From Daedaleopsis sinensis (lineage: Eukaryota > Basidiomycota > Agaricomycetes > Polyporales > Polyporaceae), in NCBI GenBank assembly GCA_033807695.1, contig CM066306.1:2108001-2172000 (forward strand): DNA of 64,000 nt, in the 5' to 3' direction. The notes beneath the pieces were generated by a model. The model was not told the origin of the DNA, did no database searches, and saw only the letters and a program-made list of their open reading frames with translations. The number at the start of each line of letters is the position of its first letter. The first letter of the stretch is position 1. Shown in pieces: positions 1 through 64,000 of the stretch. Both the position numbers and the translations under genes were made by a program.

Positions 1-284
1 AGGGCGGTCGAGAGCGCACATCCGCACCACTACCGCATACACCGGCGGGATGGTCGGGCGCAGCACGCATTAACGGGCCTGAGTGCGCGACTTCAAACAG
101 TCGCGCACTGATGTGCTCAACCGCGCCCAGGAGCGTGGTCGAGAGCGCACATGCACGCTACTGGTGCGCACATAGGCGGGCGGCGGCACGCGTGGAGGCG
201 CGTGAGTGCCCGACTACTCGCGCACTCATGCTCGAAGAGAAGACCGTCAACCTCTAACGATCCCACACGAGGAGCAACTCACCT
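1..284. repeat. Left inner part of long terminal inverted repeat
   Basis: These bases are the reverse complement of 27536-27819 (base n pairs with base 27820-n). By eye there is about one mismatch, near base 275. The match stops sharply at base 285. The left copy continues past the window start, so only its inner part is seen. Both copies reach a splice-donor-like GTGAG on the side facing the interior, which hints that transcripts may run into or out of the repeat. An inverted segmental duplication is the alternative to a transposon terminus. Confidence 0.85.
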
Positions 285-376
285 GATGGTCTGTGCTTTG
301 CCTTCCTACAGGTCCCAGGAGCTCGAGCGAAGTCTCACATAGCCAACGTAGCCACAATACAACCCTAGAGAATGCG

Positions 377-3300
377 CTATTCGTCTCCCATATTCGTATC
401 ATCCCCCAACTTGTCCATGATCAACTCGTCCTGTATCTCTTTCGCCTTGTCGAGAGAGGTGGTGCCGTTTGAGAAGTTCAGGGTGAAGTCGTACGGTTCG
501 TCGATAATCTGGAGGTCGTCGACCTTGCCCGGCGGCTGAGCTTTGAGCCAGTGTTCGTCGTAACAGTTCCGGCATAACCCTGTAGGAGCCTCTGAGTCCA
601 CCACCCGTGCACCTGCCCTCCGAATACGTTGACGTGGAACCCGGCCGCCCCGGGAGCGGTTGACTAGAGCATCGGAGAAGTACTTCCGGTCGATAGTGTC
701 GAAAAAATCCCTCAACTCGGTGCTTTGCCACGCAGCCTCGATGATGAGGAATTTACCCTCGACGCGCGCCAGATCGTCCTCGGCCTCATCTCCGCTCATA
801 TGGACGGTCGTGAGCAGAGAGAACAGCTCGTAATGCTGCTTGAGTTGATAGATCGCGATGACCCAGCAACGGCTCACGTACGTCTGATGTAGGTGGTTAG
901 TCGCAGTGGCAAAACTTGATACACGGAATATTTGATGACTCACGGTCTGCTTGCGACTGTTGATCTTGTTCTGTGCCTTCCGTCGTTCGACAACCTCCGG
1001 AGGCGGAGGCCTGAACGACTGCCGCCACTTGAGTCGTGCATGGTCCATGTGAGCATCTAGTGCCAGAGCTACCTGTTCAGGGGTGAAGAATCGTGAAGGA
1101 ATGGAGGGCGCTGTGCGATAGGATCCACCGGCCACGGACTCAATCATGTGTCGTGAGAGGAAGCACCGTGCTCCTCGATTGAAGTCGTCGCGCTTCCACC
1201 CGGTGCTGAAGTCGATGCGGAAGGTCTTCCTCGTGAAGTACTTGTCCTTATTGAGCTTGAACAGCTCGCGTTCTTCGTCAGTGACAGGTGGGCAGCATCG
1301 GCCGAGCTCGCTGAGGCTCGGACAGCAGAGTAGCCAGAGCATATGTGCCCTCACCGCCGCCTGTGTTCAAGTTAGATACAGAGATCAGCAATCACATGGT
1401 TACGCTCACCTGAAAGCGATTGAGGAAGGTGCGGTCGGGGTCCCCACGTTCGCTGGCAGTCATTTCGGCGATCATTACTCCTTCTTCTTCCACAGACGTA
1501 GGTGATATGTACGGCATCTTCCATCCATCAAGCGAGACAAAGTTCGTGGTCTTCGGAGGCTGCTTCGGGCCTCGGCGCGATGGTGTGTCCTGGTGCTCCG
1601 GCATATCGTCATCATCGTCTGAGGACACTGCTGCCAGCTTCGCAGACAAATCTTCGCGAGGGGTAGCAATATTTGCAAGGAAGATGCGGGTGGCTTTCGA
1701 TCGTGGGGCTCGGCCGCTCCGCCGTGGCGTCGGAGCAGTTCCGGCGCCATGGCGGAACTGCTGTTTTGGAGGGGTGTGAGGCGACGCCATGCTCATATTC
1801 GTAAGCTGGTTGCTGACAGCAATCATGCTTTCCAAAAGCTGTGACCTATAACACCACGTTAAGCTTAATGCCCACAGCGCAGGACTCTATTTAAAGTACT
1901 CACTGTACTTTCCCATGAGAGTCGAGGCTGTCTTCGATGTAATCCATCCGGTTCATGAGCAAGAGGGTCAATTCCGACTTGGGGACGTCCTGTCGGCAAG
2001 TCAGGCAGAGCAATAGACCCAGCAGGGGAAAGATATACCTCTGGTGGCGTAGGGTAGGCTGCTCGACCCTTCCCCTTTCCTTTCGATGGTCCTGCCTCTG
2101 CTGGTGTGCTCTTCGGAGCATCGCGCGCTGGCTGCATGGCAGGCCACGAGTCACCTTCGTGCCCCATCGGCTCATCCTAGAGGGTTTACGATAGTGAGTG
2201 TGCCGCAAATACAGTAACGCGCGACTACATACCTCATCAAGCAGGCCTTGCATAAGTTGCTCGTCCCCGCGAGTATTCTCGAAGCGTACGTTCTTCGCTG
2301 ACGGTGGATTGTCAAAGGTCACCCCGAATCCTTCGTGAGCTTTTACGCTAGGTGTAGCTTGTGAAGGTCGGGCACGAGGAGCCTCGGCATGCTGAAGGTT
2401 GTTTGCAAGCGCTTGTGGCACGGAGGCTGGCGGCGGCTGGGACGGTGCTCGCATAGCCTGAGAGTACTGCAGTACGTGAGGATGGGCATACTGTGGCGGG
2501 AACTGTTGGGGAGTGGGCTGAAGTTGCAGGCGATAATCGTCTGTCTGTGGGCGTGTAGGGGCAGCGGGCGGGTACGACGGCGCACGGAGGTACTCGATGG
2601 GTGGCTGCGGCGGACCGAGAGCATATTGCGCAGGCGGGTGCGACGGCGCACGAGGATACTCGATGGGCGGTTGCTGCGGCTGCGAGGCAGGAGCGTACTG
2701 CGCAGGCGGGCGCGACGGCGCACCGTACTGCGCGGGCGGGTGCGACGGTGCACGGGGGTACTCGATGGGTGGTTGCGGCGGACCGAGAGCATATTGCGCA
2801 GGTGGGTGCGACGGCGCACGAGAATACTCGATGGGCGGCTGCTGCGGCTGCGAGGCGGGAGCGTACTGCGCAGGCGGGCGCGACGGTGCACCGTACTGCG
2901 CGGGCGGGTGCGACGGCGCACGAGGGTACTCGACGGGTGGCTGCGGCGGACCGAGAGCGTACTGCGCGGGCGGGTGCGACGGCGCACGAGGGTACTCGAC
3001 GGGTGGCTGCGGCGGACCGAGAGCGTACTGCGCAGGCGGGTGCGACGGCGCACGAGGGTACTCGACGGGTGGGGGTTGCGGGGCATGATCATACTGCGCG
3101 GGCGTGTGTGACGGCGCACCATATTGCTCGACGGGCTGCTGCAAGTATGAAGGTTGAGATGCCATGCGGTGGTCGGTCAGAGCATGCGATGGCGCCCGAG
3201 AGGGTTCGGTTCGCGGGTGCAATGAGCCCGCTTGGTGCTGTGTTGTAGCAGTGTAATGAGCGGGTACGGGGGGTTGACGGGAGGCTTGACGAGCGGGCGG

Positions 3301-4155
3301 GGGGCCTTGGGGAGCCTGAGACGAGTCGGTCGGACGAGCGGTCGAGGGGCCTTGGGATGGATACTCGACTTCACGAGCAGCCGTATGAGGGTCTTGAGAC
3401 TGAATGTCCAAGGTTTGAGAGGAGTCGGTCGGATCGACGCTGAAATCTATAAGCATTGCGTCGTCCGATGGGTTACCAGTGTGTGAAGGCTGGCCAGCAG
3501 CTGTAGCGGCAGCCTCGTTCTCTATTCGCACTTGGCTCGTGCCGTATGCAGTCCAGTACGCCGCTGCGCGTGCCTAAACTCGATCGTCAATAAATTCACA
3601 AGATGTACACACATCCAAGCGTATGCGTACCTGAACTTCTGGAGTGAGTTCAAACGTGTTGTCTGTGTTAACGTTGCGGCTGCTGATGCGATGCTTTGGC
3701 CGGCGTATCTCAATACGTTTCTTGTGCACTCCGTCCTTGATGCCTAAAGGTCCAGCCCAATCCTTGTGCAATGGGCGAGTGAGACGCGACGCTTCGGATG
3801 GGGTCGAAGAACTTACGGCGATATGGGTTTTGCTCGACTTATCGTTGATCAACTTGTCGTGCCTGATCTTGCCGCGTTTGGTGCCGGCGAGACTCACTGA
3901 TTCCGTTAAGAGTTCTGACAGACCATGGGTGCCCTCCTGAGGAACGTCAGAGGTAGTCGCAGTGGTCGTCACCACGAGTGGTGAAGGCGCTATGGCAGCC
4001 TCGTTCCCAACAGTGGGCGTCACCACGAGTGGTGAAGGCGCTACGGCAGTCTCGTTCCCAGCAGTAGATTGTTGGTCGGTCGCCTCCACCTCCACTGCGC
4101 TCGAGGAAGGGTGGGGTGTTGTAGTAGACTGGTGGTCTGGAGGATCCATGTGCAA
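377..4155 (-). CDS. Proline-rich repeat protein, six exons, 1163 aa, function unknown
   Basis: I read six exons joined by in-phase GT-AG introns: 4155-3631, 3573-2233, 2176-1904, 1838-1410, 1360-944 and 883-377, giving 1163 residues. The N-terminal part is Ser/Thr-rich with basic patches. Residues about 330-520 are a tandem proline/tyrosine-rich region with units such as YPRAPSHPPAQYALGPPQPP. A low-complexity basic stretch follows, then a more ordered C-terminal part of about 300 residues with Cys pairs (CCPPV, CRNCYDEHW) that might bind metal. I recognise no named family. It is the gene nearest the left inverted repeat and transcribes towards it. By position it could be the accessory DNA-binding protein that CACTA elements carry beside the transposase, but this is inference. 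An upstream start is not excluded. Confidence 0.7.
2580..3130. repeat. In-frame coding minisatellite
   Basis: A tandem array of GC-rich units with a basic period of 66 bp (22 codons). Some units carry a longer 102-bp form encoding an extra APASQPQQPP segment. Units are 85-98 per cent alike by eye. It lies in exon 2 of the 1163-aa gene and keeps the frame, so copy number can change protein length without breaking it. The long open frames on the other five frames here are by-products of the repeat. Confidence 0.9.
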
Positions 4156-4451
4156 GTGACAGTTGCGTGGGCGGGCGTAGCTTTTAAAGGAACGATCTTA
4201 CCGATACGAAATGCGCTTTCATCGCCAAAGTGGCGTTTCTAGTTGCTTTTGGTCGATCATTCACCCACTAGATTGTGCTTTGCAAGAACGGATTCTTAAG
4301 TCATACAATATTGCGCTTTTGAAGCAATAGAACAATTGTTTTCCGAACGACTGTTACATGAACGACCAAACCGTGCCCCTACACCTGGGTGGCCGGATCA
4401 GAATCTAAAATGTCGCAGACGAGAACGCACTTACTTACTGTCATGGCTAGC

Positions 4452-5490
4452 CTAGCTAGACGGATCCCCATGCACGCGTACCCTGTAGATGCATGTGGAC
4501 GCTGAGCCCCAATTGTCGACAATCTCGAGTATCACAAGTCCGAAGTCGAGCGTGAGTTCGCGGAAGATTGGGCGCACGGGGAAGGTTTGAATCGGGGATG
4601 GAGATTGGATGTCGTACGTGAAATTGGCGAGGACGACAAAATTCGCCACATTCCTACCCGTCCAAGGAGGTGCCTGGGGTTGCTCACCAACACGAAGGAG
4701 AATTTGGTGGTCCACCAGAAGTTGCTCGTTGCGATCCCCATCAATAACCCCCCAAAGGACCATGCGAGCAGGAGCAACACCGGGGTCGGCTGCAAGCTCG
4801 ACAGGTATATGGTCGACGGTGACAGACGTGGGATAGATGAAGCTGGGTAGCACGATACCAAGCTGTCCATGAGAGGACGGTACATGCCAGCAATTGCCGA
4901 TGCGATTGTCGTCTGTAAGGGCTAGAGTGGGATGTATCGCAGATTGTGTGGTGAGTTCCTCGTCGACGAGAGCTCCGTCTGCGAGCAAGGCAAAATCTCT
5001 AAGCAGCACGGGTCCTTTGAGAAGCTGGGTGATGCGGTCGTTAATGTGCCGTTCAAGGTCAGGCGTGATGTAGGCAATTGCGGGCGAGCTTGGAATCAAG
5101 CGATACCAACTGGTGGGCGGCCCTAGCCGTGACGTCTTCAGGGAGATGTGACTTGCGAGTAGAGTGAACCATCCATCACGGACCAACAGGTACACCGCGA
5201 TGATGAACACGGGGAAGAAAGAAGCAAGCCACTTTGCAGTAGCGAGCCAACGCGGCGGCGATGCAGCTGGAGTAGAGGAAAGGGGGGAAGAGTTGGGTGC
5301 TGACGAGGGGACGGTCAGGGCGACCTCTTCCTGGGGGTCGTCGGGCCATCGCACGCCTTTGCGCTCTGGATACTCCATATAAGGCGGATTCGAAGATGTA
5401 CGGGTATGAATACGTACTGAGAGTCGCCTCTTTGCCGCCTCCAAATCTACTCGGATTGAACTTGGCAAGACGGTCATCGTCGGTAGACAT
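4452..5490 (-). CDS. SUN-domain membrane protein, 328 aa
   Basis: SUN proteins sit in the inner nuclear membrane and bind KASH peptides across the perinuclear space, linking the nucleus to the cytoskeleton. The gene has two exons, 5490-5418 and 5365-4452. The start MSTDDDRLAKFNP is chosen because a GTACGT donor then restores the frame (KRKGVRWPDDP). A hydrophobic segment, FFPVFIIAVYLLV, near residue 85 is a single membrane anchor. The C-terminal ~200 residues match the SUN fold: a DFALLADGA-like start, then GNCWHVPSSHGQLGI, VTVDHIP, PARMVLWGV and a closing FGLVILEIVDNWGS and YRVRVHG. The coiled coil usual before the domain is short, as in compact fungal forms. It lies inside the large inverted-repeat element and is intact, so it looks like cargo. 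Confidence 0.85.
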
Positions 5491-6393
5491 TTCGTTGGAA
5501 TGGAGGACGAGTGGCGCATGAGATGAGGAACAAAGGTTGGTGAGCGGTGGCTGGGCGGCTGGACGCGCACATAGGCGCGCAAGGCACACAAGGCGCTTCC
5601 TCGGGGCGCAGAAGGCACTCCGGCGCGTCTTCAAGCTTCAAGCTCAGCGCTCAAGCTTCAAGCAGGCCTTCAAATTCACCACCATGACCCTCTGCTGAGT
5701 GCTCTTTCCTCGCGCGCGCTCTCTGCTCTTACCGTCGAACTTGTCATCTACGTCGCTCTGCACGCTCTCGAACGGGTCCGACCAGCTTCCGAGCGCAACT
5801 CGGGCTCGCGGAACGAACGGTCACCGACGACACGACACGATACCCCGCTCCTCCCCGGCCTGAGTTAGGTACTTCAGTGTTTATCACTGCCCCATGTGCT
5901 CTTCGTGCGGCCTTCAGAACCGGCGCGTGCCTTCCGCTCACTTCGCAGTTTGGTCGCACGGCACTTCAGAGGAGCTCGTGCCGCGTTGCGTCCGAAGATA
6001 CATCTGGGGGGCAACAGGTACGTACCTGCACGTTTGAGCATTTTAGGTATACTTACCACCCGTTGCGCAGACGGGCTGCCAATGTCGTTCACGAGGACGT
6101 CCAAGTAGGTCGAGAAGCGATATAAGTAGGTGGGGCCGCATCTATGTATGTCGACTCCGACTGTGCATCCGACGCCTTTTGCGCGTTCCCTTACCTCGTA
6201 TCTAGGAGACGTCACTACGCTACCCCGAACCATGACAGGAGAAGCATAGGCGGCGGAAGACGTCTGCCGAGAGGTTGGCGGAGGAGACGGTGGAGCAGGA
6301 GCGCGCCCTCAATAGGATATTTGGGAGCTTCTCGTGAAGATCTGCATGGACGCGGCGCGGTTGCGTGTTCAACACATGTGCGTGTTGGTATAA
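5491..6393. other. Region without a supported gene
   Basis: This stretch lies upstream of the SUN gene and ends at the target site of the foldback element. Short open frames occur on both strands, but I could not join any into a convincing coding structure. Bases near 5570-5680 hold a purine/pyrimidine-skewed stretch with repeated TCAAGCTTCAAG-like words. It may hold the SUN gene promoter. Confidence 0.5.
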
Positions 6394-6400
6394 TCGGCAG

Positions 6401-9400
6401 CACCTGTGGTCACCACTTATTTATATATATACAGACCAGTGGTCCATAGGTTATTGTTACCTTGGCCCACCCTATGTAGCAAGCCCAGAGGCCCAGGACC
6501 CAATTACAAGGTACAATTTATAAAAGCATTATGTTGCAGATGAGCCCACAGGGAGCAATATAAAATGCGAAAGCTGTTGTAATAAGTCCACCATGGCGCA
6601 TTTTTAAATGTATAAAGTGGTGTAAAATGGCCCTGAGGGTGTATTTACAACACACACCAAGTGTTGTAAATGGTCCCCCATGGCACATTTTTAAACAGAT
6701 AGGAGGTTGTAATACACCCCAGAGACCCTGTTAATAACCCACCTCTTGTGTTGTAAATGGTCCCCTGTGGCGCATTTTTAAACTGTTGGAGGGTTGTAAT
6801 ACATCTCTGAGACCCTGTTAACAACTCATCCCCTGTGTTGTAAATGAGCCTCTTGGCGCATTTTTAAACCGATGGAGGGTTGTAATACATCCCTGGGAGT
6901 CTGTTAACAACTACCGGAGTGTTGTAATTGGTATCTAAGGCTTGTTATTAAATCTTTGGACCTTTGATAATGATATGATCACCTTGTTATCTCTTCAGAT
7001 AACAGTTTCTTATCTATACTGATAGCTTGGCCATCTAATCTACTACCCTGGGATCAATACCACGCCACTGGGCACTTATTTGACACCTTTTCCTGCACCT
7101 TATTACCTCATTTAGGCCAGGTAGGTGGCTGGGCTACCCTAGGGGGTCCCACTTCCTCACCCTCTACCTCCCTCATTTCTTCATGGATTCCCTCCATTCA
7201 AGTGGTGGTATACTTGTATATTGAATGGCTACTACCCTGTACAAAGTGAGGGTACAACCACCTCCAATCAGTGCACTGCAATAGGTAGAAATGGTCGCTT
7301 TATTGGGGTATTGAATGCTGAATAGCTTGGTAACCGCTGGGTGCACTATCATGTACAAGGTACTGTTGGAAAGGGCTATGATGGGGCTTTCCGACGAGCC
7401 CTCATACATGCAGATCCGTCCACGGGAACTCTGGGTATGCACAGGTGCTCCTCCTACCCTACCTCCAAATGGTCTGGGGTATACCTCCACCAATGTTTGA
7501 TGAATCAATGTGATCTTTTTTGTGTTCAGTGTGTGCAGTATACTACTCATCAACCCAGTGGTGTGCCTGGCAGTGCACCCCATTGATCTGGATACAATAG
7601 GTAATCAGTGTGCAGGTTACCCCCCTGATAGTGCGCCCAATACTCCACCAATTAGGGTGTGTAAGGTACCGTTGAAAAGCCACAAACCACAGCTCGTTAA
7701 CGATACCCTACTCATGTCCACACATCCAGCGGTCACGGAGATACACACATGTTCTCCTCCTCCCCCTACCCAATATTGTTCGCAGTAGATCCTTGCACCC
7801 CATGCATGTATCACCCTCAAATTTTGTGAGTACACTCCTACACCCTGCTATTCATTACTATCCAGTTAACATTCTTATCAGACATGAGTTACAATACCCA
7901 TTGGCTTATCAGTGTTTCCCCTGATCACCCTGATCTTGCAGGTTTGGGAGACCTATTCCACAGATCTACTACCAACATGAATAGTCCCTATATGTGTGAA
8001 TAAGGTGCAAAAAACAGAATGTCAATATGTGGAGAATTGGTGAAGTAACTGTCCGAACAGCGAAATGTGCACTGTTTGACACTAAAGCTGCATAGTGTCT
8101 GCACTCACTGCTTGCCACTGTACCTACAAAACCACCTCCTACAGCCAATTCCGGTGTCCCGTGACCAATTATTTATGGATTCCTATGGTTCTTTTTGCAA
8201 CATGTAGCTATATCTCTCCTCTTTCTTATCTGACATTGTGCACGACTATCAGAGGTGGTAGAATAGTGCAATTCACTAGATATTGGTCACAACTGATAAG
8301 ACAACTATATACCAGCAACATCACCAATAAGGGTAGATATGCATGATCTGGACTATGCTAAGTACTAGTAGGCTACTGAAGAATATGATTTGATAATTGG
8401 TAGAGCAAGATATGGGGTAAATAGTGTTAAGAGGTGGTACAAGGATAACATGTGTGTATCTATGTGTCTGCTGGGTGTATGGAGATGAGTAAGATACCGT
8501 TAGAAAGCTATATTCCATGCCTTTCCAACAGTACCTTACACACCCCGATCGGTAGAATATTGGGTGTGTTATTAGGATGGTAACCTGCGCACTGATTGTG
8601 TATTCTATCTGGATCAATGGGGTGCATGGCCAGGCACACTGTTGGTCTTAGGAGTAGTACAGTATACACATTGAACACAAAAAAGATCACATTGATTGAT
8701 TAGAAATTGCTAGAGGTATATCCCGGACAATTTGGGGGTAGGGTAGGAGGAGCACCAGTGCATATGCAGGGTTCCTGTGGATGGATTTGCATGTATGAGG
8801 GCTTGTCGGAAAGCCAAAATATGGCCCATTCCAACAGTACTTTGTACAGAATGATGCACCCACCAGTTCCCAAGCTATTCAGCATTTACTACCCTAATAA
8901 AGCGACCATTTCTACCTATTGCAGTGCACTAAATGGGGAGGGTTGTACCCACACATTGTACAGGGTAGTAGCCATTCAATATGGTATACCACAACTTAAA
9001 TGGAGTGAATCCATCAAGACATGAGGGAGGGTGAGGAAGTGGGCCCCCCTAGGGGAGCCCAGCCACCTACCTGGCCTAAATGAGGTAATAAGGTGCAGAA
9101 AAAGGTGTCAAATAAGTGCCCAGTGGCGTGGTATTGATCCCAGGGTAGTAGATTAGATGGCCAAGCTATCAGTATAGATAAGAAACTGTTATCTGAAGAG
9201 ATAACAAGGTGATCATATCATTATCAAAGGTCCAAAGATTTAATAACAAGCCTTAGATACCAATTACAACACTCCGGTAGTTGTTAACAGACTCCCAGGG
9301 ATGTATTACAACCCTCCATCGGTTTAAAAATGCGCCAAGAGGCTCATTTACAACACAGGGGATGAGTTGTTAACAGGGTCTCAGAGATGTATTACAACCC

Positions 9401-9790
9401 TCCAACAGTTTAAAAATGCGCCACAGGGGACCATTTACAACACAAGAGGTGGGTTATTAACAGGGTCTCTGGGGTGTATTACAACCTCCTATCTGTTTAA
9501 GAATGTGCCATGGGGGACCATTTACAACACTTGGTGTGTGTTGTAAATACACCCTCAGGGCCATTTTACACCACTTTATACATTTAAAAATGCGCCATGG
9601 TGGACTTATTACAACAGCTTTCGCATTTTATATTGCTCCCTGTGGGCTCATCTGCAACATAATGCTTTTATAAATTGTACCTTGTAATTGGGTCCTGGGC
9701 CTCTGGGCTTGCTACATAGGGTGGGCCAAGGTAACAATAACCTATGGACCACTGGTCTGTATATATATAAATAAGTGGTGACCACAGGTG
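6401..9790. mobile_element. Foldback (long inverted repeat) DNA element with 7-bp target duplication
   Basis: The element starts CACCTGTGGTCACC and ends with its reverse complement. It is flanked by the direct repeat TCGGCAG at 6394-6400 and 9791-9797. The outer ~770 bp of each arm (6401-7170 and about 9020-9790) are nearly identical. The inner parts (about 7170-7620 and 8560-9020) are inverted but only about 80 per cent alike. A unique spacer lies between. Each arm contains about 87-bp subterminal repeats with the words GTTGTAAATGG and CATTTTTAAAC. No open frame exceeds 140 codons and none resembles a transposase, so it is non-autonomous. Related copies are at 43361 (truncated) and, for the inner part, at 38023-38726. 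Confidence 0.9.
6620..6930. repeat. Subterminal ~87-bp repeats in foldback arm
   Basis: Three to four imperfect units, each containing GTTGTAAATGG, CATTTTTAAAC, GGAGGTTGTAATACA and CCCTGTTAA, occur in the left arm. They are mirrored in the right arm at about 9260-9570. Repeated subterminal motifs are typical transposase-binding arrays in DNA transposons; binding here is inference. Confidence 0.75.
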
Positions 9791-9883
9791 TCGGCAGGTA
9801 CAAGAATACAGTTCACCACGTAAACACGGAGAGGATATTTCCTGGTGCACCACTCGTCAACGCTATATTCGCCCACGCTGTCC

Positions 9884-10753
9884 TTAAAGACCCTCGCCAT
9901 CCCCATGGGCAACCCCCTCCCCGGTGTCAGCACCATCCTTCCCGCCGTTCTCCTCGATGTTCTTCTCGATGTGCTCCTCGTCGTGCGCCTCCCCAAGCTC
10001 CACACCGCCTGCCTCGCCGCCGTGGTTGAGGGCGCCCTGAGCGAGGACAGCGTCACGAAGGATTTGGTCCACGAGATCGTTCATGAGCACTGTAGCAGTG
10101 CGCTGGCGGAGACTATCTGCCTCTTTCATCTGGCCGATGAGTCGCGAAAACTTCCAGAACGTGAGCTCTTCGTTGAACTCGAAGCTGAAGAACCCTTCGC
10201 CACGCTCTCTGACGTCACGAAGCTTGAACTCCAAAAGTGTCTGGTGCAGAAATGATGTTGAGCGTCGGCCAAAGTGAAATGTAGTCACCCGTACCTCGTC
10301 GGAGGTGACAAGAACCCTCGGGTCTGGCAGCATGACCGGCTGGGTAAAGCCAGGTGGCACAGTGTTCTCATTGCAGACGGCGAGGAAGTCTAAGAGGTTG
10401 TGAGCCAGGCTGAAATAATGAACGCAGAGCCACACGCACATTGGGTTTCGCCACACTGTGCGAACACTAGGCGCACATTGTCGACCCGTCCAAAGTTTCG
10501 ATCCGAAGATCGAAGCCAACTCATCTTTGCAATTGGTTCCGAAAAGAGGACGAGAGCTTGACTGGGACACTCCTTGAGACCGGGGAGCTCAACTTCAACG
10601 AAGGAAGCGTACCTGAATGCGGCCATGATACTTGAGTGGCACAGATGTGCGCGAGTGGTTGAGAAGGTATGGCAAGGTCCAACTGTTCCATGACGCGTAA
10701 ATACAGCGTCGCGGCAAGCGCACAAGACAAAGGAGATTATGAGGTGACGGATT
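9884..10753 (-). CDS. Hypothetical protein, possibly DUF6533-like membrane protein; start unresolved
   Basis: A coherent frame runs on the minus strand from just after a stop near 10754. It reads WNSWTLPYLLN, then an intron (GTACGC donor near 10608), then SSSRPLFGTNCKDELASIF, CVWLCVHYFSLAHNLLDF, a second intron (GTGACT donor near 10288), TLLEFKLRDVRERGEGFF, and an acidic Gly/Glu-rich tail to the stop at 9884. The W-TLP-LL pattern weakly recalls the N-terminal helix of basidiomycete DUF6533 serpentine membrane proteins, but most of the expected helices are missing, so the assignment is tentative. The first exon and start codon were not found. The gene ends about 90 bp from the right end of the foldback element and may have been shortened. 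Confidence 0.4.
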
Positions 10754-10839
10754 TTAGCGGACATGCACGGCTTAGCTAGATTCGCATCAGCCCGAGGTGA
10801 GATATGGCGTACGCTGTGACCCAATGCGTATGTCACATT

Positions 10840-11300
10840 TGTGCCAGAGTCGTCAGCGCTCCGCCGCGGCGGCTCCGAGCGAGCCTTGTGGTTATCGTAT
10901 AGGTAGTCTCTCCAAGCGACTGCAGAATGTGACAGTCGGCTCTCCAGCCTCTATTGAACAGCACTAATTAAGTACAAGGATTGTAATGACCGCGCACGAG
11001 GTACCGACTGGCCCCCATCCACCACTCCTGCCTCTCCTTCGACGCTCACCCGCAGTACGGCCGCCTGGGCCCCCCGCCTCCCCGCCTCCCCGCCTCGCAG
11101 CCTCCCCGCCTCCCCGCCTCCCCGCCTCCCCGCCTCCCCGCCTCTCCGCCTCTCCGCCTCTCTGCCCCGCCTCCCCGCCGCCGCGCCTCTCCGCCCCGCT
11201 GGCCCACTGACCGGTTGCCCCCACCCCCGGCGACTCCCCGACCCTCCGCGTCGCCTCCACACGCTACCATGCGACTCGCTAGTGCACGATGGTGGGCCTG
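10840..11300. other. Intergenic, pyrimidine-rich
   Basis: No gene is supported here. The stretch is dominated by the CCGCCTCC simple repeat described separately, which produces spurious long open frames (Pro/Ser on one strand, Gly/Arg on the other). Confidence 0.6.
11070..11200. repeat. CCGCCTCC simple sequence repeat
   Basis: About 130 bp of 8-bp CCGCCTCC units with drift to CCGCCTCT in the second half. It is strand-asymmetric, with all purines on the minus strand, and could form G-rich or triplex structures. Replication slippage is sufficient to explain it. Confidence 0.9.
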
Positions 11301-12782
11301 CTAGGAAGGGATGAGCGCCTTCTTTAGATCTTCTTCGCCACGACGTTCGAGGAAACCTCCATCGCTGAGGCGCACCACGTCGGCTCGGAACTTGAATTTA
11401 CCCTCGTTGAGCCGTCTAGCACCGCGTTCAATACTGGCGATGTGCACTTCGAGGGGGATGGTGGTAGAAGCTAGCTCCGGAGCGCTGAGCTTATCACGCA
11501 GCTCGGAGAGCTCCGCCTCGATAGTCAAGAGCGTCTCGGTGGTAGCGACGACGTGGGCGACGGCGAGGCTACGGTACCAGTCGAGGTTTCGGAGGATGTC
11601 GACGTGCCGGGTCAATTGGTAGAGTTTTCCCTTGTTTCCGCCGACAAGAGTCCAAAGCTGAGAAAGGATCTCTCCGACTGCGGCTTCTGTGACGACGAGT
11701 TCCTGCTGGGACAATGTGCGAATGTTGTAAAGCTTCTCCTCGAGACTGTCGAGTTCAGAGGCCACAGTGGTCGCTTCGATGATGACTCGAGCGACCTCGG
11801 ATGACAGAACAGCCATAATCGACTTGAACATCTCGACGGCAGTTTGCTCAGCCTCCTCAACGTCGGATGCCTGAGAGTCTGCGAGCGCACGGAGGGCGTG
11901 TTCATCGAATGCTAACACACTTTAAGGTCACGGTGAGTATGTATCCGGGAGTATGGTGCAACGTGAAGTGACTCACGTGTCGACAACACCATAGAGCCTC
12001 GCAGAGAACAGCTGTAGGTCGCGTCCAGCCTCTTTTGCACCCTGCGCGAACTCCTCCAGGGACTTCGAAAGGGTCTGCCGACCTGTGAGGTTGCTTCCCT
12101 TTACGACGATGACCAGGTCTTTCACCGCAAGCTCGGCGTGCTTGACGCCCAGGGCGAGCTGAGAACCCGCAGCGGATTGCGTGAGGAGCTGGTCCAGAGT
12201 ACGGCTCTGGAGGGCCATGAGGTGTGGAAAGTCGATGCGTTGAATGTCGTCAACAGGCTTGCGACCGAGGTTCCCGAAAGTCGCCGTGAACGCACCGGCC
12301 ATAGTGGTGACATGGCATGCAGAAAATCCGGGGAAGACGGCGCAGATGGGGGCTAGACTAACCGTAGCAGCGTCGATGACATGTCCAAGGAGCACGAGCA
12401 TCGCATAGACGACAAGGAAGATGGTGAAAGGAGTCTTGAGCACACGGATAACACCGGTCAAAACGTCCAGCGCGGACTTGCACACGAAGACAAACAGGTT
12501 GCTGGCTTTGTCCTGTGAGGTCGCGGTCTGGGTGCCGACGACACGGGGCGGTGCAGCGACCGCGACCGGAGGGGCAGCGACCGCGACCGGAGGTGGAGCT
12601 ACCGCGACTTGAGGCGCCGCGCCTGGGACCAGTGGCGCAATACCTCCGGCCGGCGCATCAGCGTCGGCTCCATAGTCGGGGGCGGCATTCGCGACGTCGA
12701 TCTGGCGTCCAGTGCTAGCTGCACTGGCGGAAGACCCACTGGCGGAAGACCCACTGGCTGAAGGGGAAGACGAATCGGGCTA
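11301..12782 (-). CDS. Predicted membrane protein with coiled-coil C-terminus, 5' end unresolved
   Basis: Two long exons are joined by a GTGAGT intron: about 12782-11977 and 11919-11301. The first begins with a Ser/Ala/Gly and then Ala/Pro/Val-rich low-complexity stretch (PPPVAVAAPPVAVAA). It continues into an ordered part with a clear membrane helix, PFTIFLVVYAMLVLLGHVI, and a second hydrophobic stretch. The rest of both exons is Leu/Glu/Ala-rich helix with heptad-like spacing (for example ELDSLEEKLYNIRTLSQQEL), suggesting coiled coil. The first exon is preceded by an in-frame TAG that fits an acceptor (CTACCTAG), so an upstream exon with the start codon should exist but was not identified. 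Proteins of this layout are common in Agaricomycetes without a known role. Confidence 0.6.
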
Positions 12783-13601
12783 GGTAGTTCGTTGTGAGCA
12801 GCGGTTCATGTGTTTAAGTACATACACGTACCGGGTCAGCTACATGTACCTGGTTAGCCTTTTTGCGGTTTCGGGGAGAAGTACGAGTAGTATGCATGAT
12901 CACTGCTGTGAGGATGGAGATGTTCTGACGAGAGGAGGGTCGAGATGGGATGCGCGTTCGGAGAGCGCGTGTGCGCGTATATGAATCCCTCTTCGCCTGT
13001 GCCACTCGGGAAGTGCCATCTAGACAAAGAATGGCAACGTTGCGTGATCCATGAGCTAGATCCGTGATAAAGGAAGACCTGCGTGGTACGCACGCGTACC
13101 TTCAATCGAGCGCGTCGATCTTGAAGGCAGAGAAGTGACACGGTGTATTCAAGCGTAGTCCACAAATTCGCTGGCGTATATGGTACAGGAGAATGGAGGC
13201 GAGCGCGGGGAAACAGATTGTTACATGAGGATACGAGGCGAGTGCGAGGAAACAGAGTGTTACAGAGGATACAACGACAGATCAGACAGAGATACGATCA
13301 GGCGGCACTGGGAGACACCGGCGCGGTAGATCAGCGGACCACAGCGTACGAAGGACCTGTAGCAAGCGGGTATAGTTCACTGGAGGACGAATATTTGGAC
13401 TGTAGAATAGAAGGTCAGAGCGCACGGAGTGTGTGAGGAGAGCGACTGACCCTTCAGATCGTCTCTCTGCCTCTTGAACCAGCTGGCTAAGACGAATGAT
13501 GGGTTGTGGGAGGGCGTCATGCTTAAGACACGTCCGTCGATATCACGAACGTGTCCGAGATGGACAGGGACCCAAACACCCTGAGAGTGAGGACTCTCGG
13601 A
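12783..13601. other. Intergenic, no supported gene
   Basis: I see only short unlinked open frames. The left part should contain the missing first exon of the membrane-protein gene. Around 13180-13270 there are two imperfect copies of an about 48-bp word (GCGAGCGCGGGGAAACAG / GCGAGTGCGAGGAAACAG). Confidence 0.5.
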
Positions 13602-14548
13602 TCACAACCAAATCTGAATGCCCTTGATGGAACGGTGTAAGAAGAGATCACCGATCTGCAACTCGTCCAACGTCTTCAGGTCAGGAGGACGAGCGAGCGG
13701 TCGGTTTGCGATCAAAGGAGGATCGGCCTTCTTCTTGCGCAACTCCCACCACGCGGTCTCGAACTCTTGCCGGGACTTCTTGCCCTTGCGACCCGCAGCG
13801 CTCTTTTCCTCGTCGCTGGGCTGGCATGCTTGACGGGTGCGCTTGTAAGCCTGCGTGATAACATGAGAATCGCTCGTAACGTGTACGTAGATTGACAACC
13901 TACGTCCGCGTCGACCGGGAGCATGGGTGCAAGTTCTTGAAGTCCTTGGGAGGCGCCTCCGGTGACACTGCTGCGCGCGTTGCGCGTAGAAGCTGAGCGA
14001 GTCACGACAGTCGAGTACGATGGGGTCGGCAGAAACTGCTCGAGGTTGTCGGGAGGGAAATCACGGGCGGGGGTCCCTGGACGGCTCGCAGAGGGGAATG
14101 GAGTGACGGCGCGAGCCGAGCTTGCTCGAGAGGCGGCGGGGGTAGTCAAGATACTTGACGTACGTAGGATAGAGGCCCGGGGCTTCGTGTTCGGGGTGGG
14201 ACTGCCGGCCATGGGTGCCACGGATGTGCTGCGCGTCTCTGAAGGGAATCTCACCGGCGAGTGCCTCAATCCTTCACCTTCGTACCTAACGAGCAATGGA
14301 GCGGCAGCTGGCTCTTCCTTGACGACGGCGTCGCTGCATGGGTTGAGAAGCATCAGTAATAGCTCTCAAGGAAGAGCAGATTCAACATACGCAGCATGTG
14401 TCTGAGCGACATCCCTAAGGACTGTCGGGATACGAGGTCTGCCGTAGGGAACGCACACAGGCGCAGCAAAGTCAAGAAAGGTCGGCCCGCGCAGCTCCTT
14501 CAAGATTCGCGCTTGAAAGACATAGTCCGGTCGTTTTTTGGGAGCCAT
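13602..14548 (-). CDS. Hypothetical basic, serine-rich protein, 278 aa
   Basis: Three exons, 14548-14391, 14333-13904 and 13850-13602, join with GTATGT and GTAGGT donors and keep one frame. The start is MAPKKRPDYVFQARILKEL. The middle is a Ser/Thr/Pro/Arg-rich disordered stretch. The C-terminal 80 residues are basic then Pro/Leu-rich (GRKGKKSRQEFETAWWELRK, then KTLDELQIGDLFLHRSIKG). I recognise no family. The KKSRQEF patch could be a nuclear localisation or DNA-contact region, which is inference. It is one of several minus-strand genes between the SUN and WD40 genes in the large element. Confidence 0.6.
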
Positions 14549-15001
14549 GTGTATGCTGGACGGAGGTGTCGAGACGGAGGTGGAGACGAGACGATGTTGG
14601 GTGTGGCTGAGAGGATGTCCGGAGGATATCGCAGAAGTAAAGGAGCCACTTCCTTGTCGCCATGGTGGGAGCCAAAGAGGACAAAGCTTCGTGGGGGGAC
14701 AAAGCATGGGGAAACGTGGTGAAACCTACATGCTCCAGCGGAGTTAGGCGCGAGAGCGTCTAAGAGCGTCGGGGCACAGCCACGCGCCCTCGTGCGCCCA
14801 ATTAGGCATCGTCGCGAGCCGGCGCGCGCGCCGCGATGCGTGGAAGGCCTTTCTGCAACTTCGAGAATTTCATTGTCACTCCATCGCGTTGTTTGGTTGG
14901 GTGCGCAATGTTGTTTGTTACATCAGTTCCTTCAACACGTCCGGTCGCTGTGTGCCGCCTCACATCTCTCCTTCCGAATCGTCGAACATCTACTAGCCAC
15001 C

Positions 15002-15511
15002 ATGCCACTCCCTGCCGAACTTGTCGTTCGTCCGCCGCCGCGGTACACCCGTCACCTAGGGAAGCTGCTCTTAGTCATGGTCCTCCTCGTCCTGTACGAC
15101 ACTCTCAGCTTGGTTGGGGAGGTGGAACAACACAAAAGAGGGAGTACGCCTATAATGGGAGCCGCTGCTCCGGTGGAAATCTTCGAGGTCACCACTAGAT
15201 TCTCTGGAGAGGGTACGCACTTCGTGCTGAATGGTCGTCGGAATACGGTCTTACACGCTACAGTCATAGTCTGCACGACCACACGAGATGGGAGGGGTAC
15301 AGCAACTAGCGCACCCATCCAAGTCGGATACCTGTACAGTTGTGATGCGTCGGTGAGCACAGTAGCACCCTTCCTCGCACATTACCTCGTGGACTTATGC
15401 AGTGCATCTTCCGTAGCGTTCGTATACGCAGAAGTTTCGCGCCGGCCAGGCTGGATGTTTGGCCTTCCACGATGCTGCTTCGATGGAGCGGTTCATGACG
15501 TGCTTCGTTGA
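15002..15511 (+). CDS. Small hypothetical membrane protein, 169 aa
   Basis: The frame from MPLPAELVVRPPPRYTRHLG carries one strong hydrophobic helix, KLLLVMVLLVLYDTLSLV, at about residues 21-38. About 120 residues without recognisable motif follow, including two Cys (CTTTRDG, YSCDAS). It is uninterrupted from the ATG and stands alone on its strand between minus-strand genes. The frame is open further upstream, so the true start could be earlier. I cannot assign a family. It could equally be an exon of a larger gene or a chance open frame in GC-rich DNA. Confidence 0.4.
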   Translation: MPLPAELVVRPPPRYTRHLGKLLLVMVLLVLYDTLSLVGEVEQHKRGSTPIMGAAAPVEIFEVTTRFSGEGTHFVLNGRRNTVLHATVIVCTTTRDGRGTATSAPIQVGYLYSCDASVSTVAPFLAHYLVDLCSASSVAFVYAEVSRRPGWMFGLPRCCFDGAVHDVLR

Positions 15512-15759
15512 GGAGCTGTAGTGGATTGACCTTGTTCTATTGTACTCCCAAGTTATATACATTGTGCGTCCTCTAGCATCAGAGATCGTCTCGCGGCCTC
15601 GCAGATTGGGTATACGCGAGTGCCGCGAGGCAGATAAACGTGACCGACCAAGAAAACCAAACAGAGCGAGAAGGAAATACTCGAGTTGTAGGCTGGGCTA
15701 CACGCTCTGTGCCTGGCTGAACTCGCTCTGAATGCCCATATGATCATGATCAGCAGCGG

Positions 15760-17086
15760 TTTGAACAGACAGCGATGATGACCGACTTACGCATATGTTC
15801 CTCGGCCTTCCAGATGTAGCACGTCGACGGTGCGTCGACGTTCATCGCTCCGGCTGCAATGAAGAAGACATCCTTCTCTGTATCGTAGTGTGCCTGGGGA
15901 AAACAATCAAAAACAATCACCATTGGTGCCCGAATCATGTGCTAAAGCGCACTTACCGCAATGGCGACCGCTTCCGCCTGCAGTGGCACGGGAAGTCTGT
16001 ACAAGACGTTTGCGGTCGGAGGCTGCCTGTCCGTTTCGTTGCCAGCGTCTTGGATATGCAATACGTCCCACAGGGTGAGCTGACCAGCAGTACTTCCTCC
16101 CAGAAGAGCTAGACCTCCGTGTATCCAGATAGCAGGCGTGGGGATGCCGCGGCGAATCTCGTGGTCTACAGTGCAGAGCGGATCACCGGACGCCAGAGAG
16201 TATATGTCGAAACCCCGGATCGCGTTGGAAACGACAATGCGCGTGCCATCGGGAGATACATCCGCACTTGCACTATGGCGTATTGTCTCAGTATGGGACC
16301 CCTGCAGATCAGCTGCACGCTGCACGTACATAAGACCATTGAGGGAGAAAGTACGAGTCCTAGTCCAGTTGTCGGTATTGAAGAGCCTGCTGGATGATCA
16401 GCAAGGTTAGGTGAGTAGAAGCAAGTGTGACTCACACAATGCCGTGGTTCATGTAGGTCACAGCGAGTGCAGACGGATATTGAGCCGAAGAGATCCAATG
16501 GATGCTCGTAACGAGAACTTCCTTGGCTTCGTTGTATGAGCTTTTCGGGGGATCTTCAATATCCATCTGGCGGATGTACGTGCTCTCTGAGAGAGCTCTG
16601 CTGAGACGAGTGGCCAGAGGTAATGATAATACACTACATACCTTCGTCGTTCCACTTCCAGACCGACAAATCAGAACCCGCACCGGATGCAAGGCGGTCG
16701 TCGTTCAGAGCAAGACACTCCACGGGGTTTGAATGAGCAAGGAAGCCACGAACTTCAATGTATTGCTAATGATGAGTTAGAGTCGCGAACAGTGATGATA
16801 AATGGAGAAGACTACATACTCCGCCGATGCTATAAGTCGCGATATACCCATCCTGAGAGCCGCAGAGGAATCTGCTCTCGTCTTTCGTAGGCCACTGAAT
16901 TGAAAGGACCGGGCTTGCGCCCTTGAAACAACACAGCAGCTCTCTTTCCGTCACATTCCAGATACAAACCCGACCGTCTAGGCCTGCTGTAGCCAAGTAC
17001 GTGCCCTCGCAGCTGAAGGCCGCCCGAACTATACCCTTCGTGTGTACAGTTGTAAGGGGTTCAAGTTGCTGGTACTGGAGTATCAT
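15760..17086 (-). CDS. WD40-repeat protein
   Basis: WD40 proteins form beta-propeller scaffolds. Exons run from 17086 down: MILQYQQLEPLTTVH to SIGG (ends 16820), QYIEVRGFLAHS onward (starts 16765), ESTYIRQMDIEDPP, LFNTDNWTRTRTF through VPLQAEAVAIA, then AHYDTEKDVFFIAAGAMN. The introns are GTATGT/GTAAGT/GTGAGT with AG acceptors. Repeat hallmarks are visible: GTYLATAGLDGRVCIWNV, ASGAGSDLSVWKW, GGSTAGQLTLWDV and the closing STCYIWKA, so at least five to seven blades. The last exon and stop lie near or below 15760 and were not fixed. The layout resembles the common Agaricomycete WD40 proteins. Partner and role are unknown; it is probably cargo in the large element. Confidence 0.8.
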
Positions 17087-17559
17087 GGTTGAAACGCTGA
17101 CATCTTCGGAGGAGGAAGTGTGTTATGATGATAGAGGTTGCGGAAGGAAAGTACGCCACTCACCAGCCTCCTGCTTCGGAGCCTCCCTGCGCCTCAGCGC
17201 TCCGAGGCACGTGACGCGATGCGCGTAGCGCTCTGCGCGGGCTGAGTCTCAGCGCTAGCTAGGTCAGGTCTCAGCCAGGCTCCTTCTGTTCGTCGATATC
17301 CTTCTCATGTTCGTCGATATCCTTCTCATCCAGTTCTTCGCACCTCTCATCATGACCTTCAATGAATGCGATGACCTCCTGCCTTCCGCTTGTGCCGCAA
17401 AGTCTAGCACTTCTTGGGGACGCTCCTGACGAGCATCATGAGGCCTTGTATGGCCTTTGTCATGGCCCCAGTATGTGTCACAGTGGGAGAGGCGTACTCT
17501 CTCGCTATACTTTCTCTTGCGCGTGCTCTGTGAGCCTCTCCTTTTCTTGCCGCTGCATC

Positions 17560-18741
17560 ATGTCCTCTGTCGCTGGTCGCCGAAATGTGCTACAGGTCAG
17601 TCCCATAAGTCAGTCCTCCTAGAGCAATGCTGACAGACCTCCGCAGGCTGTTGCTTCCATGAAGGTACTTCCCTTTCTGCTTCACCCCTACCTTGCTGAC
17701 CAAATACGATATAGCTGGGCCGACATATAACCACCTGTGAGGAGCTTGAAGTGTTCCGTCGGAAGACGACTATTCACCCCCAGGTCGGGGTGATCCTGGA
17801 GGATCTCCGGATTGCCATTCACGATCTTTTGCCTGTACCCACGCTGCGAGGCTGCTTCCACTCAGTCCCGAATCTGGTCGACCTCGACCTCATCATGTCT
17901 AATCCTGACACGCCGGATCTCTTCCTTGGCATTCAAATCGATACTCTGCGGTTTTTCCGCACCAATCTTCATCATTGTCACCTCACCGCGTTCTTCGTTC
18001 ACCACCCTAACATCGAGATCCTTGACCTGGATCTGTGTGGCCCGCAGGACATAGAGTGCCCACTCTTACCCCAACATCTCCCCCACGTCACGTCGGTGTC
18101 TGGTCCCGCTCAGTGTGTCTCGCGTTTGATGAACAAGTCATCATTTCGTTTGACCATGCGGTCAGCGCACGACCGCGCAAGTCCCGTTACACTTCTCCGT
18201 TCCATCAAGCTGCGTCTCACGTCCGTGTACGCCCTCACTTTGGACTTTTTCGCCGATGAGCACGACATCCTGTCGAACATCGTGACCACTTGTCCGAACG
18301 TCACGAAGCTGATGTTGTTGGAGAAACCGTCGAGAATGGTACGCATTTCTTTCTCGATCTTTCACTCACCGACTGAACACTTGTCTACAGGGCCGCCGAC
18401 ATAATTCCAATCGCCGTGCTTGGAACGATGCGCGCACATGGTCGAAGACATTATCCTGTCTGCCGCGCCTCGAAGAGCTCATGCTCCGTACCGGAGCGAA
18501 GTTCGTGCAGAACTTCCGATACGAGTCCGAGGAACGCCGTATCCTCACGCGATGGATCAATGGAGTCTACTCGGCGACTCGCGGACGCGCTCGTCCTCAT
18601 CCGATGCTATACCACATCGGTGTATGGTATAGTGCTGACGAACCCACCCGCGGCATCGTCACCCACTGGTCCCGAGCGTATGGTATCTGGGAGCGAAACT
18701 CCGTCATCATTCACCCCCCACCGTCATACGATTTCTTGTGA
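17560..18741 (+). CDS. F-box/LRR-like protein (paralogue 1)
   Basis: Four exons join in frame: 17560-17595, 17647-17664, 17715-18338 and 18391-18741. The protein starts MSSVAGRRNVLQ. It carries leucine-rich spacing typical of basidiomycete F-box-associated LRR proteins (VPNLVDLDLIM, HPNIEILDLDLCG, CPNVTKLMLLEKP). An N-terminal F-box is not clearly visible, so it may be an LRR-only derivative. The last exon holds a conserved block, GVWYSADEPTRGIVTHWSRA, that recurs in the gene at 26165-27302. The two are clear paralogues with the same exon pattern, lying on either side of the Tnp2 transposase. If an F-box were present the role would be substrate recognition for an SCF ubiquitin ligase; that is inference. 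Confidence 0.7.
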
Positions 18742-19071
18742 TAGCGGCGCATATAAAGGAGACGCCGTGTACGCGCGAGGATTGTGGGGGCCTGGTGCGC
18801 GCGTGGAGAGTAGGGTGAGCCCGAGGATGCACGGCGGGGTCGCTGGCGACACGCCTGCGCGCGAGCGACGGGGCGCAATGCGCGATATGATATTTCTTGC
18901 TCGCAAAAATATGATCGTTCCTTTGTATTGATTGGTGCTGCCCTATCTCATTATTCCAACAACACTCGACTGCGCCTCGCAAAGGCTCTTTGTATGCTCA
19001 GGTGGAGGCATACGTATTCCGCGCGACTGTCATCCCCTAGCCCTTCTACTTCACCACCACACTGCTGCGAC

Positions 19072-20844
19072 ATGTCGTTCTCTGAGTCTTCAGACCTGTC
19101 GCTCTCGCGTATTACTATCGACCACCCAGAGTTGAACTGCACTCCAAACTTTGATGACCCCATAAGCGCCGAATGCATTTCGTATGGGAGCGATTTAGAC
19201 GACGACCCGGCTGATGACTTCGGCCCTCTCCCCACCTCCCTTGGGACGCCTGAGCGAGCTTGGACACCTGGCTGCACCCCCGAAGACCTCGCTATACCCC
19301 GGGCTCTCCCCCAGTCCGAGTCCGAGTCCGAGGAGGAGACTGACGCAGAGGCTGTTGGAGCAGTGGATACGGTAGATTTCAGCCACACCTCGTAAGTGCG
19401 CAAGAGTCACGCTCGTGTTAAGTTGCTGATGCATTCCGTGTTCTTGATAGCCCCTCGCAAACCCGTCAGCGTGGAGAAGGCTCTGGCAGCTATGCTGACC
19501 TGGAGCACGAGCTGGGCATCCTCAGAGTCTCTGGCTCTGCGCTGTTACGAGCTGTGATGGAACTCGTGCAGGCTAATGTGAGTATATTCCCCCGCATCCG
19601 TGCTACGACCCTTCCAACGCCACGGCAGGCCCAAGATGGTACAATACGAACTGTGTCCATGGACCGAGAAATCCTGCAAGAAATAGCTGCCGTGGACAAT
19701 TATTTGCATATCGTGCACAACGCGTTGCTCCGCCGCGACCGTCAGTGACTTGCCACAGTCCATTTTAACGCTTTGAACCTCATCGGTGTGACAGGTCGCA
19801 TGAGCTCCGCAATCAGGAGCATGCATGTGCAAGAGTATCGAGAAGTTCAAGGCAGGCTCTCCTCGACCAAGGCCAAGCTTGCATCTTTCAGAGCGAGGTC
19901 AGGCCAGGATCAGAAGCACGTCGAGGCGATGGACCAAGACATCGCGTCCAACCCGGGCCAGCGTCCCTCGCCGAGCATGAGCCCTGTCACCCTATCCTCT
20001 CCTGGCGTTGCCGGACTTCCGAGTCCGAGTCCAAGTCCCACTCCAAGTCCCACTCCGGCACCCGTTGGCGTTACCGCAGACCCACATAGTGCCTTACGTA
20101 GGCCTGTTCGAGTCGAGGATACCACTCGCGAAACTCGGCGACGCTCATGGGGACATTCTGCGAATAAGGTATGTAATCGCATGAGTTCTCGTGCGATATT
20201 GGGTTCAAATAGCATGCGTAGAGAACAGACCCTGCTGCTCCAGCTCCGTATTCCTGTAAGAGCGCGTCCGGTACGCCGATTCCCGCCGTCCGTATCGTTG
20301 GGACCAGAAAATCCGGTACACGTTGCGCTCTTAATGCGCACGAAGAGCCAACTCCCTCTCGTTCTGGTCCCGAGGTCTGCGAACCTATCCCGACGACTTC
20401 CCCGCTAGTTTGCGAGTCGGACGCTCGCGACGGTCTGCCGTCAGATGTCTCTCCTGCTTCCGCGGATTCCAAACGCTCTGTTGGCTGTGCAAGCGTCGAA
20501 CCCGCCTTGTCTCAGAGTGGCCCTGCCTCTGATAACATCCCCAACGTCTCACCGAGTCCCGGTTCCTCCGATCTCCGCGTGAAGTTCTTCCGTAGCCAAG
20601 TCACATGTGCACAGGTACGTGCTTATACATGCGCAATTTCCGTTCCGTTCACAATCTTCCTCAGGCGCAATTAACCTCGCTGCTGGAGCGAAGGAACGTT
20701 GTATACTGCGTATCCATCGTCCTGTTGCTTGTCATTACATTCATCGTCGTGCATCGGATGTGCCGCCCAGTTTCGCCGACAGCGGTGGCTCAAACCTTGC
20801 ATCCCATCTGGGAGCGAGCTCGGTCGCAGAAGCGCTCCTTTTGA
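19072..20844 (+). CDS. Tail-anchored coiled-coil/disordered protein, 501 aa
   Basis: Six exons keep one frame: 19072-19391, 19451-19577, 19629-19740, 19795-20168, 20222-20614 and 20665-20844. The N-terminal 110 residues are acidic (SESESEEETDAEA). A helical segment follows (DLEHELGILRVSGSALLRAV, EYREVQGRLSSTKAKLASF), then a Ser/Pro-rich stretch (PSPSPSPTPSPTPAP) and more low complexity. A single hydrophobic helix, VVYCVSIVLLLVITFIVV, lies near the C-terminus with a basic tail of about 30 residues. This is the topology of a tail-anchored membrane protein. It ends 130 bp before the transposase start, on the same strand. A KASH-like role with the SUN protein of the same element is conceivable, but the tail lacks the usual terminal proline motif. 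Confidence 0.7.
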
Positions 20845-20973
20845 TCCGATGGAGCATTATTGTTTGATCGTTCACATGTGAGATACTTAGGTCCTCGATG
20901 TCAAATACAAGTAGCCTGCCGATGAAATCGATCATCCTACCCTCCTTCTCGCCTCCTTCTCGCACATATCACT

Positions 20974-23900
20974 ATGCCCGTCTGCACATGCAGTCGATGT
21001 ATCCAGCTGACCTATGTTGAAAATCATGTAGCGCGGCCGGGTCAAATGCAACCCTCTCGAGTCTACAAGCAGCACATGGCACAAGACGAGTTCCGCGACA
21101 CTGCTATCGCGCGAGATCAGGATGTTGTGGCCAACACTATCTTACTGCAAACCCTCCAGCTGGATACTTCTAACCCCACAGCACGACTTCCGGTTCGTCC
21201 AGGCGACTGCTCCGATGAAGACCAGCCTCTGCCTTCGCCTACGCCCGAGCCGCCAGAAGTTATCAAACCCGTGAGTATTATACTTGGCTACCTAGCGTGA
21301 TATACAGCCAACAGGCTATCCCTGCAGGACAAGCATGCGATAAGAGAACGTTTTGATCTCGTTGCGCGCCTAGACTCAGGGCGGAAACTGCGTTCTCAGT
21401 CACTCTCCTCTGAGCCACAGCTAGTCTTCAAGAGCACCCCGACGTCGATATCTGAACCACCAGGCGAGCTCGATGCTTCTCGTGGCGACAACATTGCGTT
21501 CACGGGATATCAGGACTGGCTTCGGGCGGAGCTGTGGAAGCATGGGGATCTTGAGCCCGTCGGTGACAAGGACACCGATCATCGCTACATCGGCGAAGTC
21601 AACCAACTGCGCGGCGAACTCGAGCGACTTGATACACTGAAGGTGCGAGCATGGAGAAAGCTCCTGTATCAGACTCTTGGTGGAGATTCAGAACCTGCGG
21701 TTGTACATGCCGGAATGTACGATTATACTCCATTCATTATGTGGCTGAGTCGCCTGTAGTCGTCGACGATGGTACACGACCAGAGCTACCCCACTTCCTA
21801 CTCGCCGCTCTATTGATGGCCACGGTCTTTCATTCCCTCGCTACGGTCTCGTTCCCCCAAGTCCAATACATGCTGGCGACGTTACGAGTCGTGATCTTCG
21901 GCGCGTTCACTGTCGCTTTCGCTGCGCCCCAGTCGTACGGGTCCCTGACACCGGAGCAGTTGAATCTGTTGAAGACAGTCCCCCTTGATATTCGAAGTGC
22001 ACTCGACCTACTCCATCTCGAACCGGGGATCACGAATTATGCCTGCTGTCCCAACTGTTTCGCCATTTATCCGCCCGACCCGACGACTCCAGACGACCCA
22101 TATCCTCATCATTGCTCCCGCACCCAGGTCGGGAACCCTCCGTGCAATACGCTGCTCGTCAAGAAGCGGTTCGTTCGCGGAAAACGTCCACAGGACGGAT
22201 GGAGGACGATTTTCCGCGCTGTTCGTGTCTATCCGTATCGCTCCCTCAAGACGTGGATCGCGGAACTACTCGATCGGCCGGGGATCGAGGACACTCTCTC
22301 GAAGTACGCACAGGAGAAGCCATCCGGTGAAAGGTGCGGCGACATCTTCCACGCCCCAGAGATCCGGGATTTCATGGGTCCCGACGGCAAGACGCGTTTC
22401 ACTTCGCCGACTAAAGACAAGTCCATCAACCTTGTCTTCAGCCTCAATATAGACTGGTTCAATCCTTATGGTAACCGGAAAGCTGCTAGATCTCAAAGTG
22501 TCGGTGCGGTGTGGCTAGCATGTCTCAGTCTACCGCCGAACATACGGTATCGGCCAGAGAACATCTTTCTCGCAGCCGTCATCCCTGGCCCGAAGGAACC
22601 AGGCGTCGACGACCTCAATCCCCTTCTCGCTCCGCTTGTGCAAGAGTTCCTCGACCTCTGGAACACTAGGATTGTTGTCAAGAAGGCTGCAACGAAGTGG
22701 TTTGGACGCGTTCGAGTCGTCCGTGCGGCCCTTATACCCCTTGTCTGCGACCTTCCTGCCCTTCGCAAGGTAGCCGGATTTGGACATTACGCCGCGACGC
22801 ACTTCTGTTCCTACTGCTCCATCCGCCTCCATGACATGAATAACGTCGAACGCTCTTCATGGCCACGACGTCCATCATGGTCAGAACATCTTGAACTTGC
22901 TACTCGCTCGAGAGATGCAAGCAGCGCTGCCGAAAGGGAGAAGATATTCGGCATGTACGGCATTCGCTGGTCGGAACTTCTCCGCCTCCCATATTGGGAT
23001 CCAACCCGCTACGCAGTCATCGACGTCATGCATAACACGTTCCTCGGCGAGCTTCAACATCACTGTCGCAAGGTCTGGAACATCGGTCAGTCGGGTGGGG
23101 GAGCTAGAGGGAAGTGTCATTCTCCGGAGGAGCAGCAAGAGCACCTGAACAAACTCGCGGCAGCGGTCAGCTCGAAGTCCGAAGGTTCCATCGCCGATGT
23201 GCAGAAGGATTACCTCAGCGCTGTGGCTCGTTTCAACAGCATAGTCGGTAAACGAACGAAGGAACCCACTCGACGAGAGTTTGCGAAAGCGTTCGTTGAC
23301 TGGGTGAGCCATATTTACGATCTCAGATGCTCCTTGCTGATCCTGTTGCAGGCAAACACTCACGACATGAGCGAGTTTAAGCTCCCGCCTGTCCTACCAG
23401 AAGCGAGCGCGCAATTCCGGCTTCCCATCGACGAGGAGCCCCAACTCAAGCAGCAGTGTTTCACCAAAGACGACCTTCAATGTGTTCGGGAAGATATCGA
23501 ACAGACGATCTTGCCTTCCTGGATCGAGAAACCCCCGTCGAACTTCGGCGATGCTAGCCATGGGAAGCTCAAAGCCGACGTGTGGCGCACCGTCTGCACT
23601 GTGAACCTCGTCGTCTCGCTCGTTCGCATCTGGGGCTCATCCAACTCTACTGTCGAACAACTGGAAGCATTGAAAAATTTTATTCACCTCGTGATCGCGG
23701 TCGACCTCGCGTCCCGACGCTCGATGGACCATGCCCGCGCCCTCACCTACGACTACCACATGGAACAGTATCTTCGAGGCCTTCGCACTATCTACGATCA
23801 CGCTTTGGTACCGAATCATCACGTCTCGCTCCATTTAATAGTCTTCCTCATTGGCTTCGGTCCTGTCCATGGATGGTGGGCGTTCCCGTTCGAGCGGTAC

Positions 23901-24797
23901 AATGGTCTATTGCAACGCCTCAAGACGAACTATAAAACAGGTAGATTCAGCCTATGGTCTGCGTGGACAGCTCTCTAACCGTTCCACAGTTGACATGCCT
24001 CTTACCCTGCTGCGATACTTCTACGTTGGCGCTGCTCTGCGCTGGCACATGCGTAACACCGCGTGGCCGAAGACCCAGGTTTACGACGACATGCGCTCCG
24101 CATTCGAGAAGGCCTTTAGTGACACTGTGCGTGGTACACGGATTACCGATATACTCGCGCTGGCTGGGGACACCTCGAACACATCATTCAAGTATGATCG
24201 TGCGAACGAGACAGCCCTCTCGCATCACCTGTACCATGCTATCCTTGCCCACATCAACTCCGCCTCCTCTCTCACATTTCAATCTGCACACAGTACCGCT
24301 GATGACGGGAAGCCACGACTACATCCGAACGCTCAGTTCGTCTCATCACTTGTCCGCGATGGCATTCGTTTCGCCACCCGGGAAGCCGGTGAACGAGACT
24401 CCCGCATCATCCTCCGAGCACATCCCCAAGCGTCCCTGCAGGCTGCCCAGATCGAAAAGATCTTCTACCATGCCCGGACTGATACGTCAGGACAGATCGT
24501 CGATCCATTCCTTGTCGTAAAAGTCTACACCCCACTCTCCGATGAGCACGCGAGGCTCGACCCATACCAGAAGTTCCCTGGTCTCGGGGCATGGCTCACG
24601 TATAACCGCTTTGATCACGAACTACTGGTTGTCCCCGCTACCGCCATCGTGGCTCACTTCGTGGCCCTCGCGTACACGCCTCTGGATATAGCTGAACCAT
24701 GCATGGTCGTCAGAAGTCTGGATAGGGTGAGCACACTACTATCTTCCCTGACTCGACGTTGTCCACTGACCACCAGTACCAACATTCACAGAGTTGA
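20974..24797 (+). CDS. Tnp2-type (CACTA/EnSpm-like) transposase, about 1195 aa, apparently intact
   Basis: Cut-and-paste transposase of the CACTA-related Tnp2 family. Exons read as 20974-21270, 21328-21679, 21760-23940, 23990-24726 and 24777-24797; the 21679/21760 junction is the least certain. The N-terminus has a zinc-finger-like CTCSRC and a downstream HMAQDEF helix. The core has CCPNCFAIYP, the ATHFCSYCSIRLHD knuckle, IDVMHNTFLGELQHHCRKVW and the family signature GFGPVHGWWAFPFERYNG, then LLRYFYVGAALRWHM. A C-terminal beta-rich part follows (FLVVKVYTPLSDEHARLDPY). No frameshift or internal stop is seen in this model. It is the only intact transposase inside the large inverted repeat and is the natural candidate for mobilising it. 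A decayed relative is at 36590-38020. Confidence 0.85.
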
Positions 24798-25090
24798 GTT
24801 GATTGTTATCTATAGCTATCCCCAATCTACTAGTTGGCAGCAATCATATTACGCACAGACAGGCCCATAATGCCCGTACAGAGCCAACTGTGCGACCGCG
24901 CTCAGAAGAGCGTCTGTGCGCGCACGCGCGCTCATGATGCCTCAAATGCTCCTTTGTTAGGTACGCGTATCTATGCAGGTGCCGTCTGAACGCACGTTCG
25001 CATTCCCCCGTCACTCTGAGCCACCTGAGCCACCTCTTCATCTTCATCGCGACCTCCCACTGGCACTCTCCTCAACAACGCTCACTTGAA
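24798..25090. other. Short intergenic region
   Basis: It holds GC-rich words such as GTGCGCGCACGCGCGCTC near 24915 that resemble the composition of the right terminal repeat. No gene is seen. Confidence 0.4.
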
Positions 25091-25707
25091 ATGGCACTGC
25101 ACGAGCAAGTCCCCACTGTCTATTTCGCTTGTACTAGTACTTACCTGACGTCCTGGCTAGTGCTCCGCTATTTTCGGTGGCCTTTCCCGCCACTCTCACG
25201 CGTGGAGACGACAGGGAAGCTGTTCATGTTATGCTCTATGAATGTTCGCCTCATGATAGTAAGTTCAAGCAGCATGCTCCTCGACCATGACTAGTACTGA
25301 TAACTAGTTTTCGACTATCAGACGCACTCACAGTCTGCAAGCTCGTACAAGACGACTTGTGCGCCAACCCTCCGGAGATACTTATCAGTCTGCAGCTCAC
25401 ACATCCGATGTATGTGAGCTTCAAGGTACGTCGACTGCGAATCTACTGGGGATCGGTCACAGAACTAGGCTGATCTAATGCCAACGATGTTCCTCAGCAC
25501 AACGGGTTGAAGGCTGAGTTCATGCTCACTTCAAACCCGACTGAACACACGCCCATCGACTTCACAATCATCTTCAACTCGGAGCTCGAGTTCTGGAGCT
25601 TCGATGCGGAATGGAGTACTGCGATGGTTAAGCTAAACGCGCGTAATGCTGAGCTTCGCGCGCTCATGCGGATGGCCCTCGAAAACGTTCCAACGATCGC
25701 GAACTGA
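25091..25707 (+). CDS. Hypothetical small protein, three exons, splicing uncertain
   Basis: A candidate first exon starts MALHEQVPTVYFACTSTYLT and ends at a GTAAGT donor near 25259. A middle exon reads TVCKLVQDDLCANPPEILIS and ends at a GTACGT donor near 25426. The last exon reads HNGLKAEFMLTSNPTEHTPI to the stop at 25707. The phases of exons 1 and 2 do not match with the obvious acceptor, so either the start or an acceptor is wrong. The last two exons fit each other well. The hydrophobic and Cys-containing N-terminus could be a membrane or signal segment. I recognise no family. It lies directly downstream of the transposase on the same strand. Confidence 0.45.
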
Positions 25708-26164
25708 GGCTCCTCCATACTCAATGTACACTGTAGACATCGTTATGTAGGAATATAGGTGTCGGAGGCGAAGCAGGACTTGTTGTGAAAAGTGCGCTTC
25801 TCTCGCCAAGTCCGAGTATCTCGGAGCCGCATTCTCCACGTGGTGCCGGTGTGCCTTAGTCCGCTTCGGAGCTGCCAATCGCAGGCCCATCGGTTCGCCT
25901 TCTTCGTTCTCCCCCACTATATCGACAATCCACGCCTGCAATTCCCAGCACTCACTACAGTTGGATGGCTGCGCTTGCGTTGAACATTGCTGGCTCGAGC
26001 ACTGGCCTCTTGTCATTTCGCCTGCTCGAAACACAAGTCCTTTGTTCTGTCAACGTTCAAATAACGCGCTGACGTATGCACACGCTCTCTCCCTCTCCTT
26101 CAACTTGAGCCACACATCTCGCGCCGTCTCGATCATCCACACAGTCTCCCTATTGAATAACGAC

Positions 26165-27302
26165 ATGTCGTCCCTTACCGTCAACTCCGGGAACCCCAAT
26201 CGTGTGAGTGTTAAACGCGCTCAACGACAGCTTCTTAGTCACTGTCTAACATATTATCTCAGGTCGCTATCTACACGAACCAGCAGCTGGAACGGGAGAT
26301 CACGAACATTTCTGCCGACCCCGCTGGAGGTGCCACCATCCTCGAAGCCAACATCTTCTTCCTCTGGGAGGTCCCTCTGCTCCCGCTACAACATTTCCTC
26401 ACCCTCGTCCCCAACATTGTCAACCTACAGTTGCACGCGACCCCCAATCGCCAGCCTATGGCGATTACCTTTGTAGGCGTCCGCCTTCCTCACCTGCGCG
26501 TCCTCCATACGAACTATGACCACGAGTTCCTCGTTACTTTCTTGGCAACCCACCCTACTCTCGAAGAGGTCCGGTTCTTAAGATGCCGCGCGCCTGATGC
26601 TTGCCCCCTTCACAACCTCGATCTCTCTCGCATCACGTCGTTTGGGGGCCCGTCCGACTGCATTGCCCCACACCTGCACGATGGCTGCTCCCGGGTGGAG
26701 TTGGCCATCGTCTCGGACAGGTGCATGCTGCCCACCGTGCTGTTCTCCACCATCCGTCCGCCCCTCCAGCACGTGAAAGAGCTCAACCTCGACTTCCACA
26801 GCGAGGAGTATGACTTACTCGAACGCATCATCGCCGTAGCTCCTCTTGTGCAGTCGTTGACCCTTCATGAGCGTCTTAGCTTCGTGAGTATCTCCTCAGG
26901 CTACATAGATAGCACATGCTAACGTATTCTGCTCAGAACAATCGTGGCTCTCCCCGTCGTGCCTGGTCCAATCCACTGATTTGGGCGCGGGGGCTTCGTC
27001 GACTTGCTCTCTTGGAGAAGATCGGAATACGCACCGCGTCGACATTCGCCTTCCCCATCGGCGACATAGACAATGAACGTACCACAATCGTGTGTTGGGA
27101 TAGCGGCTCTCATCCCGGCACCGAAGGCGGCGGCGTTGCACATCCAACGCTTCAAGCGATCGGTGTGTGGTATTGCGCCATTGAGTGCGATGCGATCGTC
27201 AGTCGCGGGGTCATCAGTTGCTGGTCTAAGTCCACTGGAGAGTGGGAAAGAACCGGCTTCGTTGCCAATCCCGATCCCGTGGCCGTCGCCATACAAGCAT
27301 AG
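26165..27302 (+). CDS. F-box/LRR-like protein (paralogue 2)
   Basis: Three exons: 26165-26203, 26263-26883 and 26937-27302, giving about 341 residues. The start MSSLTVNSGNPNR is a short exon, as in paralogue 1. Leucine-rich repeats are visible: LTLVPNIVNLQLHATP, LPHLRVLHTNYD, HPTLEEVRFLRCRAP, LDFHSEEYDLLERIIAVA. The last exon keeps GVWYCAIECDAI and ISCWSKSTGEWERTGF, matching the terminal block of the 17560-18741 gene. An F-box is not obvious. The coding sequence ends about 230 bp before the right inverted repeat. It may be an old tandem duplicate or a family carried by this element type. Both copies look intact. Confidence 0.75.
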
Positions 27303-27535
27303 ATCGCACTTCGCATCTCGTCATGAGTTGCTACGCCACATCCCCGCCCTGGTCCACGCTTCACTTCAGTTACACGCCTCATCCCCGCCCTCGGTTCACG
27401 CGTCACTACTCCTCCATGTCCTGTTATCCACATTGTCTGCACCTGTTCCTCCCCGTCCTAATGTTCATTCAGTTGCCTTCTTCTATGAACACGGTCTGTG
27501 GAAGGTTGCGTCTGCGGGAAGATCCGAAGACCACT

Positions 27536-27819
27536 AGGTGAGTTTCTCCTCGTGTGGGATCGTTAGAGGTTGACGGTCTTCTCTTCGAGCATGAGTGCGC
27601 GAGTAGTCGGGCACTCACGCGCCTCCACGCGTGCCGCCGCCCGCCTATGTGCGCACCAGTAGCGTGCATGTGCGCTCTCGACCACGCTCCTGGGCGCGGT
27701 TGAGCACATCAGTGCGCGACTGTTTGAAGTCGCGCACTCAGGCCCGTTAATGCGTGCTGCGCCCGACCATCCCGCCGGTGTATGCGGTAGTGGTGCGGAT
27801 GTGCGCTCTCGACCGCCCT
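27536..27819. repeat. Right inner part of long terminal inverted repeat
   Basis: Reverse complement of bases 1-284 with about one mismatch by eye. Outward of it (after 27819) the right repeat should continue, but its partner lies beyond the window. The near-identity of the two copies means they are young or are homogenised by gene conversion. Confidence 0.85.
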
Positions 27820-28009
27820 CTCTGGAGAGCGCTGATGAGCGTGCAGTGGGAGGCGGCGGCGCCCACGAGCAGGTCGGGCACCTCACCTGTGTACTCGGCC
27901 GCACAACCGTTGCGGGCACATGCGGTTACTGGGCACTTCTGGGCCCCAGGCCGCACACCCAGTTTGCGGGAGCGTCCGGGCACGCGATTGCCCAGGCGTT
28001 AGTCCTTTG
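27820..28009. other. Outer continuation of the right terminal repeat
   Basis: GC-rich sequence continuing outward from the paired part of the inverted repeat and leading into the 94-bp array. Short open frames here are by-products of composition. The words GTGCGCTC and GCGCACTC recur. Confidence 0.5.
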
Positions 28010-28385
28010 CGCGCGCGGAGAGGCTCACGCGCACTCTCTGGGGCGCGAGCGCGCCTTCTGGTCACACACCAAAGGGCGCATAAGGCGCGCACAGACGCCC
28101 GCTCGCGCCCCGAGACGCTCACACGCACTCTCTGGGGCGCGAGCGCGCCTTCTGGTCGCATACCAAAGGGCGCACGAAGCGCACACGGACGCCCGCTCGC
28201 GCCCCGAGAGGCTCACGCGCACTCTCTGTGGCGCGAGCGCGCCTTCTGGTCGCATACCAAAGGGCGCACAAAGCGCACACGGACGCCCGCTCGCGCCCCG
28301 AGAGGCTCACGCGCACTCTCTGTGGCGCGAGCGCGCCTTCTGGTCGCACACCAAAGCGCGCATGAGGCGTGCACAGACGCCTGCC
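28010..28385. repeat. 94-bp subterminal tandem repeats
   Basis: At least four units with an exact 94-bp period; the word GCGCCTTCTGGTC starts at 28051, 28145, 28239 and 28333. Each unit has CCAAAGGGCGCA, GACGCCCGCTCGCGCCCC and GCACTCTCTG. Units are more than 90 per cent alike by eye. Their place just outside the inner inverted repeat matches the subterminal arrays that CACTA-type transposase partners bind; binding here is inference. All the long open frames across this stretch on both strands are artefacts of the repeat. Confidence 0.9.
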
Positions 28386-28619
28386 CGCCCTCTCGTGGAG
28401 TGCTTACGCGCGCAGCGAGGTGTACGAACGGTTCCCATACGCGCCCCTTCATTTGTGCGGGCGTACTTCCGACTATACTAAGGCGCACACATGTGCAGCA
28501 CCGCACGCGCACGGTATTATAACCCGCGCGTTGTGCACGATCAGGGCGCGAACCGACGCTCGTGAACCTCTGCGCCGTGATACATAGGGTGCACATAACT
28601 GTGCCCCCAGCGCACGCTC

Positions 28620-28692
28620 ACTGATCCCGCGCACTCACTGATCTCGCAGTGCGCACTCACCGAGCCCGCAGCGCGCACTCACCGAGCCCGAC
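28620..28692. repeat. Short direct repeats near element edge
   Basis: Four imperfect about 24-bp copies of GCGCACTCACTGAGCCCGCA-like sequence. They could mark the outermost part of the right end of the large element. A CACTA-type TAGTG occurs at about 28865 but cannot be confirmed as a terminus from one side. Confidence 0.6.
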
Positions 28693-29717
28693 ACATTGGT
28701 TATAGGAGGCTCACCTCGGGCGCTTAAACGAAGGTGAGTAGCCTCGTGTCTGCTAGGACTGGTGCATGCAGGACGCTTACGCACACCATGAGCACTGACG
28801 CGCACCATGAGCACTGTGTGCCCTCCAGTGACTAACTGTGCGCGAGGTGTCTCATACGTGCCGTAGTGTGCACAATCGCGCACCCCTGCGCCGACTTGTG
28901 CACCTGCGCGCGCACAATTGGCTGATATGTTACATGTCTCGCGCGATGATATGTAACCTGCCTGAAAAATATCACGGCGATATCTCCTTGAGCATATCGC
29001 TTGGGACGATATCACCGTGATATGTTTGTTATATGTTCCCTGTCAAAGGCTTTGATATGGTCAAAGAGATCTTATTCATGTCCTGCACCGTGCCACGGCG
29101 CCTGTCACTTTCATTTCCTGCCTCGAGAATCGGTCAAACATTTCTTTGGGTGCGAAATTTACTGAACAGATTACATTTCCTTTCATCATCTCCCTTAGCG
29201 ACAGGTTCAAACTCCAGTGACTTGACGTTATAGCTATCTTTGTACGAGATTTATTATGGATATGAATCAGGGTTCGAACATAGCCATTATTATATCATTG
29301 AACGTGCCTGGATACATTTCACGCAGATATCTCAGCATGGGACGCTTGAAGATATCTATGCGACTGACATAGGACATACATTGTTGGGATACTTTACGTG
29401 TCAGTCGCATTGAAATTGCCGTGATATGACTGGGCTAGGTCACGTCGCTCGCGCATTTCCCAGCGATGTCAGGGGTCCTTAAATCCGGGGATGCACGCTG
29501 TGTATGATGATTTTGGTCGTCATCTTGGAGTGATGGAGTATTATGTAATGGGTGCTTAGCCTAGCCAATTCATTAAGCCTTATACACCTGCACGATGTCG
29601 ATGCCACACAAACTATGACGTCAATCAACATCATCTGGTAATATCAAGGTTAATGCCGTAACTAAGCGCTTGTTATGTAAGCAACCAAAAGGCTCAGGTG
29701 ACATCATACTTTTTATA
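28693..29717. other. Intergenic DNA with two inverted-repeat hairpins
   Basis: No gene is supported. Composition drops from GC-rich to more AT-rich after about 28930, suggesting that the large element ends near there. Two hairpin-capable pairs are visible: ATATCACGGCGATATC (28969) with GATATCACCGTGATAT (29008), and ATGCGACTGACA (29358) with TGTCAGTCGCAT (29399). Confidence 0.5.
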
Positions 29718-29724
29718 GTGTTGA

Positions 29725-29817
29725 TTAGTCTCGTGACCAGACGTTCGGAGCACGAAGCAGAGATGAAAAACAGCGAGAAACAGTGCTCCTGAACGTCTGG
29801 TGGCTTTTCCCCCGTGA
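29725..29817. repeat. Left TIR of the DUF6589/RecQ element, self-complementary
   Basis: Starts TTAGTCTCGTGACCAGACG. Within it CCAGACGTTCGGAGCAC and GTGCTCCTGAACGTCTGG are an almost perfect inverted pair (one-base indel), so each end can fold into a hairpin. Confidence 0.88.
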
Positions 29818-29903
29818 CACCCCCCACGGTGACCACGCAGTAACGTTTGTGACATTCCGGCTTGTTCTCCGACGTCTCCGAACTGCTTCTTCACGCGTCT
29901 AGT

Positions 29904-32707
29904 ATGTCTTCTGGTGTCCAAGAGTTTCCACTCGATCCCACCCCGGACGACCTCCTCAATGGATGGGGCTCTCTTTTTGACGATGTTGACGATGACCCCG
30001 ACATTCTCAATGGCAGCCCAGAATACGAGAGTGACCGGCTCTCAGACACTTCGGATTGGGATCCTGTCGAGGTTCGAGATGAGGAGATGCCTCGCCAGCC
30101 TCCCATCCAGCTCTCACAGACTCGCGCATTGCGCGATCGTCTTGGATCTGCTAATAAAAGCGACCGCATCGTCGCCATTCTGGAGTATATGGAGTCTCTC
30201 GACATGAACATTCCAATCTTTTTGGATGCGCTGAGCTGGGGCGACGATGGATGCATATCTCACCCGAAGATCCAGTATGCCCGTACCGCGCTCATGGTTA
30301 GTGAGGAGCTCCCTGGGATCCTCGAGCGATGGCACAAAGTACCGCAGGCCAGCACCTCCCGGCACCACCATGTCCGTCCTCTGGGGGCTCGGAAAGCCCT
30401 AGAGGCATTCGCGCTGGACTGTGTTGCCAACATTGTTGACCGCGAGTTGGAAGCAAGTGCCGACATCTTCCGTTCACACAAGGACTCGCTATCTGAGGGG
30501 GGTTTGAAGAGCTTTCAATTCAAATCAGTCATTCGAAAGCTACAGGACGACTCCGGTGCCCCTAACACCTTTCGACTTCTACATGGGGCCATGCATCGTG
30601 CACTGCGCCGCCGTGGGGTGGGTGAACATAATACTATGAGCAAAGGGCGCAAGAAGACGGAGTGTGTGAGTCTAGTAGTCCATGTGTAGTATCCGGTGAA
30701 TTAGTTATGAATATAATACTGAAATATATGTGCTACTACTAGGCCACGGTCATGGTGCTCAGCGAGATTCAGTATATGCGATGCCATAGCCTGACGGCAT
30801 GGACGAAGCCTCTCACCGTATTTCTCAAGGCGAAGGGTGTATCAGCAAAGGCACTAGACCTTCTGCACATCTTTGGAGTAACCATGAGCCACAGCTGGAG
30901 TGTCCGCGCATATGCAGGTATCTCGGCTCGGGCGATGGAGGCAGTTCAACAAGTTATCCTTCTCCTGCTCTGGTGGCTCGCATACGATAACGTGAACTTC
31001 GCATTTCGTGTTTTCTCCCAACGCCTGGAGAATCAGTCGCACTTCGACTCGGGGACGACCGGTTCGATCTTTGTCAAGCCCTTTGTCCCACAGCCTCCTC
31101 CATTGCATAGCCAGTCGTTGCGGGAGAAGCGGATGGCGGGGAGGCAGAACCCTATCAATCTCGCGGAAATCCTATCTCTCGAAGTCCAAGCCGGACCCCG
31201 CATTCACTCCCACATCGTTCACACCGTGCTCAAAATGCTGCTAGACTGTCCGGAGTTCAACCTCGAAACATACAGCGATAAAAGTCATGCTGCCCTTGCC
31301 CCTCCTCCTCCTGTTCACCGTCTCCCCAGCGGCCCTTTACACATCACGAAACAGTACGTTCTCGGCACAGTACACATCGACGAATCAAGCTATGATGGAA
31401 CAGACGATCTGATCAAGGAGTGGTTCAGTCAGCTTGGTTTGAACGGCCCAAAAGACCAGGTGCATACAGGGCTCGAGCGGGTCATTGTCTGGATTGGGGA
31501 TCAACTCACTGTCGAGCGTCTTCGCGGCCTGGCCAACTATCGGTGTGAAGACCGCAATCCATATGACCGTATGGACTGGCTAGTCACGGTTTTCGGATGG
31601 TTTCACCTTCTCATGGCGTTCTCCAACTCCCTACACCGCCAGTTCTTTGGTTCGACTTCAGGAAAGGGGCTGCGGCAAGCGTTCGCGCTGCTGAATCGCA
31701 AAGGGCTGCAGTCAGTACAGATCAAAGGCCCATTCCATCATCACTTACACGAGGGTATCGTTCACGTCGCTGAAGCACATGTTCTCGACTGCTGGAAGAA
31801 GATCGGTGGCCCGGGGGTGTCGACACTCGAAGATCTCAGGAGCAAGACAGCGGTGGAGCTCGAAGCGCTCGTGAACGTCCTTGTCGAGAGATATGCGTCA
31901 ACTGATGCTATTGAGGACCTGGAGACGAAGATGGAAGATCAGGGAGATGAAGTATTGCAGCAAGCGATCATGTGGAATCGTGACGTACTCTACTATCTTG
32001 TGCTTCATCGGGCCATGCAGATGGGCGATGTCGGCCTCATGGAAGACCTCCTGCCACATCTGTTCTTTCGCTTCTCTGGCGGCGGAAACCACAAATATGC
32101 GGTTGAATGTCTCGAGCTACTACAAGGACTTCACCGGGAATGGCCTGATGACGTCAAGTGAGTCGCCAGATACTGTGCGTATGAAGACGATTGTGACTTA
32201 CGCTGTGATAGGAAACATGTCCACGAGAACTGTTGGCTCGTAAACTTGAAGGGCGGGCCTGAGGACTTTGATCCGATCGACCTCGTTATCGAGCACACAG
32301 TTAAAGAGGTCAAGGTCACATACCGTCCAAAGGGCCCAAATGCCTCGTGGGACTTGATGAAGGCACGTGCGCCCGCCATTCCGACACTTCGAGCCCTAGA
32401 CGACGACTTCAATCATCAGTTCCCCACAATCTATAGGGGCACTAGTCACACTGCACCTTCAAAGAATGCGGACGTCCGCAAACTCATGGAACATTACTCT
32501 CGCGCAAAGATTCACGAATACGTCGCCGGGCGAGAGGCTGCGGATAACATCCGAGAGGTTGTTAGCGAAGGTTACAATACCGCGAATACGAACATCATAC
32601 CCCGGTGGTGGACTCGGAGGTCCATATATACACGTGCTAATACGGAGAAGTGGCCCCCAACCTTCCCAGCTGGAGCGACGGAACCTGCAGAGCCAGCGGC
32701 TGGTTGA
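29904..32707 (+). CDS. DUF6589-domain protein, 890 aa
   Basis: Three exons: 29904-30665, 30743-32157 and 32212-32707, with consensus GTGAGT donors, giving 890 residues. The N-terminus is acidic (FDDVDDDPDI) and the middle helical. The DUF6589 signature lies in the central-to-C-terminal part: VIVWIGDQLTVERLRGLANY, then YDRMDWLVTVFGWFHLLMAF, SLHRQFFGSTSGKGLRQAF and AEAHVLDCWK. The domain is frequent and multicopy in Basidiomycota, and its function is not established to my knowledge. The conserved Asp/His pattern (GDQLT, RMDWL, FHLL, HVLDCW) could be the acidic set of an RNase H-fold nuclease, which is inference. An ATG at 29862 would add 14 residues. It converges on the helicase gene with 6 nt between stop codons. 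Confidence 0.85.
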
Positions 32708-32713
32708 ACTCCA

Positions 32714-35580
32714 TCAACAGTCGGGCTCCGAGTCGGGGTCAGGCGCTATAGTCTCGGAGTCAAACTGCGGAGCAGGTAGACGAGGCAGCGAGGAGGAAGA
32801 TGGTGCTGCTGAAGGTACAGCGGTGATATGAGGAGGGGAACTGTGTGTGGCGGTCGCAGACGGGCAGGTACTAGTCAAAGTTGCGGAGTTGGGATTGGGA
32901 GCCTGCGGGGCCGGCTGGGGACTTGGAGCCATTGTGTGCGGCGAGGATGGCCATGCAGGCCCAGGGTGCGGATAGGACAAGGGGCTCATGCCATATGGAT
33001 TAGCAGCGTAGCAGACTGCGTACGCATATCCATATGCGGTCGTCATCGGGGGCGAGTAGGCTAGAGACGGAGAAGAAACATGGGTAGGGGAGGCATTGTG
33101 GAATGTTGTCGCATGCATGGCGGTCGCATGTGATGATGACCACATCCACTGCCGTTGGGCCTTTGCGAGTTCCTTTGCGGCAGCCTCTTGAGCACGTCGT
33201 TGTTGTGTTTGCGCCTTCCTCGCCTCCCGCGCTGCACGTATAGCTGCCTGCCGCCTTGAGTCCTCCTCCGCGTCGAGCTGTTTGACCAACGCAAGGACCT
33301 CTTCGCCGTGTATCTCCAAGTGTGGCCACGGGGCTTTGAGGATCCGACGGAGGTCTTCAAGCGTCTTGATGCCACGGCGGTGTGAAGATATGCTCTTGAG
33401 GATCGGGTCTGGAAGGAGATTGGCCGCCTTGATCGAAGTATACTTGTACCTTGCCCGCCGTGTAGTATAGCGCCAGTCGCGCAGAGCCTTTTGGATATTC
33501 TTCAGATGTGCCCCAGAGCGACGCTTTGGGGACCCCCGTGGCTGCCGATTAGGTCGACGAGTCGGTGTCTGTGGCTCGTCTGGAGGGATATTCTCGTCCT
33601 ACAGCAGTCGTTAGTATGCACCTCGCATCATGCCAGGGTTGCACCGGCACTCAATGTGACGCACCGGTACAGTCCCATCTCCAAGTTCCTCATACCCGAG
33701 CTCCCCCACCTCAGGATCCATGTCGTTCGAGCCCGGAAGTGCGTGGCTACTACGCGCAGTGTCGCCGCAATCTGCCATGAGGCCAGGTGGACCGGATGGG
33801 GCCAGTACGACTACCCGGGAACCTGCCGCCGTACATTGTATTAGGTAGCGTACTGGACAGAGACCGGTTCATGCTCACCAGTACTAGTCTCGTTAGTCGG
33901 CATGGATGGGACTATCGCAGCGCAATTATCGCAGCAGAGGGAAGGTGGGTGGTCTGTGGGAAGGTTGTGAACAACACACGGCGAAGACGCGGAGAGGAAC
34001 GTTTGGGCGCCTATCGCATTTACGTACTGGCTGTGCGTGGAGGGTTGTCGAAATACACGTCCGCGACCTCTCTTCTACAACCATCCGTCTCGATCCACAG
34101 ACGGAGAGACTCCTCGATTGTCTTCTTATACCTCACTTTGGGCTCCTCTCTATCCGCTTCCTCCTCGGCTTCTTCGAACTCCGAGTCGGATGCATCTTCA
34201 GTAGCGACTGCCATGGCTGAAGGCTTGCTACTGTTCCCGCTGAGCTTTTGAACCACCGAGATCTCTACAAGCATGACAGCTCGCGCCCGGAGTGATGGAG
34301 AACGGCCAGCCCTGCCAGCTCGCTGCAGCCATATGCCAAGATTTTCGGGCACACCAAACTGTACAGCTAGCGCAATGTCCGGTACGTCCATTCCCTAACC
34401 GAACCAAAGATTAGCAGCAGTGCAGTCGAGCACATGTGCACGCACCATTGCTGCTGCCTCTGTAGCAACCAGGACCCTGATATCCCCTCGTTGAAATAGA
34501 TCCCACTCATCAGCTTTCGAAAAATCGGTTCTCTTTGCATGCAAAATCCCGATCTGATCACGAAGAGCCGGACCCACAACTTCTCGCAGTCGATGTGCAA
34601 CAGCATGGCACTTCGGGATCGCATTGACAAAAACAATTGTCCTCGGTAATTCTTCTCGCGTGTTCGCACCTTCTGCAATGAAGTCAACTGCGGCATAGTC
34701 GCTAGCCGACTTCATGTAGCGGACTTCCTGCTTGATGTTCGCGCGATCGTTACCAAGATTGAGATGGAACGAATGCTCGGCACGGATTCCTAACTTGTCC
34801 CGTGTGATTCCGAGCGCGAGAGGCGTGAAGGTTGCTGATGTCGCGAGCATAGGCACACGATACGGCACGAGCGCACGCAGCTTGTCGAGAAGGTCGTATT
34901 CTTTGCGGAAGTCCTTCCCCCATTGCGTGATACAATGTGCCTCATCTATGATGAAGGCCCCTATCTGGGACGCGAAACGTGGGGTGGAGATGAGCTTCTG
35001 AAAGCGTGGATGCTCTAACATCTCCGGAGAGGTGAGCACAATCCTATATTTTCCATGCTCGATGTCCTATAAACTGATAAGTGGAATTCATATATATATA
35101 TATACACATGCACACACACCTGCAGGAGGTGCTCGTTGTATGTGACCTTGTTTACAGCGGCTGCCGGCACGTCCAACTTGGTGAACCGGAGAGCCTGTAA
35201 GACATACAGACGGTCAGTCACGTTCAACTGACTCTCATGCTTCGGATATACTGTACTTGATCAGCCTCGAGTGCATTCAAAGGGGAGATTACGAAGTATA
35301 TCTTCTCATGTTCGACAAATGTAGGCATCACGAATGGCATTGTCTTCCCGCAACCTGTTCCCGCGACAACCGTACAATCAAGGCCCAGGAGCAGAGCTTC
35401 GGTGACATCCAACTGCCATGGATGGGGTGTCTTGCCACCTATCCGTTCGCGGAAGACCGCCGTGAGCTTTGCGCGGGTGCCTTCCGAATCGTATCCTCGC
35501 GTAGCTTGAGCCGCAGTTCGAGCGGCCTGCAGATTTTCGTACGACCACGCGGTCTGCTCTGCATGGGACTCGGAGAGCAC
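32714..35580 (-). CDS. RecQ-like superfamily 2 DNA helicase, 834 aa
   Basis: ATP-dependent 3'-5' DNA unwinding is the family activity. Seven exons fit exactly: 35580-35257, 35194-35120, 35066-34446, 34394-34028, 33953-33879, 33822-33665 and 33598-32714. Motifs in order: PHPWQLDVTEALLLG (motif 0), Walker A GTGCGKT, SPLNALEADQ (Ia), DEAHC (II), MLATSATF (III), RTIVFVN (IV), LVATEAAAMGMDVPDI (V), LQRAGRAGR (VI). A zinc-binding part follows with CRREV and CCDNC. There is no HRDC domain; instead about 300 residues with a helical module (IQKALRDWRYTTRRARYKYT, LKAPWPHLEIHGEEVLALV), a coiled coil and a Pro/Ser tail. Similar helicases are multicopy in basidiomycetes. A role in replicating or excising the element is inference. 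Confidence 0.88.
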
Positions 35581-35740
35581 TGGTCAAGAGGGTGTCGGTG
35601 CCATGCCGGTGTCGCGCAAGGAAAGAATAGGGAGGTCGAGACCGGTGAGATGGATGCTGCTGAGGCTGCGACGCGCTCCGAAGTGTTCGGCAAGACATTC
35701 GCGACGACTGTCTATGTCACATATGTCACCGACCGGGGAG

Positions 35741-35822
35741 TCACGGGCAAAAAGCCACCAGACGTTCAGGAGCGCGGGTTGTCCCGCATTTTCACGCTCC
35801 GAACGGCTGGTTCCGAGACTAA
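35741..35822. repeat. Right TIR of the DUF6589/RecQ element, self-complementary
   Basis: Inverted relative to the left TIR, ending CCGAGACTAA at 35822. It again contains a pair that can fold back (CCAGACGTTCAGGAGCGCG with CACGCTCCGAACGGCTGG), with a different loop sequence. The stem halves are conserved while the loop is not. Confidence 0.88.
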
Positions 35823-35929
35823 GTGTTGATGTCTTTCGGGAGGTGGAGGCAGCTTATATAAGCCTCTTATGTAATGTGCACTTAAACATTGTTTTGGGCA
35901 CACCTTCCTGCCCAGCCTTAGCCTCTATA

Positions 35930-36140
35930 GATATAGCACATCTTATATACCATTCTGTTTAGAAAATTCACCTCTATCTCACTGTAGGGTCTATATCTGC
36001 CATAGGATCAATAGCCAGTTTTCTGGTACAATTACAGGATATATTCTACTTTTCATGTTCTATATAGCTACCATGAAATGGTAGGGCTGCTATAGCATAT
36101 AGACAGACATTTCACAGTACATATGAAGACTTTGTATTCT
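35930..36140. repeat. Dispersed repeat, copy 1
   Basis: Contains GAAAATTCACCTCTATCTCA and GGTAGGGCTGCTATAGCATA. It recurs inverted and diverged at about 54490-54680. The family is unknown; the two copies may be pieces of one AT-rich element. Confidence 0.75.
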
Positions 36141-36432
36141 TGTACAGCAGTTTAATCTGCACAAATATAGCCATTTAAGCCATGTCATACCTATATGAAA
36201 TGGACAATAAGCACTGTCATCCATAGTGTTGATATGCAATCCATCCAATTACTTGCAATGTATGATAATGTTAATACACTTATTGAATCTCCACCTAACA
36301 TGGGTATACAATAGATTCTATAGACTATACTTTGTAAGGCAAATACACTATTAACAGGTGTATAAACTCTGTTATGAGTGGAGTAGGGTCACTGTAGGTG
36401 AGCATCTGTCCAACCCTAAAGCTGTGCACCCT
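36141..36432. other. AT-rich spacer
   Basis: No gene or recognisable repeat is seen between the dispersed repeat and the decayed Tnp2 element. Confidence 0.4.
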
Positions 36433-36589
36433 AACCCTAGGCTAAGGGCTGGAGGGTAAGAAAGTTTCTCACCATGGATTACATCATCATTACAAACTAG
36501 TAAGCTGAGTTTGAAACTTATTCCCACGGGGGTCAATGTCCGTTACGGCACTTAGGCCAAATCGTTAACATAGAGGACGATTAATGAGT

Positions 36590-38020
36590 TTACGAATCAA
36601 TCATAATACCAAGATCAGTTGAGCTGCAAGTACCAGTGCACCAATGCAAGACCTCAGTAAATTTACCACAATATGCAGTTGGACGTGACCTACTACAGTG
36701 ACCAAAGGAAAGAGGGTATGTTGTCATTGGCACACAAGTGTTGAACCACAGAGCAGATGGCTGGTCTAAGGCTGTGGGTAGTGGTTGATGTTCAGGGAGG
36801 ATGAAGCTCAAAATGGTAAAGGATGCGGCATGGGACTCTTGAGTCGTCAAAATCAACACACACGTAGATGTCTGCTGTGGTATGTGTGTCTGTGAAACTG
36901 CCATAGTGTACTCCTCCCTTCGAGATGAATGGTAGCTTCTTGGCAGAGTAATCAGATGTGAAAGGATATACACCCTGTTGAGGGACGAAGTCATTATTGA
37001 GCTTAATTGTGGGCCATGTGTGTTGGGCGTACTTGAGGAGGAGCAAGTAGAGGTAGGTCTCCGGGAGCTTCTGCAGGTCAACGAAGCTTTTCACAGACTT
37101 GGGAAGGAAAATAAGACTACCATGAGCAAACCCGGCAAGCTGCCCAGCTAGGGTTCCTTGAGCATTCTTGTTGGTCTTCCTGGCCCCGAGAAGAATCTTG
37201 TGTTCCTTCTCTGTGGCAGAATCTGGAAGATTCGTGATCTAGCAACAAGTGAGCGAACCAATTCATACATGCAATGCTTGCCAATCCAGTTACAAAGCAG
37301 CGTGAGCTCCATCTCACCCCCTGCATGACAGTTATGGTTCACCTTCTCCTGCTCGCCATTGAATCACTCTTGTGCATAGAGCCACCACGCGTATACCGGA
37401 CCAAATAGGCAAAAGATGTCTGGATAGTACATTGCGAGGTGGTGATTAGGAAGCATGTGGACACTAAGCCGCAGCATCTCCTTGCAGCATTCTTGAAGAT
37501 ACTGATGACCGTGATTGAGGATACACTCAATGATTGATGCATATAGGAAGATGTCATAAATATTGGGGAGGTTACATAAGAGAGCAGGAGGTTTCTTTGT
37601 GTTCTTAGGTACACAGGGGGCATGTGAGCGGATCAGGTCCTCGTTGTTGCACCAGCAGAGCCATAATATGGCGCACTGAATGTTTACCCAGAGCTGCCAC
37701 TGGTCAGCTTTTGTGAGGCTGTGATTATCGCCAAGCTACAATATTCTCGTATAAGTATATGTTACAAGCTAACACTACACTCACATTGGTAGGTAGATGG
37801 CCAATCCCTGAGGGCCATATGACCGAGTTGATGGTATTTTTGAGGAGGTCCCACATGGGTTTGTCGAGACAGCACCTATTAATGAGTATGTCTATAAATA
37901 TGCTGTTGCCAATGCCAACTGCAAAATGATATAGGAGATAAAATCAGATACAGGTTATTAATTCAAACAAAAAATATGTACAGTAGAGGTTATGCATAAA
38001 ACTAGAGCTGCTGTCATAAC
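36590..38020 (-). pseudogene. Tnp2-type transposase remnant
   Basis: The conserved C-terminal half of a Tnp2 transposase can be followed in broken frames. A segment with TKADQWQLWVNIQCAILW leads to MLPNHHLAMYYPDIFCLFG, then GPVYAWWLYAQE followed by an in-frame TGA where the family has the FERFNG arginine/lysine region, then VNHNCHAGGEMELTLLCNW. The end is a beta-rich tail (GSFTDTHTTADIYVCVDF). Several frameshifts are needed. It belongs to a different subfamily from the intact copy at 20974: it has the HAGGEMELTLL block of the other Tnp2 branch. The N-terminal half is cut off by the palindromic insertion at 38023 and was not convincingly recovered beyond it. Confidence 0.7.
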
Positions 38021-38022
38021 TC

Positions 38023-38726
38023 ACCTGTAGTCACCAATTTCTTATATAAAGAATGGGCCTTGGCCTGTGTGCTGAGAGCGAAAGCTGTCTATCCCATCTG
38101 GGCTCATTGGAATGGATTGAGCCTAGGGCCTTGTAGCCAGAGTGCATATGTTTCTGTAATTGAGGTCTAATGGCCTATAATGTGGCTCTCCAATAAGCTC
38201 TTATACATGCAGATTCGTCCACAAGAACCCTGGATACACACAGGTGCTCCTCCTACCCTACCTTCAATATTGTGCAGGGTATACCTTCCTCAATTTCTAA
38301 TGAATCAATATCATCCCTTTTGTGTTTGGTGTGTCTACTATACTACCCCTCAGCCCCATAGTGCCCCTGGCGATGCACCCTATTGGTCCAGATACAATGA
38401 GCAAGCAGTATGCGTGTTACCCCTGATAGTGCATCATATACTCTGCCGACTGGGGTGCGTAAGGCACTGTCGGAAAGCCACCACATACAGCTTTCTATAC
38501 CCCACAAAATATTGAAGATTAGGAGGAGCACCTGTGCATATCCAGGGTTCCCGTGGACGAGTCCGCATGTATAAGGGCTTGTTGGAGAGCCACATTATAG
38601 GCCATTAGACCTCAATTACAGAAACATATGCACTCTGGCTACAAGGCCCTAGGCTGTCTCCATTCCAAAGAGCCCAGATGGGATACCAAGGCCCATTCTT
38701 TAGATGAGAAATTGGTGACTACAGGT
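38023..38726. mobile_element. Palindromic (foldback) non-autonomous element
   Basis: Ends ACCTGTAGTCACC and its reverse complement. The arms of about 240 bp are inverted and about 90 per cent alike by eye. The centre shares blocks with the inner arms of the 6401-9790 element (GGTGCTCCTCCTACCCTACC and the flanking ACATGCAGAT). No target duplication is obvious. It splits the decayed Tnp2 element. Confidence 0.8.
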
Positions 38727-38739
38727 ACTGCAACGATGA

Positions 38740-39500
38740 GGGGGTCTTGTCATCCTCGGAGTTGGTGATGTTGATTGTGTTCTCGTAGTCAATGTGACTG
38801 ACTTTCCGCTTGGGAGGGGATGTAGGGAATACCACCTTGCATTTGAGCAATCCCTGTACCCTGCCTGTAGAAGGGCAATGTCAGTGAGATCGTCACTACC
38901 GGTGAACAGGAGACTGCCAATGTATGCTCGTTGGGTCACTTGGGATGAAGATGCACGAGTCCACCGACACTGTCATGAATAAATCAGCTACCAGCCGTGT
39001 CACAGGGAGAGTCACTTACATGTGTGAGAGACTTCTGATGACATGGAACCTTGCGGTGATGCAGGCATCTTTGAGGAGGGTGCTGTCCTCTGGGCACTGC
39101 TTGCTGCGGAAGGAGTGTGTCCTACGTCCACATTCTCTTCTGTAGAGAGGGTTTAGTATGAGACCAGCCCCAGGGAAGAGCAACATACCCTTGAGATAGG
39201 GCATGTTCTGCGGGTGCACATGAAGCATTACATCATGCGCGTTGGCCTGATCGGCCCACACACATTGGCAGCTTTGACTGTAGACGGTATGTCAGCTGCT
39301 ACATGCCCAGCAAGTTGTGACTCACTGAAGTACCAACAGCCTGACGACCTGCAGTTCTTGGAGGTGTCTGCGCTCACCCAGCTAGCGCAGCTGATGCAGA
39401 CATCGCTGACCATCTGCGCAGTTACGCGGCCGCTTGGTAAACTTGTGCCAGAACGGGCGGGCAGGCACAGACCCTGTTCAGTTACCTGACTCGCTTATTT
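38740..39500. other. Unassigned interior of the decayed Tnp2 element
   Basis: Only broken minus-strand frames are seen, for example VADLFMTVSVDSCIF and DVMLHVHPQNMPYLKGM. They may be the ruined N-terminal half of the transposase, but no motif proves it. Confidence 0.35.
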
Positions 39501-39988
39501 GAGAAGATTGGTCACTCTGTCCAGACTTGCAGAGCACTCTTTACACTCTCTCCTTCCCCACATTCTTTTTCTCCCCCTTAACCAGCTGCGTACAGACATG
39601 TACTAGAGATCCTGTAATGGAATGAAGAACTTGTGCTGCAGCAGATTGAAGAACCTTGCAGCCCATCACAGAGCCTCTCATCAGCTCATATTGCATAGTG
39701 GAGTCTCTGCCCGACCACACCCTCGTGTATTCCGAGGTCTGTGTTGGCTGCAGTGGGCCTCAGAGTAATTACAATGGCCTAAGTTGAGCCCTGTAAAGTC
39801 TATTACGATTGATAAGTTTACGAAGAAATCGTCCTTTATAGACGACACTTCCCGCCAAAAATGTAACGTGAACCTGAGCCCGTGGGAATGTGTTTCATTC
39901 TCCGATAGTGTAGGGTAAGTGATGATATAATCAACAGTAAGAGTAGAGTAAGAACTCACTCTAATGAACAAACCCTATGCTAGGATTT

Positions 39989-42900
39989 CCGCTTATGTAA
40001 TGTTAATGCACACTACAAGGACTTCAAAGTGTTATTTACTTCAGACTAATGTTACGTAAGCGGAATTGTTTGCATTTTCTGGTGTGGAACTACGCTGGCG
40101 AAAGGAGACCTTCCTGCCGCCCTTTTCTATGCCTTTTCTGGTGTGGAACATTTGCCATTGCCCGTCGTGTTTCTTGACCGTCTATATGCGCGTCTAAAGG
40201 CCCTAAAATGGCAGGTGACCCAGACGGCAGTGTGACCCACTCGACGGTTTATGACTGTAGGGTGGAGATGATGTAAACGAAGAGTTTAGAGGGTGGAAGG
40301 AATATAATGTTGAGTCGGAGAGGCGGGGGATGGTGCCCTTTTATATGGACTAAGCGGGGTTTTGAGTCAGCATTGAGGAGGCACAACATGACACAGCACG
40401 TGCGAGCAAGCTCACACTTGAAGAGGGTGTCATCGGCCAGGGTGAGCATGGGGGGTGCATGATGTAGTAGTTGGCAAGGTACACGTGGTGGCTGATGTTG
40501 GGGGAGAGGGGGCATGTCGATGTGGTCTGAGTCCATCGGCAACACAAGCATTTATTGCTATTGCATTGACGGTGGGCACAATGGCTCGCGCAGGGGAGAT
40601 GGGGTGGGGGTTCAGCATTTCAGTGGGCAGCCATTGTTAACGGGTAGCGGGAGACTTGGAGGAGTCGGAGCCTTATGCTCAAGTTGGAGGATCAATTAGT
40701 GACAAGTTGATGGCAGAGAAAAGGCCCGGGATACTGCATCCCATTAGCCTAGAAAGGATAGGAGGGTGGGAATGACACCCATAATTTAAATCACATTTAA
40801 TATATAAAGCTGACTCACAGTTTGATTGCAAATGCTCCTAGCCTCTTTCGTACACATGCTTGGTCTTCGCCCATGGGAACACCAGCTAGAGACCGGTTTA
40901 GTGCATTCTTCCATGCTTGCCAGGTACGGAAAAAGCACAATAGAAGGAAGACCCCAGGCCAGACAGTTGACATAGCATGGTGCTCTCAGACATCATTGTT
41001 GGTAATGCTGACTGCAGGGCAGAACTTTTGACCAGCAGCATTATGTTCCATAGCATCTACCCAGCAATCCAAGATAAACTCAAGCAAAGCCTGCAACAGG
41101 AATCCCACGGCCCTCGTTGTTGATAACCATAAGAATCCACAGATTAGTACAGGCCGAGCAAAACCCAAAGGGGTGAAGTCAGCCAGTGCAGTCTGGCAAT
41201 GTCTGTAAGTCCAAGCAGCTGCACGTTGTTCCAGTGTAGACAGTTCTGTTTTACCACAGATGTAGGGTTGATAGAACAGGCAAGCTTCTGTCAGAGCTGG
41301 ATCAGGGAGTGCAGGGTTGTTGTCAGATAACCAGGAGTGAATGTTCTCGTAAGCAGTAGAGCGCTGGGAAATTCCCTTTTCGAGCTGAAGTGAGCAGTAC
41401 AGGGAAGTTGTGTCCTGTGGGAGATGGGTGTACCAGTAGTGTGGGTCGGGATTAAAGGCATGTTAAATAGGTGGAAACATGATCTGGGACCAGGCATTTG
41501 CTTGCGTGTAGACAGAGGGCCCAGAAACTCCTTTCATTAGCAAAAGCCAGGCAAAGTTTCTGATTTCAGGATGAACCGGGAGGCGAGCATCACATGAGGC
41601 GGTCTGCTGCTCTGCACAAGGCTGCGAGTGATCAAATTGACCGGAGATCTGGTGAATTGTGATTAGATTGTGTCCCTGAATGCAATTTTATTAAATTCTA
41701 CTACTTATGCGGTAAATGGCAGGCAGAATCAAGACTTACTGATGCTGTGGAATTAAATGTGGTGACAAGCTTGACAAAGGCATTGCAGCCGACATTTATG
41801 TATGCAATCTGGCACTTGATGGTGGGTACAGGGCCAATTGTATGGTTACAGCCACAGGCACACTGATAGATATAAGTATGTCCCATTGCGCAGAGAGTCC
41901 TTCTTAGAGTGTTGGACAGCCCACTTCGAGGAGACATCACAAGTGTAGATCTCGGGAATATGAAGTGCAAGGTCACGAATGGGGTTCAACACATGCGCTA
42001 ATCAGCTTAGATAAGATAAAGTTTACACTATATGCTGTAATATAGAACTTGCCTTGCTCGTCTTCAATGGTGGGAAACTCTCATGCTGTAGTTCAAGCAT
42101 GGTTTGCAGGATTACACAGTGCTCTGGCGAGATCTTGATAGAGCTGCATACAGTCTTCATCTTGGTGTTCCTCAGTGGCGGGACATGAAGCAGTTTATTT
42201 TGCAGGTCAATTGCAGTGTGTTTGGGTAGGGGGGAGCAGTCAAGATATTTTGAATGAGGTTGAATGAGGGTACTAAATACTACAGCTAAGTAGGGACAAC
42301 AGTGAAACTAAACTACAAACTCTGCCTCAACTCTCCCGAACACGACACACAATGTCACGTGTCACGTCCCATGGGCGCCTTCCTTCCAGTGTGTGAGTTT
42401 GAATTTCAATCTTGAAGGACTGAGCACAACAGATAAGTGTCTCAGCGACAAGTCACTAGCACCAGGTGGCTCGATCAAGAATCAGCAGCTAGCAAGGACA
42501 ATTGTGACAAGAAGATTATCCCCAGTCTACCACCAGCTGGTCAATTGACACCACAACCTAGAGCACTCCAAGGAACCCAAGCGATTGGTTGAAGACCGTT
42601 GGCAGAGAGGCAAAAAGTCAGAGTCAGGAGGACAGTCTTCTGAGGCCGAGGACAGCGAGCAGCTATGTGTCGAGACACGGTCACGTGGTAGAGCACCACA
42701 GGGTTATGTGCTCTCCTAACCGCAGGTACAAAGTGCTTGGCGACACGATAGGCTCAGCGCAATCCAGGTCTTAACCACCGGAGTACACAGCCCAGGTAGA
42801 TGAGAGGAGGATCGCGAGGCGAGTGTGAGAGCGGAAAGGTGTCTTGCGATTGGATGAGGATGCTTGTAGTTGTAGGTTATTTGGATGATTCTTGTACAGT

Positions 42901-43360
42901 TCATAAGACAGCAACATCGCAAAGGAGAAATACAGTGCAGTAGCTCGGAGACAGAGTCCGAGCCCGAGTTACAGTTCCTCAATGATCTATCCTGACCGTC
43001 AGCCCTCTAGAGTTGATCTGTGCTATGCCCAACAGGTCAATTACGGGTCCCCAAATTCCTCCTCCCTGTACTATGACAGCTTTGAGACCTTTCCAGGTAT
43101 GGATCACTTATGTAACTCATGAGGATCTGCTGGCAGACATCTGTTCCACATCATCACTCACAATGCACCAGTAGGTCCGCTCCGGTCTGATGAAGTCTGC
43201 AAACCAGACCCTTCTTGTGGTCTGGTCAATGATGATGATGATGTCTGTGTGGAAGATTAGTTCAGTCATATGTACTGCATGGATAGGAATTGGTAGACTG
43301 ACTGCCGTTGACGACTCTGCCTGCCAGTTGCGTGGTGATAGCAGTGATAGTAACTACGAC
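39989..43360. other. Degenerate region with a possible broken minus-strand gene
   Basis: From about 42200 down to 41000 the minus strand has several linked open pieces: MLELQHESFPTIEDEQG, then TYIYQCACGCNHTIGPVP and a Cys-spaced CNAFVKLV block, then WLSDNNPALPDPALTEACLF. Stops and frame changes separate them. The CACGCNHT pattern suggests a zinc-binding DNA-binding domain of a transposase, but I cannot name the family. Between 40080 and 40150 there is a duplicated TTTTCTGGTGTGGAAC word. The rest shows no gene. Confidence 0.35.
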
Positions 43361-43697
43361 CACCTGTGGTCACCACTTATTTATATATATACAGACCAGT
43401 GGCCCATAGATTATTGTTACCTTGGCCCAGCCGATGTAGCAACCCCAGAGGCCCAGGACCCAATTACAATTTATAAAAGCATTATGTTAAGGATGAGCCC
43501 ACTGGGCAATATAAAATGCAAAAGCTACTGTAATGAGTCCCCCATGGCGCATTTGTAAATGAATAAAGTGATATAAAATATCCCTAAGGGTGTGTTTACA
43601 ACATACCCCTTATGTTGTAAATGGTCCCCTATGGCACATTTTTAAATTGTTGGAGGGTTGTAATACATCTCTAAGACCTTGTTAACAATTAATCCTC
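43361..43697. mobile_element. Truncated arm of the 6401-9790 foldback family
   Basis: Begins CACCTGTGGTCACCACTTAT, identical to the left terminus at 6401. It follows that arm for about 335 bp at roughly 85 per cent identity before stopping near 43697. One arm only; no inverted partner is seen. Confidence 0.85.
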
Positions 43698-43989
43698 TAC
43701 GCACTAGGAGGCCGAGTTCTCGAGATGAGCAGGTAGAAGCGTAGTAACAAAACTACGCTTCAATTCAATTGCAGACAGCTAGTACAAGATACGAAGCTCT
43801 TCGTGAGGCAGATACATGAAATGTAAGTCCACACAGAAACGGGCGATAGCCCCCCGCGCGTGTGGGTGAGCTGTCCGCCACGAAGCGCCAAGTCTCCAAT
43901 GTCCTAAAGAGTCCGGTCAGCTGCTATCCCCAAATGTTAGTCTGACGGAGTCGACACAGATGCGGCCGGATTCCTAGACATTAGGAGAC

Positions 43990-45300
43990 AATGTGAGCTT
44001 ACCCATTGTTCTAGCGTGTAGGTGGGATTTGTAAGGTCAAGCATGAGAAGGTCATGTGGACTTCTTCGTTTGCCTGTAGGTATGGGGCTAGGATTTGCAC
44101 GTGTCTTCTGAGGTACAATTGGAAGGAGTCGCTTTTCCATCGGCCAATTGCTTTGACTGCCTCAAAAGAACGTGTTCTCCCATGCGGTTCAAAGCTAGGT
44201 GCACGTCCATTGCGGTCCACGGGTCGATAATGAGTCCAGTTTGACGGCCTATGGAGATGTCCTCACCCGATGCGCTAACCTTAGTGCAATTGTCAGAAAT
44301 TCCCAGGGTACATCCGGATGAGGTAAGCATTCCCATCTTATCCCGTATACATCCAGATGGATTTCCAAACGCAAGCTTTTATTTCCGGCTTACCCAAGCT
44401 TACCTCATGGTTTTCCTAGACTATAATAGTCTATAAAAATCCCTCTCAAGTATCATCTGGATGTGGTGGCTGACCATCAGGATGATCCTGATTATCCCGA
44501 TGCATCCCGATGCTCATCGGCAATTTCCGACACACGGTAGTTCCACTACCTTTACCTCGCTGCCATCTCTGTGTTGGTCGGTTTGTGGCGCTGAGCGTGA
44601 TGGGTGTTGGTCAGGGTGGAAGGGGCCATTCTCTTGCTGAACGGTGAGCTCTCCGAGTCTGGCGAGGGAGAAAAAATGCGAATGTGATGCACACCCATAC
44701 TGCAGCGTCTACCAGTACCGAGAGATCGAAGTGAGGGGCGAGGTGGGATATGATCTCCGTGGTGAACGGCTCTCGTGGCTTTCTCTTCGAGGATTTCAGT
44801 GCTAGCCTGCCCGTGCTGTCGATGACGGTCTCAAGCTGCAGCTTGTCGTGGCGCCATGGGACACCGTGTATGATGTGCCACGTCCTCACTCCGAGGACAT
44901 AATTCTTGATTGCTGAGGCTACGTAGGATCCCGCGAGAGCTGCAACAAAGACTTGTATGAGTGTGGTGCTGGTGGGAGCTCGCTTGTGCTCTGGAATGTG
45001 CTTCGTGTCACAGAAGATGTGGAACACCAGCAGTCCTGCCCCATACAACCGAGCCGTTGATTCCTCCCAAGCGTGTGCCGTCACATCCATGATGTGTGTG
45101 ATGTCCTGCTCGGATAGCTCTATCGACTGTCTGTGGTTGTTTACAGCTCTCCGGGATGATGGCCGCCATAGACGCAAGTGTTTGTGCACGAAACAGTGTG
45201 GTCTTAGCTGTGACGGTTCCAGTGCTAAATCAGCGCGATACCTTTGCGGTGGTGAGCTGCGCGATGGTCCTGCCTCTGGGAGCAGTGCATTGAACCTATT
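43990..45300 (-). pseudogene. Tyrosine recombinase of the DIRS-like element, broken
   Basis: The N-terminal helical domain is readable: AHAWEESTARLYGAGLLVFH, AALAGSYVASAIKNYVLGVR, HLAPHFDLSVLVDAAVWVC, ending FLPRQTRR where the frame shifts to ARLGELTVQ. After the 242-bp insert at 44291-44532 the frame resumes with SASGEDISIGRQTGL and DPWTAMDVHLALN. Then it jumps directly to FEAVKAIGRWKSDSFQLYLR and RHVQILAPYLQAN, where the Tyr of QLYLR would be the nucleophile position. The stretch that should carry the catalytic Arg-His-Arg region (GHGIRIG-type box) is missing between these blocks. The enzyme is therefore dead. The first half of the long open frame ending at 44611 is out of frame and not recombinase. 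Confidence 0.7.
44291..44532. mobile_element. 242-bp palindromic-ended insert (MITE-like)
   Basis: Ends TGTCAGAAATT and AATTTCCGACA are inverted. Removing it with a 2-bp CA overlap restores the recombinase reading (LPCTKVSASGED), which shows it is an insertion. Interior repeats of CATCCGGATG / CATCCAGATG words are seen. It carries no coding capacity. Confidence 0.7.
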
Positions 45301-45370
45301 CCTGGTGGTCAAACCAGTAGGATGTTCGCCAACCGAGCTCTTCCTGCTCAAAGCTAATATTCCTGTGCTC

Positions 45371-46228
45371 TCACCATCGCCGTTCCTCTGGAGACCAAGT
45401 ATTCCTAGGAAGTGCTCGGGGTGCTCTTCGCTCTGCTCGGACATGACCCTCGTCAGCCGTGAGAGGTGCATCAAAGTAGACAAGGAACTTCCAAGCTGCA
45501 TCTGGGATAGGGTTGGGCAGGAGTAGCCAAGATGCTGACAGACATTCTCCGTGAGATGGTCCGTCGGCTGGGTTTCGCGCACTTTGTACGTATCTTGTGT
45601 GAATGCCTGCTCCGCTGTGGTCGAGCTGAGCTGCAAGATGTTTGAATATGTTGTTGACCTGCTGATTTTGGCTCCTGCCTCTCCACCAGCCTTCAACAAT
45701 GCCTCTGTTGTCTCCATACACTTTGATGTCTGGGAGTGGTTGGTTAGCCAACTGTAGGACTGCGTATACGAGTAGCTCGAAACTGATGGCCTCTGCCCAT
45801 CTGATATCTCGCTCGTCTGCTTTCCAGCCCGGGATGAGCTGCCATGCTCGCCACCGTCCTTGAATGACGATAGCAATACCAACTTCGGAACTAGCATCTG
45901 AGAATGCTTGGGCATCCCAGATGGGGCAAGGGCCTGGGATGTCGCGGACAATGACGGGCGCATTGAGGATGTCGTGCCACCAGCAAAGACCGTCTGCCAG
46001 TTGGGCAGAGGGAGGTTCTTGGCATGAAAGGACTGTGGTTGAATATTCTGAGCATGGACTCCAGCTTGGTGAGGTACGCACATCCTGTAGGAACCACCAG
46101 GGAAGTGTGCCCTAGTTTCCTGTGTAGCTTTTGGACTTTCTGTAGGGTGTGCACACGTCAGCACAACCACTCGTCAATCGACCTGATGTATTTGTCTGCC
46201 TTTGCCCTCGGAATCCCCATGGATCATC
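45371..46228 (-). pseudogene. RNase H domain and RT thumb of the DIRS-like element
   Basis: From the solo LTR border the frame reads IPRAKADKYIRSIDEWLC, an in-frame TGA, VHTLQKVQKLHRKLGHTSLV and CAYLTKLESML, the RT-to-RNase H connection. After a frameshift it continues as ADGLCWWHDILNAP, then AFSDASSEVGIAIVIQGRW (first Asp), WAEAISFELLVYAVLQL (Glu), KVYGDNRGIVEGWWRG (Asp) and NPADGPSHG. The RNase H active-site set looks conserved although the element as a whole is broken. Confidence 0.75.
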
Positions 46229-46232
46229 ACGC

Positions 46233-46979
46233 TGTTGGGTGCCCCACAGGCCCAGCCCTGTATTTTCGAGCCTCAGCGGCCACCGCCGACAGTCTGACTG
46301 CCGATGCCACTGCGGTAGGACCAGCGCCGACTCGCCACCGACGGGGACGTGGACCGCGCGACCCCGACAACTAGCAGTATGGCACGAGCCCAGGACGGCG
46401 CAAGGCGGAGGCACCGCCACCGTCACGACGAGAAGGTTGGTAAGCGCTGGAGCGAGGTTTAGGGACAGGGGGCGCAGTGTCTCAGATAGCGGCGGGTCGT
46501 TAGTCAGACGGCGGGTTGTAGCACGCGGGACCGGCCGTTCGTCATGGCGGTAGTACTTAGTTCGCGCAGTAGTGTCTCGGAATTCAGCTTTGGTTTTCCC
46601 CCTCTCGAGCACAGATTTCGGCGATGTCGGGAGCGCCGTCGCGGATCGTCGACGCGCTATTCGGCCTCTATGCCGTGTGTTCTTTAGCTTTCGTTGTTCG
46701 TTCTACTGTGTCCTACGTCTCTGGGCTGCGGTCTCGCCTCTCCTCTCGCAAACTCGCCCGTCACCACGTCGTGAATCGCCCCATCGCCTCTCCCTCCGTC
46801 GGCGCCCCGCCGACTGTCGCGAGCCTCGCCGACGCTCTGCTACGACTGCTGCCCGTCCTCGACTCGCCAGCTCTCGGTCGGCTCGCCGCTGTGATAGGGA
46901 ATCGACTGGACTCCCTCCCTACTTGTTCTTCTGTGGTCTTCTGGTTGGGTTCAGCCTTAGATCTATAGTTGACGTATCA
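46233..46979. mobile_element. Solo LTR inserted in the DIRS-like element
   Basis: Starts TGTTGGGTGCCCC, ends GTTGACGTATCA, and is flanked by ACGC (46229-46232 and 46980-46983). Removing it joins WNMGA and SMGIPRAK in one frame, as expected of an RT gene. It is clearly richer in GC than its surroundings. The TG...CA ends and 747-bp length fit a solo LTR. A 114-codon plus-strand open frame inside (46624-46968) is probably incidental. The 4-bp rather than 5-bp duplication is a little unusual. Confidence 0.75.
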
Positions 46980-46983
46980 ACGC

Positions 46984-48234
46984 GCCCATGTTCCATACGA
47001 AACCCGAAAACGGGAACTCTGGGGCGAAACGAGTTCCCTTGTCAAGTTGCCACTGCATGTCGAGCTCAGTTGATATGTGATCAACATCATCCTCTGAGTA
47101 GGTAAATGCTGTGTCTTCGGTTGATCTGGGGGATGCGAGTGAGAGATCCCGGATTGGGAATTCCATGTCTTTGACAAATTCGTTAACACGACCGTCGGGC
47201 AGGGTGTCTCCTCCAAACCATATGTGGCCCCCATCGTGGTGTCGTCCTCCTCTTCTTGCCACTTGATTCTTCCACTCGGCACACCTGGTGTTGTATTCTG
47301 CGAGATGGATTGTGAGAATGTGCAAGAATACTGTATCATCCACCCATATGGGACCAATACCTTTGCCTCGCATAATGTCACAAAATGCGTCGGCCAGACA
47401 GACGAACAAGCCCACGTGGGAACTGACCCCAAATGCTGCACTCGTGTCCACTGCGAACTCGTCGCCCTGAGATAACCGTACCACCGTGCCCGGCCATTGT
47501 GAGGGCACCAGAGGGACGATCCGGTATGCTTCTGCCACGTCTCGTATGGCTCCTTGCGAACCAGGAGGGAGACACCAGCAAAGGAGGCAGAAGGCCGTAA
47601 ATGTGCCCCAGGTGCACGGGAAGGTGTTCAAATCGATGTGGTAATTGATTGATGTGATGTCTCGGGTGGGCGAGTGTGGAAACAAGAAATTCTGCACCAA
47701 ACGGAAGGTGTTTGGCTTGTGAGGTTCAGGTACAAGTGACAGAGGGGGGGTCTGAAAAGGACCGATGGTGCGTTCCAGCTCTTGCTGCGAGAAAGGACTA
47801 ATGTACCTTCCAGTTTCGAATTCGCACTGTACAATTTTCCTGAATTTGTTTGCATTGTCAAGAAGGGTCGGGCTATTGAATGGTACGAAGGTGGAAAGTA
47901 TTTTGGGGATACTTGATAAGAAGCCGGTGCGAATGGATGCGACAAGATCAGGGTATCTGTCAAGAAGCTGATGTCGTTCAAGATAATGCTGCCACGTGTC
48001 TGCGCGTAGCGGGGTGAGGGCTTTACGCCTTCTCTGCTCCAGGACAGCAAACTGCTGTGGGACTTGCTGCCACACCCTGAGCATTTGTGTCTCTCGTCGT
48101 GGCTCCGAGACTTGCAGCCTGTGTCCCGCTGCCAGTCTGTGCAGATAACGGCACCTGAACCAAGCAGCTGGATTTGGTTTTCCGCTCAGATGCACCTTGT
48201 CAGTCTCCTGTTCCAAGTGGTCTTGGCAATCCAC
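46984..48234 (-). pseudogene. Reverse transcriptase of the DIRS-like element
   Basis: One open frame covers most of the domain, from RRRKALTPLRADTWQHYLE through FVPFNSPTLLDNANKF. It carries the RT fingers (LSLVPEPHKPNTFRLVQNF), INYHIDLNTFPCTWGTF, motif A (AIRDVAEAYRIVPLVPSQW), motif B (AFGVSSHVGLFVCLADAF) and the catalytic box IWVDDTVFLH (VDD variant). The palm ends at FSGFVWNMGA and is cut by the solo LTR, beyond which two TGA codons would follow. The frame is unusually well kept for a dead element, so decay may be recent. The upstream gag part was not identified. Confidence 0.75.
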
Positions 48235-48289
48235 TTCGCAACTTTAGAAATGCGGTGGAGTCCCAGGCATATGTACGATTGCGAGCTCC

Positions 48290-48900
48290 AAAGACAGAAT
48301 CAGATCACGTATACTTCATGCCTGCACTTCTCACAATAGTGTCCATGTATAAACCATAGCGGCTTCTTGCTACATTTGTCCACCTGCATCTCGCTCAACC
48401 AATGTGGACATCCCGGCAGCTCAGGAATGTTCTGCCAAGCACGATATCATTGAAGGGTGCTCCTGGGGCCACAGAAGAACTCATAGAGGTCTTTGCACGT
48501 CCTTGATAGGCTCAGGAGGTCCACTGGAGACAGGTATTCATATATCTAGAGGAATATAGAAACCTATAAGCGGCAGAAAGGAGATAATGATACATTAAAG
48601 ACATACTTCTGCTTGCATCTCCATGGGTAGGCATGGCCAGTAGCACTCATTCACGATGACAGGAGCCTCGATGTTGTCCTCTGGATGGGAAGGCTCCATA
48701 CGAGCCTTCTTGCAAGGAGATGACTTTTGAGAGGAAGCCCGCCACTTCTTTCAGAATGAGCCATGTATGGTTGAGTGTGTGGGTATGAGGAGGGATCAGT
48801 GGGACAAGTGTGTTGGCGTGAGGAGGGATTGGTGTGAGGAGGGATTAGTGTGAGTCGATGACTTAGGGACAATGACACGTGATGCACCAAGAGTCCTCAA
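48290..48900 (-). pseudogene. F-box protein fragment
   Basis: On the minus strand EPSHPEDNIEAPVIVNECYW and PCLPMEMQAE precede an intron-like gap, followed by YLSPVDLLSLSRTCKDLYEF. This is the F-box helix pattern of Agaricomycete F-box proteins. It continues GPRSTLQ, an in-frame TGA, YRAWQNIPELPGCPHWLSEM and a Cys pair (HGHYCEKC) as in that family. The internal stop marks it as a pseudogene or a gene with a sequence error. Any further N-terminal exons would lie between 48600 and 49100, where an open piece MLEESTSTTLRTKMNAQLIS is found but not linked. Confidence 0.55.
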
Positions 48901-49099
48901 TCCGACAAAGGCCTAACTTCGTGCAAGTGCACTTATAGCCTCGCTCACTCACCAAAAGAGATTCTTTGGCAGCCAGTGACAAAGGTAAGATGGCACAGAG
49001 ATAATCAAGAGGAGTTGTGCCACTGAAAAAGGTGTGTTGAGATATCAGCTGAGCATTCATTTTGGTGCGTAGTGTTGTCGAGGTGCTTTCCTCAAGCAT

Positions 49100-49451
49100 G
49101 GGGGGAATGAAAGATGTTGGGGCCTGAGATCTAAGACCTGAGGCCTGGGGCCTAAGTAGGAGGAGGCAGACGGGCCACAGGGCAGTTTCTGAGGATGTCC
49201 AAAGAAGGCCTATGGCAGCTATGTACCTGCTAAAACATCCTAGTCACTACACAGGACATCAGTTTAGAACTTGCTTCTGGAGGGGTTATGTTTATGAGGT
49301 AATGCGAGCAGGGGAGGATTCTAAAAGAATACTGTAGAAGATGGGAAGACTACCGTAGTTTTGGGTCTGGATCATGAACAAGCAGTTCAAGGAAAGACTT
49401 GTATTGTGCCTGTTTCTCCCATATTAGATTATATGTATAGACTGCTGGAGC
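49100..49451. other. No supported gene
   Basis: Only short unlinked open frames. The word CTGAGGCCTGGGGCCTAAG near 49138 is part of a small GGCCT-rich direct repeat. Confidence 0.4.
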
Positions 49452-49950
49452 ATGAGAATGTGTGTGTATGATTGGGTAAGAAAATATTCTAAGAGACCAA
49501 TTCCAAAGCGGCATAGAGAATTCGCTGTGCCTCAAAAGTTAATGGTAAATAATAGTGATGATGAGAATGAGAACAACTATACTATTGATGAGTCGCCAGT
49601 GCATGCACATGTAGAAGAGAATGACGATGGTGGTTATGAATCCACTTCAAAGAGTACCAGCAGACATACTAGAGTATCTTGAGAGTGCTCACAAAGGAGA
49701 ATTCCTGGACAGTAATATGGAGACAGTTGCAGCTGAACTCAAGGAGATTAATGAGAAAAATCCATTCCGCATCCCTCCTATGGAAACTTTACCACAACCA
49801 CCTCTGGATAAGTGTTCTCACATCGTTTGCGTGGCCTGTACCAAGACGAGGAAGCAGATTGTCGGGAGAAGCTGTGACGGACCGTTCAGCATTGTATACA
49901 CGGCTGACAATCTCACTAACCTGAGCGTTGCGTCACCTGTCGTTCAATAG
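49452..49950 (+). pseudogene. Fragment of an unidentified, probably transposon-derived protein
   Basis: Two overlapping plus-strand frames read as one broken protein: YDWVRKYSKRPIPKRHREFA, an acidic stretch (SDDENENNYTIDE), then RVPADILEYLESAHKGEFLD, AELKEINEKNPFRIPPMETL and KCSHIVCVACTKTRKQ. The C..CVACTKTRK cysteine pattern and preceding helix remind me of the N-terminal region of Agaricomycete Helitron-like proteins, but I am not sure. A frame change separates the parts, no catalytic domain follows, and the reading is lost after about 49950. Confidence 0.3.
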
Positions 49951-51311
49951 CAGCAGCAACTGCATTTTTGAACATGAAAGTGTCGTCCATAGCGGGTCTA
50001 CCGACAGTCTCGCGCGGCTCTTGGTCAGGTACGAGGATCTGTTCAGCGGGTTTGGCGGGGGTTCTGTCGGGGTGATCCACGGCCAAGGTATCACATGGCA
50101 GAAGGGCGGCAACAGCAGCTCCGCGATAACACGGAATGGACCTCCGCGAGCACGGCACGGTGAGGACCTATGCAGCGGACAGAATATGAGTAAGTGGGTC
50201 GATAGCGAGTTATACTACACTCACGACAATCACGGTGGGGGTATACCAGATGATGCGGAGACAAGTTAGGGTAGCATTCGACACAGGAATGACAGAACTG
50301 TGGGGCACCAGCGACACGACCCCGCCGCTGCTATTTTGACAAGACACTTCGGTGGCTTTCGAGGCGACACGGGCGGTCGAACGCGTATACGTCATAAGCG
50401 AAGGTGGCATGTCGTGCACGGAAGCAGTCGTAATCGATGTATGTGCGTCTGTGACGCATTTATCCTTCAACGCTGCCCGCAGGGCCTTGATATCGGCTGA
50501 AAATTAAGCACTTTTCAGCTGGAAAATGACCACCGGTGAAGGGCTCAGCGTACATTCCTGTTCCCGTTTCTGCGCTTCAAGGACTGCGATGGTTTCTCCC
50601 ATTTCGTACTCGAGGTTGTTATATTGTGACTTCGATGTCTCCAAGTGGACGATGACCTCGTCGAGCTGCTTCGTCAGCCCGTCGCAGCGCTCGCGGTACA
50701 AGTCGACCTCGGACTGAAGAGAATCCTAGAGAACGGTCATTACAAAGACGTTCGGGAGGCCGGGCATGGAACCACTCACGTTCTCGCTATTTAGGTAGCG
50801 TACTTGGCTCTCCAGTTGACGATTCAGGGCAGCATTTGCTTGCTCTTGAGACTCCAACCTACTCTGCCACTCATCGCGATCGGCCTGAGCGTCCTTCAGT
50901 GCAGCGCGAGTCTCCTGCTACGGGAACGTCAGTCCGGAAAGTTCGTATGAACTTGTGAAGAATACGTACGCCATCAATCTGCAAGGCGACGCAAGTTGCT
51001 TGAAGCTCTCGAGCTTTGGCGGCGTGCGCATGGGTTGAATCGACATTCAGCTGAATTTGCCTCCATAACTTCTCCTCCAGTTCGACGACGAGCTGCTGAT
51101 GTTTCATCTATGCAACCGAGAGTTCACACTAGCATGACCTTTGCGTAGATGACCTGCTCACCTTGGTATCCTCATAACGACGTATGAACTTGTCCTGATC
51201 CTCCGACTTCGCAACTTGCTCGACAAGTTGTGTTTCCGTCTCCGAGAGTCGCTCCACCGTCGAATCGAGCTGACGTCGAAGTTCTACGATCTCCCGGTGG
51301 ATTGTCTTCAA
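49916..51311 (-). CDS. Coiled-coil protein, multi-exon, function unknown
   Basis: Exons on the minus strand link by GT-AG introns. The first reads MKTIHREIVELRRQLDSTVE and continues to KFIRRYEDTK (GTGAGC donor near 51161). Next come MKHQQLVVELEEKLWRQIQL to LQIDG (donor near 50967), a short one near 50920-50780, and MYRERCDGLTKQLDEVIVHL to AQKREQE. Then ADIKALRAALKDKCVTDAHT and a last one ending MDDTFMFKNAVAAAIERQVT. Most of it is heptad-rich helix; the C-terminal part is Ser/Thr-rich. An additional upstream exon around 51330-51520 is possible, which would move the start. No enzyme motif is seen. The consistent phases suggest a real, possibly functional gene among the decayed elements. Confidence 0.55.
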
Positions 51312-51529
51312 AGAGCAAATGCACCAGCTCGGACCTTCTGAGACAAGCTCAAAAGGTACGACGCCGCATTTGCTGCATGGAACTTCCGGATCTGGGTCAT
51401 ATGTGTTATGGAGGAGGTTTGTGGACGATTACGTATATAGAGACGTATACCTTCGTGTTCCCGTGAAGTTGACTCTTCCTGAGACCATATACTACCAGAT
51501 AGATTGCTTGGGCTCTGCATAGTCGGGAT

Positions 51530-52690
51530 CGCACCTCAACAGATACCCATAAACGTGCACACTCACCATTTTTCAATGCGGATCGCGCGGTATGAGGAAG
51601 ACGTGGAGTAGAGGAAGACGTAGAGTAGAGGAAGATTAAGTCGGGAGAGCTTCATTGTCGGCGGGGAGATAGACACGCGGGGAGGGGCGCATAGACAAAG
51701 GAGTTTGTGGCCCCAAGGAGGCAGCCACGAGGTAGGAGGATCGAGCTTTAGAGCGCTAACCTTCGATAATATGGCAGAGTATCGTCCTCGCTCGTCCACC
51801 AAATGACATTATCCGCATGTAGCCCGGCAAGAATTTGCGAGACATAAATTTATTGCTGAACGAGTGGATGAGGATGAAGGGGCTTGGCTTTCCTCTCGAA
51901 GTCCGGTCGCAATCGTGAATATTCTCCAGTGAGAATTGAACACCTTCGAGATGAGTGAGCTGTAGTAGGAGCGCGGAGAGCAGGCTAATTTAAGCCATAC
52001 CACAGAGGGTCTTGTTAGAGTTAGCGGAAGCGGAAGCGGGGGGTACTTGAGGAGGAGGAATGTAAGTTCAGTCAAGGTCGAGGGAGGAAACGGGATGTAA
52101 GCGCCTACTATGACAGCCGCCGAACTCGAACTATGCACAAGCGCCTCATGCGCTACTCACGCAGCGGCCTCCTCTTTTGGATCCTCCCTTCAATTATCTT
52201 GTCAGAGCCGAAACACCAGGAGGGACACTAACTATACTTTCTGCTCGCGCGCCCGGACTGCGGTGAGTGTTGTTTTGAGGCCGCCTTCCCGGGGAGGAAT
52301 TCCCGGGGACCGGGGTTAACGCGTACTCGTGCAGGTCATCATGTTGTGTGTGCAGACTGTAGCCGCGTCTTGGCCGCATCACTACACTTCTGCAAGCCAA
52401 GTATCGAGGTGTGCGATGGGTATGCAAGGCACAGCAAGACGTTGTGTTACTCAGTAGCTGCACCGCGCGGCGCGCGCCCAGCGACTCTAGTACTGAGGCC
52501 CATAGCGCCGGATGGGCGGCTACCTCTGCTTAATTGATGTTCCATGCTGCTGATGCTGACTTGAATGTTTTGCTGCTAACTATGCTAACAGTGTCTGAGT
52601 GCTACTCATACTGTTGGTATTTGACTGCCGCCAGTAATAGTGATCCTTATGTGGAACTGATGCTACCATTGTTATGTCCTAACAAGTTAC
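51530..52690. other. No supported gene
   Basis: The left part (51590-51720) is purine-rich with repeated GTAGAGGAAGA words. The right part is mixed. The open frames are short and unlinked. Confidence 0.4.
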
Positions 52691-52699
52691 AACCTGAAT

Positions 52700-53790
52700 G
52701 TTCTGACATCATGAGCACATAGGATTGTTGGCAGTAAAACATTGTGAGCAGCAGTAGCAGCAGTGACACCTTGTTAGCACGTAGGACTGTTAGCAGGCGG
52801 AACATTAGGTGAATCATTGTTAGCAGCGCTAGCAGCGGAACATTGTTAGCGCATAGGACTGTTAATGGGCGAAACATTGTTAGCAGTAGTAGCAGCGGAG
52901 CACAGCGGAGCATCGTTAGCACATCAAAGTGTTAATGGGTGTAACATCATTAGCGGTAGTAGCAGTGAAGCATTATTAGCACATAGGACTGTTAGCAGGC
53001 GAAACATCGTTAGCAGAGCAGGGGTACTAGCAGCGGAACATTGTTATCAGTAGTAGCAGGGAAGCATCATTAGTGTGTAGGACTGTTAGTGGGTGAATCA
53101 TTGTAAGCAGCAATAGCAGCGGAACATCATTAGCAGTAGTAGCAGTAGTAGCAGTAAAACATTGTTATCAATAGTAGCAGCGAAGCATCATTAGCACGTA
53201 GGACTGTTGGCGGGCGAAACATCATTAGCAGTAGTAGCAGCGAACACACTGCTGTGTGCCGCGGTGCGAGAACGCGGACGAGAAACAAGACACTCTCAAA
53301 AGGCTCTGTATGGAACCGGAGATATTGCTTTACTTGGAAGATCTTCTCAAATGTACATGGTCATCAGTAGTAGCAGTGAAGCATCATTAGCACGTAGGGC
53401 TGTTAGCAGGCAGAATATCATTAGCAGCAGTAGCAGCGAAGCATCGTTAGCACGTAGGACTGTTAGCGGGTGAAACATCGTTAGCAGCAGTAGCAGCGAA
53501 GCATTGTTAGCATGTAGGACGGTTAGCAGGCGCAACATCGTTAGCAGCGGTAGCAGCGAAACATTGTTATCAGTAGTAGCAGCGAAGCATCGTTAGCACG
53601 TAGGGCCGTTAGCAGGTGAAACATTGTTAGCAGCAGTAGCAGCGAAGCATTGTTAGCATGTAGGACGGTTAGCAGGCGCAACATTGTTAGCAGCGGTAGC
53701 AGCATAATATTGATAGCACATAGCATTATTAGCAGCAAAACATTGTTAGTAGCGATAGTGGCCAGCAGACAGACATTGTTATCATGATAG
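52700..53790. repeat. 60-bp tandem repeat array
   Basis: About 18 imperfect units with a period near 60 bp, each built from TTAGCAGCAGTAGCAGCGAA, GCATCGTTAGCACGTAGGAC and TGTTAGCAGGCGAAACATC-like parts. Successive units between 53361 and 53720 align exactly at 60 bp. A unique 100-bp stretch (53245-53345) interrupts it. Minus-strand Leu-rich frames are repeat artefacts. It shows no spacer diversity, so it is a minisatellite and not a CRISPR. Confidence 0.9.
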
Positions 53791-54489
53791 GACAGGAATA
53801 GCATGATCAGTGCTGATGTTCACTTACAAGTTTCTTACAAGTTTCTTCAAAGCACAAAATAGCAGAGAAGTAGTCTTGCATGATTTTGCTACGGACATTA
53901 TGTCACATCTCATACTGTGACCTGAGGCTCTCTGCTATTTGGTCATATTCATCTACAATGCTCAATGGATGGAACATCTTGTTCCATCAGGATATTATGT
54001 TTTGCCTATTATCAGTTAAACTTCCATGTAACACCCTGTCCCATTCAAATACATTTATTATCGTCTTCTTGTTCTATTTGCCGCACTAATTACATAAACC
54101 ACCCATAGAACTAGAATGGAACAGACCGGTCTATAAGGGTCCCTTTGTCATACTATTGTCTGATTTACCAGAAGTGGCTCATCAATGGAACAGCCCGTCC
54201 CATTTTGAAGCCATCAGTGGCTCATTCTGCATGGGACAGACATGGGACAGACCGTTCCAAAGTAGTCAAAGGATGTATAGAACAAGGATGGAACAGTACT
54301 GTTCCACAGGATTTCCTTGCCTTTCTCCATGTAAAATAGAACAGCAATTGGACAAGGAGATAACACCCCGATAAATGATTATCCAATTTTGCCAAATAAA
54401 ACTATTTAACCACAATGTAACAGGTTGTCCCATCTATCAATGCCCCCGGTGAGCACACAAGGTCTTCATACTTGCAGATAATGTTTATG
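53791..54489. other. AT-rich, no supported gene
   Basis: Short frames only. The word TGGAACAG(A/T)C recurs several times between 54110 and 54310 (for example GGAACAGACCGGTC and GACAGACCGTTCC), which may be remnants of a short repeat. Confidence 0.4.
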
Positions 54490-54671
54490 TACCGTGCAAT
54501 GTCTGTCTATATGCTGTAGCAGCCCTACCATGTCATGATAACCATATAGTACATATAGAGTAGAATATATTCTTTAATTATATCAAAGAACTGGCTATTG
54601 CTGTTAGATAGTTGCTCTATGGCAGATATGGACCCTACAGTGAGATAGAGGTGAATTTTCTAAATAGAATG
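54490..54671. repeat. Dispersed repeat, copy 2 (inverted)
   Basis: Inverted, diverged copy of 35930-36140: CTGTAGCAGCCCTACCATG and TGAGATAGAGGTGAATTTTC are recognisable. It directly abuts the copia LTR, so the LTR may have inserted at its edge. Confidence 0.75.
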
Positions 54672-54932
54672 TGTTAGAAACTGGTACACATTAGCCTATA
54701 ATGAACTCAGTGGATGAGTACAACCGACTATATTAATCTGGTATATGGTAGCCAATAACGAACTACACATGTACATTAGCAATGATATAGTAGAGACGTA
54801 GAGTGTGTGTATGTATGACTTACCTCAGTGGATGGGTACAACCAACTGAGGTAAGAGGGGAAGAGAGAGAGATAGGTTTAAGTATTGGTGTCAATGCCAT
54901 GCGATGATCTCGTGACTTCTGTCACTCTAACA
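54672..54932 (-). repeat. 3' LTR of a Ty1/copia element
   Basis: The plus strand reads TGTTAGAAACTGG to CACTCTAACA, a 261-bp LTR with the inverted ends TGTTAG / CTAACA. On the minus strand a purine-rich tract (GAAGAGGAG) immediately precedes it, as a polypurine tract should. The partner 5' LTR is absent. Confidence 0.75.
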
Positions 54933-55077
54933 CTCCTCTTCAGTGTGATGGCAGTAGAGGATGATGAGTGGAAAACGGGAATGAGAAAAGAGCGTAAGTA
55001 ATGAGTAGGTATGTAGGCTTAAATTCAGAAGGGGAAAGAGAAAGGACAAATGAGCGGAAAGCCTCCTTGCGTGGAGA

Positions 55078-56862
55078 CTAGTAGCTAACGTAGACCCAGG
55101 CATAAACAGAGGATAAGGAATCGGGGACGCAGTAGTGGTTTGGTGAAGATATCTGCAACATTGTCTTTAGTAGGTATCCAATGAAGTTGTATCTGATTGG
55201 AATTGGAGTATTCGGGGAGAGTATGTGATGTTTAACCTCAATATGTTTAGAACGAGCATGAAAGGTGGGATCGCTGGATAAGGAGATAGCACCAGTATTG
55301 TCAGCGGCAATAAGAGAGGGATCACATTGAGGATACCCAAGAGAAGACAGGACACTGTGGAGCCAAACACACTCCTTGGAGGCCTCAGCAGCGGCGATGT
55401 ACTCAGTTTCGATGGAAGAATCGGACACCGTGGCCTGTTTGTGTGCAGCCCAAGAAACAACACTGGAACCCAGGGAAAAGCAGTACCCCCCCACAGAGCG
55501 ACAAGTGTCGAGGCAACGAGCCCAGTCGAAATCAGTGAATCTGCAGAGGAAAGCTGCTCAAGATCTGCCTAGACAAAGCTTCAGGTCCCTGGTGCCTTTG
55601 AGATAGCACACAACATGCTTCACGGCCTCCCAGTGATCATGTCTGTGATTGTCGAGGAATTGCGAGAGCTGCTGGAGGGGGAAGGTGATGTCTGGATGAG
55701 AACTGACAGCAATGTAGTTGAGAGAGCCGACAAGGGCATGGTATGACCAGGATGAAGCCACAAGCTTCTCATCTTCTGTAACGGCCAAATGTGAGAGCTT
55801 GCATCTGGAATCCATTGGCATATCGATAGGATAGGCTTTGGACATGCCGAATTGGGTGATGATCTTGTCGATGAGCGCGGTTTGGGAGATTGAGACCAAC
55901 TTAGAAGCACAGTCGTGTTCAATAGCCATACCGACACAGAATCGAGTGTTTCCGAGATTGGAGATTTGCCATTTAGCCTTCAAGTCAGCAACAAATGTTT
56001 CACGAGCGACATGCAAGTTAGCGGTGCCAAGGAAGTCGTCCACATGGACACCAGCGATGATGGTGCCTTCGCCGGTGGTCCGAACATATAGACAGTGGTC
56101 CTCATGGATGCGAGTGAAGCTGATAGCTGAGAGATGGTCGTGCATAGTCTTATTCCAAGTTCTGCTTCCCTGCTTCATGCCATAGAGACCACATTTGAGG
56201 CGCCACACATGGCTCTCCTTTCCAGGTTCTGTAGCTAGAGCAGGCTACTCCATGTAGCAAATCTCGTCCCCAGGAAGGAGACCATTCAGGAAAGCAACCT
56301 TGACATCGAGTTGAAATAGCTCCCAGTTGTTGGCAGCGGCGATGTGACAGATGCTGCACATAGACTCCATGCACATAGTAGGTGAAGAAGTCTTCGTGTA
56401 GTCCTGCCCCCAGATAGCTTTGAAACCGCGAACGACTTTGCAGACCTTAAAACGTATAGGCTTGCTGTTCTTTTCACGCTCAAGACAAAACACTGGCTTG
56501 CTGTGCATGACTTTGTGACCTGAAGGAACCTCGGAGCGAGGGATCAGATCGTAGACCATATTGTGAATGGTGTTGTACTCCTCCTAAAGGGCAGCTCGCC
56601 ATTCATCCGCGAAAGGACTGGCAAGGGCTTCACAAAGGGTAGCAGGATCGCCATTGTAATTGCTGTCGAGCTGCAGAGTCACTGCCAGAGCAATCTCAAC
56701 TATGTGCAGATTTAGACTGTTCAGCAGGAGCATGCACTTCGGCAACAGCATATCGATGTTGTTGACTGGTAGCAGCAGCGTGTTTAGCGGAAGGCTGAGG
56801 CGCACGTCCGGAACAACGAGGCTTAGGTGGAGTGGGAGCGACAGTGGGGAGGTCAGACTCAT
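55078..56862 (-). pseudogene. Ty1/copia polyprotein remnant (RT and RNase H)
   Basis: Reading the minus strand, RT starts in CEALASPFADEWRAAL, meets a TAG where copia RTs have Gln-Glu-Glu, and continues HNMVYDLIPRSEVPSGHKVM and ELFQLDVKVAFLNGLLPGDE. A second TAG follows in the YME-P context, then GLYGMKQGSRTW, VDDFLG and the LDIIYQL-like C-terminus (HALVGSLNYIAVSSHPDITF, HVVCYLKGTRDLKLCL). The RNase H end, SDSSIETEYIAAAEASKECV, lies in another frame. Gag, protease and integrase are missing: the element stops at about 56865 where another repeat begins. Both TAG codons fit CAG-to-TAG changes. Confidence 0.85.
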
Positions 56863-56867
56863 TACAA

Positions 56868-57065
56868 TTGATGAGTGTTAACGAAGAGATCGTCCTTTAT
56901 GGACAACACTTTCTGTCAGATTTGCAACACAAACTTGACCCCGGAACAATTTTTTTGAAACCCCGAAAGTCAAGAGTAAGTGATTACATAAGCACCAGTA
57001 AGAAGCGGATAAGTAGCAGCACTAGTGTCAGAACACTAGGCTAGGGTTGGTGTGGCTCGTGCGGG
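56868..57065. repeat. Orphan terminal repeat of the 36433-39988 family
   Basis: GATCGTCCTTTATGGACAAC, AGTAAGTGATTACATAAG and the edge ACTAGGCTAGGGTTGG align with both ends of the decayed Tnp2 element. No partner end is seen nearby. It truncates the copia element on its left side. Confidence 0.7.
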
Positions 57066-57705
57066 AAAATGCTAAGTGCTTGCACTGCCACCCGCCACCT
57101 CTACATTAACGCCAGTCTCGGCTCTTCCTCTTCCTCCACCAACTTGCCTCTCCTCTTCTCTGACACTGTCACTCGTGTTTCACGCAGTGAGAAGCACCAT
57201 CCAATGACTCACCCCGACACTTTACTTGCTCTGTTCCTCTCATACACCCACATCAGGGAAACGATTTTCCGCGTCTATTTGCCGTAGCATCCCACAAAGC
57301 AACATCACACAATGTAGCTCCCATAGCGTAACATAGTGTAGCTCGCAGACATGTAGCGACACATAGCTGCGATGCTCTGACGCTCATCACTATTTATATA
57401 TTGTTCACCGAGTATGGGATATACAGCTTAGCTGGTCACAGTCACAGTATACTCGGATCATGCCAGAGTCGAGACTGGAGACTACTGTTATAACGCAATG
57501 TGGTTGATCTACGTAGCTAGACAGTATAAGTACTATCAAACATGTGGAAATCTATGTACTGATTGAGTAAGAAAGGTAGTGGACAGTCGAGAACATCATC
57601 CTCGCCGTAAGACATAGTATCATCACTGCTCAGGCTGTCAGACTTTGGAATGAGGTGTCATGAGTGGACGAGGTCACTAGCGCGTACTACCTCCACATGT
57701 GGCTA
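57066..57705. other. No supported gene
   Basis: A short plus-strand frame (57069-57287) has no recognisable content. The words ATGTAGC and CATAGTGTAGCTC recur around 57300-57370. Confidence 0.4.
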
Positions 57706-58449
57706 CCACTATTGTATTACAAAACCCCACCAACCTGCTAATAGTGTGTTGCTAGGAGTGGCCAGGGCTGTATTATATAACTTCGTGGCCATGGTAATAC
57801 AGAGAGTGGCTGTCTATACTGGCAGGGTTGTGAAACACATCCCAGGGGTTGTTGTAATACTCCAGAAGTTGTAGATCGGACCATATACCCTCCGTATATG
57901 AGCGTTGTACAACCTCGAGCTTGTAAAACATACCCCAGCTTATATTGTAATACTCCGGAAGTTGTAGATCTGACCATATACCCTCTGTATATGAGCGTTG
58001 TACAACCTCGAGCTTGTAAAACATACCCCAGCTTATATTGTAATACTCCGGAAGTTGTAGATCGGACCATATACACCTTGTATATGAGCGTTCTACAACC
58101 TCAGTCCTGTAATATGGACCACAGCTTATATTGTAATACTGCCGCACTTCTGATGGCCAGGCTGGTGCATCCAGCGTGGTTGTGCCATTATTGTATAACA
58201 ACTGTAAATGCTACATTGCCTCTCAGATAGGCAGGAACACTACTCGGACTTGGTGTACGGCAAATCAGGCTCGGGCGCTCTACATTGATCTATACTGAAC
58301 GCCCGAGTCCACTAGGCACTCCTACTTAGTCTTGAATGCGAGTGAACAGCCTGTGCTGTGATTGCCGACATACGTATATAATACAGCCCTGGCCACTCCT
58401 AGCAACACACTACTAGCAGGCTGGTGGGCCATTGTAATACAACAGTGGA
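57706..58449. mobile_element. TIR-bounded non-autonomous element with internal 92-bp tandem repeats
   Basis: Termini CACTATTGTATTAC and GTAATACAACAGTG are inverted; the arms of about 75 bp include TGTTGCTAGGAGTGGCCAGG in both. Inside are three direct repeats of about 92 bp (57835-58130) with TTGTAAAACATACCCCAGCT and GAAGTTGTAGATC. The first arm begins CACTA, suggesting mobilisation by a CACTA-type transposase, though the other end reads CACTG. No target duplication is clear. It abuts the 3' end of the Plavaka gene. Confidence 0.75.
57835..58130. repeat. 92-bp tandem repeats inside the 57706-58449 element
   Basis: Three near-identical copies plus a partial one. Each contains TTATATTGTAATACTCCGGA and ATATGAGCGTTGTACAACCT. 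Translations across them are repetitive artefacts. Confidence 0.9.
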
Positions 58450-58479
58450 AACTACAGCTGCTACCTCGGTGCTGCGCAG

Positions 58480-61464
58480 GCCTCCGTGATGCGTAGAGTG
58501 TGCGGTAATGGGGAGTCTTGAGGCAGGATCACCGTGACGAAGTTGCCGGAACCATCGGACATACACCAATGGCTCAGAAAACCCGAACTCTTGCGGTAGC
58601 GTGAAGACAATACGGAGCTGTGCTGGTCGTAAGCCTATATGAGGAGGTCAATGAGGCATTGCATGCGGAATCAAGAGCATTACTCGCCATTAATGCTTCC
58701 TTCCAGCCCATACCGTTCGCGATCATCCATCACTAACACACAGTCGAAGTGTGACGGTCTCGCAGCCTTGTCGCCTATGCGTGGGTACGCTGGGCTTGCG
58801 TGCACTTTACAGATACACTTCGAGTTCGCGATGTGGAAGGTTTGCTGGCAAGAGAAGGGTCACTGAATGATAGACGTAAGTGGTTTGGGCGATGGCGGCT
58901 GGTGCAGCAGGTCGCTCGCGTCGCAGGAAGACATTGAGCTGGTCGAGAAAGTCTCCTGCTCCATAGTGTGAGATGATGACGGGGAGAGAGACGTGGCGAG
59001 TGCTCGGCGTGAGAGGCACTTGGGAGGCACACCTGACGTTCGAGTTGATGAGTTGGCGGAGCGCTTTGACCTCTTCGCCGCCCTCCGACTCGTCCGGCCC
59101 ATCTATGTCCTCCTCGAATCCAGCCGCCTCCTCCTCCTCCTCTGGGTCTGAACCCATGCCTCTAGAAGCAACCTCTTGCTCGAGCTCTCCATCGATCCAC
59201 GCTAGGTACGCGATCCGGCGTTGGATTGCCTCTTGACGTTGCAACCACGTCGTCATTTGGACGAAGTATTCACGACGATTGCTTGCGCGGTAGGCCTTTT
59301 TGGCGTAATCGATGTGGAGGTGCTCGGAGGTTTCGGTGTTGAGCCCGTCAAGACAGCCCAGGCGGCGGATGGCCTCGATGTAATGTAAAAGTGAGTGTAA
59401 TTTCGGGATATTGAAATGTTTGCGTACTCCGAGGTCATGGAAGGTGTCCTTGTTGGCGTGAAAGTCAGCGAGGGCAGCTTGCATGTGATCGAGCGTGGTC
59501 TCTGAGTGGACACAGTACTGGGCATGGTAGACGAAGTCGAGAAGTGCCCGTATTGCGGACAGAGCTCTCGATGGGACCCTTCCGACCATAAGGGCGAGGA
59601 GAACCTTCTCAAGTTCTTTGGCCTCTGTGCCGGTCCATTGCGATATGATGGTCACTCCTCGCCCGAAGTGACGCAGCCCATGGGATTGGGGTAGGGCAGA
59701 CAAGGCGGTGTCGAGTACGTCCTCGCCAACGATCTCCTGACACCACTTGAGCAGGTGGTCCTTTATCACCCCCTTGTGAATCTGATGGAGTATATCAGGG
59801 GAGATGGTCGCGAACACGTCGGTGTGAGGAAGATCTGCCCAAAAAGGGTCGAACACTGGGCGTAGACCTTGAGCAGAGAACTCAGGTACTTCGGCACCAT
59901 CGCCGAAGCGTCGGAGGAAGTCTGCGGAGGCTGCGTGATTGCATAGGGGATGCGCAGTTAGGTGCTCGCGCTGGTCTGGAGGAGCAAGGCAGCAGGGACA
60001 TCTGTTCTCTTTGCAACACGCGATCAGACATTGCTCCGGATGATCGGCGATATACGCAGCCAATATTGGGAATATGAGGCGGACAAGTCCATCTGCACAT
60101 GTCATGGGAAGGCCGTTGCGGCCGGCCTCCTTCAATGGCTCGAATATTATCGACATGCAGTGGTGGAACAGGCGATAGAGAGTGTCGGACCGTTTCGTAT
60201 TCGAGAAGCACTTGAACTTCGCGACAGGGATATAGCCTAGCAGCACAAACACGTGCGCTGACGTCTGCTTCCGGATGTCCTTGTCAATATTTCCGATGGT
60301 GAGGTAGACGGGCCAAGCCGTCTGGTCACCTCGCAAAACCGTGAGAGTCGTCTTGTCTGACGCTACAATTACGGGAGAGACTGTAGCACCTGCGGGAAGC
60401 TTGTCCTGGATAAAACAACATGAGTGTGAGCGGCACGAACAAGCTCGATGATATCCGATGTGATTGCGGTAAACGAGTGGAAGCATGAGACTGACCTGCA
60501 TGTCCCACCACCAGTCACTCGTGTTCATCTCGCTGTAATAGCGCACACCGTCTCTGGAGATCTGGACCGGTGAGTAGTGGATGTAACTCTTCAAGGCGGG
60601 ATTGCCTAATAACTCTTCGATGCAGTGGACAGGATTGCGCCACCAGAGCTCCAGCTCTTCGGTGAGAGGTTTCCCGTTTTGGCTGAGAACATCGCCTTCA
60701 ACTTTGATGATGTTGCAGAACCACTCAGCTCCTTTGGGAAGAGTATCAACCTTCTTGGTCAACGACACCTTGTTCTTGAAAGACAGCTTCATACAGTTTC
60801 GAGTCTGCAAGTAGATGAAAGTATGGTGAGTTGAGTGACTGCTAGTAACATACTACTACTCTGAGAATCGGACGGACGTGGGACTCACTATAGGCAGTTT
60901 ACAGAACCTGTCAGCACCACTTTGCGTCGTATCAGTCATCAGCCAATGCGCGAGCCCCCACTCCTCTCGATCTGCAAACGGTGCGCACGGTGCTTCCCCT
61001 GCGGCGTGTTGATCCTCACGAATGCGTTCAAACAGAGTTGTATGCTCGCCTAATGGTGTTGCGACTTCTGTTGGATAGTGCACGTACTTCCACCGGTCCT
61101 GCCCATGGCTGTCCTCGTCTTCGACCTCCTCCACTGTGACTCTCCTGCGCTTGTGATGTGAGTCATCTCCATCGAGTTCGTGTTCCGAGTTGTGACTCCA
61201 GTCGGGAAAGCCTGAGGTACTTGAGCCATGTAGGTCTGAAGGCGAACACTCTCTGCCAGTGGTGGAAGCGTGAGACAAGTCGTCTAAGGCATTGTCAGCA
61301 GATGTTGGTCCTCCCCGCCTCTTCAACGCTCCTAATGCCTGAGCAGTCGAGACACGATCGTAGTGGTCAAAGCACGATCGCGATTGAGTGGTATGCCGGC
61401 TGAGATCCCCTGAAGTCGCGAACAGTGTTCTACAGGCCTCACAACGGGCACCGGGATGTAACAT
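58480..61464 (-). CDS. Plavaka-type transposase, nearly complete, probable C-terminal frameshift
   Basis: Plavaka is a basidiomycete transposase family related to CACTA. Exons: 61464-60889, 60804-60496, then 60405 downward. Exon 1 has a C2H2 finger, CEACRTLFATSGDLSRHTTQ, and an acidic linker. The core carries the family blocks: KLPAGATVSPVIVASDKTTL, RGDQTAWPVYLTIGNIDKDI, HPEQCLIACCKENRCPCC (zinc knuckle), FWADLPHTDVFATISPDILH and QIHKGVIKDHLLKWC, then LHSLLHYIEAIRRLGCLDGL and HLHIDYAKKAYRASN. The main frame stops at 58807. The family C-terminus continues in other frames (VHASPAYPRIGDKAARPSHF, then FTLPQEFGFSEPLVYVRWFR), so a frameshift near 58840 or an unrecognised intron is likely. The end is close to an inserted element. 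Confidence 0.8.
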
Positions 61465-61659
61465 GGTCAGAGACAGGAGGTATGTTGTGCTTTCAATGTC
61501 GAAGGACCGTCACCTGCACTGAAAATGGGCTGACTCCCAATAGGAATCAAGACTGCCCAGATCGGATTCTAAACTCAGCTACGGGCATTTCCGGCGCCCT
61601 TTTTGCACCCCTCCCCTCTGTCTCCCATCCACGTTGTCTTCTCCCATCTGGTCACGACC

Positions 61660-62408
61660 ATGGCGTCCGAACAGCCAGGTCCAGTTCGTTCTGGGGCTCG
61701 CATCCGCAAGAGAAGCGAGAAAGGCCAGCAGCTCGACGAGGAACAAAGTCTTGAAGCGGCGCGCACTGTTGCAAAAGCTGCCCCAGCACCTGGTGCAGCC
61801 CGCCGTCCAGCTCAAGAGGTGATTCATTCCTCCCCGATTACTGGTCAGTGACTGACCCTTCTGCAGTTCTCCACAAAGACTTTGTCCACCAATAGGACTG
61901 CTCAACGTGGTGGCAAGCCTGGCACTGGTGGTTCTGTCAAGTCAAATGCGCCGGTCAATCTTCAAGCTCACGCTCAGGGCCTCCCACGCCCTTCTACCTC
62001 ATCAGCGAGGACCATGGCAGGGCAACGACACGGTACGCCGACTGGCATGGTAAGTCGTCAAATCTACTAGTTGAGCTACTCGGAGCTGTTGAGTCGAGAG
62101 CTGACTACAGTCTTTGCCTTCTTCTCCACCAGCTACCTCCTCGGTTGTCGGCTGGGGACGCTGCTCACTTGAGCGGCATGCGCAACCCATACAATGGTAG
62201 CAACGGCATATATCGCGCTCCTGGGCCTCGCCCCCGTGAGTTCACTATTCTATCCTATGTGCACTGAGTCACGGCCGCTCAGTTGTGCCCTACCACCTTA
62301 GGACCCGGAGGCACGGCAACACCTACCAGTAGTCACACATCCGGGGAGAGATCACCTGGATTTTCTGCTTCTATTTCCTCTAAGGCCTGTTCGGTCTGTA
62401 GGTGGTAG
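61660..62408 (+). CDS. Hypothetical basic, disordered protein, 183 aa
   Basis: Four exons in consistent phase: 61660-61818, 61867-62049, 62133-62235 and 62302-62408, with GTGATT, GTAAGT and GTGAGT donors. The start is MASEQPGPVRSGARIRKRSE. The protein is rich in Gly, Ser, Pro, Arg and Ala with no ordered domain, ending in a short SSKACSVCRW. It is divergent from the Plavaka gene, with about 195 bp between starts, so the two may share a promoter region. It could be a second protein of the same element or the truncated beginning of a longer gene. I recognise no family. Confidence 0.5.
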
Positions 62409-63218
62409 CGACGGATGTGTTTGCTCCGTGTCGGTCACAGACGTGGGATTCTTGAGCCAGAACTGGTGGAGACTGTTCTTGTACCCCTCGCGGTGGGCTC
62501 CAGAATGATGGGGTAACTCTGGGTCGCTGGGCGAAATACACACCCAAACGAGCACAAGATAAGCTACCTAGTAGGGTGCAAGGTGGAGGACAGGTTCCCG
62601 GTGTAGATGCTCTTCGTCACGTAGCCGGTCGACAATAGACCTGAAGATGAGCAACTTCAAGTGGAAGTCGATTGACTTCCTGGAGTGAGGCCGTTCTGCT
62701 AGAGGGACTGGAGGCTCGGCAGTCTGAGTAGATCGTCGGTTGACTGATTCTCGTTCACAGACTCGATCTCTGGAGCTACTGCGCTGGATTTCTGGACTGC
62801 AGGACTGCCGCCTTATATACCGTACAGGCTGTCACAAAACAAATGACAACTAACATACTAGCTACCCAATCACAGGACTCCCTCTCCTTCCCACGCTCAC
62901 ATCAAGATCCTCCTCTCCTGAAGCTAGACTGTGCAGTCCGGTTGTGAAGCAGGCAATTGCACCGAGCCTATCACATTGCCGCTTGACTTGCATCCGTGGT
63001 CACGAGAGCAGTTAGTCGTGTGGCGCACCGCCACGTGATCACGTCTGCCGTGCAGCCGCTCATCCTCGAAGGCCCCAGAAGGCCGTCCTCCTGTCTCTAG
63101 CCTTCCGTCCCTCCGCCGACGGCCTTCAACCACTCTCTTGGATTATGTGGAGTGCTCTAGGTCCGAGTACAGATCAATCAGCTAACAGTAGAAGGGGGCT
63201 AACCCCTTGGTCACGATC
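62409..63218. other. No supported gene
   Basis: Short frames only. There is no sign of the right end of the Plavaka element. Confidence 0.4.
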
Positions 63219-63990
63219 CTACTTGCTAACCGCTGGTGACTTATCGCATAGGCGCTTGGCTGCCGTGCTCAGTCCTTTGAGGTTGCTTGCCTTCCGAGCG
63301 ACATCCTCTAACTTCCGCCAAAAAGGGCCTTCCAAAGGGCGCAAATAGTGTCCTTCCTGCGTGATTTCGGACAGCAAAGATGTCCGGTGCTCATCAGCGG
63401 GTATAAGAATCCAGGGACACCCTTTTGTATCTTGAGCCATGACCACAGTGCTCGTACGGGACACATGTATGCTTCGTCTTCGCTCAACAAGTGGAGACAG
63501 AAGGGTTTAATGTCTATTTCACCATTCAGTAGAGGACAGTGCAATACAAATCTCTCTTACTTCCAAGCGGGCAGTTCTTACAGAAATCCAGTGTGACTTC
63601 AAAAGCAGTGTGGCTTATCAGTTTCAGATTGCGGATTTCGAGTCTCTTGAACTCGTCTGAATGAAGCAAGCACCAAAAGGCGATTGTGTTTGCGGAATGG
63701 AGGAGGGTGCGGATGTGAATGTCTCCCCATGTAGCCACTGCATTCTGGCAGAATGTCTGCTTGCGCTCCCACGTACAGCAGAGCATGTCTGGGGTAATTG
63801 CTTTAGCGCTGACCGCTGTGTCTCCATTCTGCACCTAGTGACCAGGACACATATTTGTCAAGCTGACCCCAAGTACTAGTAGAGACACGCATACCTTATG
63901 CTGTTTTAGGCTTTGCATATACCGACGGACACACTCTGAGCATACGGGGTTTCCTTGCCATCGTCCATTTTCTCCTAGGTGCCATGGAAT
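63219..63990 (-). pseudogene. Tyrosine recombinase (Crypton-like) remnant
   Basis: Minus-strand pieces follow a basidiomycete tyrosine recombinase: a Cys-spaced lead (NPVCSECVRRYMQSLKQHK), AITPDMLCCTWERK, ANTIAFWCLLHSDEFKRLEI (the family's FW-L-RSDE helix), AFEVTLDFCKNCPLGSKR, then in a shifted frame GEIDIKPFCLHLLSEDEAYM and CPVRALWSWLKIQKGVPGFL. The frame breaks near 63540 and again near 63310. The last His-Arg-Tyr catalytic part was not found. It differs from the recombinase of the DIRS-like element. It may extend past the right window edge. Confidence 0.6.
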
Positions 63991-64000
63991 CCGGCCTCAC

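Follow-up and report, generated by a model that had tools for sequence, protein, structure and literature searches.

The element at positions 29726-35821 of the window, a stretch of 64,000 nucleotides of the Daedaleopsis sinensis genome (C7:2108001-2172000; 51.6 Mb in 24 contigs), is likely to be a DDE-type DNA transposon, most likely of the AcademH lineage, whose DUF6589 protein would act as the transposase through residues D82, D253, and E517 and whose RecQ-like helicase would serve transposition. It consists of inverted ends, 2 convergent genes, and a flanking repeat. At 13 of the 16 DUF6589 loci in this genome the sequences are laid out alike, so the arrangement is not one produced by chance, and the sequences point to a mobile unit.

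The terminal inverted repeats lie at 29726-29835 (left, plus strand) and 35712-35821 (right, minus strand, an inverted match to the left end), and the matching ends described in the first-pass annotation of this DNA are indeed present as complementary stretches of 32 nt (84%) and 70 nt (80%). That annotation had also described exact 7-bp flanking repeats. The flanks do repeat, but their longest exact match is the 9-bp AGTGTTGAT, at 29717-29725 on the left and 35822-35830 on the right, and we dropped the 7-bp duplication as the same junction in another register, since the 9-bp register is common to related copies and to 2 miniature derivatives. In the 9-bp register the tips are TAGTCTCG on the left and CGAGACTA on the right. 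The non-coding ends of the window copy and of a copy on contig C4 (L017) are 93-94% identical (94% for the left end), though at synonymous sites their genes have reached saturation or come close to it. By this sequence comparison, the ends of these 2 copies appear strongly constrained or homogenized.

Ten junctions were searched together, each with its flanks joined and one duplication retained, and the empty sites recovered in this way are paralogous sites, not alleles. The window junction is uninterrupted at 3 other places with 80-82% identity, where the target is single-copy and deviates from AGTGTTGAT by one or two letters. The junction of L017 is uninterrupted at at least 8 places (83-100% over 120-odd bp around the junction), that of L018 at 3 (100, 97, and 93%), and that of L020 at 2 (83%), and at the 11 of these 16 matching sites that were read there is a single copy of the 9-10 bp target and no element. 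For the junctions of L019, L021, L023, L033, and L035, no empty site was found in the genome, and a match to the L024 junction at C2:1023559, poor across the junction, was left uncounted. The sites found agree with the boundaries, and at the empty sites of the window copy the 7-bp and 9-bp registers are indistinguishable. The identical empty site of L018 is located within the L021 element, and the L018 element itself (688-8074) is nested in a short non-autonomous L021-type copy with tips GGATAAAT and duplication GAGGGATGG. Because the two ends of L018 match each other at 100% over 208 bp and an identical empty site exists, the sequence points to a recent insertion.

The ends of the other copies follow a similar plan. 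Self-BLAST of 20 sequences located inverted ends at the window copy, L017-L021, and L023-L026, with the inverted match falling inside the tips at L020, L025, and L026, and a search for the tip [TC][AG]G[GT]CTC with matching flanks gave one pair each in L017, L018, L019, L020, L023, and L024 and none in the remaining 10 of the 16 loci. The duplications measure 9 bp in the window copy, L018, L020, L023, and L024, 10 bp in L017, and 8 bp in L019. L021 has different tips, GGATAAAT, and a duplication of 9 bp, or 10 in the other register; 2 short copies of its type, the one hosting L018 (GAGGGATGG) and the 1,168-bp L054 (GCTGGACAG), have 9 bp each. Window tips and 9-bp duplications are also found in the miniatures L033 (95 bp; 1975-2069) and L035 (119 bp; 2025-2143), which hold little beyond the left and right ends of the family to which the window copy belongs; L034 is a copy of L033 in an inverted segment, and the pair is one insertion. 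If L033 moved in its present form, then end segments of about 54 and 41 bp, as judged by eye, would suffice. The 501-bp L056 has both L024-type tips and no duplication, L055 has one end only, and no tip pair with a duplication was located at L022, L025, L026, L027, or L031. Altogether, both tips were located for 13 insertions, 10 with a duplication of 9 bp and one each with 10 bp, 8 bp, and none (L056), which puts the length at 9 or 10 bp in 11/13.

Genome-wide, 30 DUF6589 exon matches group into 16 loci, and at 13 of these (the window, L017-L027, and L031) a convergent RecQ-like helicase lies within a few kb. A single query with the window RecQ recovers 12 of the 13 pairs, L031 having been added by a later search. 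At L028, L030, and L032, where 7.0 to 9.5 kb of each locus was read, no RecQ was found; a RecQ-like gene by itself, L029, lies about 10 kb from the DUF6589 gene of L028. The ends are multicopy as well, with at least 44 matches to a query of 10 ends strung together (40 of 143 candidates scored), and among the matches scored, end copies without DUF6589 are common. Both the neighborhood of the 2 genes and the multiplicity of the ends had been named in the first-pass annotation as things to look for, and both are borne out in this genome. Ends of the L030 type occur at at least 8 further places with 95-98% identity and those of the L025 type at at least 4 with 91-97%, all away from the 16 DUF6589 loci (these places include C9:3318276, C7:1582974, C5:3851653, C4:1349841, C8:4243241, and C5:515376), and these scattered ends are probably non-autonomous families; for 3 such copies (L057-L059), second ends were not found within the 2-kb pieces read. 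L026 and L027 (C5:4197500-4229000), about 22 kb apart, share an identical 546-aa helicase reading in what looks like a segmental duplication, L022 has a 1,091-bp inverted repeat (95%) inside its helicase part (1276-4048), and in L024 (4715-6099) about 1.4 kb, likely a nested insertion, separates DUF6589 parts that are contiguous in other copies.

The plus-strand gene of the window element matches Pfam DUF6589 (PF20231, a family of unknown function) at E 1e-99. Its 3 exons, at 29904-30665 (without a Pfam match), 30743-32157, and 32212-32707 (including the stop), splice in frame to an 891-aa protein that is open throughout, with the 2 introns placed by eye and reading frame. The predicted fold has a core of the RNase H type, interrupted ahead of the last acidic residue by a long all-helical insertion, and by VIA-align it matches hAT (Hermes), P element, and IS256-type (ISCth4) transposases; families missing from the VIA-align list may be relatives too. 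The Foldseek rows for Hermes have low TM-scores (0.14-0.22 by query length) and an rmsd of about 20, so the fold match is based on the VIA-align Z and on topology. For folding, 22 rows were aligned, drawn from 15 loci that all belong to one genome; of the 5 models obtained, the top one scored 74.2 and the other 4, well below it, 61.8-65.7. Three acidic residues conserved among the aligned copies form a candidate catalytic triad (P0001 numbering): D82 (30986-30988), D253 (31499-31501), and E517 (32291-32293), the last being E in 11/11 aligned rows. Residue 455, the E in KYAVE, was rejected as the catalytic residue, being E, Y, Q, or R over 14 rows. We found no link at the sequence level from DUF6589 to any transposase: Pfam gives DUF6589 only, and a sequence profile search of the PDB gave no match up to E 10. 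A fold search of BFVD gave none at E <=0.001. Among viral contigs, searched for relatives, 13 stretches fit a pattern and 0 were confirmed. With a DDE-type RNase H fold predicted, as the first-pass annotation had thought worth looking for, and with D, D, and E conserved, DUF6589 is very probably a transposase, and a catalytic role may be proposed for D82, D253, and E517.

The convergent gene on the minus strand is RecQ-like. Its main exon has TIGR00614 (recQ_fam) as best NCBIfam match (E 6.9e-23; 81 bits, below the whole-protein cut-off of 219.8), its DEAD match exceeds the Pfam cut-off, and solved structures related to the protein are WRN, bacterial RecQ, BLM, Q5, and Q1, which bears out the helicase partner first proposed for this element. 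The N-terminal and helicase core exons occupy 34023-35604, and as elsewhere in this gene the introns and the C-terminal exons were assigned by eye. A candidate exon at 33844-34074 has cysteines resembling a RecQ zinc-binding domain (CCDNC), and Pfam matched no zinc-binding family there. The reading at 32717-33598, for which Pfam gave no match above cut-off, is possibly the C-terminal part of the same RecQ gene past an intron; alternatively, it could be a separate small gene. Both genes had been described as open in full, and this holds for DUF6589 but not for RecQ, in which the ATG at 35604, the counterpart of the start in the open L017 copy, is followed directly after the first 6 codons by an in-frame stop (35584-35586), with the helicase exons downstream open. 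Because of this early stop, the window copy is probably no longer autonomous.

Comparison between copies indicates that the 2 genes share a history. In DUF6589 exon 2, the window copy and L017 differ at 73% of their synonymous sites and 10% of their non-synonymous ones, and in the RecQ core at 81% and 16%. For L018 and L019, the two figures are 52% and 5% in DUF6589 and 36% and 6% in RecQ. The dN/dS ratio is 0.04 to 0.12 in 4 computable comparisons; it is not computable for DUF6589 exon 3 and the RecQ core of the window/L017 pair, where synonymous sites are saturated, and synonymous change in that pair is at or near saturation in 3 of 4 RecQ or DUF6589 comparisons. Across 10 copies, similarity in one protein goes with similarity in the other (Mantel r 0.74; 0/5000 permutations), and both proteins give the same nearest neighbor in 9/10 copies, the exception being L021, whose RecQ is distant from all. 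Low dN/dS together with agreeing similarities indicates that both genes were kept functional and moved together, RecQ being, on this evidence, a conserved partner of the DUF6589 element.

The element ends also contain internal inverted repeats. The left end has an outer arm at 29736-29746 (ACCAGACGTTC) and an inner arm at 29791-29801 (GAACGTCTGGT) that pair with one another (0/200 shuffles reach the score); the right end has paired inner and outer arms at 35757-35767 and 35801-35811, all given on the plus strand. At 12 of the 20 ends examined (both ends of the window copy, L017, L018, and L019, the right ends of L025, L028, and L030, and the left end of L026), the best internal inverted repeat begins 11-13 nt from the tip. 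At 10 of these 12, between 0 and 5 of 200 shuffles reach the score, and at the right ends of the window copy and L017, 17 and 16 do. Base composition is all that the shuffles preserve, and as several of these ends are closely related, they do not count as 12 separate cases. The arm letters vary between families with pairing retained (CCAGACG/CGTCTGG, CCAGCCG/CGGCTGG, and CCAGCCTCTA/TAGAGGCTGG). The arms look like a dyad of putative transposase-binding sites, and folding as hairpins is possible.

How the 2 proteins might act can be outlined from these features. The DUF6589 protein would bind both inverted ends, cut at the tips with its candidate D82, D253, E517 active site, and join the ends to the target at points about 9 bp apart on its two strands, and gap filling of the staggered joint would produce the 9-bp duplication. 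RecQ-type helicases have 3'-5' polarity by family, and the one encoded here would aid transposition, its step most likely being either to open the ends or to process the product of strand transfer. As far as sequence can tell, the data fit cut-and-paste and copying alike, and no finding here shows the replicative or peel-off transposition that the helicase had initially suggested.

The reading that the 2 genes are instead host genes that came by chance to lie within unrelated repeats, without forming a unit, could draw on the multicopy nature of RecQ-like sequences and of DUF6589 sequences, but the 13/16 convergent pairs, the matched duplications, the empty sites, and the shared history refute this reading, to which we give next to no credence. 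A copy-out or single-strand mode of transposition, in which the element is unwound by RecQ and its paired arms form hairpins recognized by DUF6589, could draw on the systematic presence of RecQ at DUF6589 loci, on the recurrence in several sequence-different families of an arm 11-13 nt from the tip with an inverted partner 20-45 nt inward, and on the paired changes between those families. A dyad of double-stranded binding sites accounts for the same pattern, however; the 8 ends of L020, L021, L023, and L024 have no comparable arms (10 to 142 of 200 shuffles reach the score), and the ends of the 95-bp L033, by eye too short for inner arms, nevertheless have a 9-bp duplication. We consider this mode improbable.

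Since the lineage is most likely a known one, the main value of these observations lies in a probable function for DUF6589, a word absent from the 5.39 million open-licence papers searched by text (most subscription papers being outside that scope). If DUF6589 is a transposase, then such genes would be labeled as mobile DNA rather than as host genes, and they would be tied to helicases, the commonest transposon-derived domains in fungi according to the accessible text of PMC10799480, where most helicases were dropped as ambiguous under stricter curation. The element would also be a workable system in which to ask what a DDE transposase might need a RecQ helicase for.

Among known systems, hAT (Hermes), P element, and ISCth4 transposases would share with the predicted fold its RNase H-type core and its long all-helical insertion. 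In Hermes, P element, and IS256-type folds this insertion lies ahead of the last acidic residue. No hAT Pfam match was obtained at E <=1, and C/DxxH is absent at H288. Duplications of hAT and P elements are 8 bp long, and these elements are not known to carry a helicase gene. Helitrons resemble the DUF6589 element as eukaryotic elements with a helicase, but they use an HUH nuclease/Y1 transposase and single-stranded transposition (accessible text of PMC12730594), whereas the DUF6589 element has inverted ends and duplications, and its transposase is predicted to have a DDE-type fold. The Pfam matches of 8 exon pieces included neither a Helitron nor a Pif1 family.

Elements that pair a DDE transposase with a helicase have already been described in fungi, and the initial view that no transposon family with DUF6589 and a RecQ-type helicase was on record is not supported in view of 2 candidates, AcademH and KolobokH, as far as the accessible parts of the literature describe them. 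KolobokH, described only from fungi and carrying RecQ downstream of the domain of its DDD/E transposase (PMC9587614, in part), shares its host range, type of transposase, and RecQ helicase with the elements reported here. However, Kolobok makes 4-bp TTAA duplications and has a C/DxxH motif (same source), both unseen in the DUF6589 elements: none of 12 duplications found here is TTAA, and H288, the one position at which C/DxxH was assessed, is present in 14/14 rows with G, E, Q, or A three residues before it. The RecQ gene here is also on the opposite strand, though one red-algal Kolobok carries RecQ on the complementary strand (same source). The duplication rules KolobokH out for us, and we hold it to be highly improbable.

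DUF6589 might instead represent a DDE superfamily of its own, outside Academ, in which the combination with RecQ and 9-bp duplications arose independently. The lack of any sequence link to a transposase in Pfam or in the PDB profile search would favor this, but a helicase, a 9-10 bp duplication, and a fungal host are all reported for AcademH, and Academ likewise lies outside the C/DxxH group (PMC9587614, in the part accessible), and we regard an independent origin as unlikely. A further version, speculative and likewise given little weight, would have DUF6589 define such a superfamily, or else branch off deeply next to Academ, with RecQ as an obligatory partner that opens or folds the paired arms and with unwinding built into the DDE reaction.

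The placement in AcademH that we prefer is most likely correct, as argued from anatomy alone. The founding description of AcademH, within the Academ superfamily, is reportedly that of Kojima in 2020. As characterized in the accessible text of citing papers, AcademH comprises DNA transposons, present in Basidiomycota, that encode a helicase and make 9 or 10 bp duplications (PMC10045372, PMC10799480) and is low-copy in Basidiomycota, Ascomycota, and Mucoromycota (PMC10799480), and putative non-autonomous Academ elements are widespread in the mushroom Marasmius oreades (PMC8290104). The traits of AcademH have these counterparts here: the DDD/E transposase in a predicted fold with conserved D, D, and E, the helicase in the RecQ-like gene at 13/16 DUF6589 loci, the 9-10 bp duplication in 11/13 insertions, and the low copy number in fungi in the 16 DUF6589 loci of a 51.6-Mb genome.
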